Below, in pieces: positions 1 to 64,000 of a stretch of 64,000 nt of DNA. This DNA comes from Methanothermobacter sp. (lineage in GTDB: Archaea; Methanobacteriota; Methanobacteria; Methanobacteriales; DSM-23052), in contig JASFYN010000001.1 of the NCBI GenBank assembly GCA_030055615.1, positions 141,267 to 205,266 of the forward strand, read 5' to 3'. Both the position numbers and the translations under genes were made by a program. A model generated the notes under the pieces. That model made no database searches and was not told the DNA's origin. It worked only from the letters and a program-made list of their open reading frames with translations. Position 1 is the first letter of the stretch. Each line of letters begins with the position of its first letter.

Positions 1-1070
<1,070 letters not shown>

Positions 1071-1073
1071 AGC

Positions 1074-1550
1074 ATGCCATACGAAGCTGAGATTCTAGTA
1101 GTGGGCTGTGGAAACATCCTATTTAAGGACGACGGCTTCGGCCCGGCAGTAATCCAAGCCCTTGAAGAACACTTCAAGGACAAGAAAATGCCAGATAACA
1201 TTCTATTCATAGATGCAGGTACCGGCGGCCCACATTATGTGTTCTCACTTCCCCACGAATCCTGGAGGAAGATAATAGTCGTGGACGTCGTGGAATTCGA
1301 CGCAGAACCCGGAACCTTGAGAAAATTTGATCTTGAAGAGATCCCAAAAGGATCCTATGAGAACATGCATTCATGGCCGGTGAACCAGCCCCTCCATGAA
1401 CTCAGCAAAAAAATCGAAGTGGTGGTAATAGGGTGTAAACCAAAGGAAATATCCGCCCCCTACGTGGAAATGGGCCTCACACCCCCAGTCGAGAAGGCCA
1501 TTCCCAAGGCGGTTAAGATGATTTTAAAAGAAATTGGGGTTTACCAATGA
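1074..1550 (+). CDS. frhD: F420 hydrogenase maturation endopeptidase FrhD
   Basis: This 158-residue protein belongs to the HycI/HyaD family of [NiFe]-hydrogenase maturation proteases, which clip the C-terminal tail of the large subunit once nickel is inserted. The N-terminal GCGN motif followed by DDGFGP, and the DAGTGG segment, are typical of the family and include the acidic residues that bind nickel in characterised members. The gene sits between frhA and frhG and overlaps the frhG start by ATGA, so translation is probably coupled. Its likely substrate is FrhA. Length is normal for the family. Confidence 0.94.
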
Positions 1551-2359
1551 GCTTAATTGCCCGTATTAAAAGATTTTTAGGATTGGAGGCTAAACCTGAA
1601 AAGGAAGAAAAACCTGTTGAAGTTCCAAAAGAGGAGGTTGAGAAAGTGGCTGAAGAAGAAAAAGCAAAACCAAGAATAGGTTACATCCACCTAAGTGGGT
1701 GTACAGGAGATGCAATGTCGTTAACAGAAAATTACGACATCCTTGCAGATTTACTAACTGACATGGTAGAGATAGTTTACGGACATACCTTGGTGGATGT
1801 ATGGGAAATGCCCGAGATGGACCTCGCCCTAGTAGAAGGATCCGTATGCCTGCAAGATGAGCACAGCATAAAAGAATTGAAGGAGGTAAGAGAAAAAGCC
1901 AAACTAGTATGTGCATTTGGATCATGCGCTGCAACAGGCTGCTTCACAAGATATGCGAGAGGAGGCCAACAAGCACAACCAGCACACGAATCTTTCGTAC
2001 CCATATCATCTATAATAGATGTTGACTTGGCACTGCCAGGATGCCCACCCTCACCCGAGATCATAGCCAAAGCCGTTGTAGCACTTTTAAACGATGACAT
2101 GGACTACCTTAAACCTATGTTAGATCTTGCAGGCTATAATGAGGCTTGTGGATGCGACTTGCAGACCAAAATAGTTAACCAGGGCCTTTGCATAGGCTGT
2201 GGTACATGTGCCATGGCATGCCAGACCCGAGCCCTTGAAATGGTTAATGGAAGACCTGAACTCAACAATGACCGTTGCATAAAATGTGGAATATGCTACG
2301 TCCAATGCCCAAGGAGTTGGTGGCCAGAAGAACAGATAAGGAAGGAGTTAGGATTATAG
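1547..2359 (+). CDS. frhG: F420-reducing hydrogenase small FeS subunit FrhG
   Basis: FrhG wires electrons from the NiFe site of FrhA to the flavin of FrhB through three [4Fe-4S] clusters. The proximal-cluster ligands are visible in [14 protein letters not shown] and PGCPPSPE, and a C-terminal two-cluster ferredoxin module has [11 protein letters not shown] and [12 protein letters not shown]. The first 42 residues are a Lys/Glu-rich, probably flexible extension after a short amphipathic start ([13 protein letters not shown]). The protein is 270 residues. It overlaps frhD by four bases and is followed by frhB after a purine-rich ribosome binding site. Confidence 0.95.
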
Positions 2360-2372
2360 GGAGGCTGTGAAG

Positions 2373-3218
2373 ATGGTTTTAGGAAAATACAAAGAAGTAT
2401 TTGCTGCCCGATCAACTGATAAAGAGATTTTGAAGATTGCACAGGACGGTGGGATTGTAACAGGACTACTATCATATGCTCTCGATGAAAAGATAATTGA
2501 GGGTGCAGTGGTCGCTGGTCCAGGAGATGAATTCTGGAAACCAGAACCTATGGTTGCAATGACATCAGATGAGCTGAAAGCAGCTGCAGGCACAAAGTAC
2601 ACGTTCTCTCCAAATGTTTGGATGCTTAAAAAGGCTGTTAGACAATACGGTATAGAAAAACTAGGTACAGTGGGCATACCCTGCCAGTTAATGGGTATAA
2701 GGAAGATGCAAACATATCCATTCGGTGTCAGATTCCTCGCTGATAAGATAAAATTACTCATTGGAATATTCTGCATGGAGAACTTCTCGTACAGTTCATT
2801 ACAGACATTCATCTCTGAAAAGATGGGACTCAGCCTAGAACTAGTAGAGAAAATGGACATAGGTAAAGGAAAATTCTGGGTCTACACCCAGGATGATGTC
2901 TACACTCTACCACTTAAAGAAACCCATGGATATGAACAAGCCGGTTGCAAAGTATGCAATGATTATGTAGCTGAACTTGCAGATGTGTCAACAGGATCTG
3001 TAGGCACTCCCGACGGATGGTCTACCGTATTTCTAAGAACGGATACGGGGGAGTCAATATTCAAGGATGCGCTTGAAGCAGGTTTATTCGAGACCAAACC
3101 TATAGAAGAGGTTAAACCGGGCCTAGGATTGCTTGAAAAGTTGGCATCACAGAAAAAGGAAAAGGCAGAGAAGACTATTGCCGAGAGGAAGGAGATGGGG
3201 TTACCCACACCCTATTAA
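2373..3218 (+). CDS. frhB: F420-reducing hydrogenase flavoprotein subunit FrhB
   Basis: FrhB holds FAD and one [4Fe-4S] cluster and reduces coenzyme F420; the same fold occurs in the beta subunit of F420-dependent formate dehydrogenase. The family signatures [23 protein letters not shown] and the cluster region [15 protein letters not shown] are all visible. I chose the ATG at 2373 (281 residues) rather than the in-frame GTG six bases earlier, because GGGAGG at 2359-2364 is correctly spaced for the ATG and too close to the GTG. This is the last gene of the frh operon and is followed by a T-rich stretch. Confidence 0.95.
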
Positions 3219-3246
3219 TCCTCTTATTCTTTTTTTATTTTAGAGC
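3219..3246 (+). terminator. T-rich stretch after the frh operon
   Basis: Directly after the frhB stop the sequence becomes T-rich, with a run of seven T at about 3232-3238 followed by ATTTTA. Archaeal RNA polymerase commonly terminates at oligo-T tracts, and here the frh operon meets an oppositely oriented gene, so termination is expected. No strong hairpin was seen. Confidence 0.5.
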
Positions 3247-3486
3247 CTATATTTTTGGCAGTATCTTCATTATAGAGGGTAATATGACTATTAAAAGTAT
3301 CATATAGATTATACCTATGATTATCCCTGCAATGGCTAGATATTTTCCATTTAGCTCCTTTTCCTTGATTTCTCTGAGGGCTAGTATGCCGAATATTATT
3401 GCTAATATTGCCTTCTCTGCTCCAAGAAGCTGTATGAAAGCGCATATTCCAATAGCTATACTTGCAATGGCAAAATTACTCCTCAT
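3247..3486 (-). CDS. Small two-helix membrane protein, DUF4190-like
   Basis: This 79-residue protein has two hydrophobic helices (roughly residues 5-35 and 48-75) joined by a short charged loop, REIKEKELNGKYLA. That loop, with an Ala/Gly-rich first helix and a Gly-Ile-rich second helix, is the pattern of DUF4190 proteins, whose function is unknown. It overlaps the stop of the upstream macro-domain gene by four bases (ATGA), so it is probably translated as the last cistron of that unit. The family call rests on pattern only. Confidence 0.65.
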   Translation of the reverse strand: MRSNFAIASIAIGICAFIQLLGAEKAILAIIFGILALREIKEKELNGKYLAIAGIIIGIIYMILLIVILPSIMKILPKI

Positions 3487-4025
3487 ATCAACTCACCTCT
3501 ACTTAAAAGATTTTTCATAGCATTTTTAAATGCCTCGTACATTTCTTGGTTATATGCTATGAATAGTATTTTCTCTATTTCTTCAGGGGATTCTTTTACG
3601 GCTTCTATCATGGCTTGGGCTGCTTTGTCTTTTGGCACTCTACCGACACCTGTGCCCATACCAGGAAAGGCTATTGATGAAATTTTAAGTTCAGACGCCT
3701 TTTTTAGGGCTGCAAGTGTCGCTTTCTTTATTGCTCTTATATTTGATGGTTGTGCAGGCTCTTCCATTGTAGGTGCATGTATAACATACTTTGCCTTTAA
3801 TTTCCCTGCGGTTGTTGCTATGGCCTCACCTACTGGTATGGGCGCCTTTGAAATCGCTTCTTTTTCTATATCAGCTCCTCCTTTCTCTTTTATTGATAGG
3901 GCCACGCCTCCACCCATTAGACCATAAGAATTCGCAGGGTTAACTATAGCATCAACTTTGATGTTAGTAATATCACCCTTTTTTACTTGGATTTTATTTT
4001 CTTTGTATTGCAAAGTCCTTAACAC
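3483..4025 (-). CDS. Macro-domain protein (ADP-ribose binding/processing)
   Basis: The 180-residue protein is a single macro domain. Its diagnostic stretches are GDITNIKVDAIVN, the NPANSYGLMGGGVA loop, HAPTM, and AFPGMGTGVG, which together form the ADP-ribose pocket. Such proteins remove or bind ADP-ribose, or process ADP-ribose-1''-phosphate; which of these applies cannot be told from sequence. The annotated start is a GTG that overlaps the upstream methyltransferase by 32 bases; a TTG twelve bases further in is an alternative. It lies between a SAM methyltransferase and a small membrane protein on the same strand. Confidence 0.88.
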   Translation of the reverse strand: MLRTLQYKENKIQVKKGDITNIKVDAIVNPANSYGLMGGGVALSIKEKGGADIEKEAISKAPIPVGEAIATTAGKLKAKYVIHAPTMEEPAQPSNIRAIKKATLAALKKASELKISSIAFPGMGTGVGRVPKDKAAQAMIEAVKESPEEIEKILFIAYNQEMYEAFKNAMKNLLSRGELI

Positions 4026-4779
4026 TCCTTTTGGGTAATTTATTGGCCATTATTACTAATCCAAAACCTCGATCGCTATTAATGAACAAGTTGTCGAATT
4101 TGAAAAGATTTTTTAGTATGGGTGCGCTCATTTTTTTCATCCGCCTTAATAGAGTTGGCAGGGTTTGTGGGACGTTGCTTTTGTCCTCCTTTATGGTCTT
4201 TTTTTGCATTTTTTCCTCAATTTTTAAATAGGTTCCTAGGAATAATCTGATGAATGGGAAACCGTAGCATAGTATCCTTGTAGGTTTTAGATTTGCCTTT
4301 TTCAATTTATTTTTGATTTCGTCCTTGGAGTATCTTCTAAGGTGGCCGGCTTGCTCGTCTCTTATGTTCCAAAGCTTTTCATTGTGGGGTACGCTGATTA
4401 ATAGAACTCCATCATCTTTTAACCATGAATTGATCAATTTTAATAACTTTAAATCTTCATATAAGTGTTCTAGCATTTCAAAACAGATTATAAGATCATA
4501 TTTTTTCCCTGGTCGGAATTTTAACGCGTTTATATTATGTAGTTTGACTTTTGGATGATTTTCCATTTTCTCAATTTTTTTTCGGGTCATCTGGATTGAA
4601 TTTCTTGAAATATCAACAGCATCAACTTCATATCCTCTCTGAAGCAAATCCACTGTATAATATCCATACCCACAACCTAAATCTAATGCTACTTTACCAT
4701 TCACATTCTTTTCAATGTCGTCTAAAAGATCATCAATTAGACCTTTAAGATAGAGGCCTACTGGCCCTTCTAAGATCAT
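3994..4779 (-). CDS. Class I SAM-dependent methyltransferase
   Basis: This is a 261-residue Rossmann-fold methyltransferase. Motif I is LDLGCGYGYYTVDLL, the acidic residue that binds the SAM ribose is in VDAVDIS, and motif IV is DLIICFEMLEHL, giving a UbiG/Coq3-like core. The C-terminal third contains a hydrophobic GFPFIRLFLGTYLKIEE segment, perhaps for membrane or lipid-like substrate contact. The ATG at 4779 is preferred over an upstream TTG because GGGGGTGA precedes it at good spacing. The substrate is unknown. The gene overlaps the downstream macro-domain gene. Confidence 0.85.
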   Translation of the reverse strand: MILEGPVGLYLKGLIDDLLDDIEKNVNGKVALDLGCGYGYYTVDLLQRGYEVDAVDISRNSIQMTRKKIEKMENHPKVKLHNINALKFRPGKKYDLIICFEMLEHLYEDLKLLKLINSWLKDDGVLLISVPHNEKLWNIRDEQAGHLRRYSKDEIKNKLKKANLKPTRILCYGFPFIRLFLGTYLKIEEKMQKKTIKEDKSNVPQTLPTLLRRMKKMSAPILKNLFKFDNLFINSDRGFGLVIMANKLPKRSVKDFAIQRK

Positions 4780-4901
4780 AGAATTCACCCCCAATTTTAG
4801 AGAAGAGGATTGAACCCCCCAAACATGATGTGAAAAAAATCTTCTATATCTTATTCCTTTCTGCGAAAATGGTATATAAAGTTTTGGCGAGAAAATAGTT
4901 T

Positions 4902-5801
4902 TTATTCAGTTATAACTTGGCAGCTGTCTTTTTCAACGATTATTGTATGTTCTGCTTGTGATACCCATGCGCCACTCTTTTCTCGGAGTACGTGGTATGG
5001 ATAGATCGCCCGTGATTGTATTAATAGTCTCATGGAAGCGTTAAGTCTCTTAGGGTCGAAATGTTCTGTTAGCCACCTTTGGGCGAATGGTAAACTTTTG
5101 TATTCTTGTTTTATCTTTTTGAGAACATTTCTTGCATGGGCTATTCTGAGGGGTCTATCCCTTAAGAATCTGAAAATATATGTTTGAGGCATGTCGGTTA
5201 CATATCCAATGCCGTCTGTTGCGAATGGTTCGATGGCGAGAACATCTCCTTCTTCGAGTTTATGGGTATTTTTCTCGTTAATATTAGGTACTGATAACCC
5301 TGAATGTAGTATCCATCTATCCATACTATGACCGGTGAGGTTGGCTACTGGTTTGAAACCGAAATCATTTATGGTGTCTTGGATGATCTTCCCTATTTTT
5401 TCAAGTTCTACACCAGCTTTTATTATGCTTATAGCATTTTCAAGGGCGCTCTGGGACGCTTCGATCATTTTCAAGTTTTTTTCGAAATTTTTATCATGAT
5501 CTCCTACGAGGATGCTTATGGCGGTGTCGGCTATATAACCATTTACATGCGCGCCCATATCTAATTTTACAAGGTCCCCACGTTTAATCAAGGTTTTGTC
5601 GTTGGCTGGGGAAGTGTAATGTGCTGTTATATCATTTATTGAAACATTACAGGGGAACGCTGGTCTAGCCCCTTCTTTTATGATATTATCTTCAACGAAA
5701 TTTACAAGTTCTATAACTGGTAGATCTTCCTGCACGAGTTTGAAGGCTTTCTTCCGGATCTTTGATAGTATTTTCCCAGCTTTTCTGTATTCTTCTTCCA
5801 T
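4902..5801 (-). CDS. map: Methionine aminopeptidase, type II
   Basis: The enzyme removes the initiator methionine from new proteins. The dinuclear metal ligands are recognisable: Asp in [16 protein letters not shown] (two Asp), His in [10 protein letters not shown], Glu in AIEPFATDG, and the last Glu in TIIVEKD. The long insertion between the last two marks the type II form found in archaea and eukaryotes. Length is about 299 residues from the ATG at 5801, preferred over a GTG nine bases upstream. The gene appears monocistronic. Confidence 0.94.
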
Positions 5802-5890
5802 GATGATCACATGTTATGGTCAATAGTGAAATTTTAATCTTATAAACCTATATATATCGTTAGTTAAAAGAATATATGTGAGGGAGTGGT

Positions 5891-6316
5891 ATGGCTACAG
5901 GTAGTATTATAATACCCCAGAATTTAATGATTTTGATTTTGGCTTTCATAGCATTTGTAGCTATAGTTATAATTGCCATCCAATGGAGGAAGGTCAGGGA
6001 AGTGCAGAATAATGTTCTATTGCTTGAGAAGGAGATAGAACTCAGGAAAATTTCACTTGTTGAAAAGGATCTTGAATCTAAGCGTTTAATGGAGACAACA
6101 ATACCCCTTCCAAAGGAGCAGCAGGAGAAATTAGCGAAGATAAGAAAAGATACCAAGAATATAATGCAAAGAATAGGATATCTTCACAGTGAAATAAGTG
6201 AAAGATTAGCTAGACTAGAAGCCCAAACAGAATTCAGAAAACTCGAAGAAATGCTAAAAGACATAGAAAAAAAGGAAAAAGAGATGGATAAAATTTTGAA
6301 AAAGGTGAGGGATTAG
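5891..6316 (+). CDS. Single-pass membrane protein with coiled coil, unknown function
   Basis: I do not recognise the family. The 141-residue protein has one strong N-terminal transmembrane helix (about residues 12-34), followed by roughly 100 residues rich in Glu, Lys and Leu with heptad character, so a signal-anchor with a coiled-coil cytoplasmic rod is likely. A ribosome binding site GAGGGAG precedes the ATG, and a TATA-like TATATATAT lies about 40 bases further upstream. The next gene starts two bases after the stop and has the same architecture, so the two probably act as a pair. Confidence 0.7.
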
Positions 6317-6317
6317 T

Positions 6318-6782
6318 ATGAGCGCATTAGAACTTTTAGCTATACTCATACTCGCAGGGGCTATAATAGTCTTATTATATTATTATCTCATGGAATCCAG
6401 TAATTTTAAGACACGCCTAAGATCCCGTGTTTATAATATGGGGGAAAAACTTACTGAAGAGGAAGGTGGACGCATGAGCGTAAGCGAAAAAGTATCCGAT
6501 GTGAGCGACAGGATAATACACAAAGTAAGAGAAGTGCCCATCAGCACAGATATAATATCAAGTAAAATAGACGCTTTCCTAGAAGAAAAAAGCGACGAAC
6601 TAATAAAAGACTGGGAATTAGCCACAAAAGATGACATAAAAACTTTACAAAGCAGATTAGACCTAGTATCACGTAATATAAGCGAATTAGAACAGAGATT
6701 CAATGAATATAGAGGTTATACTAATAAAAAACTCGAATCACTAGATAAAAGAGTTAAAAAATTAGAAGATAAAATAAAGTGA
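6318..6782 (+). CDS. Single-pass membrane protein with coiled coil, partner of the preceding gene
   Basis: This 154-residue protein repeats the architecture of its neighbour: a transmembrane helix at residues 4-25, a charged linker, and a C-terminal coiled coil (IKTLQSRLDLVSRNISELEQ and onward to EDKIK). No enzymatic motif is visible. The two-base gap between the genes implies co-transcription and perhaps hetero-oligomer formation. The coiled-coil ends in a run of alternating Lys and hydrophobic residues right up to the stop. Function is unknown. Confidence 0.7.
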   Translation: MSALELLAILILAGAIIVLLYYYLMESSNFKTRLRSRVYNMGEKLTEEEGGRMSVSEKVSDVSDRIIHKVREVPISTDIISSKIDAFLEEKSDELIKDWELATKDDIKTLQSRLDLVSRNISELEQRFNEYRGYTNKKLESLDKRVKKLEDKIK

Positions 6783-7131
6783 ATCACACACTTTCACAAA
6801 ATAACCCCCCACCTTAACACAAAATTGGGGAGACTAACCCCATCCACACAAATTTATACAGGTAAATCGCCACAACCTGTAGAGCACCCCCAAAATTCAA
6901 CCAAAACACTTTAAACAAAAAAATCCCATTTTTAGTATGCGAACTTTTGTGAATAATAAATTCTAAAAACCACTCCCTCATAAAATTGACCCCACCTCAA
7001 GATAGAAGAGTTCATTCACCAAAAAATAAGGTTATTCCACTCTATGGGACCCTACACTAATAAAATTAAATCTTCCCAGAAAATCGTTAAATGATCGATA
7101 AATAAGATCCGAAGAAATGTTAGGGGAAAGA
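6783..7131. other. Non-coding A/C-rich stretch with two small hairpins
   Basis: About 350 bases without a credible gene. The plus strand is poor in G and rich in A and C. Two short inverted repeats are visible: TGGGG/CCCCA at 6826-6842 with a 7-base loop, which could terminate the preceding operon, and TACAGGT/ACCTGTA at 6857-6881 with an 11-base loop. I see no box C/D signature or start codon with a ribosome binding site. Confidence 0.4.
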
Positions 7132-7139
7132 TTTATATA
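7132..7139 (+). promoter_or_regulatory. TATA box of tRNA-Met/RNase P RNA unit
   Basis: TTTATATA is preceded by the purine-rich GGGGAAAGA, matching an archaeal BRE plus TATA box. Its centre lies about 28 bases before the tRNA 5' end, so transcription should begin almost at the tRNA. Confidence 0.65.
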
Positions 7140-7163
7140 ATGTTATTATATAATCTATTATTT

Positions 7164-7238
<75 letters not shown>

Positions 7239-7254
7239 TCAAATACTATTCTTT

Positions 7255-7588
7255 GATGGAGTAAGCCGAAGGGCAGCTACCGGCCCCCATCACATATTCA
7301 TTGTGTGGGGGCTGAGGAAACTCCCCCCATCATACAGGATCCACGGTGCCGCAAGGCATCAGCCGAGAGGCTGGGCTCTGGAGCAGAAACGACACGTCCC
7401 CCATTGGATGATAATGAGACCCCACACCAAATTAAAGGGGTTGATTGACAGTGGGGGGATCGGTGAAACGGCCAACCCGTGGGATGCAAGGGCAAATACT
7501 GCCAATGAGTACTGTACGAGGCAGAGGTGGCCCGCATAGATGAATGCTGCCATGAACAGAAGGGGGGTTACTCTCGGCATGCTCCATC
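7255..7588 (+). ncRNA. rnpB: RNase P RNA (archaeal type A)
   Basis: RNase P RNA is the catalytic core of the enzyme that matures tRNA 5' ends. The ends pair as helix P1 (GATGGAG at 7255-7261 with CTCCATC at 7582-7588). Conserved core elements follow in order: GGGGGCTGAGGAAACTCCCCCC (CR-I type), GCCGAGAGGC, GGTGAAACGGCC, a GAGGCAGAGGTGGCCCGC stretch and GAACAGAAGGGGGGTTA (CR-V). The total of about 334 bases fits the group. The 3' arm of P1 ends on the first base of the dnaJ stop codon on the other strand. The two short reading frames across this region are incidental. Confidence 0.9.
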
Positions 7589-8712
7589 TAATATATTATA
7601 GCATCCTTCATCCTCTGGAACAGACCCTTTTCTTTTTTGATCTCGTCACCGCTAATCCTTGCAAATTCTCTTAAAAGTTCTTTTTGTCTCTTATTCAGCT
7701 TTTGTGGTGTTACAACCCTCACTTTCACATATAAGTTCCCACGGCCCTCCCAGTTGATATGAGGCATCCCATAACCTTTTATACGGAACGTGGTTCCGGT
7801 TTGGGTTCCTGGGGGTATTTTAAGTTTGATTGGTTTTTCCATGGTTGGGATTTCTACTATATCTCCTAGAGCTGCTTGGACGAAACTTATTGGTTTTTCA
7901 AAATAGAGGTTAGCTCCTTTCCTTTCAAATAATTTGTGCGGTTTTATTTTTATCGTCACGTAAAGGTCGCCTGGGGGCCCGCCCTTTGGGCCCATTTCAC
8001 CTTCTCCTGGAATCCTTAACCTTGAGCCGTCCTCGACTCCTGGAGGTATCCTTATATGGATCGTGCTCGTCTTTTTAACCGTTCCTGTACCTTTACAGTT
8101 GTTGCATTGTTTTTCAATGATTCTACCTTCCCCATTACAATCTGGACAAGTTGTTATGTTCATTATTTGACCTAGAAGAGTTCTTTGCACTTTTCTTACC
8201 TGTCCTGTGCCATTACAAGTGGTGCATGTCCTTGTGCTGCTGCCAGGTTCTGCCCTTGACCCATTACAAACAGGACATTTTCTTGTATGTGGAACTTTTA
8301 TATCGGTTTCCAAGCCATTGTATGCATCTTCTAGTGTTATTTCGAGTCTGTAATTTATGTCAGCACCCCTTTGTGGACCTCGTCTCCTGCCGAAGCCGAA
8401 GATGTCGAATATGCTGCTGAAATCAAAGTCCAGGTCTCTGAATACGTCTTCGAAGTTTATGTTTCTGAATATGTCTTCTTGTGTGAATCCTTCCATTCCA
8501 GCGTGGCCGAATTGGTCGTATCTTTGTCTTTTCTCATCATCAGATAATACCGCGTAGGCTTCGCTGATTTCTTTGAACTTTTCAGCAGCATTGGGGTCGT
8601 CGCTAACGTCTGGATGATATTTCCTCGCTAGTCTCCTATAGGCTCTTTTTATATCTTTTTTACTGGCGTTTCTATCAACGCCTAATATTTCATAATAATC
8701 CTTTTTTGGCAT
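7588..8712 (-). CDS. dnaJ: Chaperone DnaJ (Hsp40)
   Basis: DnaJ delivers unfolded proteins to DnaK and stimulates its ATPase. The 374-residue protein has a J domain with the HPD motif at residues 33-35, a Phe/Gly-rich linker, a zinc-binding domain with four Cys pairs ([32 protein letters not shown]) and C-terminal substrate-binding domains. It is the last gene of a grpE-dnaK-dnaJ operon. Its stop codon abuts the 3' end of the RNase P RNA gene coming from the other side. DnaK systems in archaea derive from bacteria by old transfer. Confidence 0.96.
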
Positions 8713-8742
8713 AGGTTCACCAAAAAAAATTTGGGGGGTAGG

Positions 8743-10557
8743 TTAATCTTTTACTTCGTAATCTGCGTCGATTGTATCATTTGAGTCACTGCCTTCTTGT
8801 TGCACTTGTTGGTATATTGTTGCACCGATCTCTTGGACAGCCTTTGTGAGTTCTTCTGTCTTTGATTTTATCTTTGTTATGTCATCCCCTTTGAGTTCTT
8901 CTTTTAATTCTTCGATTAATTTTTTGATTTTTTCCTTTTTGTCGGAGGGTATTTTCTCTGATAGTTCATCTAGGGTTTTTTCTGCTGTGTATATCATGGA
9001 GTCTGCATTATTTCGGATTTCAACTTCTTTCTGCCTTTTACGGTCTTCTTCAGCATATTTTTTGGCTTCTTCGATCTTCTTTTTTATTTCCTCTTCTGAT
9101 AGTTTATGTGGTGCTGTTATTTTCATGGCTTGTTCTTTTCCTGTTCCAAGATCTTTTGCTGACACGTTTAGTATTCCGTTGGCGTCAATGTCAAATGTTA
9201 CTTCTATTTGTGGCACTCCTCTTGGCGCTGGTGGTATTCCTACTAGTTGGAATCTGCCAAGGCTTATGTTGTCCTTTGCCATTGGCCTTTCACCTTGTAG
9301 TACGTGTATGTCTACTGCTGTTTGGTTGTCGGCTGCGGTTGTGAATATTTGGCTCTTTCGTGTGGGTATTGTAGTGTTTCTTTCGATTAGTTTAGTGAAT
9401 ATGCCCCCTTGTGTTTCGATTCCAAGGGATAATGGTGTCACGTCTAATAGTACAATATCTTTTATTTCACCTGCGAGCACGCCACCTTGTATGGCTGCTC
9501 CCATTGCCACACATTCCATTGGGTCGATTCCCCGCTCGACTGGTTTGCCCATGAAGTCTTCGACGAATTTTTGGACGATTGGCATCCTCGTGGGCCCGCC
9601 TACAAGTATTATCTTGTCGATGTCTTCTTTACCCATTTTAGCATCTTTTAGTGCTTGTTCCATTGGCCCTGCACATTTTCGGACGATTGGATCTACTAGT
9701 TCTTCTAATTTTGCCCTTGTTAGGGTATGTATGAGGTGTTTGGGGCCGCTAGAGTCTGCTGTTATGTATGGTAGGTTTATTTCGGTTTGTACTGTTGATG
9801 ATAGTTCTATCTTGGCTTTTTCGGCGGCTTCTCTCAGTCTTTGGACTGCGTTGTCGTCTTCCATTATGTCTATTCCCGTTTCTTTTTTGAATTCTTCTGC
9901 TAAGTAGTTCATGATGGCGTTGTCCATGTCTGTTCCGCCGAGTTGTGTGTCTCCACTTGTGGATTGTACTTCGAATACTCCTCCCCCGAATTCCATTATT
10001 GTTACGTCTAGTGTTCCTCCTCCAAAGTCGAATACCATTATGCCAAGTTCTTCGTCTTCTTTATCTAGTCCGTAGGCTAGGCTTGCGGCTGTTGGTTCGT
10101 TCACTAATCTAACTACGTCCAATCCAGCGATTGTGCCAGCGTCTTTTGTTGCTGTTCTTTGGTTGTCGTTGAAGTAGGCTGGGACGGTTATAACTGCTTT
10201 TTCCACTTTTTCTCCTAAGAATGCTTCAGCGTCTTTTTTTATTTTTTGTAGTATGAATGCTGATATTTCTTGTGGTGTGAATTCTTTGTCTTGGATTTTT
10301 ATTTTCCTATTGGTGCCCATGCTCCTTTTGATGGCTGTGATTGTGTTTTCTGGGTTTGTGATTGCCTGTCTTCTGGCTGGTTCTCCTACTAGCATTTGTC
10401 CGTCTTCTGTGAATGCGACAATACTTGGGAATGTTTTACCATATAGTGATGCGCCTTCTGCACTTGGTATCATTGTGGGTTTACCGCCTAGGAGTACTGC
10501 TGCGGCAGAGTTGCTTGTCCCAAGGTCTATTCCTATGATTTTTTCCTTTTTCGCCAC
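8743..10557 (-). CDS. dnaK: Chaperone DnaK (Hsp70)
   Basis: This is a 604-residue Hsp70. The phosphate-binding loop [24 protein letters not shown], the [11 protein letters not shown] connect motif and [11 protein letters not shown] define the ATPase domain. The substrate domain begins near [13 protein letters not shown], and a helical lid is followed by a short acidic tail ending EVKD. It lacks the roughly 25-residue insertion near the N-terminus found in Gram-negative bacterial Hsp70, which is usual for methanogens. It sits between grpE and dnaJ. Confidence 0.97.
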
Positions 10558-10568
10558 TTAATCACCCC

Positions 10569-11084
10569 TTAGTCCTTTTTACATACTTTTACGAGGGATG
10601 GTTTTATTATCTTGTCCTTTAGCATGTAACCTCTTGATATTTCTTCGATTATTTCTCCGTTTTTGTATTTTTCATGGTTTTCTACTTGGATTGCTTCATG
10701 TTTGAATGGGTCGAATTTTTCTCCTTTAGTGGGTATTCTTTGTAGGCCTTCTTTTTCTAGGATGTTGTTGAATTTTCTGTAGATGAGATTTAGACCATCT
10801 TCGAAGTCTTTGGGACTTTTGCAGTTGTCCATGGCTCGTTCCATGTCCTCTAGCACGTCTACTAGTTTTAGTATGAGTTTTTCATTGGCGTATTCTATTA
10901 TCTGGGTTTCTTGTTTTTCTCTTTGTTTTTTATAATTTTCAAAGTCGGCTTGTAATCTTTGCAAATGTGAAATATGTTCTTCTATTTCATCTTCCTTTTT
11001 TGATAATTCTTTTTTGAGTTCTTTTAATCTTTTTGTGCATTTTTCAAGTTCTTTTTCACTTTTTTTCTTTTTCTGTTTTGGCAT
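10569..11084 (-). CDS. grpE: Nucleotide exchange factor GrpE
   Basis: GrpE releases ADP from DnaK. The 171-residue protein has a Lys-rich start, a long N-terminal coiled coil (about residues 8-70) with the family signature ADFENYKKQREKQ, and a C-terminal beta domain with GEKFDPFKHEAI and EEISRGYMLKDKIIKPSLVKV. It is the first gene of the chaperone operon. Its promoter lies in the intergenic region shared with a divergent regulator gene, which contains three copies of a 16-base repeat. Confidence 0.94.
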   Translation of the reverse strand: MPKQKKKKSEKELEKCTKRLKELKKELSKKEDEIEEHISHLQRLQADFENYKKQREKQETQIIEYANEKLILKLVDVLEDMERAMDNCKSPKDFEDGLNLIYRKFNNILEKEGLQRIPTKGEKFDPFKHEAIQVENHEKYKNGEIIEEISRGYMLKDKIIKPSLVKVCKKD

Positions 11085-11101
11085 TGGGTCACCCTATTAA
11101 A

Positions 11102-11156
11102 GTTACAAAAGGTTATAATTTTAGGTTCAAAAGAGTTATAGTTACAAAACGTTATA
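11102..11156. promoter_or_regulatory. Triple 16-bp direct repeat in the grpE/regulator divergent promoter
   Basis: Three direct copies are present: GTTACAAAAGGTTATA (11102-11117), GTTCAAAAGAGTTATA (11125-11140) and GTTACAAAACGTTATA (11141-11156). The third abuts TTATATAA, the likely TATA box of the rightward regulator gene. The complement of 11108-11120 gives an A/T-rich box suited to the leftward grpE promoter. The layout suggests a regulator, plausibly the divergent gene product, covering both promoters. Confidence 0.7.
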
Positions 11157-11183
11157 TAAATCTTTCGTCAAATGATTATAACA

Positions 11184-11654
11184 ATGACAAAGAATATAGA
11201 TAACATGGACATGGAAGCCCTATTAGATGTTATGGGATGCAGGACAAGACGCGAAATCATAAACCTGCTAAGGGAGGAACCAAGATTCGTAAGTCAAATA
11301 TCAAAGGAGCTAAAGATAGGTCAGAAGGCCATAATAGAACATTTAAGGGCCATGGAAGAAGTAGGGATACTAGACTCCTTCTTTAAGAAAATAGAACGTG
11401 GAAGACCGCGTAAATATTATAATATTTCTAATGACATCCACCTCAGCATCATAATAAACAAGAACACCTTCAAAATAGACCTTATAGAAGAAGATGAGGA
11501 ATTTTTCACCAGTGAATGGTCAAGACTCATGAAAATAGAAACAAGAATAAAAAGGGGTGATAAAGGGGCGGTGAAAGAATTAAAGAAGTTAATAAGAGTT
11601 TATGAATCCCTTAAAAAGAAAGCAGAGAAAATCCTACAAGAAAATCCGCTATAG
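11184..11654 (+). CDS. ArsR-type winged-helix transcriptional regulator, candidate heat-shock regulator
   Basis: The roughly 156-residue protein has a winged helix (residues about 8-70: [18 protein letters not shown], then [29 protein letters not shown]) followed by a beta wing with [11 protein letters not shown], and a charged helical C-terminus for dimerisation. This arrangement resembles the ArsR/Phr-like regulators of archaea. It is divergent from grpE-dnaK-dnaJ and shares three 16-base repeats with it. The ATG at 11184 is preferred because the TATA box at 11152 would start transcription near 11180, after the alternative ATG at 11172. Control of the chaperone operon is inferred from position only. 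Confidence 0.82.
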
Positions 11655-13946
11655 TTTCCTAGTGGCGATCACAGCTTGTCCAAGAGATACTGAACCATCA
11701 CCTGCACACGAATTTCTATGTTGTATAAACCTATAACCCATCTCCTCCACATAATCCTTGATCGTGAGACTTATAGCCTCATTATAAAATACGCCCCCTG
11801 ATCCACCGATTATATCTGTGCCAACATCTTCAGCGACCCTAACAGCTATATCAGCCAAGCCCCTTGAGAGAGATCTTTGAGCTGCTGCTGCTATATCCAC
11901 GGTTTTTTCACCCGCTTTTTTAAGCTCCATCACTTTTAATAAGAGATCTGTTGTATCAAGAACATACCTACCCTCGTATTTATCCACCTTATAAGGTATA
12001 TCAATGTCATTTGAAGATCTATAAGCGGCTGATTCAAGTTTCATCGCACACTCTCCCTCATATGTTCTTTTGGAACATATATGGAGTGCTGTTGCAATAG
12101 AATCCAAGATCCTGCCAGTGCTTGTGGTTATGCCTACATTAATATCCCTTTCCAATTGCCTTCTTACCAATTGTATCTCTTTCTCGCCATGGGGGAAATA
12201 TTGCTTGTATTCTTCCTTGAAAAGTTCTTCGAGATAATCAAGAGTATGATAGCCCCCTAGGATTGAAAAGAGCATCCTAGCAGGGTATATGGCGCATAGG
12301 TCTCCGCCTGGCATTTTCTGTGGGGCTAAGCTCCCGAGTCTCTTATATTGATCATCAAAGCAATAAAGTATTTCACCTCCCCATGCCGTTCCATCATCTC
12401 CATATCCTACGCCATCAGCTGCGATACATACAAATTCATTTACTCCAGAATCTACCGCGAGGGCGGCTGCATGGGCATGATGATGCTGAACCTTGAATAC
12501 TGGGGCTGAATGTTCCCTGCTTAACTCTTCCGCAAGTTTAGTTGTGAAAAATCTAGGATGCAGATCACAAGCTACCGCATCTACCTCTTCGGTCCCGGTT
12601 ATCCTCATTAGGTGCCTAAGGGCGTCTTCAAGAAACCTTGTAGTATCATATTTTGTAGTGTTACCGATATATTGGGAAAGATAACATTCTCCATGGTTTA
12701 AAATAGCGAATGTCACATCTATCTCAGGACCCAATGCTATAACATTAGAATCTGATGATAAATTTGAAAGGTCATAAGGTTCTGGTGTGTAGCCACGGGA
12801 TCGGCGTATGAACGCCATGTCACCCCCTCTGAAGCGGACAACAGAATCGTCACATCGATTCACTATCTTCCTGTTATGGATTAGGAAATAGTCAGCTATG
12901 CCTCTAAGTTTCCCAAGTATTTCCTTGTTTCTGATTATCATCGGCTCTCCTGGCTTGTTAGCGGATGTCATCACATAAGCAGGTCTTTCAGCATGTTTAA
13001 AGAGCATATGGTGTATGCCAGAATAAGGGAGCATTATACCAATATTATGTAAGCCTGGGGCGACTGATGGGGCGAGATAATATTGGTCACTTTTCTTTAA
13101 CACGACAATTGGCCGTCTCCTTGACTTTAAAACTTTTTCCTCTCCACTTGATACTATTGCGAAAGTTTTTATTGTCTCTATGTCAGGTGACATACAAGCA
13201 AAAGGCTGGTATGGTCTTCCTAATCTCTCTCTCAACCTTTTAACAGTTTCTTCGTTTGTAGCGTCACATGCAAGGTGTGTGCCACCTATACCTTTTATGG
13301 CGACTATATAACCTTCATCTAGTATCTTAGCAGCTTCTTTTAGCGGATCATCAACACGGATGGGCTCATCCCCGTATAATGAAAGTTTTGGCCCGCAAGC
13401 TGGGCAGCATGTTGCCTCCGCATGGTATCTTCGATCTGATGGCTCATTGTATTCCCTTTGACAGTCTTCACAAAGTGGGAACTCCTTCATACTTGTCCTT
13501 TCCCTGTCATAAGGTATTTCCTCGATTACGGTAAACCTTGGCCCACAATCAGTACATGCGGTGAATGGGTAAAGGTGTCTTCGATCCTTTGGATTATTCA
13601 TGTCAGATAGGCATGCTTCACACGTTGCAACGTCAGCAGGTATTACAGATGTCCCTTTAAGTTTTGAAGAACTCCCCTTGATTTCGAAATTGGTGAAACT
13701 CAAATGGTTTATTTCATCCCATTCAACTTCTATGTTAGATATTTTCGATATTGGGGGCTTTTTCAATTTCAAATCATTGATAAATCTTCTTATAATCTCT
13801 TTTTCCCCTTCAACGACTATTTCTACAATATTGCCAAGGTTTCTAACATAACCCTTAAGTTCAAGGTTATTTGCTAACCTGTAGACCGTTGGCCTGAAAC
13901 CTACGCCTTGTACTATCCCTTGGACAAAAATGTGGGCCCTGTACAT
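11649..13946 (-). CDS. hypF: Carbamoyltransferase HypF, [NiFe]-hydrogenase maturation
   Basis: HypF makes the thiocarbamate on HypE that becomes the CN ligands of the NiFe centre. The 765-residue protein has the full domain order: an acylphosphatase domain ([12 protein letters not shown]), two zinc fingers (CEACLSDM with CTDCGP, and CEDCQREY with CCPACGP), a YrdC-like domain ([14 protein letters not shown]) and a Kae1-like domain ([13 protein letters not shown]). I place the start at the ATG at 13946, not the GTG at 13958, because GGTGAGGTG lies just ahead of it. It is divergent from larB, another nickel-related gene, and its 3' end overlaps the regulator by six bases. It serves Frh and Ehb, both encoded in this window. 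Confidence 0.96.
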
Positions 13947-14024
13947 TTCACACCTCACCGGTTACTTTTTAAAGTGTATATTGTAGACTTTATTATATTA
14001 TCATATTGGGGGGTGGTCTTCATC

Positions 14025-14783
14025 GTGAGACCCGTACTTAAAGATCTTAGGGATGGTAAGATTTCAATTGAGGAGGCTGAAAAGCTTATAAAGAGTCAGT
14101 TTTTGGATATTAGGGAAGTGGCTAAGTTCGATATTGGGAGAAAATTAAGAACAGGATTTCCAGAGGCTATTTTAGCATTGGGTAAAAGTGATGATGATAT
14201 TGTGCAGATCCTTTTGTCTTCTCCAACAGATCCTATGATCGTAACACGCCTCAGTCCTGAGAGATTCGAGAATATCCGGGAAAAGATAACCTCGCTTGAA
14301 GAGAAGGGATTTTCGATCAAGTATAATAAGAGGGCTCATATTCTCGTTGTGAAGGGTGATGACAGAACTTCTCTAGATTCTAGGGTAGGTATAATAACTG
14401 CTGGTACTGCTGATATACCTGTTGCAGAAGAAGCTAGAATTATCTTGGAGGAGTATGGTTGTCAGGTTATCAGAGCTTATGATGTTGGTGTTGCTGGGAT
14501 TCATAGGCTTGTACAACCTTTGTATGATATGCTAGAAGCTGATGTTAAGATTATAATTGTGGTGGCTGGGATGGAAGGTGCCCTACCATCAGTCGTTGCT
14601 GGTCTAGTGGATGTGCCTGTTATTGGAGTACCAACTTCCATTGGATATGGTGTGGGTGAAGGTGGGTTCGCAGCCCTTTATTCAATGTTGCAATCTTGCA
14701 CGCCAGGTATTGGAGTTGTGAATATTGATAATGGTTTTGGAGCAGCAGCCTTGGCAATAAAAATTATAAGAGCATTTGAATAA
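14025..14783 (+). CDS. larB: LarB-like protein, nicotinate mononucleotide-type carboxylase of nickel-pincer cofactor synthesis
   Basis: LarB carboxylates and hydrolyses nicotinic acid adenine dinucleotide in the first step of nickel-pincer nucleotide synthesis; the catalytic domain is PurE-like. The N-terminal helical part (GKISIEEAEKLI) and the PurE-like core (VGIITAGTADIPVAEEA, VVAGMEGALPSVVAGLVDVPVIGVPTS) are clear. The GTG at 14025 is chosen (252 residues) since GGGGGTGG at 14008-14016 sits about eight bases before it; the longer frame runs into hypF. It is divergent from hypF. No larA, larC or larE is seen in the window, so whether it feeds a pincer cofactor here is open. Confidence 0.85.
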   Translation: MRPVLKDLRDGKISIEEAEKLIKSQFLDIREVAKFDIGRKLRTGFPEAILALGKSDDDIVQILLSSPTDPMIVTRLSPERFENIREKITSLEEKGFSIKYNKRAHILVVKGDDRTSLDSRVGIITAGTADIPVAEEARIILEEYGCQVIRAYDVGVAGIHRLVQPLYDMLEADVKIIIVVAGMEGALPSVVAGLVDVPVIGVPTSIGYGVGEGGFAALYSMLQSCTPGIGVVNIDNGFGAAALAIKIIRAFE

Positions 14784-15077
14784 TTATTGGGGTTTTCTCC
14801 TTCTTGAAAATTCATCGAGGATTTCATCAAATTTTATACCTTTATAAACTAGGAGTAAAAAGGTGTGAAATAGGAGGTCTACGGCCTCTTCTAGGACGTT
14901 TTCATCATTTTTTGATGCTATTATAAGTTCTGTTGCCTCTTCCCCAATCTTTTCAAGTATTTTATCCTCTCCAGTTTTGTTATCGTTTTTCATTAGATTG
15001 GATGTGTATGAATTTATTGGTTTGTCTCTGCGTGTTTCAAGAACCATGTAAATTTCTCTTAATATATCATTTTTCAT
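14784..15077 (-). CDS. hisE: Phosphoribosyl-ATP pyrophosphatase HisE
   Basis: HisE catalyses the second step of histidine synthesis, hydrolysing phosphoribosyl-ATP to phosphoribosyl-AMP. The 97-residue all-helical protein shows the MazG-like motif [17 protein letters not shown], with metal-binding Glu residues, and then EEAVDLLFH. It is a stand-alone protein rather than the HisIE fusion of many bacteria. Its start overlaps the end of the upstream CBS-ParB gene by 11 bases. Confidence 0.93.
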
Positions 15078-15876
15078 CTTTTTTCCTCGATTTTGCTTTT
15101 TTCATACTTGTTGTGATGGCTATGAGGGGATGTTGGGCGTCATCGATTATTTCAATATCGTCTAGGGTGTATATCTTGTTAATATCTGCAGTTTTTTCCA
15201 TTCCAAGTTTGAGGTCTTTTTTCATGTCTATTACATAAGAGTCTATTTCTTTATAGCCTAGTTTATGTGATGCCACAGCTCTATGGTGCCCATCAACTAG
15301 AATGTAACGATCTCCTGTTTTAACGACTATTGTGGGTTCTGCGAGTCCCTTTTTGATCTCGTATATTCTTCCTTCGAGTTCATCAGCGTATATTTTACTC
15401 TGTGTGGGCCTGAGCTTTGATATTGGGATTTTCATCCGTTTAACTTCTGGTTTAACATTGTAGAGCTGTTCTAGTGTCTTTTTAAAGTAGTTGACCTTCA
15501 TTGGTGTTGATCTTTCAATATGGGAACGTACTATGTCTGTGTTGGTAATTATGCCTACAAGCTTTCCTTTTTTGTCAATAACGGGGAGGCGTGATATTCC
15601 CATTCTAAACATTACTCTAGCGGCATCATTTAATGACATGTCCTGGTCTGCTACCACCACATCAGTGGACATTATCTCCTTGACGGTTTTCACCCAAGGT
15701 TTTATTAGAAGGTCGAATGCTGTTATAATGCCGATAACACTATCATTATCTCTCACCGGAAACCCATCATGTCCTGTTTCTTTCATTAACCTGATTATTT
15801 CAGCAGTTGAAGTGTCAGGAGTTACTGAAATAACTTCTCTTGTCATGTAATCTTTTACTAGTGCTTTCTTGCCCAT
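15067..15876 (-). CDS. CBS-pair protein fused to a ParB/sulfiredoxin-like domain
   Basis: The N-terminal half carries two CBS motifs ([20 protein letters not shown] and [17 protein letters not shown]), a Bateman module that usually binds adenine nucleotides or SAM. From about residue 135 a ParB/sulfiredoxin-like domain follows, with ISKLRPTQ and the phosphate-loop signature [15 protein letters not shown]. Such domains can be nucleases, CTPases or kinases. I chose the ATG at 15876 ([11 protein letters not shown]), which avoids overlap with the upstream gene. Function is unknown; a nucleotide-sensing regulator or enzyme is plausible. Confidence 0.85.
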
Positions 15877-15877
15877 G

Positions 15878-16117
15878 TTATCCCTTTCCACATTTTTTCC
15901 ATATTAGTTTGTCTCCGCATTCTATTTTCACTATCCTGTGATATGGTATGGCTGTTCCTTTTTTAAGGATCAAGAATCCCTTTTCAAGTTTCTTTATATC
16001 AGTGCCTTTAATAGTTTTCAAGTTTTTATGGGCGCCTCTGTGAAGGTAACTTATCTTACATTTTTTGATATCACCTTTTGGGTGCCATATCATCAAATCT
16101 ATGACCTTCCTGGCCAT
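15878..16117 (-). CDS. Conserved DUF504 (UPF0248) protein
   Basis: This 79-residue basic protein matches the archaeal DUF504 family, recognised by [16 protein letters not shown] near the start and the [10 protein letters not shown] motif. Its role is not established, although proximity to RNA and translation genes is common in archaea. Here it lies between gatB and the CBS-ParB gene on the same strand, so the group gatB, DUF504, CBS-ParB and hisE may be one transcript. Confidence 0.8.
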
Positions 16118-16132
16118 TTTATGTGGCCCCTC

Positions 16133-17482
16133 TCAAATTCTTTCTTTTATGAGTTGGAGTGTCCTTGTGGGATCAGCTTTTCCCCGTGTTAATCTCATTA
16201 CTTGTCCAACGAGGAAGTTGATCGCGGCTTCCTTACCATCATAGTAGTCTTTAACGGCCTGTGGGTTCTCTTTTATGGCCTTTTCAACGGCTTTTATGAT
16301 ATCTGCTTCGTCTATTATCCCGATTAGTCCGAGTTCTTCTGCTATTTTGCGGGGATTTTTCCTTGTGTGTGGCATTTTTTCTATTATCCTTTGACCTGCT
16401 TTTACTGTGATTTCCTTGTTTTTTATCATTTTGAGTAATTCTATAAGGTTCTGGGCTGTTATTTTACTTTCTTTGAAGCTCATCTTATTATAGTAGAGTA
16501 CTCTTTTTACTTCATCCCTCATCCATAAGGCCGCGAATTCTGGGTCTATCTCTTTAGCCACTTCCTCGAATGCGTCTGCTAATTCTATTTCTGATGTGAG
16601 GACTCTGGCGTGTTCTTCTTTTAGGTTGTATTCTTTCATGAAACGTTTAACTTTTATGTGTGGGGGTTCTGGGATTGTTTCTTTTATTTTTTCCAGTAAT
16701 TTTTCTTGGAATTTCATGGGTGGGAGGTCTGGGTCTGGTATATAACGGTAATCTTCTGCTTCTTCTTTGAGTCTCATGGGGACTGTGATCATTTGAGATT
16801 CTAGGAATGCTCTTGTTTCCTGTTTAACTTCGACTCCTCTCTTTAGGAGGTTCTTTTGTCTTATCATTTCAAATTTCAGGGCTTTGTATGCTCCCTTGAT
16901 GGAATTTATGTTTTTTATTTCAACGCGTTTACCCCCTTCTAGGGATATGTTTACGTCGGCTCTCATGGTACCCTCGCCCCTCGCACATTTGCTATACTCT
17001 AGTACTCTTATTAGTTCTTTAAGGAAATTTCTGGCTTCTTCTGGCGATTTTATGTCTGGTTCTGTTACTATTTCGATGAGTGGTATCCCTGAACGGTTGA
17101 AGTCTACTACTCCTAGGTCTGGTTTGTATTGTCCCGGATCTTCTTCTAGGTGAACTTCTCTTATTCTGACATTGTTTAATTCACCATTGTAGCCTATGGG
17201 GATTGAAGTGCGCTGGTAACCTGATGGGAGGTCTGGGTAGTCGTAATGTTTACGTAGGAAGTATGTTGTTTCTGGGTTTATTTTACAGTCTAACATGAGG
17301 GCGATTTTAATAGTCCCTTCGATTGCTTTTTCATTTGGTGGATATGGTTTGGCCCCTGGCTGGTTTAAGCATACTGGGCAAATGTTTTCATTTGCTGATA
17401 CTTCTTGGTAATTTGTTGGACAATCACAGAACAGTTTAGATTCTGTTTCGAGTTGAACGTGAATTTCGAGGCCGCATTTCAT
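16133..17482 (-). CDS. gatB: Aspartyl/glutamyl-tRNA amidotransferase subunit B
   Basis: GatB activates misacylated Glu-tRNA(Gln) or Asp-tRNA(Asn) for amidation together with GatA and GatC. The 449-residue protein opens with the signature KCGLEIHVQLETESKLFC, has the paired zinc Cys (FCDCPTNY and CPVCLNQPGAKPYPN-like CPVCLNQPGAKPYPPN), DVNISLEGG and the C-terminal YqeY-like tail ending with NFLVGQVMRLTRGKADP. The presence of GatB rather than GatE indicates the ADT branch. gatA and gatC are not in the window. Confidence 0.95.
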   Translation of the reverse strand: MKCGLEIHVQLETESKLFCDCPTNYQEVSANENICPVCLNQPGAKPYPPNEKAIEGTIKIALMLDCKINPETTYFLRKHYDYPDLPSGYQRTSIPIGYNGELNNVRIREVHLEEDPGQYKPDLGVVDFNRSGIPLIEIVTEPDIKSPEEARNFLKELIRVLEYSKCARGEGTMRADVNISLEGGKRVEIKNINSIKGAYKALKFEMIRQKNLLKRGVEVKQETRAFLESQMITVPMRLKEEAEDYRYIPDPDLPPMKFQEKLLEKIKETIPEPPHIKVKRFMKEYNLKEEHARVLTSEIELADAFEEVAKEIDPEFAALWMRDEVKRVLYYNKMSFKESKITAQNLIELLKMIKNKEITVKAGQRIIEKMPHTRKNPRKIAEELGLIGIIDEADIIKAVEKAIKENPQAVKDYYDGKEAAINFLVGQVMRLTRGKADPTRTLQLIKERI

Positions 17483-17518
17483 CTTAATGGTTATTCCCCC
17501 ATTTTATCAGTGTAAGGA

Positions 17519-18526
17519 TCATTGGGTTAGTGTATATGATTTTTTTAAGCACATATCAATATATCTTTTTATAAAAGGTTCTAATTTTTCATCTGCTTCC
17601 CCTTTAAGGAGCTTTTGATGGTCTGTGAATGTGCCTTTAAGTTTTCTACCGCTCCATTTCACTTCTTCTTCAACCCTTTTACCGTATCTTGTCCCGAACA
17701 TTTTAAATAGTGGGAATTTTGTAAGTCCATTGGCTCCTGCGAGTATTAATGGTCCTATGTTGGCCAGATTGTCAATCCAGGTGCCTGTGATTATTTTAAG
17801 TTTGGGGAATTTTATTCTTGTGGCGGCGACTATACCAGCATAATACAATGAGGGTGGTTGTGGTGTGTCCTCAAATATTGTGCCTTTGTGTGGGTTGAGT
17901 GAATAAAATATTATCCGATCCAATTTTAGGTTATCTATGAGCTTGAAAAGGTGTTCCAAATCTTTGATGGTTTCTCCAATGCCAAGTACTATTGTGATAG
18001 CCTTTTTAAATCCTAGTTCTTCTGCCAGTTCTAGCATTTCTATTATTTGGTTTATGGGTTTACTTGGACATAACTTTTCTTGTAATTTGGGGTTGGCTGT
18101 TTCTATGGCCCCTGTTATACCTTCAATTTCGTCTCCATATTCTTCTAGGTCTTTTGTTATGCCTATGTTGAGCCAAACTGGGGATCCTGTTATATCTTTT
18201 ATTGATTTGGCAATATTTTTTATCTCAGTGGTAGTGAATGATTTGTAGCCTCCTGAAAGGAATTCGATGTTCCATCCTATGCGTTTGCATATTTCTGCCT
18301 CGGCGAGTATCGCATTAACATTTCTTCTTGCTTTCCTAGGGTCTTTTATGAGGGGTTTTTGCGTGCTCATATAACAGAACGCGCAGTCCCCCATTTCACA
18401 CCACCAAGAAAGGAATATAGCTCTTTCAAGTGTTATAGTATCCCCATGTTTGCTAAGGGTGATCTTGTTAGCCTTTTCGAGTAATTTGAGTATCTTTTGA
18501 TTTTCTAGGTACTTGATAATGTCCAT
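17519..18526 (-). CDS. Radical SAM protein, biotin-synthase-like, with CX4CX2C cluster motif
   Basis: The 335-residue protein has the TIM-barrel pattern of BioB/HydE-type radical SAM enzymes. The cluster motif is at Cys43, Cys48 and Cys51 (CEMGDCAFC), so spacing is CX4CX2C rather than the canonical CX3CX2C. Further barrel motifs are EFLSGGYKSF, LNIGIT, AIETANPKLQ and TIVLGIGET. Unusual spacing is known among methanogen enzymes such as HcgA/HmdB (CX5CX2C), but I cannot assign this protein to a known reaction. It stands alone on the minus strand upstream of gatB, with its own likely promoter. Confidence 0.82.
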   Translation of the reverse strand: MDIIKYLENQKILKLLEKANKITLSKHGDTITLERAIFLSWWCEMGDCAFCYMSTQKPLIKDPRKARRNVNAILAEAEICKRIGWNIEFLSGGYKSFTTTEIKNIAKSIKDITGSPVWLNIGITKDLEEYGDEIEGITGAIETANPKLQEKLCPSKPINQIIEMLELAEELGFKKAITIVLGIGETIKDLEHLFKLIDNLKLDRIIFYSLNPHKGTIFEDTPQPPSLYYAGIVAATRIKFPKLKIITGTWIDNLANIGPLILAGANGLTKFPLFKMFGTRYGKRVEEEVKWSGRKLKGTFTDHQKLLKGEADEKLEPFIKRYIDMCLKKSYTLTQ

Positions 18527-18608
18527 GTTAAACTTTCACCTCAAAAAAAATATTTTATAATCTTAGACTATAATACTATTGTTAAAAATTTTATTGGGAT
18601 GATTCTTT

Positions 18609-18977
18609 ATGGTTTATTGTCCATATTGTGGTGAAAAAAACAGTGAAAATGCCATCTTTTGTAAAAAATGCGGGAACAGATTACCAGCAATCGAAAAGAA
18701 GCCTACAAGTCACCATTTACCGGGAGAACCTATTCGTTCCATGGGAGAGGCTGTTAAAACCTCCTTTGAATGGGACGTGGCTATAATAGCAGCTTTTATA
18801 TTCTTAATATCATATGGGATTTTAAGGGTAATAGCACCTCCAATAGCATTATGGTTAGCAGCAGCATTTTCAATACTATACTTGTTATCAGCCACCGAGA
18901 AAAAAGCATCGATTCTTCCACTGATAATCATAACATTACTCATAACTATTAATATAAAAGCATTCCTAGGCTTATAG
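18609..18977 (+). CDS. Zinc-ribbon membrane protein, unknown function
   Basis: The protein is 122 residues. It starts with a zinc ribbon (CPYCGEKNSENAIFCKKCG, residues 4-22), a short linker, and then two or three closely packed hydrophobic helices from about residue 55 to the end. Zinc-ribbon plus membrane architecture of this kind is common in archaea and usually of unknown function. A weak TATA-like stretch precedes it. No partner gene is apparent: the upstream gene is divergent and the tRNA cluster follows. Confidence 0.72.
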   Translation: MVYCPYCGEKNSENAIFCKKCGNRLPAIEKKPTSHHLPGEPIRSMGEAVKTSFEWDVAIIAAFIFLISYGILRVIAPPIALWLAAAFSILYLLSATEKKASILPLIIITLLITINIKAFLGL

Positions 18978-19034
18978 AAAACAGGACCAACCCATATTCT
19001 AAGTTTGCAATGTGATAATCTACTTTACCAAAAA

Positions 19035-19106
19035 TTTTATATATTATAATTATAAAACTAATCCTACGCTGGAATATCACTCTCGTTAGGTGAGCATATT
19101 ATAATT
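19035..19106 (+). promoter_or_regulatory. Candidate promoters of the tRNA cluster
   Basis: Two TATA-like boxes precede tRNA-Asn: TTTTATATATTATAA near 19035 and CATATTATAATTTT near 19095. The second would give a start about 12 bases before the tRNA and is the better candidate. Confidence 0.4.
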
Positions 19107-19138
19107 TTAGTGGACCCTTCAATTGAAAGATTTTAATC

Positions 19139-19212
<74 letters not shown>

Positions 19213-19216
19213 TCAC

Positions 19217-19290
<74 letters not shown>

Positions 19291-19291
19291 T

Positions 19292-19370
<79 letters not shown>

Positions 19371-19415
19371 TCAAAAATCCTACTAATTGTTTTATCCTTT
19401 TCCTATTTTAGGATT

Positions 19416-19499
<84 letters not shown>

Positions 19500-19523
19500 C
19501 TGTCAAAAAGGGAGGTAACTAGA

Positions 19524-19596
19524 GCCGGGGTGGGGTAGTTGGTTATCCTTCGGGACTGTGGATCCCGCGACTCGGGTTCAAATCTCGGCCCCGGCC
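19524..19596 (+). tRNA. tRNA-His (GTG)
   Basis: Acceptor GCCGGGG/CCCCGGC and the anticodon arm around CGGGA-CTGTGGA-TCCCG give anticodon GTG. The discriminator is C73, as in archaeal tRNA-His. The base before G1 is A, so the G-1 needed for histidylation is not genome-encoded and would have to be added after transcription by a Thg1-type enzyme. Confidence 0.94.
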
Positions 19597-19640
19597 CCAT
19601 TCTCATCATATCATTTATCATGGCTTTTTTGGGGTTTCAG

Positions 19641-20048
19641 ATGGCGAAAAAGGGTTATAAAGAGGAGATAGATCTTGTTAGAATGCTATGGGATAACAAT
19701 TTCGCCGCTATAAGAGCACCAGCCTCTGGGGGGGCGACTAAAAAACCATTACCTGATGTAATAGCAGGTAATGGAGAGAGATACCTTGCAATCGAAGTGA
19801 AAACGACATCCAAGGACAAAATTTATATTGCATCTGAAAGGGTGGAAGGTTTGCGCAAATTCTCAAAAATGTTTGGAGCTGAACCATACATTGGAATCAA
19901 GTTCAAGTATAAAAAATGGTTTTTCTTACCCTTAGATGATCTTGAAATAACACCACAGAAAAATTATAAGATAGACCTCAAACTTGCACTTGAGAAAGGA
20001 TTAGACATCTATGAGGTTATTGGTAAGGAAAAACAAATCAAATTTTAG
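19641..20048 (+). CDS. hjc: Archaeal Holliday junction resolvase Hjc
   Basis: Hjc cuts four-way DNA junctions symmetrically during recombination. The 135-residue protein shows the type II restriction-like active site: Glu in [12 protein letters not shown], then [19 protein letters not shown] with Asp, Glu and Lys. The [11 protein letters not shown] loop is also typical. The frame stays open upstream into tRNA-His, but the ATG at 19641, preceded by GGGG, matches the family N-terminus. It lies within the tRNA cluster between tRNA-His and tRNA-Cys. Confidence 0.94.
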
Positions 20049-20167
20049 ATAATCCAACATATTATCTCGAGTAGAACCCCCAGGTGGGTGGGCGAAAAAT
20101 ATTTATAAGATTACCAATGATAGTATGAATTGTCCCCACATTGAAGGCAACTAATGGGGGGATCTTA

Positions 20168-20241
20168 GCCAAGGTAGCCTAGTCTGGTGAGGCGGTGGAC
20201 TGCAGATCCACTATACGTGAGTTCAAATCTCACCCTTGGCT
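20168..20241 (+). tRNA. tRNA-Cys (GCA)
   Basis: Acceptor GCCAAGG/CCTTGGC, anticodon arm GTGGA-CTGCAGA-TCCAC and T arm GTGAG-TTCAAAT-CTCAC, with discriminator T as expected for Cys. A BRE/TATA-like CGAAAAATATTTATAA at about 20093-20108 lies upstream, and the leader contains CCCC.CATT/AATGGGGG, which can pair. An AATTTTTTCC tract follows the tRNA. Confidence 0.95.
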
Positions 20242-20269
20242 TCCAAAAATTTTTTCCTTATACTGATAG

Positions 20270-20412
<143 letters not shown>

Positions 20413-20445
20413 TCATTAATTCATCCTTTTTTAGGGTTGATTACT

Positions 20446-21063
20446 TTGATCCAGAGAATAAAGGATATTATTTTTATAGAGGGTTCAATTCATGATTGTA
20501 ACAGTTACATCCTCGATGATATTATAATTGACACAGGAACAGGACTCAATAAAAATCATCTATTATCAGCTTTAAAAAAAGTTAATATCAGCCCAGCTGA
20601 TATAAGATTGGTTATAAATACGCACTGCCATTTCGATCATACAGGGGGCAATAGACTATTCCCAAATGCTGATATAGCCATACATAGAATGGATGCCCCC
20701 CCACTCGAAGAAGGTGACAGTATAGCTACAGCGGCATATTTGTTCGGAGCTTCAATCGAACCAATGAAAGTGGACTTGAAATTCGAGGAAGGAGACAATA
20801 TAGGAGACTTTGAAATTATACATACGCCAGGTCACACCAGGGGCAGCATATGCCTCTATGATGGGGAAACTCTCATCTCTGGTGACACCATATTTGCATA
20901 TGGTGGTTTTGGCAGGGTTGACATTGGTGGAAGCATCAAGGAAATGAAAAAATCCCTCAAAAAACTCATAAAATTAGATGTTAAGTATCTCCTCCCAGGA
21001 CACGGACCCTGGGTAGAGGATGGGAACAAGCACCTAGAACTAGCATATAATATACTATTTTAG
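20446..21063 (+). CDS. Metallo-beta-lactamase-fold hydrolase, glyoxalase II-like
   Basis: A roughly 205-residue MBL-fold enzyme. Metal-binding motifs are [11 protein letters not shown], the [10 protein letters not shown] His, the Asp in [12 protein letters not shown], and LPGHGP. The pattern is that of the glyoxalase II/hydroxyacylglutathione hydrolase branch, but archaeal members often act on other thioesters or unknown substrates. The frame is open back into the tRNA-Trp 3' end; a TTG at 20446 or 20437 is the likely start, with AGGG before it. Confidence 0.85.
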
Positions 21064-21710
21064 CCTGCGAAGAGATTAGTAACTTTCTGGACCGCTTCCA
21101 TCTTCACGAGGACAGATATCTTGGTATTTTCTTCTAATATCATGTCTGGTTGGGGTATTTTAATTTCACCATTGGTATGAATTGCTATTATTATATACTC
21201 TTCTGTGGGTGAAATATCCCCTATCCTTTTGCCGACTACTTCATGGTTTTTCACGGTCATGTCAAGGATTTCAGCATCCCCATGACCAAGAACTATAAGA
21301 TCAGCCACTTTGGGCCTGGTTATGAGTTTTTCAAGGTATCCTGCTGCGGTCCTCTCAGGGCTTATAACGTATTTAATGCCTACCTTGTGGAATGCGTCTT
21401 CATGATCTGGGTTACTAACCCTTGCAATGATCTTGGGGACATTGTACTCTCTTGCGAGTATGCAACTTAAGAGGTTAGCTTCATCGTTTCCTGTGGCCGC
21501 AACAAAGACATCAGCATCTTTTATGTTAGCCTCTTCGAGGGTTTTCGTATCTGTACCGTTACCGCAGATTACGAGGGCGTCAAGTTCAACAGCGGCATCG
21601 GCACATAATGATTCATCACTTTCTATGAGCGTTACATCATGTCCATCCGATATTAGGAAACTTGCGAGTGTTAGTCCTACCCTTCCACCACCCATTATAA
21701 CAACATACAT
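21060..21710 (-). CDS. trkA: Trk potassium uptake regulator TrkA (RCK domain)
   Basis: TrkA is the cytosolic NAD(H)/nucleotide-binding gate of the Trk K+ uptake system. The 216-residue protein has an RCK_N domain starting [17 protein letters not shown] with the acidic [17 protein letters not shown] and [10 protein letters not shown] motifs, and an RCK_C domain from about residue 140 ([18 protein letters not shown]). It is a single-RCK form. It is followed downstream on the same strand order by nothing; its partner trkH lies just upstream, 60 bases away. Its stop overlaps the convergent MBL gene. Confidence 0.93.
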
Positions 21711-21770
21711 ATCTACACCTGAGAAATAAATTTTTCATTTCAAAGGTTTAAGTTTATTATTAATAAACTT

Positions 21771-23228
21771 TTATCTTTTAAAGGCTTCTATTATGCTTCT
21801 GATTAGGACGAGTATGGGTATGATCTCTAGTCTGCCGATCCACATATTAAATATTAGGGCTACTTTGGGGATTGTGGGGAGCGTGGCGGATGTTATGCCC
21901 ATACTGAGTCCTACGTTTCCCTGTGCAGAGGCAACTTCAAAAAGTGAATTTAATGGTTCATACCCATATAATACTAGGATTGACCAGCTTATAAACATGA
22001 AGCCAAGATAAAGGTTTAGATAGGATCCGGCTTCTTTTATCTCTACATCGCCTATACTCTTGCCTGATATTTCCCGGGGGATGACTGAACCTTCAGGTGC
22101 GAGTATCTTGATTATCTCCCAGTAGATTCCTTTAATAATTGTTATCACTCTTATGAGTTTAATGGCTCCTGTAGTTGAACCTGCAGCCATTCCCATTATC
22201 ATACAAGCAATTAGAATCACCTTTACATATGGGGGCCATACTATCATAACATTTGATGGGGCTATGCTTGAACCTGTACAACTTAAAGCTGATACGACAT
22301 GGAATATGGCCTGATTTGATGGTATTTTCCCAAGAAAGATTGTAAGACTTGAAAATATCAATATTATGATGATTGTGGCTTGGAGTTGAACATCTTTGAG
22401 GGCTTGCTTTATATTTCCTTTTAGTATATGGTAGTGGACTATGAAACTAGTACCTCCAAGGATCATTAATAGGATTGTTATGGCATATATAAGGTTGTTG
22501 TGATAGGAGCCTATATTATTATTTTTAACTGACATTCCCCCGGTGGATAAATTAGTGAGGGTGTTGTTTATAGCGTCGAATAATGGCATTCCAGCAATAC
22601 AATATAATGTTATACCAATAAGGGTGTAGGTTATGTAAATCCACCAGATTATCTTAACGGTATTCACTATACTTGGCTTGATTCGCTCATCCCGAGCTTC
22701 GGATTTGTAAAGTCTTGACGCGGCGGTTCCGGGCCTTATTAACACGCCGATAACTACTATAATCACCCCTAATCCGCCTATCCACTGCTGTAAGCTCCTT
22801 AAAAATAATATTGATTTGGGGAGTGATTCGACATCTGAAAATATTGTAAGTCCTGTACCAGTCCATGATGACATGCTTTCGAATGCGGCGTTTGTGACAT
22901 CAATGTTTAAAAAGAGTAGGAATATTAACGTGCTTATAAATGTTGCCCAAAGCCATCCAAGGGATGCTATCATCATCCCATGCTTTAACTTTATCACATC
23001 CTCGCTGACAAAATAATCCTTGAGTATAGTTTTAATCAGAGTCCCCATAGCTATTGATAAGAACGAGGGAAGAATAAAACTAGGGTAATTTCCCTCATTG
23101 TATATGGTTGCGACTATTATAGGTAATAATACGATCAAACCTATGGCTTGCATTATTGTCCCAAGGAAATTTCCAACAATCAGAAAATCTCGTTTTCTAA
23201 CATATCTCATCATATGAGAGATACGCAC
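21771..23228 (-). CDS. trkH: Trk-type K+ transporter membrane subunit TrkH
   Basis: The 485-residue protein is the ion-conducting partner of TrkA. It contains the four pore-loop repeats of the TrkH/KtrB family: SSWTGTGLTIFSD, TNLSTGGMSV, LSCTGSSIAPSN and SAQGNVGLSMG, each with its key Gly, in a context of about ten transmembrane helices. It opens with a basic MRISHMMRYVRKRD before the first helix. trkH and trkA form a two-gene unit. Confidence 0.94.
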   Translation of the reverse strand: MRISHMMRYVRKRDFLIVGNFLGTIMQAIGLIVLLPIIVATIYNEGNYPSFILPSFLSIAMGTLIKTILKDYFVSEDVIKLKHGMMIASLGWLWATFISTLIFLLFLNIDVTNAAFESMSSWTGTGLTIFSDVESLPKSILFLRSLQQWIGGLGVIIVVIGVLIRPGTAASRLYKSEARDERIKPSIVNTVKIIWWIYITYTLIGITLYCIAGMPLFDAINNTLTNLSTGGMSVKNNNIGSYHNNLIYAITILLMILGGTSFIVHYHILKGNIKQALKDVQLQATIIIILIFSSLTIFLGKIPSNQAIFHVVSALSCTGSSIAPSNVMIVWPPYVKVILIACMIMGMAAGSTTGAIKLIRVITIIKGIYWEIIKILAPEGSVIPREISGKSIGDVEIKEAGSYLNLYLGFMFISWSILVLYGYEPLNSLFEVASAQGNVGLSMGITSATLPTIPKVALIFNMWIGRLEIIPILVLIRSIIEAFKR

Positions 23229-23299
23229 AAGTATATATAAATTTTTTTCAAAAAGAAAATAAAATTTTATGGAAAAATATTAAAAAGGGTGAGATTAAA

Positions 23300-23518
23300 T
23301 TATTCTTCTACTAATTCTGCGAATGCGAATTTTCTCCTGGTTGCGCTGATCCTTATTTTAACTTCGTCACCGATCTTCGCACCAGGGACGAATATCACGA
23401 AACCTTCGACGCGGGCGATTCCGTCACCGTCCCGGCCTAGGTCCTCTATTTTAACCTCGTACTCTTCACCAACATTAACAGGTGCAGAGTAACTCTCTTT
23501 CCTATAATCTCCGAACAA
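23300..23518 (-). CDS. TRAM-domain protein, putative RNA chaperone
   Basis: A 72-residue stand-alone TRAM domain: [27 protein letters not shown] and the [15 protein letters not shown] strand are diagnostic. Small archaeal TRAM proteins bind RNA and have been shown in a methanogen to act as cold-shock-like RNA chaperones. It stands alone between trkH and a divergent phosphoesterase, and a short promoter region separates them. Confidence 0.9.
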
Positions 23519-23672
23519 TTCATCACATCCTATGATATAGTGGGGTTATTGCAAAATCCTAATCCTCATAAAAAAAAATTAGGATCATTTTTGCTCAAAC
23601 CCTACCTTATAAAAAGTTTTATTTTATAGTATATAAAGTTATGGTCACTAACATTTATTATGGTGAGGGCAC

Positions 23673-24155
23673 ATGATTGCTATAATGGCTGATTCACATG
23701 ATAACATCCCAGTTATAAAGGAAGCCGTAGATTTCCTAAACCGCGAAAGGGTGGATATGGTATTACATGCAGGAGACCTTATATCACCTTTCACTGCCAA
23801 GGACTTTAATGAACTTAAAATGCCATTTGAAGCTATATTCGGGAACAATGACGGCGAAAGAGACGGTTTAAGAGCTGCGTATTCTAATATATGCGATTTG
23901 AAAGAGTTTAAGGTTGTGGAAGTTGATGGTGTGAGTATAGCAATGATCCACGGCCACCAAGAAGAATTAGTTGATTGTCTTGCAAGATGCGGAAAATATG
24001 ATGTAGTGGTGAGGGGTCACAGCCACCAAAATAGCGTTGAAGAAAAAGGATCTCTGATAATAAACCCTGGAGAATTATGTGGTTATGTCTCAGGGAAAAA
24101 AACATTCATACTCTTGGACTTGGATGATCTAAGCCATGAATTAGTCGAGTTATGA
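23673..24155 (+). CDS. YfcE-type metallophosphoesterase
   Basis: A 160-residue calcineurin-like phosphodiesterase of the YfcE/MJ0936 family. The metal-binding motifs are MADSHDN, LHAGDLIS, FGNNDG, HGHQ and GHSHQ. The physiological substrate is not known; homologues cleave model phosphodiesters with Ni or Mn. A TATA-like TTATAGTATATAAAG near 23624 precedes it. The next gene starts four bases before its stop. Confidence 0.9.
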   Translation: MIAIMADSHDNIPVIKEAVDFLNRERVDMVLHAGDLISPFTAKDFNELKMPFEAIFGNNDGERDGLRAAYSNICDLKEFKVVEVDGVSIAMIHGHQEELVDCLARCGKYDVVVRGHSHQNSVEEKGSLIINPGELCGYVSGKKTFILLDLDDLSHELVEL

Positions 24156-25177
24156 TAAAAATGAAACATAAGGGTCTGCTTTTACTCTTGGTAGGGGTTG
24201 CTATCATAGCCCTAATGATATACCTTATAGGGCCTGCAGACATCGCCAAGGACCTTGAGAGAGCAGACCCATTCTATCTCTTATTAGCGGTGATTATACA
24301 CTTTGTAACTTTTGGCCTTTTCACCCTTAGATGGTCGATAGCCACTCGAGCGGTTGGTATTAACATCAGGAAGCGACATCTTCTCCCAATGTTACTTGTG
24401 GGCATGGCAATAAACAATTTAACACCCAGTGCAAGGGGTGGTGGAGAACCTGTAAGAGCCTATATCCTAGGAAAGTATTCCAGCACACCAATAGAATCTG
24501 CACTCGCCACAGTAATAGCAGATAGAGGACTTGACACGTTCCCATTCATAATATTGGCAATCATCACAATAGTATCAATGATATTATACTTCGATCTCTC
24601 CCCAATCTGGATAATATCACTTATAGTGGCTGTTATTATCATATTAATAGTATTTGTGTTGGCATTGTATGTTTCGGTTGATAACGAAGCTGGTGAAAAA
24701 TTCACAAATTGGATAACTAACATTTTAAAATTTTTCTATAAAAGGGGTTATGAAAAGTGGAGTTTTAAAATAAAAAATGCCATCATAGAATTCCAGGATT
24801 CCATGCGGGTCATGTTAAAGAATAAGCAAATATTCATTTATGGTATACCATTATCGTTCCTGCTTTGGCTTCTGGAAATTCTAAGGGTTTACTTTATATT
24901 TTGCGCGTTTGGGGCTAATGTTACACTAATAGTAATAGCAGAGGTATTCATTGTAGCAACATTGATTGGGATGATCCCATTGCTTCCAGGTGGCTTAGGG
25001 GCCATTGAGGGCATGATGATAATATTATATTCTGCAGCTGGTATTTCACCATCTATAAGTGCGGTTGTAACTGTAGTTGAACGTTTAATTTCATTCTGGA
25101 TGACATCTATCCTCGGGGTTGCATGTTTACCTTACTTCGGGGCGCCAGTGGTGAAAAAATTATCAGAAAAATTATAA
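24152..25177 (+). CDS. LPG synthase TM-like (UPF0104) integral membrane protein
   Basis: The 341-residue protein has about eight transmembrane helices and the features of the lysylphosphatidylglycerol-synthase transmembrane/flippase family: RWSIATRA, the NNLTPSARGGGEPVRAY motif, TVIADRGLDTFPF and PLLPGGLGAIEGMM. In archaea these proteins are thought to move lipids or lipid-linked sugars across the membrane, but no substrate is known. It overlaps the phosphoesterase gene by four bases, so the two are co-translated. Confidence 0.87.
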   Translation: MIKMKHKGLLLLLVGVAIIALMIYLIGPADIAKDLERADPFYLLLAVIIHFVTFGLFTLRWSIATRAVGINIRKRHLLPMLLVGMAINNLTPSARGGGEPVRAYILGKYSSTPIESALATVIADRGLDTFPFIILAIITIVSMILYFDLSPIWIISLIVAVIIILIVFVLALYVSVDNEAGEKFTNWITNILKFFYKRGYEKWSFKIKNAIIEFQDSMRVMLKNKQIFIYGIPLSFLLWLLEILRVYFIFCAFGANVTLIVIAEVFIVATLIGMIPLLPGGLGAIEGMMIILYSAAGISPSISAVVTVVERLISFWMTSILGVACLPYFGAPVVKKLSEKL

Positions 25178-25229
25178 AAGGGAAAGTACTATTATGTGTC
25201 TATATAATACTAGAAGTGGGTGATATATT

Positions 25230-26123
25230 ATGGAAATAAATGGGGTCGAGATAGAGGACACATTTGCAGAAGCCTTCGATATTAAAGTTTCAAGGGTTCT
25301 TGTCACAGCAGCAACCAAGAAACTTGCAAAGATAGCCGCGACGGAGGCAACAGGCTATGGAACATCTGTCATAGGATGTTCAGCCGAGGCGGGTATAGAT
25401 TCATATGTACCACCAGAGGAGACACCTGATGGAAGACCAGGATACACTATAATGATATGCAATCCCACAAAAAAGGGTCTAGACCATGAACTACTTGAGA
25501 GGATAGGGATGGGCATACTCACAGCACCAACGACTGCGGTATTCGATGCGTTGGAGGATCCTGATGAAAAATTGAATGTCGGATTCAAATTAAAATTCTT
25601 TGGGGACGGTTATGAGAAGGATCTTGAAATAGCTGGCAGGAAAGTCCATTCCATCCCTATAATGTCCGGCGATTTCTTAATCGAAAGCGACCTGGGGATA
25701 AAGGATGGTGTTGCTGGTGGAAATTTCTTCATATTAGGCGATAGCCAAGGATCGGCGCTTTTAGCAGCCCAGGCAGCGGTTGATGCAATAGAGGCTGTTA
25801 GTGGTGTTATAACACCATTCCCTGGTGGAGTAGTTGCTTCAGGGTCCAAGGTAGGGGCTAACAAGTATAAGTTCCTTGACGCGTCCACAAATGAGAAAAT
25901 GTGCGTCACATTAAAGGATGAAGTTGAGGGAAGCCAGATACCAGAAGATGTAAACGGAGTTTATGAAATAGTCATTGATGGTGTCGACGAAAAAGCTGTG
26001 AAGGAGGCTACAAGGGCTGGTATAGAAGCAGCCTGTAAAGTGCCAGGTGTCAAGAAGATCAGCGCAGGGAACTATGGTGGAAAACTTGGAGCCTATCAGA
26101 TAAAACTCCATGAACTATTCTAG
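25230..26123 (+). CDS. ftr: Formylmethanofuran:tetrahydromethanopterin formyltransferase Ftr
   Basis: Ftr transfers the formyl group from formylmethanofuran to tetrahydromethanopterin, the second step of CO2 reduction to methane. The 297-residue protein matches the family throughout, with [21 protein letters not shown] at the start, the [18 protein letters not shown] stretch and [22 protein letters not shown]. The acidic composition fits a thermophilic methanogen enzyme. A TATA-like TATATAAT lies 22 bases before the ATG and GGGTGAT serves as ribosome binding site. It stands alone. Confidence 0.97.
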
Positions 26124-28069
26124 TCTATACAAAATTTTTCAACCATTTCTTTTTCTATAATATCCCATACCTCATCCTCTGAAAGATTCACACCTAAAAG
26201 CAGACCCTTCTTTTTTAATTCAGTTTCTATTTTTTTAATGATCTTCACATCCGGGGCTGCCACTGTATGTGAGTGTATATTGCGGGATATCTTATAAAGT
26301 GCTGTGAGTGATCTTCTAGCATCTGGATTTTCAAGTTCCTTTTCACAATTTATAAGATCTTCAAAATTTTTAATGTTCAGTTTCCTTGTTAAAATTTGCC
26401 TTACCCCAGGGAGATAATGGGATGAGTCAAGTATCCTGCCACCATTTTCCACTATTATCCTTTTGTCATCAACAGCTCCAACATCATGTTTTACTAGGAT
26501 CTGAGCAACCCTACCAGATCTTTGGATCAGATCCTTTATTTCCTTTTGACTGAGATTAACACCTAAAAGGAATCCACGCCCTTTGAGTTCATCTTCCACC
26601 TTTTCAAGGCTTTTTGTATCAGGCCCTGAAACACGGTGACTGTGCACACCCCCACCCGAGAGTGTGTAAAGTCTGTCAAGGGCCTCATACTTTGAAGGAT
26701 TCTTTTTCAAAGCTTCAACGAATCTTTCCACGTCTTCTATGTTATCTACGTGTATTTCTCGTTTTAATGGTTCTCTGAAACCTGGTAGATAATATTCTAT
26801 GTCTTCGAGGGTGCAACCATTATCTATTATGATCTCCGCTTCTTTTTTTATATCTTCCACGCCATGGTTTTCTACTATTGTCATTTCTGGTTTTATTATG
26901 ACCTCCACAAGGCGGCCATGTTTACGTGCTACTTCTTTTATTTCATCCTCTGAAAGGTTCACGCCTAAGAGTAATCCTTCCTCTTCTAATTCTTCAACCA
27001 CTTTTTCTAGGGCCTTTTTATCAGGTCCTGAAATCCAATGGGAGTGTATGCCACTCACGGACTCATAGATCCTCTCAAGGGATCTTCTTCGATGAGCATC
27101 CTCTTCCAGACTCTTTAGGAATTTTTCTAATTGTCTTCTTTCTGAAACTTCAACTTTCCGTATGAGGGGCCTTTTAAATTCTGGAAGATGATATTCTATG
27201 TCTTCGATGGTGCAACCGTTCCTTATTATGATCTCTGTTTCCTTTTCTATGTCTTTGACTTCATGTTTTACGGTTATCTTTGCCATTGTAGGTTCCATGG
27301 CCGCGAAATAAATGTCTTCCCCTCCACTTACCTCTGGGGAGATGACACGATTAGCCCCGGCCCTGTATAATCTCTTTATGTTTTCTTTTTTACTTGCTCT
27401 TGTAACTATCCATACATCAGGGTTGAGCTCCCTTGATGTGAGTGTAATAAAGAGATTATCCACATCATCACCAGTTGTTATGATGATGCTCCTCGCCCTC
27501 TTAATGCCAGCATCTTTTAATAGTTCTTCATCTGTGGCATCACCTGGGATCGCGAGGATGTTAGGATCCTCCCATAATTCTTTTTCAACGAGCGTCCTAT
27601 CCTTTTCGATTATGATAACTTTATGGTTTCTCTTTTTCAATTCTTTAAATGTGGCTGATCCAACCCTGCCAAAACCACATAATATAAAATGGTTTTCCAT
27701 AGCCTTCATAATCCTACGGATCTTTGCACCCGAAATTGTTTCTTCTAATGTCATGGCAACCACCGCCACACCAACGCTAAAAACGTATGCTATAAGGCCT
27801 ACACCACCAAGTGCAAGGGTCACGCTAAAAAGTTTCTGCCCAATTGTATGGGGTACGATGTCTCCGTAGCCTACAGTTGCGAGGGTGACTATAGTAAAAT
27901 AGATTGCATCATAGAAGTTGAGGCCCATAATAAAAATAGAACCTATGATACCATATATGAGTAATATTATGAGTGCTAATATCCCATAATAGAATATGGA
28001 CGTTGGTACGGCCTGTATATATTCGACAGCAGATTCCCATTGTGAAATCCTAGGTTCTTGTGTGGGCAT
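26120..28069 (-). CDS. MthK-like K+ channel with RCK domain and three extra C-terminal repeat modules
   Basis: A 649-residue ion channel. Two transmembrane helices (about 24-50 and 76-107) flank the selectivity filter TVGYGD at 65-70, followed by a nucleotide-binding RCK_N domain ([20 protein letters not shown], about 127-260). Instead of a plain RCK_C domain the rest is three copies of a 125-133-residue module. Each copy has a [12 protein letters not shown]-like stretch (285, 418, 543), an HSH followed by (G/A)PD (341, 475, 598) and LLLGVNLS (366, 500, 623). I start at MPTQEPR; the longer open frame is antisense to nnrD. K+ conduction and RCK gating are family knowledge; the repeat role is unknown. 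Confidence 0.9.
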
Positions 28070-28160
28070 GGGACAAAACCTCAAATGGAAAAACTTAATC
28101 CTCTCTAGGACTATTATATCATTATTAATGAATATAACCCTTTTTGGGATGTTGATAAAT

Positions 28161-29675
28161 ATGAGGCCTATTGATATGATGGTCGTGGATTTAAATGCAG
28201 AATATCTTGGGATCCCCCGGCTTTCATTAATGGAGAATGCTGGAAAGGCTATTGCCCGGCAGATAAATAAGATGGTAGATAATGGACGTGTAACAATCTT
28301 TGCAGGTACGGGGGGTAATGGGGGTGATGGTTTTGTGGCCGCACGACACCTTTTAAACATGGGCTTTACAGTCGAGGTTATATTATTAGCCCACCCTTCA
28401 AAGATAAGATCAAAAGAAGCTAAAAAAAACTGGGAAGTTCTAGAGAAGATGAGGATTTCTCCGGTACCTTTAGAGCTTAAGATAATTGAGGATTCATCCC
28501 AACTTGAAACACTATATAGTGCTGTGATAGTTGACGCTATCCTTGGTACAGGCATAAAAGGGCGGTTAAGAGAACCTATAAGATCAGCCATAAAACTCAT
28601 AAACAAATCTGAAGCACTTAAAGTCGCTGTAGACATCCCGAGTGGCGTTGAACCCGAAACAGGGGAAGTGTTGGATGTTGCAGTTGAAGCAGATTATACT
28701 GTGACATTCCATAGGATGAAAGATGGCTTAAAAATGGCAGATCCGACTTTCACAGGAGAGATAATAGTATCTGATATTGGGATACCTATCATTTGTGAAT
28801 TATTCACCGGACCAGGAGACCTTCTGAGATTACCCAAGAGGAAAGGTTCAAGTCATAAAGGAGAAAATGGTAGAATACTGATAATAGGAGGAAGTTCTGA
28901 ATATGCAGGGGCTCCTGCACTTGCAGGTTTAGCCGCTCTCAAAGCCGGCGCAGATGTTGTGACAATTGCATGCCCAGAGTCCGCCATGTTCCCTATCAAA
29001 TCATATTCACCAGATCTCATCGTCAAAGGATTCCCAGGAGATCACATCAACACCAAAATATTAAAAGAAGCACTTAAAATGGCAAAAAGGGCTGATTGCA
29101 TCCTAATAGGCTGTGGGGGAGGTTTAGAACCCGATACATCAGAGGCGTTCAACCTCCTCGTCCAGGAAATCATGAAAATGGAAAAACCCCTTGTAATAGA
29201 TGCTGACGGATTAAAACTAATAAAAAAAGACACCATCAAAGATTACCCTAATCTTATCTTAACACCACATGAGGGAGAATTTCGAGAATTCTTTTCACTA
29301 AAGTCTCCAATTATCATCGAAGACTTTAAAGAGAAAGTCACAGCCTATCATTCAATAGCAAATAATATAAAAGGCCTTGTATTATTAAAAGGGCCGATTG
29401 ACATGATATTCCATGGTGAAAAAGTGCGATTAAATAGAACAGGGACTCCAGGGATGACAGTAGGAGGTACCGGAGATTGTCTTGCGGGTATCGCAGCATC
29501 TCTATGGGCCCAAGGATTAACGCCAATGGATGCAGCTGCACTGGCAGCGTTCATAAACGGTAGAGCAGGGGAAATGGCTGAAAAAGAATATGGTTATGGT
29601 TTCACGGCCTCTGAGATGATCAATTTCATCCCCAAGGCCATGTCTATTCCCTCCACAACTTCTGATATAACCTAG
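28161..29675 (+). CDS. nnr: Bifunctional NAD(P)H-hydrate epimerase/dehydratase
   Basis: The enzyme repairs hydrated NADH and NADPH. The N-terminal half (about 1-215) is the epimerase, with [15 protein letters not shown] and [16 protein letters not shown]. The C-terminal half is the ADP-dependent dehydratase, with [27 protein letters not shown] and [16 protein letters not shown]. Length is about 504 residues. The ATG at 28161 ([10 protein letters not shown]) matches the family start; an ATG twelve bases upstream is an alternative. It is divergent from the K+ channel, and its 3' end overlaps argG by 32 bases in convergent orientation. Confidence 0.95.
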
Positions 29676-30822
29676 CCTGTAACCCATAATTTTTAACCAT
29701 ACCTTTCATTTCCCGCTGATCAAAGCTTTTATCCTCAAATGAGACAATCTTTTCATTATACAAACTGTAGGGCGATTCTCTTCCTATGATTCTCATATTA
29801 CCCTTATGTAGTTTCACATTAACTTTGCCTGTGACGCGACGTTGCATATGGTCAATGGCCTTGTCAAGATCCTCCCTAAGGGGTTCATGCCACAAACCAT
29901 TATATACTAGTTCTGAATAAATGCCGCTTATCATATCTGCGAATTTAAGCTCGTTCCTAGTTAGTGTTAACTGTTCAAGGGCCTTGTGAGCTTCTATTAG
30001 GAGAAGGGCAGCTGGTGTCTCATAGACTTCACGGCTTTTCATTCCTATGATACGATCCTCCATTATGTCTACTCGGCCGATCCCATGTTTTCCCGCGATA
30101 AAATTAACCTTCTTTATAAGTTCAACAGGTTCCATTTTCTCTCCATTAATCTCGTAGGGGACTCCATCCTTGAATCCTATCTGAATCGTCTCAGGATTAT
30201 CTGGTGCTTCATCTGGTGCTCTTGTCCAACTAAAGGCATCCTCTGGGGGTTCCATCATAGGATCTTCTAGAATGTCCCCTTCAATGGCCCTTCCCCATAA
30301 ATTTTCATCTATACTATATTGTTTCTTTGGTGGTAATGGTATTCCACAGGAATTGGCATACTCTATTTCCTCGGATCTTGTAAGGTTAAGATCTCTTATA
30401 GGTGCAATAACGTCACAATCACACATGGATCTTATAATGGCCTCGAATCTGAACTGGTCATTCCCTTTGCCAGTGCAACCATGGGCTATTGCAGATGCTC
30501 CTTCCTCCTCGGCAACTTCAACTATCTTAGTGGCTATAAGTGGCCTTGCAAGAGCCGTGCTTAACGGGTAGCCTTCATATGATGCGTTAGCTTTTATGGC
30601 CCTGAAAATGTAATCTTCTGCGAATTCTCCCTTGGCATCTATTGTATAATGTTTATAATTGCCTAGTTCCTTGGAGACTTGGGCTGGTCTTTCGATTTCT
30701 TCACGTGGTTGTCCCACATCTACACATGCCGTGATAACCTCCATGTTATATTTTTCCTCGAGTAACTTGATACATACTGATGTGTCAAGGCCTCCACTAA
30801 ATGCAAGGACAACTTTATCCAT
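29644..30822 (-). CDS. argG: Argininosuccinate synthase
   Basis: ArgG joins citrulline and aspartate using ATP in arginine synthesis. The 392-residue protein begins with the PP-loop [16 protein letters not shown] and continues with [27 protein letters not shown] and [22 protein letters not shown], all conserved. The length is typical. It is convergent with nnr and divergent from the metallopeptidase-like gene. Confidence 0.97.
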
Positions 30823-30868
30823 TAGATCACCCTAAAATAATTTTTGTAAAGGTGACTCTGTCATTAGT

Positions 30869-31639
30869 ATGCTATTATATTTTATGGGCCTAACAATTTT
30901 TGTGTGGGTGTGGATAGTGTTAGACCCCTCCGATATTAAAATTATCTATAGGGACTCCGGCGGCCATTTGGAAAAAAATGCTATTATAAGAGAGTACCTT
31001 AGGTTTAATCCATCCTTTAGAAGATTGTTCGAGTATTCTAAGATGGGAACTCCCCTCGTGACCTTGGGGGAGGGGAGGCCCCGTGTCATGATAACTGCAG
31101 GTGTTCATGGTAATGAGATTCCACCGCAGCTTGCAACTCTTGAACTTATTAAATTTCTTGCTCATTTAGATATTACTGGGACGGTTTTTGTTATACCTTT
31201 TGCCGCGCCATGGTCGACTATGAACAATACTCGTTGGTTTAAGGGCGTTGATCTTAATCGTTCTTCCCATGCTCCGGGTTCTGTGACGAATACTATATTT
31301 AAGGTTGCGGTTGGTTTGAATGTGGATGCTCTTGGGGATTTCCATTCAACCGCGCCAAGGAGTAACCCTGGGAGGGAGAGTATTTTCTGTTCTAAGAAAC
31401 CTTGTAGGAAAAGTTATCTGATAGCAAAGTATATAAGTAGAATGGGCTCATCAGATGTTATAGTTTATGAGAATGCGGCTTCACATTATAAAGGCGCTCT
31501 TGAGGATGAATGCAATCTTGGTGGGGTGGGCGCGGTTACTTGTGAAGTCGTGTCGAAGAATGGTTCATTAACCCTTGGAAGCCTTGAAAGATCGCTCCTT
31601 CAAATGAAAGCTTTCCTCAAATACTTTAATATAATCTAG
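30869..31639 (+). CDS. AstE/AspA-type zinc deacylase (M14-like)
   Basis: The protein resembles succinylglutamate desuccinylase/aspartoacylase enzymes, zinc hydrolases related to M14 carboxypeptidases. Zinc motif ITAGVHGNEIPPQLA supplies His and Glu; GVDLNRSSH and DFHST follow, and ALEDECNLGG with VTCEVV may hold the catalytic Glu. The N-terminal 16 residues are hydrophobic; a GTG at 30917 after GGGTGTGG is an alternative start that removes them. The substrate is unknown. It is followed closely by a membrane hydrolase gene. Confidence 0.8.
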   Translation: MLLYFMGLTIFVWVWIVLDPSDIKIIYRDSGGHLEKNAIIREYLRFNPSFRRLFEYSKMGTPLVTLGEGRPRVMITAGVHGNEIPPQLATLELIKFLAHLDITGTVFVIPFAAPWSTMNNTRWFKGVDLNRSSHAPGSVTNTIFKVAVGLNVDALGDFHSTAPRSNPGRESIFCSKKPCRKSYLIAKYISRMGSSDVIVYENAASHYKGALEDECNLGGVGAVTCEVVSKNGSLTLGSLERSLLQMKAFLKYFNII

Positions 31640-31647
31640 TGGTTGGC

Positions 31648-32334
31648 ATGTCCTCCTATAAAAAGCATGTGATATTCTCTCTAGTTTTTGCTTTACCATT
31701 TTTTTTCCAGAACATATTTGCCCTTGCACTTAGCGTTTTAGGGTCTTCAATTCCAGATTTTGATCATCCAATTAAGGGTAGGAGGGTTTCATTCATATTC
31801 TTCATTGGACTTTTAATTTTGATAATTTTTTATTTGTTGGGCTTGCCCTATATTATTGGGGTTCTTTTGATGGTTTTGGCGATGATATTTTATTTTTCGA
31901 GGCATAGGGGTTTTAGCCATTCAATACTTGGCATCTTTATTTTGTCAATTTTATTGACACTTCTTGTCATAAGTTCTTATTTCCTTTTCAGGTACTTTGG
32001 GGCTGATGAAAGGGAATCCCTCGCCTTGATATTGGTCTTTTCAGGGTTAATTTTCATTAACAGGAAAATATTAATCCCATTCACATTTATAGGCATTTTA
32101 GGTGTTTTGTTCACATCTTTTCCTGGTTTGAACCTTTATAATACCATGGGGCCTTTTTTAATGGGTTTTATAAGTCATGTGATTTTAGATTTATACACGC
32201 CTAGTGGGGTTAAATTTCTGAGACCATTTTCAACTCGAACATTTAAAAAGGGCCTTGGAAGTTTCTTAATAATAATATGGATCATATGCGCCTCATATAC
32301 CATTATACACACCTTTTCCTATTATTTTGGTTAA
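31648..32334 (+). CDS. DUF457/YdjM-type membrane-bound metal-dependent hydrolase
   Basis: A 228-residue integral membrane protein with about six helices. The conserved metal-binding pattern is visible: SYKKHVIFSL with an early His, GSSIPDFDHP, RHRGFSHSILG and GFISHVILDLYTPSGVKFLRPF. Members of this family are predicted phospholipase-C-like hydrolases of unknown substrate. The start ATG at 31648 lies eight bases past the upstream stop region, suggesting co-transcription with the deacylase-like gene. Confidence 0.82.
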   Translation: MSSYKKHVIFSLVFALPFFFQNIFALALSVLGSSIPDFDHPIKGRRVSFIFFIGLLILIIFYLLGLPYIIGVLLMVLAMIFYFSRHRGFSHSILGIFILSILLTLLVISSYFLFRYFGADERESLALILVFSGLIFINRKILIPFTFIGILGVLFTSFPGLNLYNTMGPFLMGFISHVILDLYTPSGVKFLRPFSTRTFKKGLGSFLIIIWIICASYTIIHTFSYYFG

Positions 32335-32399
32335 AATAGAAAAAGATAAATAATAAGAGGATCCAATATCAAAATATAATATGTAGTGGAAACTTTAGC

Positions 32400-33614
32400 A
32401 TGAAAAATTCTCCGAAAATACTTTTAGCTGGTTATAATGGTGCTAATAACACTGGCTCTGAGGCTAGATTGCTTTCAATAATAGAGGATATAAGGGTGAA
32501 TGTGGATTCTAAGGCCCTGATCACCGTACCCACGTTAAATGAGGGAAACTTAAGACGTTATCTTAAAGAGGACGATCTTTTAAGGATAGTTCCCATATCC
32601 ACAATATTCTTTTTTGATATACGAAGACTGGTTAAAGAACACGACATTCTATTATTAGTAGAGGGAAGTTGCTATATGGACACATGGACTTCAGCACTCC
32701 TCTGGGCATTTTTATGGGCTACAAGATGTGCCCATGATTTCAAAAAGATAAGCGTGGCCTATGCAGTAGATGCAGGCCACTTATCATCCTTAAACAAATT
32801 CTTGGTTAAGCGAGAAGCCGATAAAACAAGTCTAATTTTGACAAGAACGGAATTGGCAGCGAAAAAACTCAAGAAAATAGGAATTAAAGCACCTATTGAA
32901 ACTACAGCCGACTGTGCGTTTACATTTAAAACAGCGAAAGAAGATACCAATATTCTTGATGAAATATGGCCAGAGCTAGATCATGGGTTGGTAGGATTAG
33001 CACCAGTCGATTTTTATCTATGGCCACTGGTAATGCGCCCATGGGGGAAAAAAGAGAATTTATACAAGTGGCCTTATTATTATTCCAATTCAGAAGAAAG
33101 AACACGAAAAAGTGAACAATTAGCTCTTAAATTGGCTCAAGAACTTGACAAAATAATCGATGAACATGGCAAGGGGATAGCATTAATTTGCATGGAAGAA
33201 TTGGACGAGCCACTGGCAAGAAACATAAAAAATAGGATTAAAAGTCCTGAAATGGTACGAATATTTTCATCGAAGGACTATAACGCCTCCCAGATGACAA
33301 ACATCCTCAGAAGCCTTGAACTTCTTATAACCTCCCGTTATCATGCCTCAGTTTTGTCCATTAAAGCTTCAATCCCCCAGATAGCCATAGGACATGACAC
33401 ACGTCTTAAAGGACTTTACAAGGAAATGAAACTAGAAGATTATTTATTAAACCACCTAAACCCAAAACTTTGGAATGAATTGAGAGAAAAAGTTGATGAA
33501 CTGCTTGAAAATCCTAAAAAGCAGCATAAAATCTTAAAAAATGGATTTATTGAACACTTCAACCGTGCTAATAAAAACCCACAAATACTTAAAAATTTTC
33601 TTCAAAAGAAGTGA
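32400..33614 (+). CDS. Polysaccharide pyruvyl transferase family protein
   Basis: A 404-residue protein of the CsaB/WcaK family, which transfers pyruvate from PEP to sugars of cell-surface polymers as ketals. Visible features are the N-terminal KILLAGYNGANNTGSEARLL loop, LLVEGSCYMDTW, TADCAFTF and the C-terminal LITSRYHASVLSIKASIPQIAIGHDTRLKGL. It is the first gene of a four-gene operon, six bases ahead of the reductase-ligase fusion. The enclosing operon is A-rich and uses weak ribosome binding sites, unlike its neighbours. Whether it pyruvylates a surface glycan here is inference. Confidence 0.85.
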   Translation: MKNSPKILLAGYNGANNTGSEARLLSIIEDIRVNVDSKALITVPTLNEGNLRRYLKEDDLLRIVPISTIFFFDIRRLVKEHDILLLVEGSCYMDTWTSALLWAFLWATRCAHDFKKISVAYAVDAGHLSSLNKFLVKREADKTSLILTRTELAAKKLKKIGIKAPIETTADCAFTFKTAKEDTNILDEIWPELDHGLVGLAPVDFYLWPLVMRPWGKKENLYKWPYYYSNSEERTRKSEQLALKLAQELDKIIDEHGKGIALICMEELDEPLARNIKNRIKSPEMVRIFSSKDYNASQMTNILRSLELLITSRYHASVLSIKASIPQIAIGHDTRLKGLYKEMKLEDYLLNHLNPKLWNELREKVDELLENPKKQHKILKNGFIEHFNRANKNPQILKNFLQKK

Positions 33615-33620
33615 AAAAAC

Positions 33621-36374
33621 ATGAACAAAATCATATTATTAACCGGTGCAAACGGCTTTTTAGGGACCCAAATTACTTCACGCCTTCTTAAACAATACAA
33701 TCATAAAATCATTGTTTTAATGAGGGGTGAAAGCAAAGAAGATGCTGTGAATAGGCTATATAGGGGATGGTGGGAATTCCCAGAACTCCTAGAAGAAATA
33801 GGTGGTAGAATTCATGTGTTAAATGGTGATATTTCAAAAAGCAATCTTGGACTAAAAAAGGACGAATATGAAAAACTTGTCCAAAATATTACCCACATAA
33901 TTCACACTGCTGCAGACTGGAGACTTAAAAGTTCCCACAAGGAACTCCAAAAAACCAATGTACAAGGAACCCAAAATCTACTAGAATTGGCCCAGTTAGC
34001 CCATGAAGACCATGGATTGGAACGTTTTTCCCATTTATCCACTGCTTACGTGGCTGGGGCTAAAATGGGCATAATATCTGAAAATAATTTAACATCCAAA
34101 CATGGATTTTTAAATAATTATGAAAAAACTAAGTTTGAAAGCGAAATTGAAGTGAAAAAATCAGAATTTAACATATCCATTTTTCGTCCAAGCATGATTG
34201 TCGGCGATTCAACCACAGGATACGTTAAAACATTTAATACGATATATATACCCTTAAAATTATATTTAAAAGGCCAATTACCAATAATCCCAGCTCACCC
34301 ATCAATGAAAGTCAACTTAGTCCCTGTAGATTATGTTGCAGATGCGGTCATAGACTTGACATTTGATTCAAGAGCAGCGAATAAAACTTTCCATTTAACA
34401 GCACCACGAGGATCTCTTCCCACTTTAAAAGAACTTCTCAAATTTGTTAAAAAATGGAGCCATGAAAACCTTAATGTTAAACTTAATAACCCAATTTACA
34501 TGCCACTGAACATTACATTCATTCAAAAAATTTCATCCATTGGCAAAATATTCGAGAAAACAGCTAGATTATTCGAAACTATTAACACCCTTTCACCTTA
34601 TTTAAATGAAGACAGAGATTACCAAAGGAATAACACAGATAAAATACTAGGACCTTATAAACATGATTGGCATGATTTTTTACCTAAAATCCTTGAATTT
34701 GCCATCTATTATGGATTTTTACACAGATCTGATCGCACAGTCCATGAACAAGTCTTATTCCGCTTAAAGAGCAGAAGCATGCCCACTCATTACCATGACA
34801 TTGTTAAAGGTGAAATTAAAAATTTTAGCGCACTTGATATCCATCAAAACATAATCAAGGCTTTGAAATCCCTTCAAAAAATGGGAATTCAGAAGGGTGA
34901 CAAGATAGCAATAACGGGTTTCAACAGCACAAGATATTTCATACTAGATATTGCAATTGGCCTTACAGGTGCCGTAAGCGTCCCTATTTATTATACAAGT
35001 CCTCTAGACGAAATCAAACAAATATTATCTGACAGTTGCGCGAAGATATTTTTCGTAGGAAACCCTAAACTTCTAAAGGATTTAAAGGACATGCGGATTC
35101 CCATAATTTCATTCCATAATGGGAAAGATGATATTATATCATGGAAAAAGTTCCTTAAAATTGGCGAAAAGAGAAATAAAATTGCAAACATCCCTTTAAA
35201 TTTCAATGATGTTGCTACTATACGTTATACTTCAGGGACAACAGGAAAACCACGGGGGGTCATATTTACCCATGGGAATCTACGTTGGATGGCAGAATTT
35301 ATTGCGTCAATGCCCCCATGGAAAGACAGAACCAATGAAGTATCTTATCTGTCATTTTTACCCATGAATCATGTTGTCGAAGGTATTTTCGGAACATATT
35401 CACCATATTATGCTCCCACATCCTTAAATATCTATTTTCTGGAAAATTTCCAAAATCTTGTAAAAGCTCTTCGAATAACAAGACCCACGATATTCTTTTC
35501 AGTACCCCGTTTCTATGAAAAAGTATGGGACAGTCTACGAAATTCAAAAATAGGAAAAACCTACCTAAACTCTAAGGGGATTTTAAAGAAACTCTTAAAA
35601 AAATTGATTAAAAAAAGAATCCTTAAAAAAACCGGCTTGGATAAATGCAAGCAATTAATTGTCGGTTCCGCGCCAATAAACGATGATATCCTCCAATCCT
35701 ACCATGAGATTGATATCGAAGTCCATAATGCTTACGGATTAACTGAAGCACCACTTGTAACTATTAACAAGACGGGAAGAAACAGGATAGGGACAGTAGG
35801 AGAACCCCTACCATCCACCGATATTAGTATAGCTTCGGATGGTGAAATACTAGTAAAGGGGCCACAGGTAACCCAAGGCTATTTTAAAGGCAATTCTATC
35901 CAAATTTTTAAAAATGGGTGGCTTCACACAGGCGATATTGGCCACATAACTCCACAGGGCTCTCTTGTAATCACAGGCCGAAAAAAGGAGTTTATAATTA
36001 ATTCTTATGGTAAAACGATAAATCCATTAAAGATTGAAGGAATGCTTAAAAACATCCCAGGGATCAGAGAGGCCATGATAATCGGTGATGAAAAACCATA
36101 TTGTAGTGCTCTTTTATGGACCAAAGAGGCGCACCCAAAGAGTATCGACGATAATATTAAAGAAATAAATACTTGTCTCTCCCACCCAGAAAAGATCAAA
36201 AGATGGGTTGTTCTAAATGACGACCTTTCAATTGGTGCTGATTTAACCCCAAATCTTAAACTTAAAAGAAAAGCCATTATTAAACGTTATAGGGATGTTG
36301 TTGAATTTATTTATGGCGATGGCCCAAAAACTTGTAATATATTACATTTTGGTCATGTAAAGGTGCTATCATGA
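33621..36374 (+). CDS. Thioester/fatty-acyl reductase fused to an acyl-adenylating (AMP-binding) enzyme
   Basis: A 917-residue two-domain fusion. Residues 1 to about 375 are an extended SDR of the fatty-acyl-CoA/thioester-reductase type: nucleotide loop TGANGFLG at 8-15, IIHTAADWRL, HLSTAYVAG, catalytic Y167xxxK171, and RPSMIVGD. Residues about 400-917 are an AMP-binding ligase with YTSGTTGKPRG at 536-546, NAYGLTEAP, GWLHTGDIG, GRKKEFIINSYGKTINP and a C-terminal Lys in LKLKRKAI. No carrier-protein motif is seen, and the order is reversed relative to carboxylic acid reductases. It could activate a carboxylic acid and reduce it to aldehyde or alcohol. The substrate is unknown. Confidence 0.88.
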   Translation: MNKIILLTGANGFLGTQITSRLLKQYNHKIIVLMRGESKEDAVNRLYRGWWEFPELLEEIGGRIHVLNGDISKSNLGLKKDEYEKLVQNITHIIHTAADWRLKSSHKELQKTNVQGTQNLLELAQLAHEDHGLERFSHLSTAYVAGAKMGIISENNLTSKHGFLNNYEKTKFESEIEVKKSEFNISIFRPSMIVGDSTTGYVKTFNTIYIPLKLYLKGQLPIIPAHPSMKVNLVPVDYVADAVIDLTFDSRAANKTFHLTAPRGSLPTLKELLKFVKKWSHENLNVKLNNPIYMPLNITFIQKISSIGKIFEKTARLFETINTLSPYLNEDRDYQRNNTDKILGPYKHDWHDFLPKILEFAIYYGFLHRSDRTVHEQVLFRLKSRSMPTHYHDIVKGEIKNFSALDIHQNIIKALKSLQKMGIQKGDKIAITGFNSTRYFILDIAIGLTGAVSVPIYYTSPLDEIKQILSDSCAKIFFVGNPKLLKDLKDMRIPIISFHNGKDDIISWKKFLKIGEKRNKIANIPLNFNDVATIRYTSGTTGKPRGVIFTHGNLRWMAEFIASMPPWKDRTNEVSYLSFLPMNHVVEGIFGTYSPYYAPTSLNIYFLENFQNLVKALRITRPTIFFSVPRFYEKVWDSLRNSKIGKTYLNSKGILKKLLKKLIKKRILKKTGLDKCKQLIVGSAPINDDILQSYHEIDIEVHNAYGLTEAPLVTINKTGRNRIGTVGEPLPSTDISIASDGEILVKGPQVTQGYFKGNSIQIFKNGWLHTGDIGHITPQGSLVITGRKKEFIINSYGKTINPLKIEGMLKNIPGIREAMIIGDEKPYCSALLWTKEAHPKSIDDNIKEINTCLSHPEKIKRWVVLNDDLSIGADLTPNLKLKRKAIIKRYRDVVEFIYGDGPKTCNILHFGHVKVLS

Positions 36375-36958
36375 GCTTTTTATTAAAAATTGCTTCACTT
36401 TGGCTTCCAGATTTTATCATGAAAAAGGAATTGGATAAAATAGCTTTATCAACCATAAATGGACTAGACAAACTTTTGGAAGAATATGCCCCTTCAAAGG
36501 TGGGGGAAATTCCAGATGAAAAACTAGAAGGGAGCCTTGAAGAAAGAAGAGCTTCAATGGCCATGGCCCATAATAAGCGTGTCAAGGCATTGATAAGTGC
36601 AATAGGACATGAAAAGACTATCAAAATTGGAAGAGAAGCCATGTTTAGAGTGGGTTGTAATCTGGGATGTGAAGCTCGACAAAGACTTAAAGTGGGAAAT
36701 GATCTTGGAGATCTTGAACTCGCAGCTAAAATATTATACAGAATATTGGGGATAAAATTTAAGATAAAAAATATGGTCATGGTCGTAAATACATGTTCCT
36801 TATCCAAATATTATTCTCCAGAAGCTTGCATGGTTTTAAGCGCCGCAGATGAGGGTGTAGTACATGGGTTAAATAAAAATTTGGATATGCAATTTAAACA
36901 TAGAATTACCATTGGATCACTTGAATGTATAGCTTGTATATATAGGGTAAAAAGATGA
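36371..36958 (+). CDS. L-2-amino-thiazoline-4-carboxylate hydrolase-like protein
   Basis: A 195-residue protein with an N-terminal helical half and a C-terminal part bearing the pattern of the ATC-hydrolase-like family: [20 protein letters not shown] with two Cys, an acidic DEGVVHGLN, and [14 protein letters not shown] with two more Cys. The family's enzymology is known only for one bacterial member, so a role here cannot be stated. Its start overlaps the upstream fusion gene by ATGA and its end overlaps the next gene in the same way, so it is an integral part of the operon. Confidence 0.65.
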
Positions 36959-38244
36959 GAGCAATAGTTGTAGGAACCGGAGCGGGAGGAACAACAGTTG
37001 CTCGTGAATTGGCAACTCGAGGCTTCAAGGTAGTAATATTAGAAGCGGGAAAGGAATTCAAACCATTCAGACGACTTTTATCATTAGCCGCGCCACTTAG
37101 AAAAACTGGTATTCTCGGAAATGAAAAGATCATTAGCCGAATATTTCCTTCAATGAACACTATAAGATCAAATGATCTTGTACTTTTAAGGGGAATGACA
37201 ATAGGCGGTTCCACCACCCTTTCTTGTGGCAATATAGCCCGAGCTGAGCACGGATTAAAGAAAATTGGACTTGACCTCACACCAGAATTTGAAGAACTTG
37301 AAAAAAATATTAATATAAAGGATTTTCCAAGAAAAAGGTGGCGGCCAATAACAAATAAAATGTTCGAAGTTGCAGAAGGACTTGGGTTGAAACCAAAATC
37401 CACATACAAGGCTATAGACCCTGATAAGTGTGTATCTTGTGGATTATGTGAACTTGGATGTGCTACGGGTGCTAAATGGGATTTTAGGCGTTTTTTGGAT
37501 GATGCAATCCGTGAAGGCGCCTTACTTTATACATCGTCACCCGTTAAAAAGGTCATAACAGAAAATGGAAAAATTAAAGGCGTTATTGTAAAACGCGGGT
37601 TCAAGTCCAAGACTTTAAAAGCAGATGTTGTTGTTTTGGCTGCTGGAGGGATTGGCACGGCCCAGATACTAAGAGCTTCGGGACTACCAGTTGAAGACAA
37701 CTTGTGGGTTGATATCGTCCTCACATTAGGGGGTGTTTTGAGAGGGGCTGAACAGCTTAAAGAACCTCCTATGCTCTGGTATACAGAAGATGATGGTTAT
37801 ATCCTCTCTCCTTATATCGATATTTTATCCCACTGGTTTCATAAACCATGGAGGAATGTCTCTCTAAAAGATAGGGTGGGTATAATGGTAAAACTTGCAG
37901 ATACGGAAGATGGGACAGTCTTTGCACATGGAAAGGTTGAAAAAACCATAAAAGACGAAGATCGTTTGCGCTTGGATAAAGCGCTTGAAAGTGCTAGAAA
38001 AATTATGGAATCTGCTGGCGTTTCAGGTCCATATATTAAGGGAATGTACAATGGGGGACACCTTGGAGGTACCGTTCCACTCAAGGCTGAGGATTTAGAT
38101 TCAATGAAGCCTTCATGGTTGCCTAACGGTTTGTGGGTTGCTGATCTTTCATTAGCACCTCGTTCACAAGGAATGCCCACGATGCTCCTTGCAGCAGCCC
38201 TTGCACTTAGAGTATCAAAAAAAATAGTAAATTGTAAATTATAA
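36955..38244 (+). CDS. GMC-type FAD oxidoreductase, long-chain-alcohol-oxidase-like
   Basis: The 429-residue flavoprotein starts with a dinucleotide-binding fold ([15 protein letters not shown], GxGxxG at 7-12; VVILEAG) and [15 protein letters not shown]. At residues 159-169 it has [11 protein letters not shown] followed by ATGAKW, the Cys-rich stretch seen in COG2303 and plant long-chain alcohol oxidases; here the CX2CX2CX3C spacing could also hold a [4Fe-4S] cluster. The C-terminus has the catalytic His in [10 protein letters not shown] and [18 protein letters not shown]. It is the last gene of the operon. Oxidation of a long-chain or isoprenoid alcohol is an inference from family and context. 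Confidence 0.82.
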
Positions 38245-38604
38245 TCGCCCTAATATGGTGGATTTACACTTTTTTAATAAAAATATTGAACGGGTTGATG
38301 TTTTTTTATTATATACTTTCCCATAAAATAGTGGAGAGTATTTTCAGGTTATCCCTAATTTTTTAAACATTCATATAGGGATTATTAAAAAAGTTTATAA
38401 ACTTTCCAATTGATGATATGGGGTGGGATATCAATTATGTGGATAATACAGTGCATGGAAGTTTTTGGATTATATAAAGTGGAGTTCATAAGATGTTGGG
38501 GGAAGTTCATCCTTTTAAAAACTCTTTTGTTAGGTGATATATAGAAAAATTTATATTATCATAAATAATCATGTTAATTATCAGATTAATTAGGAGTAAA
38601 GACA
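38245..38604. promoter_or_regulatory. Upstream region of the ehb operon with several inverted repeats
   Basis: No gene is seen in these 360 bases. T-rich tracts near 38270 and 38305 probably end the preceding operon. Inverted repeats are ATCCCTA/TAGGGAT (38351-38382), the perfect 14-bp palindrome AAGTTTATAAACTT (38391-38404) and AATTGATGATAT/ATATCAATT (38408-38436, 3-base bulge). The likely ehb TATA box is TTTATATT at 38550-38557; two TTAATTA copies (38574-38580 and 38586-38592) flank the predicted start site, and TTAGGAG is the ribosome binding site. Confidence 0.55.
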
Positions 38605-38916
38605 ATGTCCATAGCAAGGATCGGTTATGGAATCGCCTACTTCATCATATTAATATACAATATCCTTAAATCAGCCCTGAACGTGGCTAAAATGGTCTTA
38701 ACAGGGAATATAAAACCAGTAGTGGTTGAAATTGAAACAATATTGGAGCGTCCGATATCACAGACCATACTCGCAAACAGCATAACCTTGACACCAGGAA
38801 CTCTCTCAATAGACCTTAACCCAGAAAAAAGAGTATTAAAAGTCGCCACAATAATACCAAAAGAAAAAGAAGAAATAATACCATTTGAACCCTACATCAA
38901 AAAGATGCTAGAATAG
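38605..38916 (+). CDS. ehbA: Energy-converting hydrogenase B subunit A (MnhE-like)
   Basis: This 103-residue membrane subunit is homologous to MnhE of Na+/H+ antiporters. One hydrophobic hairpin at residues 8-40 is followed by the MnhE-type soluble part: [31 protein letters not shown]. In Ehb, antiporter-like subunits couple ion flow to uphill reduction of ferredoxin by H2. It is the first of seventeen ehb genes, all on the plus strand with gaps of a few bases, and has its own TATA box and ribosome binding site. Confidence 0.93.
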
Positions 38917-38927
38917 GGGGACTAAGC

Positions 38928-39185
38928 TTGGATCTACTGTTAATCTCAGAGTATATCTTCCTCACATCCCTTGCAATATTCATAATCGCGGCAATCAGAA
39001 TCGCCACAAGAAAAACAATAGCAATGGGCCTTGTAGGAGTTTCAGCATTAAGTATTGCAGTGGCAACAATACTCATACTCATAAACAAAATCCATGGTAT
39101 AGGATTCTGCCGAGACATTGCCTATGCACTCGTACTACTCGGACCCGTAGGCACAATAGCATTTGCAAAGGTCCTAAAGGGGTGA
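38928..39185 (+). CDS. ehbB: Energy-converting hydrogenase B subunit B (MnhF-like)
   Basis: An 85-residue membrane protein with three helices, matching the MnhF subunit of multisubunit antiporters ([22 protein letters not shown] and [17 protein letters not shown]). Translation begins at TTG, preceded by AGGGGGAC. It follows ehbA after eleven bases and precedes ehbC after six, as expected for the operon. Confidence 0.9.
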
Positions 39186-39191
39186 ATAAAA

Positions 39192-39464
39192 TTGGATCCC
39201 ATCATAATAATCAGATCAGCCATTCTACTAATCTCCTCAATACTATTACTGATAAGTGCAATAGGAATACTAAGATTCAAAGATAATATCCCCAGAGTCC
39301 TATATGCAAGGATACACATCCTCGGCGTGGCCGATATCGCATGCATCATCGCCCTTTTAACATTATATGAACCGCTTCTTGCAGTCACATACTTCATATT
39401 GGCACCATTCGCAGCCCATGCAATCGCAAACGCATACTATTATGGGGAGGAAAATCATGATTGA
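39192..39464 (+). CDS. ehbC: Energy-converting hydrogenase B subunit C (MnhG-like)
   Basis: A 90-residue three-helix membrane protein of the MnhG type; the loop [24 protein letters not shown] is the family signature (RxHAxxxAD-like). The start codon is TTG with GGGGTGA before it. It overlaps the start of ehbD by eight bases. Confidence 0.9.
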
Positions 39465-39690
39465 ATACCTGATAATGCTCATAATATTGTTAGGGGCGAT
39501 ACTTGCACTGGTCCAAAGAGACCTTCTAAAGGCGGCTATATTAACAGGCATCCCAGGAGCGTCCATGGCATTACTTTACCAGTTTCTACTCGCCCCGGAT
39601 GTTGCATTGACACAGGCAATCGTAGGATCCGCGATAATACCAGTATTCTTCGCACTCGCAGTCTATAAGACCAGGAGGATGGAAGAATGA
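39457..39690 (+). CDS. ehbD: Energy-converting hydrogenase B subunit D (MbhD-like)
   Basis: A 77-residue membrane protein with the pattern of MbhD/DUF4040 subunits: [38 protein letters not shown], where the conserved acidic residue in APDVALTQA belongs to the antiporter-like ion path. The ATG at 39457 follows GGGGAGG. The upstream in-frame extension overlaps ehbC and is not used. Confidence 0.9.
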
Positions 39691-40043
39691 TACCAGTACA
39701 GTTAGCATCATTCTTCACAGCAGCAAGCCTAATCCTAATCGGTATTATAGGCGTTTTCTTCATCGACAACCTCATAAAAAAGGTGATAGCACTCTCATTT
39801 GTAAGTGACGGGGTTAACCTTTTCTTGGTGACGCTAGGTTACAAGCCTGGTGGCATAGTATATATTCACATGCCAGGAATGTCAAGTTCATGGTTTGCCC
39901 AGAATGCATCATACCCCTTGCCATTTGCTCTCGTACTAACAAGTATAGTTATCGGTGCAAGCACCCTCGCAGTCATGCTAGCTATAATAATCATATTATA
40001 CCACAGACATGGTAGCCTTTCATCAAAAATACTTGAAGACTAA
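39687..40043 (+). CDS. ehbE: Energy-converting hydrogenase B subunit E (MnhC/NuoK-like)
   Basis: This 118-residue, three-helix membrane protein is related to NuoK/MnhC ([34 protein letters not shown], then [24 protein letters not shown]). These subunits carry a conserved helix Glu/Asp for proton movement in complex I. It overlaps ehbD by four bases. Confidence 0.92.
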
Positions 40044-40063
40044 AAAAAGGAGAGGATTAGCAT

Positions 40064-41560
40064 ATGAAATCCCTTATTGCCCTGATGGTAATACTACCAA
40101 TTCTATGCGGTCTACTCTTGAACCTACTCCATAAAAAGGATAGAACAATAAAAATATTAGCATTGACCGTTGCAATAATACTCCCGATAATCCCTTTAAT
40201 CGCAAGTTATGGAGCCTACTATTTTGGAGGATACCCACCAATCACGGAAAATCCCACCATTGCAAAATATCTGCCAGCATATATCACAGGATCGTATTTA
40301 GCTAAATTCCACCCTGCGATAACCTACATCTTCAACAGCGCCCAGAGAATATTCATCTTCATACTTGGGATCGTAGCGTTCCTCGCGATCTTCACATCAC
40401 TAAATGAGGTTAAAAGACCATCTGGGGTCTACTCTTTCCTAATGTTCATGGCCACAGCAGCTGTAACAGCTATTATATTAGCAGATGACATATTCAACTT
40501 GTATGTCTTTTTTGAGATAGCCGCTATTTCACAAGCAGGCATCATCCTCTCCTCCAATATCAAGGGAAGTTATAAAATGGCCCTAAGGTACCTTTTCCTT
40601 GGAGGTGTCGCGGCGCCAATGCTACTGTTGGGCGTGGCCCTATTATTAGGTGCTATAGGGAGTGTTAACATATCAGACATGATATTCGCCATGAAGAACG
40701 GCCTCATAGACCAGGGTAATCCAATATTTTTAACAGCTGCGGGGCTAATAATCTTTGGCTGGCTTTATGGGTCAGGTCTGCCACCATTCCACACAATAAA
40801 ATCAGGATTGTACAGTAAGGCCCTTCCACATGCAGCTTCCCTTATCCAAGCATTTTCAGTATTTACCCTTGTGGCTTTGGGCGTGATCATACTCAGATTA
40901 TTCTATTATATCCCAGTTGTGAGGTGGGCTATTATCATATTTTCTATTGCAGCCATGGCCCTTGGTATTAGCATGGCTATCATGCAGACAGACTTCAAAC
41001 GTTTGATAGGTTTCCTTGCAGTTGGAGAATTAGGTTATATTGGGATAGGACTAGGATTAGGGACTAGTATGAGCATAACAGCAGGTCTTTTCCAGGCGGT
41101 GAACGAGGCATTGGTAACCGCCTGTCTTTTCTTGGGCTTTGGGACAATACTTTACCAGGCAGGTACAAGTGAAATAGATAAACTGGGAGGTCTTTTAAAG
41201 TATAAACCTGGCGTGGCTGGGCTCATGATTTTAGCAGGTTTTATAATGGCTGGTATACCACCATTTAATGTCTTCCAGAGCAAATTAATGCTCATAGAAT
41301 CTGCTATAAGCGCAGGGTTCCCTGAACTTGCCATTATAATGATATTGTTGAGTATAGTTACATTCATGACTTTCATGAAGGCATATTATTCAATCTATCT
41401 AAAACCGGAACCAAGAGGTCTTGAAGTTAAAGCTGAAAGGATACCCTCTTCCACGATATTTTCCATGATAATATTGTTGGTGATTTGCACAATCCTTGGT
41501 ATACTACCACAACTTGCAACTTCACAATTTGGGAGCATAATCCATGCACTCATGCTATAA
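40064..41560 (+). CDS. ehbF: Energy-converting hydrogenase B subunit F (antiporter-like, NuoN/MnhD family)
   Basis: The largest membrane subunit, 498 residues with about fourteen helices. It shares the core of the NuoL/M/N and MrpD proteins: [22 protein letters not shown] with the key Glu, the broken-helix region [22 protein letters not shown] with conserved Lys, and [16 protein letters not shown]. It is the ion-translocating module that lets Ehb draw on the membrane gradient. Confidence 0.94.
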
Positions 41561-41573
41561 GAAGGGGGAGATC

Positions 41574-41912
41574 ATGACAATATATGATACTATAATCGAA
41601 AAGATAAGAGAGATAGAAGAGAAGACTAAGAAGGAGGCGCGAGTAACGAATATATCCACTTCTGCTGTTTTAACCGCTGAACTCACTATTGTATCCACGA
41701 TATTCTTAGTGATATTGATGATAAGGAAACTAAATATCTATGTAATGGTTCTTGTTCTATTATTGGTGGGTTTCATGTTATTTTCAATGACTCCTATTAC
41801 GGTTATCCTACGGAGGGAGCAAACTGATTCATTCCATAAGATGATATTCTATGTCATTTTAACCTTTGGAGTTTTAATAACATTATTCTACTGGGGGAAT
41901 ATAAATGCTTGA
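41574..41912 (+). CDS. ehbG: Energy-converting hydrogenase B subunit G
   Basis: A 112-residue protein with a short charged N-terminal helix ([15 protein letters not shown]) and three hydrophobic segments. It has no clear homologue outside energy-converting hydrogenases and is identified mainly by position between ehbF and ehbH. The ATG at 41574 follows GAAGGGGGAG; the upstream extension falls within the end of ehbF. Confidence 0.82.
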
Positions 41913-42183
41913 AGGGATTAGAAGCCTTATAGCAACGTTCTCATTAGTTATTTTTGGGGTCACGCTCTTTGACACCATAATAGGCCTTTATAGGGTTCTT
42001 AATCCTGGTATAAGTTACATATATAATTATGTGGGTACAAGGATAGCCCCTAACATGGTTACAATTGTCGTGTTTGATTGGAGAGGATATGATACCCTGG
42101 GGGAAGCTCTAATATTAGTTACAGCGGTTATTGTAACATTACTCATCTTTGGGAGAGGGAAAGTAGAACTTGGAGGGAAATAG
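41905..42183 (+). CDS. ehbH: Energy-converting hydrogenase B subunit H (MbhE-like)
   Basis: A 92-residue membrane protein that ends with the [26 protein letters not shown] signature, matching MbhE and the C-terminal part of MrpA. The DTLGE motif supplies a conserved acidic residue. It overlaps ehbG by eight bases and is followed by ehbI after two. Confidence 0.88.
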
Positions 42184-42185
42184 GT

Positions 42186-42635
42186 ATGAGCACCATACTT
42201 AAAATATTCGCATTCCCAGCATCAATACTCATAATATGTCTTGGGATTTCAACAATACTAGGGGGCCATATAACCCCTGGGGGAGGATTCCAGGGTGGCG
42301 CGATCATAGCAGCAGGATTCATATTCTGTGCAATAGTCTACGGATCTGAGAAGACACCATTCAAATTTACACACAGATTCATGGCAGCGTTAGAGAGTAT
42401 AGGGGCCATAGGCTACATACTCCTAGGATTGGTTGGGATCCTATTCTCAGGTTACTTCCTCTACAATATAGGAGTGGACTTGTATAATCTTCTACCAAGT
42501 TTAAGTGGTGTTTTCAATTATCCTGACGCGGTACACGCGGGTATAATACCATACCTGAACATATTAATAGGATTAAAGGTGTTAGTGGGTTTGAGCGCTG
42601 TCGTTATAACCTTCCTAGAATTTAAAGGAGAATAA
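42186..42635 (+). CDS. ehbI: Energy-converting hydrogenase B subunit I (MnhB-like)
   Basis: A 149-residue membrane protein of the MnhB/MbhF type, identified by [28 protein letters not shown] and a C-terminal helix [19 protein letters not shown]. Together with EhbA, B, C, E and F it reconstitutes most of an Mrp-type antiporter, which supports ion-gradient coupling. Confidence 0.92.
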
Positions 42636-42646
42636 GGTGGAAACAA

Positions 42647-42883
42647 ATGTTATACGTTGGTCCAAGCCTCTTTGGATTCCTAATAGGTTTCATCCTCGGA
42701 ACAAGGATAAAAGAAGACGAAGAAGTGAGATTTCCACTATCATCTTATATTGTGATTTTGATAGCTGCAATTTTAATGGCATGGCAGCTGGGCCCATTCC
42801 CATATTATCATGATCTGCCATTGGCAAGTGGTTTTATGGCGGCATTCGTTGGTATAATAGCAGGGAGGATCATAAGAGGCTAG
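42647..42883 (+). CDS. ehbJ: Energy-converting hydrogenase B subunit J
   Basis: A 78-residue membrane protein with two or three helices (SLFGFLIGFILGTRI, SYIVILIAAILMAWQLG, SGFMAAFVGIIAGRII). I do not recognise it outside ehb operons; the assignment follows gene order. AAGGTGGAAAC precedes the ATG. The polyferredoxin gene starts 15 bases after it. Confidence 0.8.
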   Translation: MLYVGPSLFGFLIGFILGTRIKEDEEVRFPLSSYIVILIAAILMAWQLGPFPYYHDLPLASGFMAAFVGIIAGRIIRG

Positions 42884-42898
42884 ACGGGGAGTAGGATT

Positions 42899-44248
42899 AT
42901 GTTCATCACAACAGCAAAATGTGAAGGGATAGGCGAATGTGTAAAGGCGTGTCCAACAGATGCTATAAGATTAATTGATGGTAAAGCGTTCAGCTGCATC
43001 ACTTGTGGTGCATGCGCCGATGAATGCCCAAATAAGGCAATACAACAAAATAAGTATGGTGGATTCGTTGTTGATAGGGCAAAATGTAACCTATGTGGTA
43101 TGTGCGAATACATATGCCCAGTTAACAGTATAAAAATAGAGGACGATATAGTGAAGGGTATATGCGCCAGATGCGGATTATGCGAGGATGCCTGTCCTGT
43201 TAACGCGCGTATAGACGCATTTGACCTCATAGAAGAACGTCAACTAAAATTCCTCGAGGCCCTAGATTTTGCTGTTAAAATACCCAAAAAACGAAAACCC
43301 TTAAAAAAGGAGGTTAAAAGGATAAATGTGATAACAGACCCTGAAAAATGCATCAAATGTAGAAGATGCCAATATTATTGTCCCACAGGAGCCATAATCG
43401 TAGATTTGGATAAAGAAGGATTCTGCAGTGAATGTAGAGTATGTGAGGATGTTTGCCCTGTCGGGGCTATAGAGGACATAACTATAGACCCTGAAAAGTG
43501 TACATTATGCCTCAAATGCATGGAAGAATGCCCGAACAATGCAATCTATACTGATGATTTCACAGTCAAAATAAGGAAACCCGATAAAGAATTAGAAGGG
43601 GTTATAGTTTCTTGTCTAAATTGTGGATTATGTGCGAGTGTATGCGAAACCGGCGCCCTTAAAATGATAGATGGTAAAATACGCTATGATCCATCATTAT
43701 GTGAAGAATGCGAAGAAAAACCATGTTTAGATGTTTGCCCGGTAGGCACCCTCAGAGTAGGATCCGATGGAAGATTGAAAGGATATTGTGTATCTTGTGG
43801 AAAATGTGTACAATCCTGCGACATTTATGAAGCACGCGACTTCCAAGAAGTTAAATGGGATGGTACTGTCTCTGAGGATTGCATATCATGTGGCACCTGT
43901 GCAGAGGTCTGTCCAAAAGATGCTATAACCCTTAAGAAGGGTTCCATCGAAGTCGACTTCGATAAATGCATATTATGCGAAAAATGTGGGATACATTGCC
44001 CAACAGACGCCATACCAAAAACCACAATGCGCAAAAAGTCAATAAAGGATGGATTCACCTTAATAGATGACAGATTATGTATAAAGTGCGGTCTCTGCAT
44101 GGAAACATGCCCAGAGGATGCTATAACAAAAACACCAGACAATATAATGGTAGTGGATGAAGACAAGTGCATCTACTGCGGAGCATGCAACAACATATGC
44201 CCAGCTAAGGCCATACTATTCGAGAGAGAATTCAGCCTCTCCAAATAA
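42899..44248 (+). CDS. ehbK: Energy-converting hydrogenase B polyferredoxin subunit K
   Basis: A 449-residue soluble iron-sulfur protein. I count about fourteen Cys-rich cluster motifs, mostly CxxCxxCxxxCP (for example [48 protein letters not shown]), plus irregular ones at the start ([12 protein letters not shown]) and in the middle ([14 protein letters not shown]). It could therefore carry up to about fourteen [4Fe-4S] clusters and act as an electron wire or reservoir between the EhbMN hydrogenase and ferredoxin-dependent carbon-fixing enzymes. It begins the soluble part of the operon. Confidence 0.94.
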
Positions 44249-44263
44249 AAGGGGGACCATACT

Positions 44264-44758
44264 ATGAAAAATTTGTTAAGGATACTATTGGAAGGCGCCT
44301 ACACCAACATCAAAAGGATATTTTTCGCCGCTGATAGGGTTACAGACATGGAACTTAGAAAGAAAATACTCACAGGAAAAGTTGAACCAACACCCAAAGT
44401 AGCTGAAACCCCATGTATTGGCTGCGGAGGATGCTCAAATGCCTGCCCCACAGGAGCCATCCAGATGAAGGATCTTGAAGAACCGATCGAGATAGCTGAA
44501 GACCTCATAAAGAGGCAAATACCAGTCCTAGATTCTGAAAAGTGCGTCTACTGTTATTATTGTCATGATTTCTGCCCATTATATGCTCTATTCGGAGAGC
44601 CTGGGACAATACACCCAAATGATGTTGGCATTGTGGAATTTGATGTTAAAGAAGCCATCGAAAAACCCGTCAAAATACCCGATGAAAAACTGAAATTCAT
44701 AACACAATTCCTATCAGACAAAAGCATTCTAGAACGTGAAAAGACTTCAAAAAAGTGA
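44264..44758 (+). CDS. ehbL: Energy-converting hydrogenase B ferredoxin-type subunit L
   Basis: A 164-residue protein with two [4Fe-4S] motifs, [16 protein letters not shown] and [12 protein letters not shown], in a NuoI-like arrangement. The N-terminal forty residues are basic and may dock on the membrane part. It would link EhbM to EhbK or to free ferredoxin. It is located 15 bases after ehbK and 12 before ehbM. Confidence 0.91.
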
Positions 44759-44770
44759 AGGGGGAGTTTA

Positions 44771-45217
44771 ATGGGGATCAAATCATTTGCAAGGGCCAGA
44801 GCTATACATGCAATGCTAGTATATACAGGGGGATGCAATGGCTGCGACATAGAAATCGTGAACGCGGTTTTCTCCCCAAAATATGACGCTGAACAATATA
44901 AAATATTCCTAACATGGAATCCCAGGGAAGCAGACGTACTCATAGTAACAGGACCAGTGACCAAACAAAACAAAAAGCCATTAGAAGAAATTTACAAGGC
45001 AATACCCGAGCCAAAACTTGTCATAGCAGCGGGTGCCTGTGCTCTCATGGGGGGAGTTTATAAGAACATCCACGGTGACATACCATCAGAAGAGATCGCC
45101 GGACCAGTTGAGGAAGTAATACCAGTAGATGCCAAAGTCCCAGGATGCGCAGTGAGACCAGAAGACGTGTTAGCCGGCGCCATATCTGTATTACCAAAAC
45201 TTTTAGAAGCTAAATAA
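44771..45217 (+). CDS. ehbM: Energy-converting hydrogenase B small subunit M (NuoB-like)
   Basis: The 148-residue small subunit of the group 4 [NiFe] hydrogenase. It binds the proximal [4Fe-4S] cluster through [21 protein letters not shown] and [12 protein letters not shown], in the NuoB pattern. It lacks the additional clusters of FrhG, as usual for membrane-bound energy-converting hydrogenases. Partner is EhbN, encoded next. Confidence 0.95.
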
Positions 45218-45236
45218 TCGTGAGGGGTGACAAAAT

Positions 45237-46352
45237 TTGGATAGAAATATTATAGAAACTGAGATCACAATGGGGACAGTCCATTCAGCAGCTATAGAAC
45301 CATACCGTGTCAGACTCTTCGTGGAAGATGAGATAGTGAAGGATGCTGAGATAACAGTAGGCGTCAATCATAGGGGAGTGGAGCGTATAATGGAAGGACT
45401 CCCGGTAGAGAAAGCCAACAGCCTCACAGAAAAAATATGTGGCATATGTTCTGGTGTACATTTATGGAATTCAGTCCTAGTCGCTGAAAAAGGATTAGAG
45501 ATAGAAATACCCGAAAGAGCCAGTTATATAAGGATAATAGTGGGCGAACTTGAAAGGATACATAGTCACCTCCTATACTTGGCCCATGGTAACGAGGTCC
45601 TAGGACATGAAACATTCTCAATGAGATTATTCTATATAAGAGAGACCGTGATGGAACTTTTGAGGATGATAGGGGGCAACAGAGTCCAATATGGCGTCCC
45701 CATCATAGGTGGGATAAGACCAAGGGCAGAATTAGATGAGATGAAAATCCAGAAAATAAGAGAAGGCATAAATTACATAGAAGAAAAAGTGAAAGAGTTT
45801 GCAGATCGTTTCACCTCAGATCCCATGATAATGTCACGCATAACAGGGGTATGTCCGCTCAGCAGAAAAGATGCTCTTAGACTGGCGGTAACAGGGCCAA
45901 CCTTGAGGGCTACGGGGGTGGAATTTGACATGCGGAGGGAGATGGAATGTTACGACCCCTTTGAATTTGATATCATCACACAAGATGATGGAGACGTGAA
46001 ATCCAATCTCCTCGTCAGGGTCTTCGAAATCTTTGAATCTGTTAAAATAATAAGGCAGGCCTTGGATAACCTCCCAGAGGGGGCTATCGTGGATAGAAGT
46101 TGGGAAATGCAAGACACCGAGATAACAAAAAGTTATGTTGAAGCTCCAAGGGGCACATTATATCATTCTTATGCCATCGAAGATGGTAGGGTCAGGAATG
46201 TTGTTATAAGAACACCTTCAATGGCTAATATAGGTGCCATGCAATATGCACTTATAGGCCATCATATAACAGACGCTCAACTTGGGATAGTGCAATGCGA
46301 TCCTTGCTTCACTTGTACAGATCGTGCAATAGAAATAATCAAAATAGGGTGA
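45237..46352 (+). CDS. ehbN: Energy-converting hydrogenase B large subunit N (NiFe catalytic)
   Basis: The 371-residue catalytic subunit, related to NuoD and to Ech large subunit. Nickel ligands are in [11 protein letters not shown] near residue 65 and DPCFTCTDR close to the end. Only about seven residues follow that last motif, so there is no long tail for protease removal, in contrast to FrhA. The start codon is TTG with GAGGGGTGA before it. The next gene starts six bases after the stop. Confidence 0.95.
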
Positions 46353-46357
46353 TAATA

Positions 46358-47341
46358 ATGGAATATTCTCTAATAACTGTCATTGGGACCATCATCATCG
46401 GATTCATAGTTAGCCTATGGCTTCCCGGCCTTGAAAGGAAACTTATACATGCGCGGATCCAGCAGAGAATAGGCCCGCCAATTTCTAGTCCAGGTATAAT
46501 GGCCCCATTAAAATTCTTTTTTAAAGAGACCATAAGACCATATTCACCATTGCCAAGATTATATAATTCATTACCACTTATCGGATTATTATCTGTGTTT
46601 CTTATTTTCCTCTTCTCGGTCCCTGAAACTTATCATCTAGGGGCTCTTGCAAGTATAGTTGCAATTGTGGGTTTCTTGAAGATAGAGGAAGTTATATATG
46701 TTTTCATGGGGTCCCTTTCAAAGTCTGTCATGTCCCTTAGGATGCCATTCCCAGATCTTGCTAAGGGTGCTAAGCATCCTAATGTGCAGAGAAGCTTCTT
46801 AGAGGATATAAGTGCTATGAGAGCGTTCAGATTAATAGCATTCGGGTCATTCCCATTATATATAGCACTATTCATCCCGGTGGTCATCTCCAGGAGCATA
46901 TTCTTGGGGGATATAGTGGCTTATCAGCAGGTTCATGGTCCAATACTTTTTTCAGTAGCTGGTGTAATAGGGGCCATAGTATTCTTTATAGGGTATATGA
47001 TACTCCTTAATGAGTATCCATTTGTCATTTTAAAGGCAAAGGCTGATGTAATCGAGGGTCCGTATATGGAGTATGCTGCTAAGTGGCGTGCATTAGTTTA
47101 TATAATGAGGGGTTTTCTCATGTTCACACTTGCCATGTTATTCTCAGTATTGTTTCTGGGTGTGCCGCCGAGTATATTCAGTTGGGGCATACTTGTTAGT
47201 ATCCTCGTGGCGGTATTGTTCCCCATGTTAATGGCTTCTTTCAGCGCTTTCGCCCCAATCTTCACGTTTAAACAATTTTATCCTGTGACATTCGGGGCGA
47301 CGATACTTGGAGTTGTAGCCCTCTTGGCAGCATTCATATAA
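46358..47341 (+). CDS. ehbO: Energy-converting hydrogenase B membrane subunit O (NuoH-like)
   Basis: A 327-residue membrane protein of the NuoH/EchB family that anchors the hydrogenase module. The family signature [22 protein letters not shown] appears after the first helix, and [24 protein letters not shown] matches the Glu-rich loop near the quinone-like cavity. About eight helices are visible. The ATG at 46358 avoids overlap with ehbN. Confidence 0.94.
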
Positions 47342-47360
47342 AATGTAAGGGGTTGAATAG

Positions 47361-47603
47361 ATGAAGATGGTTATAAGACCTCACCATATTATAAGCCTTG
47401 GAGGATATATAGTAGAATGGGATTTCCCATACAGGAATCTTATAGTTGTGAACCCAACTGATGAGCCTATAAAAATAGAGGTTCCAGTGTTTGATGAGGA
47501 TTGGATTGAAGAGCACAAGAAACTTGGACTTAGAATAACCCCTGTAGGATATGAGGATAATTATCTCAGCCTCTGGAAGAGGGAGAAATCCAAGTTAGAT
47601 TAG
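47361..47603 (+). CDS. ehbP: Energy-converting hydrogenase B subunit P
   Basis: An 80-residue soluble protein rich in aromatic and acidic residues ([33 protein letters not shown]). I recognise it only as the conserved small gene in this operon position. It has no cofactor motif; an accessory or structural role is possible. Two in-frame ATG codons are six bases apart at the start. Confidence 0.82.
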
Positions 47604-47610
47604 GGGTATT

Positions 47611-48267
47611 ATGGTTGTAACCGCTATTAGTATAAAGACTGTTGAAAGGCCGGGTGTTCTCAGTGAGATAACTGAGATGATAGCCCGGAAGGGTATAAAT
47701 ATAAGCTATGCTTATCTTTATGTGGAGGAGGGTGGGGTAGGCTCAATATACATGGAACTAGAGGATGTTGAGGATATAGATGGGCTTATCAGTGATTTGA
47801 AGTCTTTTGAAAGTGTTTTGGATGTTAATGTTCACAGGCCGCTTGAGGATATTTATGGAAAGCGTATAATAATCATTGGGGGTGGGGCGCAGGTTTCACA
47901 GGTTGCTATGGGGGCTATAAGTGAGGCTGACAGGCATAATATTCGGGGTGAGAGGATAAGCGTCGATACTATACCCCTTGTTGGAGAGAAAGAACTTGCA
48001 GAGGCTGTTAGGGCTGTTGGACGGCTTCCAAGGGTTGGTGCGTTGGTCCTTGCGGGTTCTCTTATGGGTGGTGAAATAAGCAAGGCGGTAGAAAAAATAA
48101 AAAGGGAACAGAATATTATTGTGATAAGTCTTAACATGCCTGGTAGTGTTACCGAAAAGGCGGATCTTGTAGTTACTGATCCTATACAGGCAGGTGTCAT
48201 GGCTGTTATGGCTGTGGCTGACACTGCCATATTTGACATAAAGAAGGTGCGAGGTAAAAGGTTTTAG
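47611..48267 (+). CDS. ehbQ: EhbQ: ACT-domain protein closing the ehb operon
   Basis: The 218-residue protein has an N-terminal ACT domain (residues about 3-70: [31 protein letters not shown]), which usually binds amino acids, and a C-terminal domain with [29 protein letters not shown] and [16 protein letters not shown], of the DUF5612 type. It lacks a hydrogenase motif and may be regulatory, possibly sensing anabolic status. It is seven bases downstream of ehbP. Its stop overlaps a convergent small gene. Confidence 0.88.
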
Positions 48268-48533
48268 CTCATTTCTATGGCTCTTATAAGTTTACTTGCA
48301 GTGTTTTTTACTTCGGGATCTTTTATGTCTTTGCTTTCCCTTATTCGCAAGGCGAGTTCTAATACTCTGGGGACGTCTGATGGTTTTATCTTTTCAGCCA
48401 TTTCAAGGTAACTTTCCTCTTTTTCCTCTATTTTTACTTTCTTTTTTTCCATGAGCTCTAGTAGAACCTTACATGTGTTTAGGATATCTGGGTCGTCTAT
48501 ATTTTCACATTTTTTTAGAAGTTCTTCTTTCAT
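48264..48533 (-). CDS. Small helical hypothetical protein
   Basis: An 89-residue, highly charged and probably all-helical protein. It looks like two repeated helix pairs ([21 protein letters not shown] and [25 protein letters not shown]), each with a D(I/D)(P)-rich turn before the second helix. No known family was recognised. It ends within the last codons of ehbQ on the opposite strand, and a divergent promoter region separates it from the Cas4-like gene. Real coding is supported by composition and a good start. Confidence 0.65.
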
Positions 48534-48577
48534 CTTTAAACCACCATATAATATTGTAATCCTTGTCTTATAAAAAT

Positions 48578-49315
48578 TTATAGTTTTTCTGGGCAGATAT
48601 CATTGTAGTTGCACTTTTCACATTTTCGAGGGTTTGGATTTATTGATGGTGTATATTTTCCTTTTAAAATCCCTTTTATTTCTTCTATGATGGTAAGAAG
48701 GTCTCCTCTAAGGGTCTGGTCTATGATAACCGGTCTTCTTTCACCTACTGGGATGTAATCTACGAATCCCAAGAAGACTTCGCTCTTAAACTCTTTTTCT
48801 ATTAATAGTGCATATGCGGCTACTTCTAGGGCGTCTGAATCCCAAACACCTTTATAGGGTGGCAGTCCTGCTTTAATTTTAATTGGATAATATTTTCCTT
48901 TGATGATTTCAATTCGGTGAACATTCCCAGAAAGTTCTAGACTATCATCATAGATCCTATAATTGTTTAGACTTGGATTTGCTATGAATTTTCTGATCTC
49001 CCATCCATCTTTTCCAGTTACGTCCATGAACCTTTTAATTTTTATTGATTCCACTTCAGCCTCCGTTTCAAGGATCTTTTTGATTTCACTTGAAGGTGCT
49101 AATTTTTCAACTTCCCTTTTTAGAATATCTCTTATCTCATCAAATCCCATTTCCTTGCGGATTAGTGGTAATGTTTCCCCTATCAGATCCCTAAAATCGT
49201 TATAAGCCCCCCTAATCAGTTTAATCTTTCGTATACTATTTTCATCAACTTCTTCTAGATATAATTTGAAAGGACAGAAAAGATATTCTGATATGAAAGA
49301 AACCCTCATATTCAT
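48578..49315 (-). CDS. Cas4/RecB-like protein with altered catalytic residues
   Basis: A protein of about 245 residues with the Cas4-type layout: one Cys near the start (SEYLFCPFKLYLEE), a RecB-like core, and three clustered Cys at the end (CEKCNYNDIC), which would bind a [4Fe-4S] cluster. In the core, the usual GxxD metal-binding position reads GNVHRIE, and the ExK motif (PVEYKxG in homologues) reads PIKIKAG, so the two acidic catalytic residues seem to be replaced by His and Lys. The downstream AAYALLIE motif is intact. No CRISPR or other cas gene is near. The ATG at 49315 is one of three nearby start options. Confidence 0.75.
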   Translation of the reverse strand: MNMRVSFISEYLFCPFKLYLEEVDENSIRKIKLIRGAYNDFRDLIGETLPLIRKEMGFDEIRDILKREVEKLAPSSEIKKILETEAEVESIKIKRFMDVTGKDGWEIRKFIANPSLNNYRIYDDSLELSGNVHRIEIIKGKYYPIKIKAGLPPYKGVWDSDALEVAAYALLIEKEFKSEVFLGFVDYIPVGERRPVIIDQTLRGDLLTIIEEIKGILKGKYTPSINPNPRKCEKCNYNDICPEKL

Positions 49316-49380
49316 AAAAAACACCAATATAATATTACTAAATTAGGATACTATTAAACTTATCGATTAAACCCTTAAAA

Positions 49381-50397
49381 CTAGAAGATGGGATATTTTA
49401 CTTTTATATATTCATTGAGGGCTTCTCTTGTTGTCCCCACGACCACCCTGTAACCTTCCCTTGCACCGGTATATTTTTCCAATTCACCCTTAGCTATTAT
49501 TCTTTCACCTTCCTTCGCTTGGCCAGCATATGTATGGGTGAAAGACACAACCTCATCTATATCCACATTTGGACCTTCTATGATGCGAACATCCTCTACT
49601 TTATAAATGGCAGGGTTGTCAAATGCTGCCATGGCATCATAAACCCTAGCCTCTATTTTTATCCTACCAATGGGCTCATATACTGTGTCGGCCCATGAGC
49701 CTTCTATTTCATCCCAGCTGCGAGTCGCAAGTATATCAAACAATGTGCCGTTAACAAGACCCCTATTATTTTTACGCTCCTCATACCAACAAAACTCTTC
49801 AAAACTCAAACTATCATCCTTTATACGCTTTTTATAAACCTTCAACCAATAATCTTCACTTAAACTCTCAAATGGTCCTTGATCTTTAAGTTGTGCGAAT
49901 GTCTCAAGCGCCTTCCTATGATTCTCAAGGCCATAAATAACGAAGTCAATATCCGAACTTTCAGGATCATGCAGTGATGGTAGAATAGAACCAGAAACCC
50001 CCATATCATTATATGATATTGATGCTTCCTCATGGAAGGCGTCAGCTATTATCAGAACCTTCTCAAGCAGCTCATCAGAAGGACCTTCTTCTAGGATCTC
50101 CCTTAATCGTCCTGTTGGTGTTAAAATCTCTTCTATAAGCTCTTCAGGAACTGCTAAAATGACCTTTCCAAGATTTTCAGCTTCATATAAATAGGTTGGA
50201 TAGTTCTCTTTAAGGAACTGGTAGGCCCCCTCTGAGTCCACCTTAGAATATCTTCCACCATCCCTTGACCTTTCACCCTCTGGATCAGGTATGTATCTTA
50301 AAAATGCGATTATACGATCCTCAGGGTGCAAGTAGGATGTAGTTGCGAAGAAAAGATCATCCACAGTATATACAAAATCTCTTGGCCTTGACATCAT
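49381..50397 (-). CDS. Predicted nucleotidyltransferase (COG1665 type)
   Basis: A 338-residue protein whose central part carries the polymerase-beta-like nucleotidyltransferase motif GVSGSILPSLHDPESSDIDFVIYG (G-S followed by DxD). The N-terminal domain (FVYTVDDLFFATTSYLHPEDRIIAFLRY) and the C-terminal beta-rich domain (VDIDEVVSFTHTYAGQAKEGERIIAKGELE) are conserved in archaeal members. The substrate is not known. It is divergent from the DUF296 gene. Confidence 0.8.
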   Translation of the reverse strand: MMSRPRDFVYTVDDLFFATTSYLHPEDRIIAFLRYIPDPEGERSRDGGRYSKVDSEGAYQFLKENYPTYLYEAENLGKVILAVPEELIEEILTPTGRLREILEEGPSDELLEKVLIIADAFHEEASISYNDMGVSGSILPSLHDPESSDIDFVIYGLENHRKALETFAQLKDQGPFESLSEDYWLKVYKKRIKDDSLSFEEFCWYEERKNNRGLVNGTLFDILATRSWDEIEGSWADTVYEPIGRIKIEARVYDAMAAFDNPAIYKVEDVRIIEGPNVDIDEVVSFTHTYAGQAKEGERIIAKGELEKYTGAREGYRVVVGTTREALNEYIKVKYPIF

Positions 50398-50455
50398 AGG
50401 ATAAAATAAATGTGAAAACTAATAAATAATTTACCAAAAAAATTGAGTCTTTATC

Positions 50456-50824
50456 ATGATAGTCAAGAGAATAAAACCCTCCCAAGACTTGAAAGAAGAA
50501 CTTTTAAAGATAAAGGGTAGTGGCATAATAGTATCAGGTATAGGGAGTCTTAAAAGAGCCACTTTAAGGTTAGCAGATGAAAAAATAGTGAAAATTGAAG
50601 GCCCCTTTGAGATAATATCCATGCAAGGTACAATCACGGCAGATGGCATACATGTACACATGGCAATAGCCAACAAAAACGGGAAAATAATAGGAGGACA
50701 CCTAAAGGGAGGATGCATGGTCCACACAACAGTAGAAATCGCAATTTTGCCATACAATGGGATTTTAAGAAGATTAAAGGATGAAGAAACTGGCTTCATG
50801 GAATTAGATATAGGAGGGCCTTGA
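50456..50824 (+). CDS. PPC/DUF296-domain protein
   Basis: A 122-residue PPC domain. The signature is [33 protein letters not shown], in which the conserved His residues lie; in plants the domain occurs in AT-hook proteins and in prokaryotes it stands alone, function unknown. There is no ribosome binding site before the ATG, and an A/T-rich box about 28 bases upstream suggests a leaderless transcript. The next gene overlaps its stop by four bases. Confidence 0.87.
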
Positions 50825-51387
50825 TGATACATGAACACCTCAAGGATGGAATATTATATGATGGCACCCAGATAAGACCCAACTGGGCCCTTAATGAACT
50901 CAATATCAAAGGCCCAAGTATAATAACATGGATCGGGCCCATGAACATAAAAGACATCATAGACTACGAGGACAAAAACCTTGAAATAAAGGCCGAGAAG
51001 ATGGCCCATTTCATAGTAGAACATTTTGATGAACAACCAGCGAATCTAAGATTATGTTATCATCGTCAAAGGATGCTTGTAATGATACTTCAAGAAGAAT
51101 TATGGGAACATGACATACCCACAAAGAGGGAAGGTGACGACCTCTACATAGGCACTGGGAAACTTACTGTGTCAGTGGCCACGGCAGCAGTCTCAAGCAT
51201 GAAAATACACCTTGGAATGAACATAACAAGCAAAGGAACCCCCGCGGATGTTGAAACAGTTGGAATACTAGATTACAAGGACTTGGGAGAAGATGACATA
51301 ATAAAAATCGTGAAAAATGTGGCCAAGAAGTACATCCAAGAGATCAAATTAATAGAAGAGGATATTGCAAAGACAAGAACAGGGTGA
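50821..51387 (+). CDS. DUF366 family protein
   Basis: A 188-residue protein matching archaeal DUF366, with [41 protein letters not shown] and [18 protein letters not shown]. The family has no proven function, but it is placed directly before queD and queE here, which hints at a role near 7-deazaguanine or pterin chemistry. It overlaps the PPC gene by four bases and ends six bases before queD. Confidence 0.82.
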
Positions 51388-51393
51388 TATGCG

Positions 51394-51885
51394 TTGAAGA
51401 TAATCATAGAGGGTATACATGCTAATTTGAGATTTTCAGCAGCACATATGATACCCGAGCATGAAACATGTGGCGTCATCCATGGACACTCCTATATAGT
51501 TGATGTGGAAGTGGAAGGCAAGCCAACAGGAAAACATGGTTTCATAGTTGACTTCAAAGATGTTAAGGGTATAATGCGTAGAATCTGTAAAAGATTGGAT
51601 CACCGTCTGTTAGTGCCATTGAAAAGTCCGGTAATGGACATCCAAGTAAGTGATGAGAAGGTAGAATTTCAAGTTGCAGGTAAAGAATATAAAATACCAA
51701 GGGAGGATTGCTGCCTATTACCTATAGAATCCACTTCTGCAGAGGGACTTGCAGAATATTTCGCTAAGAGGCTCTATGAAGAGCTGAAAAAGTATAATAA
51801 GATGATAAGAAATGTCAAAGTTTGTGTGAATGAGGGTATAGGACAAGGCGCTATTTTCACCTACCCGGGAGTGGATAGAATATGA
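51394..51885 (+). CDS. queD: 6-carboxytetrahydropterin synthase QueD
   Basis: QueD converts dihydroneopterin triphosphate to 6-carboxytetrahydropterin on the way to preQ0 and archaeosine. The 163-residue protein has zinc His in [10 protein letters not shown] and the CGVIHGHSY motif, which holds the catalytic Cys and two more His, then [21 protein letters not shown] and the C-terminal Glu in CVNEG. The start codon is TTG after GGGTGAT. It overlaps queE by four bases. Confidence 0.92.
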
Positions 51886-52574
51886 GAGCCCCTATAATGG
51901 AGGTCTTTTCCAGCATACAAGGGGAGGGGCTCTTGGTTGGGTGCAGGCAAATATTCATAAGATTTGCAGGTTGTAACCTCAACTGCAGATACTGCGACAC
52001 TCCCGAGAGCAGAGACCCCAAAAGGGGAGAATTGACCAATATAAAAGATCTTAAATTTAAGATAAAAGAACTTGAGACTCCTGATCTTCATTCAATCAGT
52101 TTAACAGGTGGGGAACCTTTACTTTACGCCGATTTTATAAAAAATCTATTGCATGAAACTAATTATAGGTTCCTGTTAGAAACTAACGGATCTTTACCAG
52201 GTGAAATCAAAAAAATAGCCCATCTTATCGATTATGCATCTGTTGATATAAAATTACCAGAACATGTTGATAGTGAGGAAATTATAGAAAAAGAAATCAG
52301 GTCCATAAACATATTAATAAAAAGAGGTGTAAATACATATCTCAAGGTGGTGGTCCTTCCAACTATGCCCCCACCCTATATGGGACAAGTAGCCCAGAAA
52401 CTCCAAGAGGAGATTTCAGAACCCTCCAAGACCCCCATAGTGATCCAACCAAGCAGTCCATTGGATTACTGGATTGGGAGCGCTCCTCGACTGTTAAGGA
52501 TTTCAGAGGAAATTGGAAGACACTTTAAGGTACGGTTAATACCCCAGGTTCACAAAATTTTAGATCTAAAATAG
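51882..52574 (+). CDS. queE: 7-carboxy-7-deazaguanine synthase QueE (radical SAM)
   Basis: QueE ring-contracts 6-carboxytetrahydropterin to 7-carboxy-7-deazaguanine. The 230-residue protein has the short N-terminus [25 protein letters not shown] and the cluster motif CNLNCRYC (CX3CX2C), then [10 protein letters not shown] and LETNGSLP. It uses Mg and SAM like its homologues. It is coupled to queD by ATGA overlap; the later genes of the pathway are not in the window. Confidence 0.93.
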
Positions 52575-52586
52575 GAGGTTTAGGTG

Positions 52587-53150
52587 ATGGATGTGGAAAC
52601 AAAGATGACGGTCCATGATGCCATGACAACAAATGTAGTAACTGTAGATCCAAGTATCAGTGTCGCAGAAGCAGCGTATATAATGACAAAGGAAAAGGTA
52701 GGGAGCCTAATCGTGAAGAGTAATGCAGAACCAGAAGGGTTAATAACAGAAAGTGATATAATCCGAAAAGTTGTCTCCAAGGATTTGAAGGCAAGCAAGG
52801 TTACCATAGGGGAAGTCATGACCAGAGACCTTATCACCATAGAACCTGAAAGGGAATTAAATGAGGCCGCCAGGTTAATGGCCAGAAACAATATAAGAAG
52901 ACTACCAGTGGTAAAGGACGGCTCATTAGTAGGTATATTAACATCCACAGATGTGATGGCTGTTTCACCTGAACTCACCGAGATATTAGTTGAAAGCGCA
53001 CGTTTTGAAGAGAATACAACAGCATATACTGAAGAAGAAAGACCCTTACCAGGCATCTGTGAAATCTGTGGAACTTTTGCTGAATATTTGGAAGAATATG
53101 ATGGTAAATATGTGTGTGAGGAGTGTAAGGAGGAATTAGAGGGTGAATGA
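52587..53150 (+). CDS. CBS-pair protein with C-terminal zinc ribbon
   Basis: The first of five consecutive CBS-domain genes. Two CBS motifs ([21 protein letters not shown] and [21 protein letters not shown]) are followed by a zinc ribbon, [27 protein letters not shown], at the C-terminus. The protein has 187 residues. In M. thermautotrophicus such genes were called IMP-dehydrogenase-related because of the CBS domains, but no dehydrogenase domain is present. AGGAGGT is well spaced for the ATG at 52587. The overlap with the next gene suggests one transcript. Confidence 0.88.
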
Positions 53151-53151
53151 T

Positions 53152-53964
53152 TTGAAAGTGGAAGATTTAATGACCCCCAATCCAGTGACGGTCCCAGTTC
53201 ACATGGCGATTACACGTGTAAGATCCATACTCCGCGATGAGGATTTTAGGTGCGTTCCTGTCGTAAATGGGGAGCAACTTGAAGGATTGATCACAAGGGG
53301 TGATGTACTCCATATTTCAGCCACCAAATCCAACATTGAAGCAAGGGGAATAATGGAAAAACCAGATGTCATACTCCTCCCAGAAATGGATGTATACAAG
53401 GCAGCTGACCTCCTAATAAAGGCCAAGGAGATACAGGCCCCTGTAGTGGAATCCACTGATAATATGAAACTAATAGGGATATTAAGCGTCTATGATATCT
53501 TGGCAGGTTTTATTGAAAGGAAGATCCCACCAAAAAAGGAAAAGGTGGGTGAAGTTTTAACAGAAAAGGTCGTAGTATGTGATACAAAGGACCCGCTCTC
53601 CAAGGTTTGGAATAAGATGGATGAATCAGGCTATTCAGGACTGCCTGTAATGAAAGAGGGCAAGCTGATTGGTATAATAACGAGGAAGGATCTTATAAGG
53701 TATGGTCATGCCCGTATAGTGAAAGAATCAGGGGATGTTAGGGCCATGCCAGTGGAGAAGATAATGCAAACCCCACCTATAGTGGCTACAAGGGACATGC
53801 CCATTGATGAAGCGGCCACGATAATGGTGACAAGGGACGTGGGGAGACTCCCAGTAGTCGAAGACCCAATATATGTTAAAAACGACCCTCAAAGGGCTAA
53901 AGAGGGAAAACTTGTCGGTATAGTTTCAAGAGAGGATATATTGAAGGCTTATATTTATTCTTAA
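53152..53964 (+). CDS. Four-CBS-domain protein (array member 2)
   Basis: A 270-residue protein made only of CBS motifs, four in two Bateman pairs: VEDLMTPNPVTVPV, ARGIMEKPDVILLP, VGEVLTEKVVVCDT and VEKIMQTPPIVATR. Each is followed by an LxGIxxxxDI-type end. The TTG at 53152 gives MKVEDLMTP, like its paralogues; a GTG nine bases upstream is the alternative. It probably senses an adenosine-containing ligand; partner and output are unknown. Confidence 0.88.
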   Translation: MKVEDLMTPNPVTVPVHMAITRVRSILRDEDFRCVPVVNGEQLEGLITRGDVLHISATKSNIEARGIMEKPDVILLPEMDVYKAADLLIKAKEIQAPVVESTDNMKLIGILSVYDILAGFIERKIPPKKEKVGEVLTEKVVVCDTKDPLSKVWNKMDESGYSGLPVMKEGKLIGIITRKDLIRYGHARIVKESGDVRAMPVEKIMQTPPIVATRDMPIDEAATIMVTRDVGRLPVVEDPIYVKNDPQRAKEGKLVGIVSREDILKAYIYS

Positions 53965-54065
53965 AGGTGTGGTGATGTTACCCTTGGATTTTAGGGGGTT
54001 TCTACCCACCCAAACAATTTTTAATAAAATTTTTGCAATTATTAATAAAATTGTGAGGTGTGTTA

Positions 54066-55007
54066 ATGAGGAAAAAAGACACCATAAACATAGTAAAATC
54101 CTTGGACCGCGGTCCAGTGGAATTTGAAAGCAGAAACTTTGAACATGAAGGCGATGTTATGAGTATCGCCCAAAAAGAAGTGGTCTCAATACCACCTACC
54201 ATAAATATTAAAGAAGCCGCTGAAATAATGGTTAAAAACAAGTTCAGAAGGCTTCCAATAACGGACCCGGGCACAAGGAAACTCTTAGGGATAATAACAT
54301 CAATGGACATCCTAGACTTTTTAGGGGGAGGAGACAAATCCAAAATACTCGAAGAAAAATATGATGATAACTTCCTCGCAGCCATAAACGAACCTGTAAG
54401 GAAAATAATGACACGTAACGTTAAATATATCACCTTAAAAGATTCCATAACAGACGCTGTTGAAAAGATGCTCAAATATAATATTGGAGCCTTACCAGTT
54501 GTCAACCATGAAAAAAAACTGGTAGGGATAGTCTCAGAAAGAGACTTCGTATTTCTAATGGCAGGAGTCCTAAATGATGAAATAGTAGCAGACCACATGA
54601 CAGAAAATCTCATAACAACAACCCCAGGCACCCCAATAGAGGGAGCCTCTAAAATAATGGTAAGAAACAAATTCAGAAGATTACCAATAGTTGGAGAAGA
54701 GAGAAAAACACCCCACCCAGAAAAAGAGAAACTTGTAGGGATTGTAACATCTACCGACATATTAGAATTTTTAGGATCCAACAGAGTATTCGAGACAATA
54801 AAAACAAATAGTGCAGAAGAAGCCCTTAATACCCCAGTAAGTGAAATAATGGAGAAAAAAGTAGTCACGATAAACTCAACAAGCACACTAGGACAATTAT
54901 ACGAGATAATGGCCAAAAACGGTATCGGGGGAGTGCCAGTAGTTGACTACGATGAACTTTTAGGTATAATAACCGAAAGCGACCTATTAAAGGCCATAGC
55001 CCTTTAA
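54066..55007 (+). CDS. Four-CBS-domain protein (array member 3)
   Basis: A 313-residue protein with an N-terminal 30-residue extension and four CBS motifs. Two of them (motifs 1 and 3) share NKFRRLPI, showing internal duplication: IMVKNKFRRLPITDPGTRK and IMVRNKFRRLPIVGEERK. Motif ends are GIITSMDILDFLGGG and GIVTSTDILEFLGSN. It is separated from the preceding member by about 100 bases with T-rich tracts, so it may have its own promoter. Confidence 0.88.
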   Translation: MRKKDTINIVKSLDRGPVEFESRNFEHEGDVMSIAQKEVVSIPPTINIKEAAEIMVKNKFRRLPITDPGTRKLLGIITSMDILDFLGGGDKSKILEEKYDDNFLAAINEPVRKIMTRNVKYITLKDSITDAVEKMLKYNIGALPVVNHEKKLVGIVSERDFVFLMAGVLNDEIVADHMTENLITTTPGTPIEGASKIMVRNKFRRLPIVGEERKTPHPEKEKLVGIVTSTDILEFLGSNRVFETIKTNSAEEALNTPVSEIMEKKVVTINSTSTLGQLYEIMAKNGIGGVPVVDYDELLGIITESDLLKAIAL

Positions 55008-55035
55008 ACTATTTTTACTAAACAGGTGAGAAAAT

Positions 55036-55875
55036 ATGAAAGTCGAAGATGTGATGACCACAACAGTAAAAGTAATGCCAGATACTCAACAGGTTTCCTA
55101 TGCCAGAAACCTAATGCTAAAACATGGGATAAGCCACATAGTCGTGGTAGACAGCGAAAGAAAACCGGTCGGAATAGTGACAGAAAAGGATATAACCCGC
55201 AAACTGAGGGTGGCCGGGCCAACATGGCGAAGAAGGCCAATAGATAAAATATCCATAAAAAGAGTGATGAGTAAAGACCTTATAAGTGTACCTGCTACTG
55301 CGGACATAAGAGAGGCTGTAGATATCATGCTAAGAAATAACATAAGCTCTTTGCCTGTAGTAGAGGATGGGAAACTTGTTGGTATAATAACAAAAACAGA
55401 CCTTCTCAGAGTTTATAATGAAAAATGTAAGGGTAGATGGAAAGTTTCTGATCTTATGACGAAAAATGTTATCACAGTCACAGAAAACCATACGATAGCC
55501 CATGTAACAAGTTTAATGGAAGAAAATAGGATAGGGAGGATTATTGTAATTAAAGATGGAGAACCAGTGGGTATCATAACATCAGAGAACATATCATTCG
55601 CCCAACTTGAAGATCCTGAGACTGGAGTGCCCCTAGAGAAGATTTATTTCATAGGGAGAGCATCAAAAGAGAAAAAGAAGGTCAGATTAATTTCAATGTT
55701 AACGGCTGGAGATATCATGACAGAGGATCTTATAAAATTAGATGAGAATGCTGACGCTGCCAAAGCCGCTAAAATAATGTTAAAGGAGAAAATTAGTGGA
55801 ATCCCAATAGTAGACGAAAAGAACCAGCTCAAGGGCATAATAACAAAAACAGACATAATAAGGGGCATACAATAA
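55036..55875 (+). CDS. Four-CBS-domain protein (array member 4)
   Basis: A 279-residue protein with four CBS motifs: VEDVMTTTVKVMPD, IKRVMSKDLISVPA, VSDLMTKNVITVTE and AGDIMTEDLIKLDE. The ligand pocket signatures GIVTEKDI, GIITKTDL, GIITSENI and GIITKTDI are intact. A stretch of about 45 residues (QLEDPETGVPLEKIYFIGRASKEKKKVRLIS) separates motifs 3 and 4. It follows member 3 by 28 bases. Confidence 0.88.
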   Translation: MKVEDVMTTTVKVMPDTQQVSYARNLMLKHGISHIVVVDSERKPVGIVTEKDITRKLRVAGPTWRRRPIDKISIKRVMSKDLISVPATADIREAVDIMLRNNISSLPVVEDGKLVGIITKTDLLRVYNEKCKGRWKVSDLMTKNVITVTENHTIAHVTSLMEENRIGRIIVIKDGEPVGIITSENISFAQLEDPETGVPLEKIYFIGRASKEKKKVRLISMLTAGDIMTEDLIKLDENADAAKAAKIMLKEKISGIPIVDEKNQLKGIITKTDIIRGIQ

Positions 55876-55891
55876 ATCACGGGGGTATCAT

Positions 55892-56713
55892 ATGAAAATA
55901 AAATATCTCATGAATCGGAACATCCACTGTATTGATAAGGATCAAAACATCTGTGATGCTTTAAGGATAATGAAGAAGAATAATATTTCACGCCTTGTGG
56001 TCATAAACACCAACAATGAGCATATAAAAGAGGTTGTTGGGATAATAACTGAGAAGGATATAGCCGAAAAACTTGGATCCTCAAGATATGGGAACCTGGC
56101 TCCATCACATTTCCATGTATCAACCGTCATGAGCACAAATATTATAACAGCGGATGTTAACATGGACGTGGGTACTGCAGCCGATATAATGCTAGAAAAT
56201 CATATAGGAAGCTTACCGGTCATAGAAGATGATAAATTAGTCGGTATACTCACCAAAACAGACATACTTGAAATATGTAAAGGCAAACCCTATGAAAAAC
56301 GGCTAGTGGAAGATGTGATGAGTTCAGAGCTCATAACCATAGAACCAACAGAGAGGATGATACACGCCAGGAGATTAATGATAGACGCGAATATAGGAAG
56401 ACTACCAGTCATAGAAGACGGAGAACTGGTAGGGATAATCACATCAAAGGATATAGCACGTTCAATGATAGCCTTCAGAAAAGTAGTCCCTGACAAATAC
56501 AAAAGTGCAAGGATAAGAAACCTACTCGTAGAAGATCTCATGACACAAAACGTTAAAACAGTGAAAACAACGGATAACATATCAAAGACAGCATCAAAGA
56601 TGATAGAAACAGGATACGGGGGTTTCCCAGTATTAGATGATGATGGCACACTAGTGGGCATAATAACTAAAAGCGACATATTGGATCTTATAGTTGAAAT
56701 GGAGGGGGGTTAA
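55892..56713 (+). CDS. Four-CBS-domain protein (array member 5)
   Basis: A 273-residue protein with four CBS motifs: IKYLMNRNIHCIDK, VSTVMSTNIITADV, VEDVMSSELITIEP and VEDLMTQNVKTVKT. The endings GIITEKDI, GILTKTDI, GIITSKDI and GIITKSDI are all canonical. It is the last member of the array; its stop overlaps the ribosome binding region of the RNA ligase gene, so transcription likely continues. Confidence 0.88.
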   Translation: MKIKYLMNRNIHCIDKDQNICDALRIMKKNNISRLVVINTNNEHIKEVVGIITEKDIAEKLGSSRYGNLAPSHFHVSTVMSTNIITADVNMDVGTAADIMLENHIGSLPVIEDDKLVGILTKTDILEICKGKPYEKRLVEDVMSSELITIEPTERMIHARRLMIDANIGRLPVIEDGELVGIITSKDIARSMIAFRKVVPDKYKSARIRNLLVEDLMTQNVKTVKTTDNISKTASKMIETGYGGFPVLDDDGTLVGIITKSDILDLIVEMEGG

Positions 56714-56720
56714 CTAATAA
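56701..56720 (+). promoter_or_regulatory. Strong Shine-Dalgarno before a probable non-AUG start of the RNA ligase
   Basis: GGAGGGGGGT at 56701-56710 is followed at 6 and 9 bases by in-frame ATA (56717) and ATT (56720), with a stop codon TAA at 56711 in the same frame. No ATG, GTG or TTG lies between this stop and the first zinc-ribbon Cys. Confidence 0.5.
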
Positions 56721-57973
56721 TTTTACCCACCATAAAATGTCCCAAATGCGGATCAAACCTTGAAGTGGACTGGAGAAGGAACAACTCCCTCAAAAATTTC
56801 TTTTTCACTTGCGAAAAGTGTGCTTTCACAGGGAGATTATACGCCGAAAACTTCCTAGAAAAGAAGATAGCAAAAGCCCTAGGAATAAGCCATGAAAGAC
56901 TAGAAAGGGCCATTAGAAGACGTGGAATTAAATTCTACAAATCAATAAAACCGGCTCTACTATTCAAAAAAGATCTCATGCACATAGAATCCGGTACGGT
57001 AGTCTATATCACAGATGATAAACTAGAGATTATAAGGGGCTTCCCTAAGATCCGAAGAACCCTAATTTTATCCCCAACCATAGAAAAACACTTCAAAGAC
57101 AAGGTAGCAGTCGAGGAAAAAATGAACGGCTACAATGTAAGAATAGCATCAGTCGACTCGAAGATAGTGGCCCTTACAAGGGGCGGATACCTTTGTCCCT
57201 TCACAACACGAAAAGTACAAGAATTCATGGACCTAGAAAGGTTCTTCAAGGACAACCCAAACCTTGTAATCTGCGGGGAAATGTTAGGCACAGCCAACCC
57301 ATACGTTTCACACTATTATCCAGAAATAGGGGAATTAGGATTCAGAATATTCGATGTGAGGGAAAAGACCACGAATAGGCCATTACCAATTAAAGAGAAG
57401 AGAAAATTACTTAAAGATTATGATCTTCCAATGGTCCGTTTACTGGGCACTTTCCCAGTGGAAAAAGCTGCTGAAAAAATAAAAAGGATCGTTAAAAAAC
57501 TAGGAGAGGAAGGGAGAGAAGGGGTTGTAATAAAGGATCCACAGATGGAATTACCACCCATAAAATATACAGCATCCCAGGCACATGCAAATGAAATAAA
57601 ATATGCCTTCAATTATCCATTCGATTTCGGTAGAGCGTTCTTCTTCAGTAGGGTGATAAGAGAAGGATTCCAAGCATATGAAATGAAAGAATCCGACGAT
57701 GAATTGCGTGAAAGAGCCCACAGACTAGGCGAAGCTATAATCTATCCTATGGTAAAGACGATAAAAAAAATAGCTGAAGGTGGAGTAGCACACGAAGACA
57801 CCACCATTAATGTGTCAAGTAGAAAGGAGGCCAAGGAATTCATAAAACATTTGCATGCATTAGGCGTATCAGCAACCATCATAAAATATAAAGATGGTGA
57901 AGCCGTTATAAGACGCTTCCACCAGGCAACTACTGATAGGACAAAAAATTTCCTAGAAGGTGGCTTATATTAG
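56717..57973 (+). CDS. Archaeal RNA ligase (Rnl3/MthRnl type) with N-terminal zinc ribbon
   Basis: The enzyme is an ATP-dependent RNA ligase related to MthRnl, shown in M. thermautotrophicus to circularise RNA. The nucleotidyltransferase lysine is in EEKMNGYNVRI; downstream motifs include CGEMLGT, GFRIFDV, EGVVIKDP and EIKYAFNYP. The conventional start is GTG at 56765 (402 residues). However, the frame upstream encodes KCPKCGSNLEV, whose CxxC pairs with CEKCAFTG downstream to complete a zinc ribbon, so translation probably begins at ATA 56717 or ATT 56720 after a very strong Shine-Dalgarno. It follows the CBS array. Confidence 0.83.
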   Translation: MILPTIKCPKCGSNLEVDWRRNNSLKNFFFTCEKCAFTGRLYAENFLEKKIAKALGISHERLERAIRRRGIKFYKSIKPALLFKKDLMHIESGTVVYITDDKLEIIRGFPKIRRTLILSPTIEKHFKDKVAVEEKMNGYNVRIASVDSKIVALTRGGYLCPFTTRKVQEFMDLERFFKDNPNLVICGEMLGTANPYVSHYYPEIGELGFRIFDVREKTTNRPLPIKEKRKLLKDYDLPMVRLLGTFPVEKAAEKIKRIVKKLGEEGREGVVIKDPQMELPPIKYTASQAHANEIKYAFNYPFDFGRAFFFSRVIREGFQAYEMKESDDELRERAHRLGEAIIYPMVKTIKKIAEGGVAHEDTTINVSSRKEAKEFIKHLHALGVSATIIKYKDGEAVIRRFHQATTDRTKNFLEGGLY

Positions 57974-57988
57974 CGTGGGGTGTTCATT

Positions 57989-58810
57989 TTGGATGTTATA
58001 GCATATCTTGGACCAGAAGGGACTTTTACGGAAGAGGCGGCCCATAGATTATCAAAGAAATTAATACCGTTTGATTCCATTATAGATGTTTTGGATGCTG
58101 TGAAAAATGGGAAGGTTGATAAGGGTGTTGTACCTATCGAAAATTCAATTGAAGGTCCTGTAGGCGCTACATTGGATCTTCTAGCCCATGAGTACGATCT
58201 TTGCATAGAAAGGGAGATAGTATTAAAAGTTGATCATTATCTGCTCGCTAATAAAGGTGTCAGATTAGAGGAACTTACAGATGTTTATTCACACCCCCAA
58301 TCCCTCGCCCAATGCCACAAGTTCATAGAAAAGATGGGTCTTAGGGCACATTCAACATCTAGTACTGCTGCTGCGGCGAAAATTATAAAAGGTAAGAGGA
58401 GATCTTGCGCCATAGGCACTTTAAGAGCAGCCAGATTATATGACCTGGAGATTGTGGCTGAGGCTATTCAAGATTATACTCCTAATATGACACGATTCAT
58501 TGTTATAGCCTTACATGACCATGAGTTCACAGGCTCTGATAAGACCTCAATATTATTTACACTTGCAGAGGATAAGCCAGGGGGCTTATATGAGATTTTA
58601 GGATTATTTGCAGATGCAAATGTAAATTTGACCAAGATAGAATCTAGACCTTCAAAAATGGGCCTTGGAAGGTACATATTCTTCCTAGATTTTGAGGGAC
58701 ATAGAAAAGAAAAGAATATAAGTATAATATTAGAGGAGATTAGAGATAGGACACCATTCATGAAGATCCTAGGTTCATATCCAATGGATGAGTGGTACAT
58801 GAAAAGATAA
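57989..58810 (+). CDS. pheA: Prephenate dehydratase
   Basis: This enzyme converts prephenate to phenylpyruvate in phenylalanine synthesis. The roughly 273-residue protein has IAYLGPEGTFTEEAA, VPIENSIEGPVGATLDLL, the TSSTAAAAKII (TST-like) catalytic stretch and an ACT domain with the ESRP motif (TKIESRPSKMGLGRYIFFLDFEGH) that mediates Phe feedback inhibition. There is no chorismate mutase domain. The TTG at 57989 follows GTGGGGTG at good spacing; a GTG nine bases upstream is less likely. Confidence 0.94.
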   Translation: MDVIAYLGPEGTFTEEAAHRLSKKLIPFDSIIDVLDAVKNGKVDKGVVPIENSIEGPVGATLDLLAHEYDLCIEREIVLKVDHYLLANKGVRLEELTDVYSHPQSLAQCHKFIEKMGLRAHSTSSTAAAAKIIKGKRRSCAIGTLRAARLYDLEIVAEAIQDYTPNMTRFIVIALHDHEFTGSDKTSILFTLAEDKPGGLYEILGLFADANVNLTKIESRPSKMGLGRYIFFLDFEGHRKEKNISIILEEIRDRTPFMKILGSYPMDEWYMKR

Positions 58811-58874
58811 ATAAATTAAATACGGGAAGAGAGAATTGCTTATCACCAAATGAATAAATATAAGGGAGATAGAG

Positions 58875-59459
58875 ATGAACAAAAGGGGAAAAGAACTCCT
58901 CCGTCGTCTAAAGGATTTGGAGAAGGATTGGCAAGAGGGCAGAATATCCGAGAGCAAATATAAGATGCTGAAGAGAGAATATCAGAGGGAACTGGAGGCT
59001 ATAGAAGTTGCTGAGAGGATAAAAAGGATGCAAGGCCGTTCCACTTCTGAAAAACCTCTGGACCATTGGATCGAAAAGGCTAAAGAGGAAGAAGAACTCC
59101 GTGAAAAAGAGGAGCTCGTGAAGAAATATGTTAAAAAGCCAGATATTAAAAAAACAGAAAAGCCACAAGCTGTTTTCAAAGTGGTGGGGATCATATTATT
59201 GGCACTAGCATTCTTTATAGGTGGTGGTTTTGGACTCTACTTGTTAAATTTAAGCCAGGATCAGACAGGTACAGTTCTTGTTAATGAAAGCGCCTTTCCA
59301 ACATTTACAATTAACAATACCAATAACACAACTGATAATTATGTGCCTACCACCTATTATAATATTACAAGATATCATGAGCCGACAACACCAACCACAC
59401 CATCAGAGCCAATTACGCCAACCACACCATCAGAGCCGTCAACAAATACTTCAAGATAA
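58875..59459 (+). CDS. Single-pass membrane protein with Thr/Pro/Ser-rich external tail
   Basis: The 194-residue protein has a Lys/Arg/Glu-rich, SHOCT-like helical N-terminus (DWQEGRISESKYKMLKREYQ), a second charged region, a transmembrane helix at about residues 108-130 (VVGIILLALAFFIGGGFGLYLL) and an extracellular tail rich in Asn, Thr, Pro and Ser that ends in two TPTTPSEP repeats. The tail, with several NxT/S sites, could be glycosylated. It precedes a lipoprotein gene, and the two may form an envelope unit. No known function. Confidence 0.75.
   Translation: MNKRGKELLRRLKDLEKDWQEGRISESKYKMLKREYQRELEAIEVAERIKRMQGRSTSEKPLDHWIEKAKEEEELREKEELVKKYVKKPDIKKTEKPQAVFKVVGIILLALAFFIGGGFGLYLLNLSQDQTGTVLVNESAFPTFTINNTNNTTDNYVPTTYYNITRYHEPTTPTTPSEPITPTTPSEPSTNTSR
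59391..59437 (+). repeat. 27-bp tandem repeat encoding Thr/Pro/Ser-rich tail
   Basis: CCAACCACACCATCAGAGCC occurs at 59391-59410 and again at 59418-59437, a period of 27 bases or nine residues. It encodes the two TPTTPSEP copies of the membrane protein. Copy number may vary between strains. Confidence 0.8.
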
Positions 59460-59481
59460 AATCATATGGGGGAGCTATATC

Positions 59482-60009
59482 ATGAAAAAGAGTCTAGTTA
59501 TTCTATTTATTATCATGGCCATGGTAAGTGTTGCGGGTTGCACTTCCCAATCAGATGTAAAGAATAAAATATTCAAAGGGGATAATATAACATTTGAGTA
59601 TCCTGCAGATTGGGTTATAGCAAATTCGCAGGCAAATGATACTATAGTGGCTGTAGCAGATCCTAAATCTGTAAATCCACAAACAGGCTATGCGCAGACT
59701 GTTGTGGTAATACAGAAGAGGGGATTAGAAGGTGACTTTTATCAAATGTATAATAAAAATTATGCAACATTATTTAATAATTCAAGTTATCAGAGAGTTT
59801 CTGAGGGTAACATAACAATAGGATCTTATCAAGCGCTTGAAAACACTTATATTGTAACAGAAGGTGGTTTGAAAAAGAAACAAAGGGCGATATGGATACA
59901 AAGGGGGAATGAAGTGTACGTGATACTTTGCAGCGCCCTAATCAGTGAATTCGATAAGGAAAGGGCAAATTTTGATATTATAATCAACAGTTTCAATTTC
60001 ATAGGATAA
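59482..60009 (+). CDS. PsbP-like lipoprotein
   Basis: A 175-residue exported protein. It starts with a basic residue pair, a hydrophobic stretch and the lipobox VAGC, so Cys21 is likely lipid-modified. The mature part (GDNITFEYPADWVI, VNPQTGYAQTVVVIQKRG, NITIGSYQALENTYIV, FDIIINSFNF) matches the PsbP/DUF1795-type fold seen in methanogen lipoproteins, function unknown. GGGGGAG lies before the ATG. It follows the Thr/Pro-tail membrane protein by 22 bases. Confidence 0.82.
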   Translation: MKKSLVILFIIMAMVSVAGCTSQSDVKNKIFKGDNITFEYPADWVIANSQANDTIVAVADPKSVNPQTGYAQTVVVIQKRGLEGDFYQMYNKNYATLFNNSSYQRVSEGNITIGSYQALENTYIVTEGGLKKKQRAIWIQRGNEVYVILCSALISEFDKERANFDIIINSFNFIG

Positions 60010-60017
60010 AGACAGCC

Positions 60018-61140
60018 TCATCTGAGTAGGTGGGTGTTCCCCAATCGCACCCTCTTTAATCCGATTCCCCGGGCCACTTCTAAACATTCATTTGCTTCTT
60101 CCCAAGTCAATAGTGGAAGATCCTTCATCATGTGTTGAGGGGAAAATGCGAGGAGAGTATAGGGTATCTGTGGGTTAAGTTTCACTAGAAAATTGGCTAT
60201 CTTTTCTACTTCATTTTTACCCACATAACCCGGTATTAGAAGGGTGCTTGCAACAAGTAATGGTGGTTCAATCCTTTTTTCAAAATAGCCTTTGTAAATG
60301 TATTTAAAATTTTTAAAGGTTTGTTTATTACTTACACCTGTCAATATTCTGTGAAGTTTTTCATCCCATGCCTTAAGCTCAAACTTTATTATACCACCGG
60401 ATGATAAGCTTGTCATTGCCATTTCATCTAAATATTTTGGGTGAATATTACCATTAGTCTCCCAACAAATCCTCAAAATCTCGCCCTTTTTTTCCTTCAG
60501 AGCTTTTTTAGCCACTGATAGTGCCAATGACATCTGCGGTGACGGATCACCCCCAAAAAAACATATACAAGCGCTTTTATCATCTAGGCTTCTGGTTATC
60601 TCTTCAATTGTAAATAAAGGTTTTAGTCTAAAGGCCATTTCACGATATGAACTGTTTTGACAGTATAAACAATCGAATGAACAACTTCCAAAAAAATATG
60701 GCGAGATTATTGTAACCATATTCTGGTCCGGGTGAATAGGCATATCTTGGATAGCCGGCCCCTATACCCCCCGGGCAGACCCAATCAGCCACGCAATTCG
60801 TGGGTAAAGGGTCGAAATAAAAAATACCGACAGCTTTTTGACTTGTATTTATCTTGGGATGTATTCTGTCGTTTTCCACTTTACGCAAGCGGCAGAAACC
60901 ATATTCTCCTCTTTTTATCTTGCAGAGGTTGGCGCATTCATGGCAAATGACGCCTTCGGGGTCCTGTGGGGGTAAACTTGGTGGTATAATACGACTTTCA
61001 CTATGAGCTTTTTTCATAAGGTCTTGGATTATCTTTTCAGGTTCCTTTTTCAAACAATTTCCACAAATATGGTTTAAGATTTGGGCGGCAGTTCTGCCAC
61101 AAAATTTACAGTTTGCTTGCCTTCCTATGGGCTGATCCAT
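60018..61140 (-). pseudogene. Radical SAM protein (PflX/AmmeMemoRadiSam-like) broken by a one-base frameshift
   Basis: Two overlapping frames make one gene. The N-terminal frame (61140 to about 60690) has two zinc-ribbon-like Cys groups (CKFCGRTAAQILNHICGNC; CHECANLCKIKRGEYGFC) and PGPEYGYNNLAIFF. The C-terminal frame continues with FFGSCSFDCLYCQN, the canonical CX3CX2C radical SAM motif, and ends with LLAFSPQHMM and RLGNTHLLR. The junction is at a run of seven A (seven T in the gene) at 60690-60696. Removing one base restores a single protein of about 373 residues. It resembles COG1180/COG1313 proteins. It may be a real mutation, a slippage site or an assembly error. Confidence 0.85.
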
Positions 61141-61307
61141 TTATATTCACCCTGGACTTGTAAAAGTGGGAGCCACTCCATCATACTACCCTAATATAGG
61201 ATGGAGCTTATTATGTAATCTCATGATAATAATTTCTGTTAGAATATGATTATTAAAGTTTTAGAGGCTATAAATTTATATTATAATAATTAAAATCTAT
61301 GATTAAG
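61141..61307. other. Intergenic promoter region ahead of the NusA-like gene
   Basis: A/T-rich and without a gene. An archaeal promoter-like TTTATATTATAATAATTAAAAT lies at about 61275-61296, predicting transcription to the right from about 61302-61308. The opposite direction provides the promoter for the radical SAM gene, with GGGTGA as ribosome binding site just before its ATG. Confidence 0.45.
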
Positions 61308-61398
61308 GGTCACAATAGGAATATGTTCAAGGTAGTCAAAGGGGATTTTTTATTTTTGCACTTGCTGGTAAAGTGCTAATTTGTTCCTTATTGTGGCC
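61308..61398 (+). ncRNA. Candidate structured leader or small RNA upstream of the NusA-like gene
   Basis: GGTCACAATAGGAA at 61308-61321 pairs with TTCCTTATTGTGGCC at 61384-61398, fourteen pairs with one bulged T and one G-U. Inside, GCACTT/AAGTGC (61358-61376, loop GCTGGTA) forms a second hairpin after a T-rich stretch. The predicted transcription start falls at the left arm. It lies 46 bases before the NusA-like ATG, so it is either a 5' leader element or a separate RNA. No protein frame fits it. Confidence 0.5.
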
Positions 61399-61444
61399 TA
61401 ATAATGTTTACCACTTTATCATATAATGATAGGAGGAGTTAATA

Positions 61445-61942
61445 ATGGGATTACCGATATGTGATGTTTGTTTAAAAAGTGGAATTTTATGTCAGGGTTG
61501 TGAGGATAAACTTAAAAGTGGTGAGGTGACGGAATTAGAATTGGAAATTTCAAAGGTTCTCTACAGGTTAGCTGAGGGTAAATTGGGGTTCAAAAGGGCG
61601 ATAGATATGGGTGATGTTGTTATTATCATCACCGATAGGGATCAGGTAGGCAAACTTATAGGTAAGGGTGGTAAGATTGTGAGAACCATTTCAAGGGCTA
61701 TAGGTAAACGTGTAAGGGTTGTTGGTGAGGATTCTGATCTTAAGTCAGTTGCTGAGGATGTTCTTGCGCCTGCAAGGATTTCTGGTATAAATATTGTTTA
61801 TGGTAAGGATGGTAAAGAAAAGTTCAAGATAAGGGTTATCAAAGAGGATGCTAGGAGGATACCCGCCAGCCTTGATGTTCTTAATAAGATAATAAAAAGA
61901 TTGACTGGTGAGGAGACAACTATAGTAGTTGATGAGTATTAA
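61445..61942 (+). CDS. NusA-like KH-domain RNA-binding protein with N-terminal Cys cluster
   Basis: The 165-residue protein has a Cys-rich N-terminus (CDVCLKSGILCQGC, a likely zinc site), a helical linker and two KH-like motifs; the first has DRDQVGKLIGKGGKIVRTISRAIGKRVRVV with the GxxG loop, the second lies in the C-terminal half (INIVYGKDGKEKFKIRVIKE). It resembles archaeal NusA-like proteins but is not the short NusA of the rpo operon. AGGAGGAG is an optimal ribosome binding site. Its leader carries a predicted hairpin. It lies just before coaBC. Confidence 0.83.
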   Translation: MGLPICDVCLKSGILCQGCEDKLKSGEVTELELEISKVLYRLAEGKLGFKRAIDMGDVVIIITDRDQVGKLIGKGGKIVRTISRAIGKRVRVVGEDSDLKSVAEDVLAPARISGINIVYGKDGKEKFKIRVIKEDARRIPASLDVLNKIIKRLTGEETTIVVDEY

Positions 61943-61952
61943 TGGGGTTTCC

Positions 61953-63089
61953 ATGGATATCATATTATGTGTAACTGGTAGTATAGCGGCTATAGAGGCT
62001 GTTAAACTTGCACGTGAGCTTAGAAGACAGGGAGCAACTATAAAGTGTTTCATGAGTGACGGTGCTTGTAATATTATCCATCCTTATGCCATGGAATTTG
62101 CAACAGGAAATGATGTTATATTAGAGCTCACAGGCGAAATAGAACATGTTAAATATGCCGACTCTGATCTAATCCTTGTCGCCCCGGCCACAGCTAACGT
62201 TATAAGCAAGTTCGCATGTAAGATAGCTGATAATCCGATAAACGCGCTTCTAATCGCAGCAATGGGTCATGGAACCCCTATTGTGATGGTACCTTCAATG
62301 AACTTGTCAATGTATCGGGCGATAGAACATAATATGGAAAAACTTGCCCAGGAAGGTGTGATCTTCGTACCCCCAAGGTTGGAGGAAGGAAAGGCTAAGT
62401 TCCCCAATCTTGATGATATAGTGCTTACAGTTTTAAGAGGAACATCCTTTGGCAATTTGCAGGGTAAAAGGGTTCTTGTAAGCGCTGGTGGAACCTATGA
62501 GGCTATAGATCCTGTTAGAGGTGTTTGTAATTTGAGTTCTGGTAAAATGGGTTTGGAATTGGCCAAAGAAGCTTTTATACAAGGGGCGGATGTCACACTC
62601 CTTGGGGCCAATTTATCCCTAGATGTGCCTTCATGTATAAGTATGGTTAATGTTGTATCAGCTGCTGAAATGTTTGATAAAGTTCAGGAGTTGATTGGAG
62701 ATTTTGATGTTTTTATTTCGGCTGCTGCTGTGGCAGATTTCAGACCAGAATATACTGGAAGTAAGATACCATCTTCTAAGGGGCATACTTTAAAATTGGA
62801 GCCTAATCCCAAGATAATTGATAGTGTGAAGACTTTAAATCCTAATGTTTATCTGGTTGGTTTTAAGGCTGAATATAATGTTAGTGAGGATGAGCTTATA
62901 GAATTGGCTAGGGAACAGAGAGAAAGGTCAGGTGCAGATTTGGTTGTTGCTAATGATCTTGCAGTTGAAGGTTTCGGTTCAGATAAAATAAAACCAATAT
63001 TAGTTTCTGATAAGGTTGAGAAATTTCCTCGTATGGATAAAAGGGAACTTTCAAAGATAATAATACAGATCGTATCCCAAAATTTATAA
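61953..63089 (+). CDS. coaBC: Bifunctional phosphopantothenoylcysteine decarboxylase/phosphopantothenate-cysteine ligase
   Basis: The enzyme makes 4'-phosphopantetheine for coenzyme A. The N-terminal flavoprotein domain has ILCVTGSIAAIEAVKLARELRR, the substrate motif PSMNLSMY and KFACKIADNPI; the C-terminal CoaB domain begins KRVLVSAGGTYEAIDPVRGVCNLSSGKMG and has FISAAAVADFRPE and NPKIIDSVK. Length is about 378 residues. I start at the ATG at 61953 because MDIILCVTGS matches the family start; the frame begins slightly earlier within the preceding gene. Confidence 0.95.
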   Translation: MDIILCVTGSIAAIEAVKLARELRRQGATIKCFMSDGACNIIHPYAMEFATGNDVILELTGEIEHVKYADSDLILVAPATANVISKFACKIADNPINALLIAAMGHGTPIVMVPSMNLSMYRAIEHNMEKLAQEGVIFVPPRLEEGKAKFPNLDDIVLTVLRGTSFGNLQGKRVLVSAGGTYEAIDPVRGVCNLSSGKMGLELAKEAFIQGADVTLLGANLSLDVPSCISMVNVVSAAEMFDKVQELIGDFDVFISAAAVADFRPEYTGSKIPSSKGHTLKLEPNPKIIDSVKTLNPNVYLVGFKAEYNVSEDELIELAREQRERSGADLVVANDLAVEGFGSDKIKPILVSDKVEKFPRMDKRELSKIIIQIVSQNL

Positions 63090-63150
63090 TAATTCTAGGA
63101 AATTTTGTATTATATTTTTTAAATGCTATTTTCATATGTTAATAACAAAT

Positions 63151-63203
63151 TATTTATATATCCTACTACATAATATTATCCACAAAAATATTACGGTGGT
63201 AGG
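63151..63203. promoter_or_regulatory. Promoter of the HTH gene with inverted repeat
   Basis: The TATA box is TATTTATATA at 63151-63160. CCTACTAC (63162-63169) and GTGGTAGG (63196-63203) form an inverted repeat (one G-U) that spans the expected start site and ends at the ATG. The right arm includes the ribosome binding site GGTGG. AATATT appears in the middle. This may be an operator for the encoded HTH protein. Confidence 0.5.
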
Positions 63204-63596
63204 ATGGCATTAAAAAACCTTGTATTAGGTTATAGGAAAATCACGGGAAAAAGTCTTGATGAACTTGCAAGAGAACTAGAAGTACCAAAGACGGTTGTAG
63301 AGGGCCTTGAAAATGGTGAAATCAAACACCCCACTCCCGCTCTGCTTTCAAAGATCAGAAGACTTACAAGAGGATTGGACAAAAAAGAACTTGAAGCCAT
63401 TGGAAGAGGCTACAGGATAAAAGAGTTTCTAGGCAATTATTTCGAATACTTCCTCAAGGGCTTATCCAAAGAAAAGGGAATAAAAACCTCCGAGATAAAA
63501 GAAATGCCACCAACAGAATTGTACAAATTAATAGGGAAATTAGACGAGGATTTCATTAAAATAACAAATAAAGGTAGAATAGCAAGCCATTCCTAG
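63204..63596 (+). CDS. XRE-family helix-turn-helix transcriptional regulator
   Basis: A 130-residue protein with an N-terminal Cro/C1-type helix-turn-helix ([34 protein letters not shown], roughly residues 6-42), followed by a helical region of about 80 residues with no recognised motif, perhaps for dimerisation or ligand binding. It is preceded by an inverted repeat around the start site, which suggests autoregulation. It is convergent with the fibrillarin gene, the stops overlapping by four bases. Confidence 0.82.
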
Positions 63597-64000
63597 TCGC
63601 TAAATTCAACAAGTAAAGCCATATGATCTTTCTCATAAGGTTCTAGTCTAATCCTCTCTATGACTTTGAAACCAGAACCTTTTATCTTCTCTTCTTCCTC
63701 TTTAAAAATTATAGAAGGTTTTCTTGTAACATCTATGCTTCTTGCTTTTATCATCAACAAACCTTGACCTTCCCTCTTAAGGAATAATTTCATGTTTTCT
63801 ATGAAAAGTTGACTTTGTATTGGTTGTGCCACGTCACAATAGAGAAAATCTACCTTTTCTATAAGATGTAGGTAATCCCTTGGACGAGTAGCATCCTTAA
63901 GCAGTGGTATCATATTTTTCCGGTTTTCACACACTTTTACTAGTTCCCTCATCATCCGTGGAGAAAATTCTACACAATATATAATACCATCAGGGACCAT
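63593..64000 (-). CDS. flpA: Fibrillarin-like rRNA/tRNA 2'-O-methyltransferase, truncated by window edge
   Basis: Fibrillarin is the methyltransferase of box C/D RNPs. The visible 135 residues are the C-terminal part: [33 protein letters not shown] (SAM-binding region), [39 protein letters not shown] and [18 protein letters not shown], all diagnostic. The N-terminal region lies beyond position 64000. In archaea it usually pairs with nop56/58. It would act with guides such as the one in the tRNA-Trp intron. Confidence 0.94.

Follow-up and report, generated by a model that had tools for sequence, protein, structure and literature searches.

Proteins of the ATC_hydrolase family (PF14196) have been linked to the V4R and HNOB domains and have three conserved cysteines (PMC5847659), and the TRAPPC3/V4R superfamily is described as holding hydrophobic ligands, either palmitate (TRAPPC3) or phenols (PoxR) (PMC10933270). 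One of the closest described systems is that of TolI, a protein annotated as an ATC hydrolase (PF14196) (PMC8401325). TolI is an Fe-S protein that acts on porphyrinogens, and its removal of vinyl groups perhaps proceeds via water addition (PMC10548856). The gene of an FAD protein starts 8 bases downstream of tolI (PMC10459692). Here we analyzed a locus of Methanothermobacter sp. in which an ATC-hydrolase-like protein (ATC) is encoded together with a polysaccharide-pyruvyl-transferase-family protein (PPT), a reductase-adenylase fusion (RA) and a flavoprotein of the GMC family (GMC). The whole stretch of DNA that was analyzed, 64,000 nucleotides of contig JASFYN010000001.1, is called the window below. 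The enzyme families of the cassette are known and their combination is new, and no description of PPT, RA, ATC and GMC in combination was found in the open-access papers searched.

The four genes lie on a single strand (+) and are near-contiguous from 32400 to 38244 (Table 1). The gap between PPT and RA is 6 bases, and the RA-ATC and ATC-GMC junctions are ATGA overlaps. All four open reading frames were found where a sequence-only reading of the window had placed them, and their assignments are backed by Pfam; the weak ribosome binding sites noted in that reading hold for PPT and RA and do not hold for the ATC start, which has AGGTG upstream. The cassette is flanked on its 5′ side by an AstE-like gene and a YdjM-family gene and on its 3′ side by an antiporter-subunit gene set with MNHE as its first member (window open reading frames, Pfam). 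A sigma-70 promoter scan gave a signal near the shuffled level, and the sigma-70 model does not apply to archaea. The genome itself measures 1.49 Mb.

Table 1. Features of the four-gene cassette, with positions counted from the first base of the window.
Feature	Position	Strand	Basis
PPT, polysaccharide-pyruvyl-transferase-family protein, 404 aa	32400..33614	+	PF04230; invariant S312-R313-Y314-H315
RA, reductase-adenylase fusion, 917 aa	33621..36374	+	NAD_binding_4 + AMP-binding; relatives of full length in seven phyla
RA, reductase (R) domain of thioester-reductase type	33621..34440	+	MxaA match; invariant residues
RA, adenylase (A) domain of acyl-CoA-ligase type plus C-terminal subdomain	34866..36317	+	PF00501, PF23562; Lys880
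ATC-hydrolase-like protein, 195 aa	36371..36958	+	PF14196 in relatives; predicted TRAPPC3/V4R fold
GMC-family flavoprotein with ferredoxin-like cysteine motif, 429 aa	36955..38244	+	PF00732; fold match; His369
CxxCxxCxxxC of GMC protein (C159-C169), likely [4Fe-4S] site	37429..37461	+	Invariant Cys
ATGA overlap, RA stop / ATC start	36371..36374	+	Sequence
ATGA overlap, ATC stop / GMC start	36955..36958	+	Sequence
AT-rich stretch, candidate TATA box of the operon	32371..32382	+	Sequence only, inferred from position

The complete cassette was found on a single contig at 11 loci of archaea and bacteria (the window, L037, L041, L042, L045, L046, L047, L049, L051, L055 and L101), and the hosts of these loci belong to Methanobacteriales, Bathyarchaeota, Thermoplasmatota, KSB1, Spirochaetales and Chloroflexi. 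In four more genomes it is divided between two contigs (L114+L040, L102+L103, L105+L104, L059+L106), an Atribacteria genome shows such a divided cassette, and at L100 and L099 a contig end truncates the cassette. The order PPT-RA-ATC-GMC is kept in 10 of the 11 complete loci, the exception being L047 with RA-PPT-ATC-GMC. RA is present in 6/60 genomes of the order, and all four genes adjoin wherever the contig allows; the pairwise identities of the cassette genes also correlate from gene to gene. Several of the loci come from metagenome assemblies, in which misbinning may affect short loci (L048 and L049, for instance), and host assignment is safer for L055 (112-kb contig) and L050 (498-kb contig, RA only). 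The check which the sequence-only reading had itself proposed, whether the four genes stay together, thus comes out in its favour far beyond the methanogens. Some genomes have a lone RA without a GMC gene, so RA can serve other ends, and this is what speaks for regarding the four genes as unlinked neighbours standing side by side by chance. Such a grouping is rejected and keeps a practically negligible probability, because the same block recurs in the 11 complete loci of archaea and bacteria and, with the split loci counted, in seven phyla, with flanking genes that change from phylum to phylum. PPT, RA, ATC and GMC form one unit, and of this we are nearly certain.

The neighbourhood was also surveyed across the loci. 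In the genera g8 and g11 the gene of an FMN-reductase-family flavoprotein directly precedes PPT, and farther upstream g8 also encodes a ferredoxin-type protein and a TetR regulator; the flavoprotein and the ferredoxin-type protein are in keeping with redox work. Outside g8 and g11 no fifth cassette gene is common to the loci, apart from one open reading frame, cysteine-containing and membrane-protein-like, which follows GMC in two loci of the Bathyarchaeota group. No gene common to the flanks across phyla indicates the substrate. The aldehyde ferredoxin oxidoreductase genes near the lone RA genes L050 and L054 were considered as a clue to it and set aside, the link being too loose.

RA carries NAD_binding_4 (191.6 bits, residues 7-243) and AMP-binding (185.1 bits, residues 416-755) in one chain, and its A region matches both PF00501 and PF23562. 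No carrier-protein domain was found in it by Pfam, so that its role must fall to CoA or to the free adenylate. The closest solved relative of the R domain in the PDB is the MxaA reductase (E 1e-25), and the score of RA with the thioester reductase model TIGR01746 is 163.3 bits, below the cut-off of 213.35. Conserved residues were checked in 14 cassettes, and the Rossmann glycines and the S/T-Y-K residues of the R domain are kept in all of them (G9, G12, G15, S140, T141, Y167 and K171 invariant, 14/14). For the A domain the closest solved relatives are acyl-CoA synthetases (PDB) and the best-scoring NCBIfam models are long-chain fatty acid CoA ligases; the checked residues of its motifs TSGTTG, YGxTE and TGD are invariant or nearly so in the 14 cassettes, and the C-terminal Lys880 is invariant in 14/14. 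From the motifs of both domains it is fair to propose activation of a carboxylic acid by RA, followed by its reduction, and to this extent the earlier claim of acid reduction was right in part. The best solved match to the whole of RA is 5mso. By its architecture and by its score (175 bits with the family model against a cut-off of 1300) RA is no carboxylic acid reductase, and it may still work like one. AMP-binding genes occur at seven other places of the own genome and have no bearing on the substrate of RA.

The ATC hydrolase family takes its name from the hydrolysis of 2-amino-thiazoline-4-carboxylate. The ATC protein of the window scores 19.4 bits with PF14196, below the cut-off of 28.1, and the family matches all of the 8 scanned relatives (8/8, best 7.8e-10). 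Its model has a pLDDT of 94.5, and the fold search with this predicted model gave palmitate-bound TRAPPC3 as the best match (E 2.0e-4, probability 1.00, TM 0.56/0.62), followed by the phenol sensors PoxR/MopR and by H-NOX. The placement comes from the fold search only, as a PDB sequence search with the ATC profile gave no significant match, and it agrees with the published link of PF14196 to V4R and HNOB (PMC5847659). C142, C153, C186 and D160 are invariant in 14/14 cassettes. It is reasonable to suppose that the three cysteines form a metal or Fe-S site and that the pocket of the protein is hydrophobic. A hydrophobic ligand, such as the long-chain or isoprenoid compound suggested from the letters, fits the predicted fold, since the superfamily binds palmitate or phenols (PMC10933270); the V4R-type fold together with the acyl-CoA-ligase-type A domain favours such a substrate, and that of RA is probably hydrophobic.

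The likeness to TolI also raises the reading that the cassette tailors a cofactor, in which it would reduce and trim the side chains of a cofactor, either a tetrapyrrole or one that bears sulfur, in the manner of TolI and ATC hydrolase: the ATC-hydrolase-annotated TolI acts on porphyrinogens and an FAD protein gene stands next to its gene, as GMC follows ATC here (PMC10548856, PMC10459692). This is improbable, as no tetrapyrrole gene lies near any cassette. We know of no pyruvyl transfer to tetrapyrrole or sulfur-bearing cofactors.

The GMC protein matches GMC_oxred_N (PF00732) with 70.9 bits against a cut-off of 23, and GMC_oxred_C with 15.7 bits, below the cut-off of 24.6. Its model is of moderate quality (pLDDT 79.9, low around residues 167-170), and the fold search returned GMC enzymes (E 1.4e-20), the closest solved ones being sugar, sterol and other GMC enzymes. 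The stretch that had been described as Cys-rich is the motif CxxCxxCxxxC (C159, C162, C165 and C169), invariant in 14/14 cassettes, and weak 4Fe-4S domain matches were obtained with Pfam. The active-site His369 is likewise invariant in 14/14, and the second catalytic His/Asn is replaced by Met/Leu in 12/14 members, with Asn only in Chloroflexi and Atribacteria. The likeness to long-chain alcohol oxidases proposed earlier was not borne out: the 25 best NCBIfam matches include no model of this kind (a library which may contain none), the closest folds are those of sugar and sterol GMC enzymes, the second catalytic residue is missing in 12/14, and the cassette hosts belong mostly to anaerobic lineages.

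In Chloroflexi and Atribacteria, ATC and GMC have diverged jointly and PPT and RA have not. The GMC proteins of these two are 37-42% identical to all others and 56% to each other, and their ATC proteins 20-30% and 39%, respectively. With one representative per clade the ATC-GMC identity correlation is 0.93 against 0.22-0.49 for the other pairs; without Chloroflexi and Atribacteria the values are 0.87 (ATC-GMC), 0.87 (RA-GMC) and 0.84 (RA-ATC), and ATC-GMC is no longer special. ATC and GMC most likely function as a pair, on the strength of two genomes.

PPT matches PS_pyruv_trans (PF04230) with 52 bits against a cut-off of 25.3, and the same family matches 8/8 of its relatives. The residues S312-R313-Y314-H315 are invariant in 14/14 cassettes and form an SRYH motif which we take to be of the phosphoenolpyruvate (PEP) type. 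With the CsaB equivalog TIGR03609 the score is 85.7 bits, far below the cut-off of 213.1, and a PDB sequence search with the PPT profile gave no significant match. PPT is a putative pyruvate transferase that may use PEP. Since its family is that of the polysaccharide pyruvyl transferases and PPT is present in nearly every cassette, the unit might, as the sequence-only reading had suggested, decorate the envelope with a pyruvylated surface lipid or polysaccharide whose lipid anchor RA and GMC would provide or adjust; this is unlikely, because no glycosyltransferase, flippase or polymerase is common to the flanks, the envelopes of the host phyla are quite different and PPT falls far short of the CsaB cut-off. 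The constancy of PPT bears also on a role in degradation or detoxification, where RA and the ATC-GMC pair would take up inhibitory or fermentable long-chain fatty or aromatic acids from the environment and convert them. The A domain is nearest to acyl-CoA synthetases, V4R relatives sense phenols (PMC5847659) and a TetR regulator is found upstream in g8, all of which would suit such a role, and it is nevertheless quite unlikely, as a constant pyruvyl transferase gene is ill-suited to breakdown and no beta-oxidation or transport genes are common to the loci.

Our preferred reading, held with somewhat less than even confidence, is a self-contained four-enzyme pathway which acts on one small molecule and whose chemistry can be given in outline. 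The unit, the families or predicted folds and the conserved residues are computed results, from which we infer each of the reactions, the order in which they run and a substrate of hydrophobic nature. The A domain of RA would activate a carboxylic acid with ATP and then load it on CoA, and from this thioester the R domain would produce an aldehyde or alcohol by NAD(P)H-dependent reduction. ATC, which would have a three-cysteine metal or Fe-S centre, would next hold the intermediate in its TRAPPC3/V4R-type ligand pocket and carry out a hydrolytic or hydration step. GMC, paired with ATC, would perform another oxidoreduction, whose electrons would pass through the CxxCxxCxxxC cluster site and not to oxygen, and PPT, with phosphoenolpyruvate as donor, would finally attach pyruvate to hydroxyl groups, either on the product or on its carrier. 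In its fuller form, a horizontally mobile archaeal-bacterial pathway to pyruvylated, reduced lipid-like metabolites of a new class that uses a V4R-fold Fe-S enzyme and a [4Fe-4S] GMC flavoenzyme, the proposal is a tentative one.

In a scan of the genomes of 84,980 species, relatives of RA turned up in Bathyarchaeota, Thermoplasmatota (Methanomassiliicoccales among them), KSB1, Spirochaetota and Chloroflexota, and one further relative, in Atribacteria, is interrupted by a contig end. The cassette is rare and its distribution patchy. PPT of the cassette type occurs in 8/152 genomes of the own phylum, 1/247 of Spirochaetota and 1/82 of the KSB1 group, and RA in 1/50 genomes of Atribacterota, 2/350 of Chloroflexota (full-length), 3/300 of the phylum of the Bathyarchaeota genome and 5/243 of the phylum of the Thermoplasmata genome, where a sixth match spans just the A domain. 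A tree of RA was built, in which bacterial sequences form one group in 0/200 bootstrap trees and KSB1 groups with genus g8 of Methanobacteriales (87/84). Horizontal spread of the cassette among archaea and bacteria is likely, and the support comes mainly from the patchiness, because the formal test of a single bacterial clade is only borderline (p 0.059). Carriage by phage or plasmid was considered and rejected: no relative was found on viral contigs and no full-length RA on plasmids, and a PHROG search gave no meaningful match.

Two species of the genus of the window have the cassette intact, and in two others it has decayed at this very site. G001 has it intact between the YdjM and MNHE genes with protein identities of 70-79%; only the last 36 ATC codons and a broken GMC gene remain at this site in G002, and G003 shows a PPT scrap and, reaching the contig end, a pseudogene of GMC that contains numerous stops. 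The cassette was most likely present before these congeners split and was then lost in two. It had been read from its A-rich composition as acquired relative to the flanking genes; the bias is present and only mild (gene GC 0.35-0.41 against a window open reading frame mean of 0.397, sd 0.031; GC3 0.27-0.33 against 0.361, sd 0.043). A recent acquisition is contradicted by the two intact and two decayed copies which occupy one site in four congeners and point to an older presence.

The keeping of the cassette across two domains of life means that its product is useful in very different cells. If the proposed pathway is true, it joins a cluster-bearing GMC flavoprotein to a protein of TRAPPC3/V4R fold whose metal site has cysteine ligands, two kinds of protein which to our knowledge have not been described as working together. 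It would then bear on the metabolic use in prokaryotes of a fold from eukaryotic membrane trafficking and possibly lead to a new archaeal lipid. The genus of the window offers a ready comparison, as the cassette is present in two of its species and has been lost from two.

The cassette resembles several known systems in part. Compared by description, TolI/TolJ of tolyporphin biosynthesis share with it the gene of an ATC-hydrolase-annotated protein followed by that of an FAD protein, and they differ in their partners, in their pathway and in their aerobic cyanobacterial hosts. The TRAPPC3/V4R proteins (PoxR, MopR) have the fold predicted for ATC, which is itself neither a sensor domain nor a TRAPP subunit, has three invariant cysteines and is only 12-17% identical. 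GMC oxidoreductases such as fructose dehydrogenase, cholesterol oxidase and pyranose oxidase share the N-terminal domain, the fold and the active-site His with the cassette protein, which is short (429 aa), carries CxxCxxCxxxC and has lost the second His/Asn in 12/14; it also falls far below the model cut-offs of MftG. The polysaccharide pyruvyl transferase CsaB belongs to the same Pfam family as PPT, with the SRYH motif in common, whereas PPT stays under the equivalog cut-off and belongs to a subfamily of its own, which in the searched groups occurs in cassettes only. The MxaA-type terminal thioester reductases are alike to the R domain in sequence and SDR active-site residues, but in RA this domain is N-terminal, before the A domain, and not terminal in a peptide or polyketide synthetase. 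Carboxylic acid reductases (A-carrier-R, with a phosphopantetheine site) likewise adenylate and, with NAD(P)H, reduce a thioester by means of a single chain, whereas RA has the reversed order R-A without carrier domain and is constantly accompanied by three other genes.

A second GMC protein gene was found in the genome from which the window comes (locus L036), and its product, 35% identical to the cassette GMC protein, carries a cysteine motif of the same kind. Its neighbours are one gene assigned to homocysteine biosynthesis (PF01837) and another for a NIL-ferredoxin; a relative of this GMC family is present in 59 of 60 genomes of the order Methanobacteriales. The same genome also has two AstE-like zinc-hydrolase genes which resemble each other, one near the cassette and the other next to the second GMC gene; this may be a coincidence.

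Features at and around the cassette (PPT-RA-ATC-GMC) and related loci
Feature	Coordinates	Remark
Second GMC protein gene	L036:7347-8537	own genome C1:487346-488536
AstE-like gene, copy 1	window 30869-31639	two genes upstream of cassette
AstE-like gene, copy 2	L036:8545-9750	immediately follows second GMC gene
Decaying cassette remnant	L038:8578-10079	one congener
Decaying cassette remnant	L039:3556-4592	another congener
Hydrophobic ORF, 153 aa	L046:8368-8829	after GMC
Hydrophobic ORF, 160 aa	L099:4041-4523	after GMC
Aldehyde ferredoxin oxidoreductase gene	L050:3797-5650	near RA
Aldehyde ferredoxin oxidoreductase gene	L054:7225-9261	near RA
Ferredoxin-type protein and FMN-reductase-family flavoprotein	L041:4148-5987	upstream of PPT, genus g8

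In the two congeners the cassette is decaying via internal deletion and frame loss. The ORFs that follow GMC in two Bathyarchaeota-group genomes are alike, membrane-protein-like and with a cysteine motif, and neither was matched in Pfam. At L050 and L054, two loci in which the reductase-adenylase fusion (RA) stands without the rest of the cassette, an aldehyde ferredoxin oxidoreductase gene lies nearby. The flavoprotein of g8 also occurs in g11 (L043), another methanogen genus.
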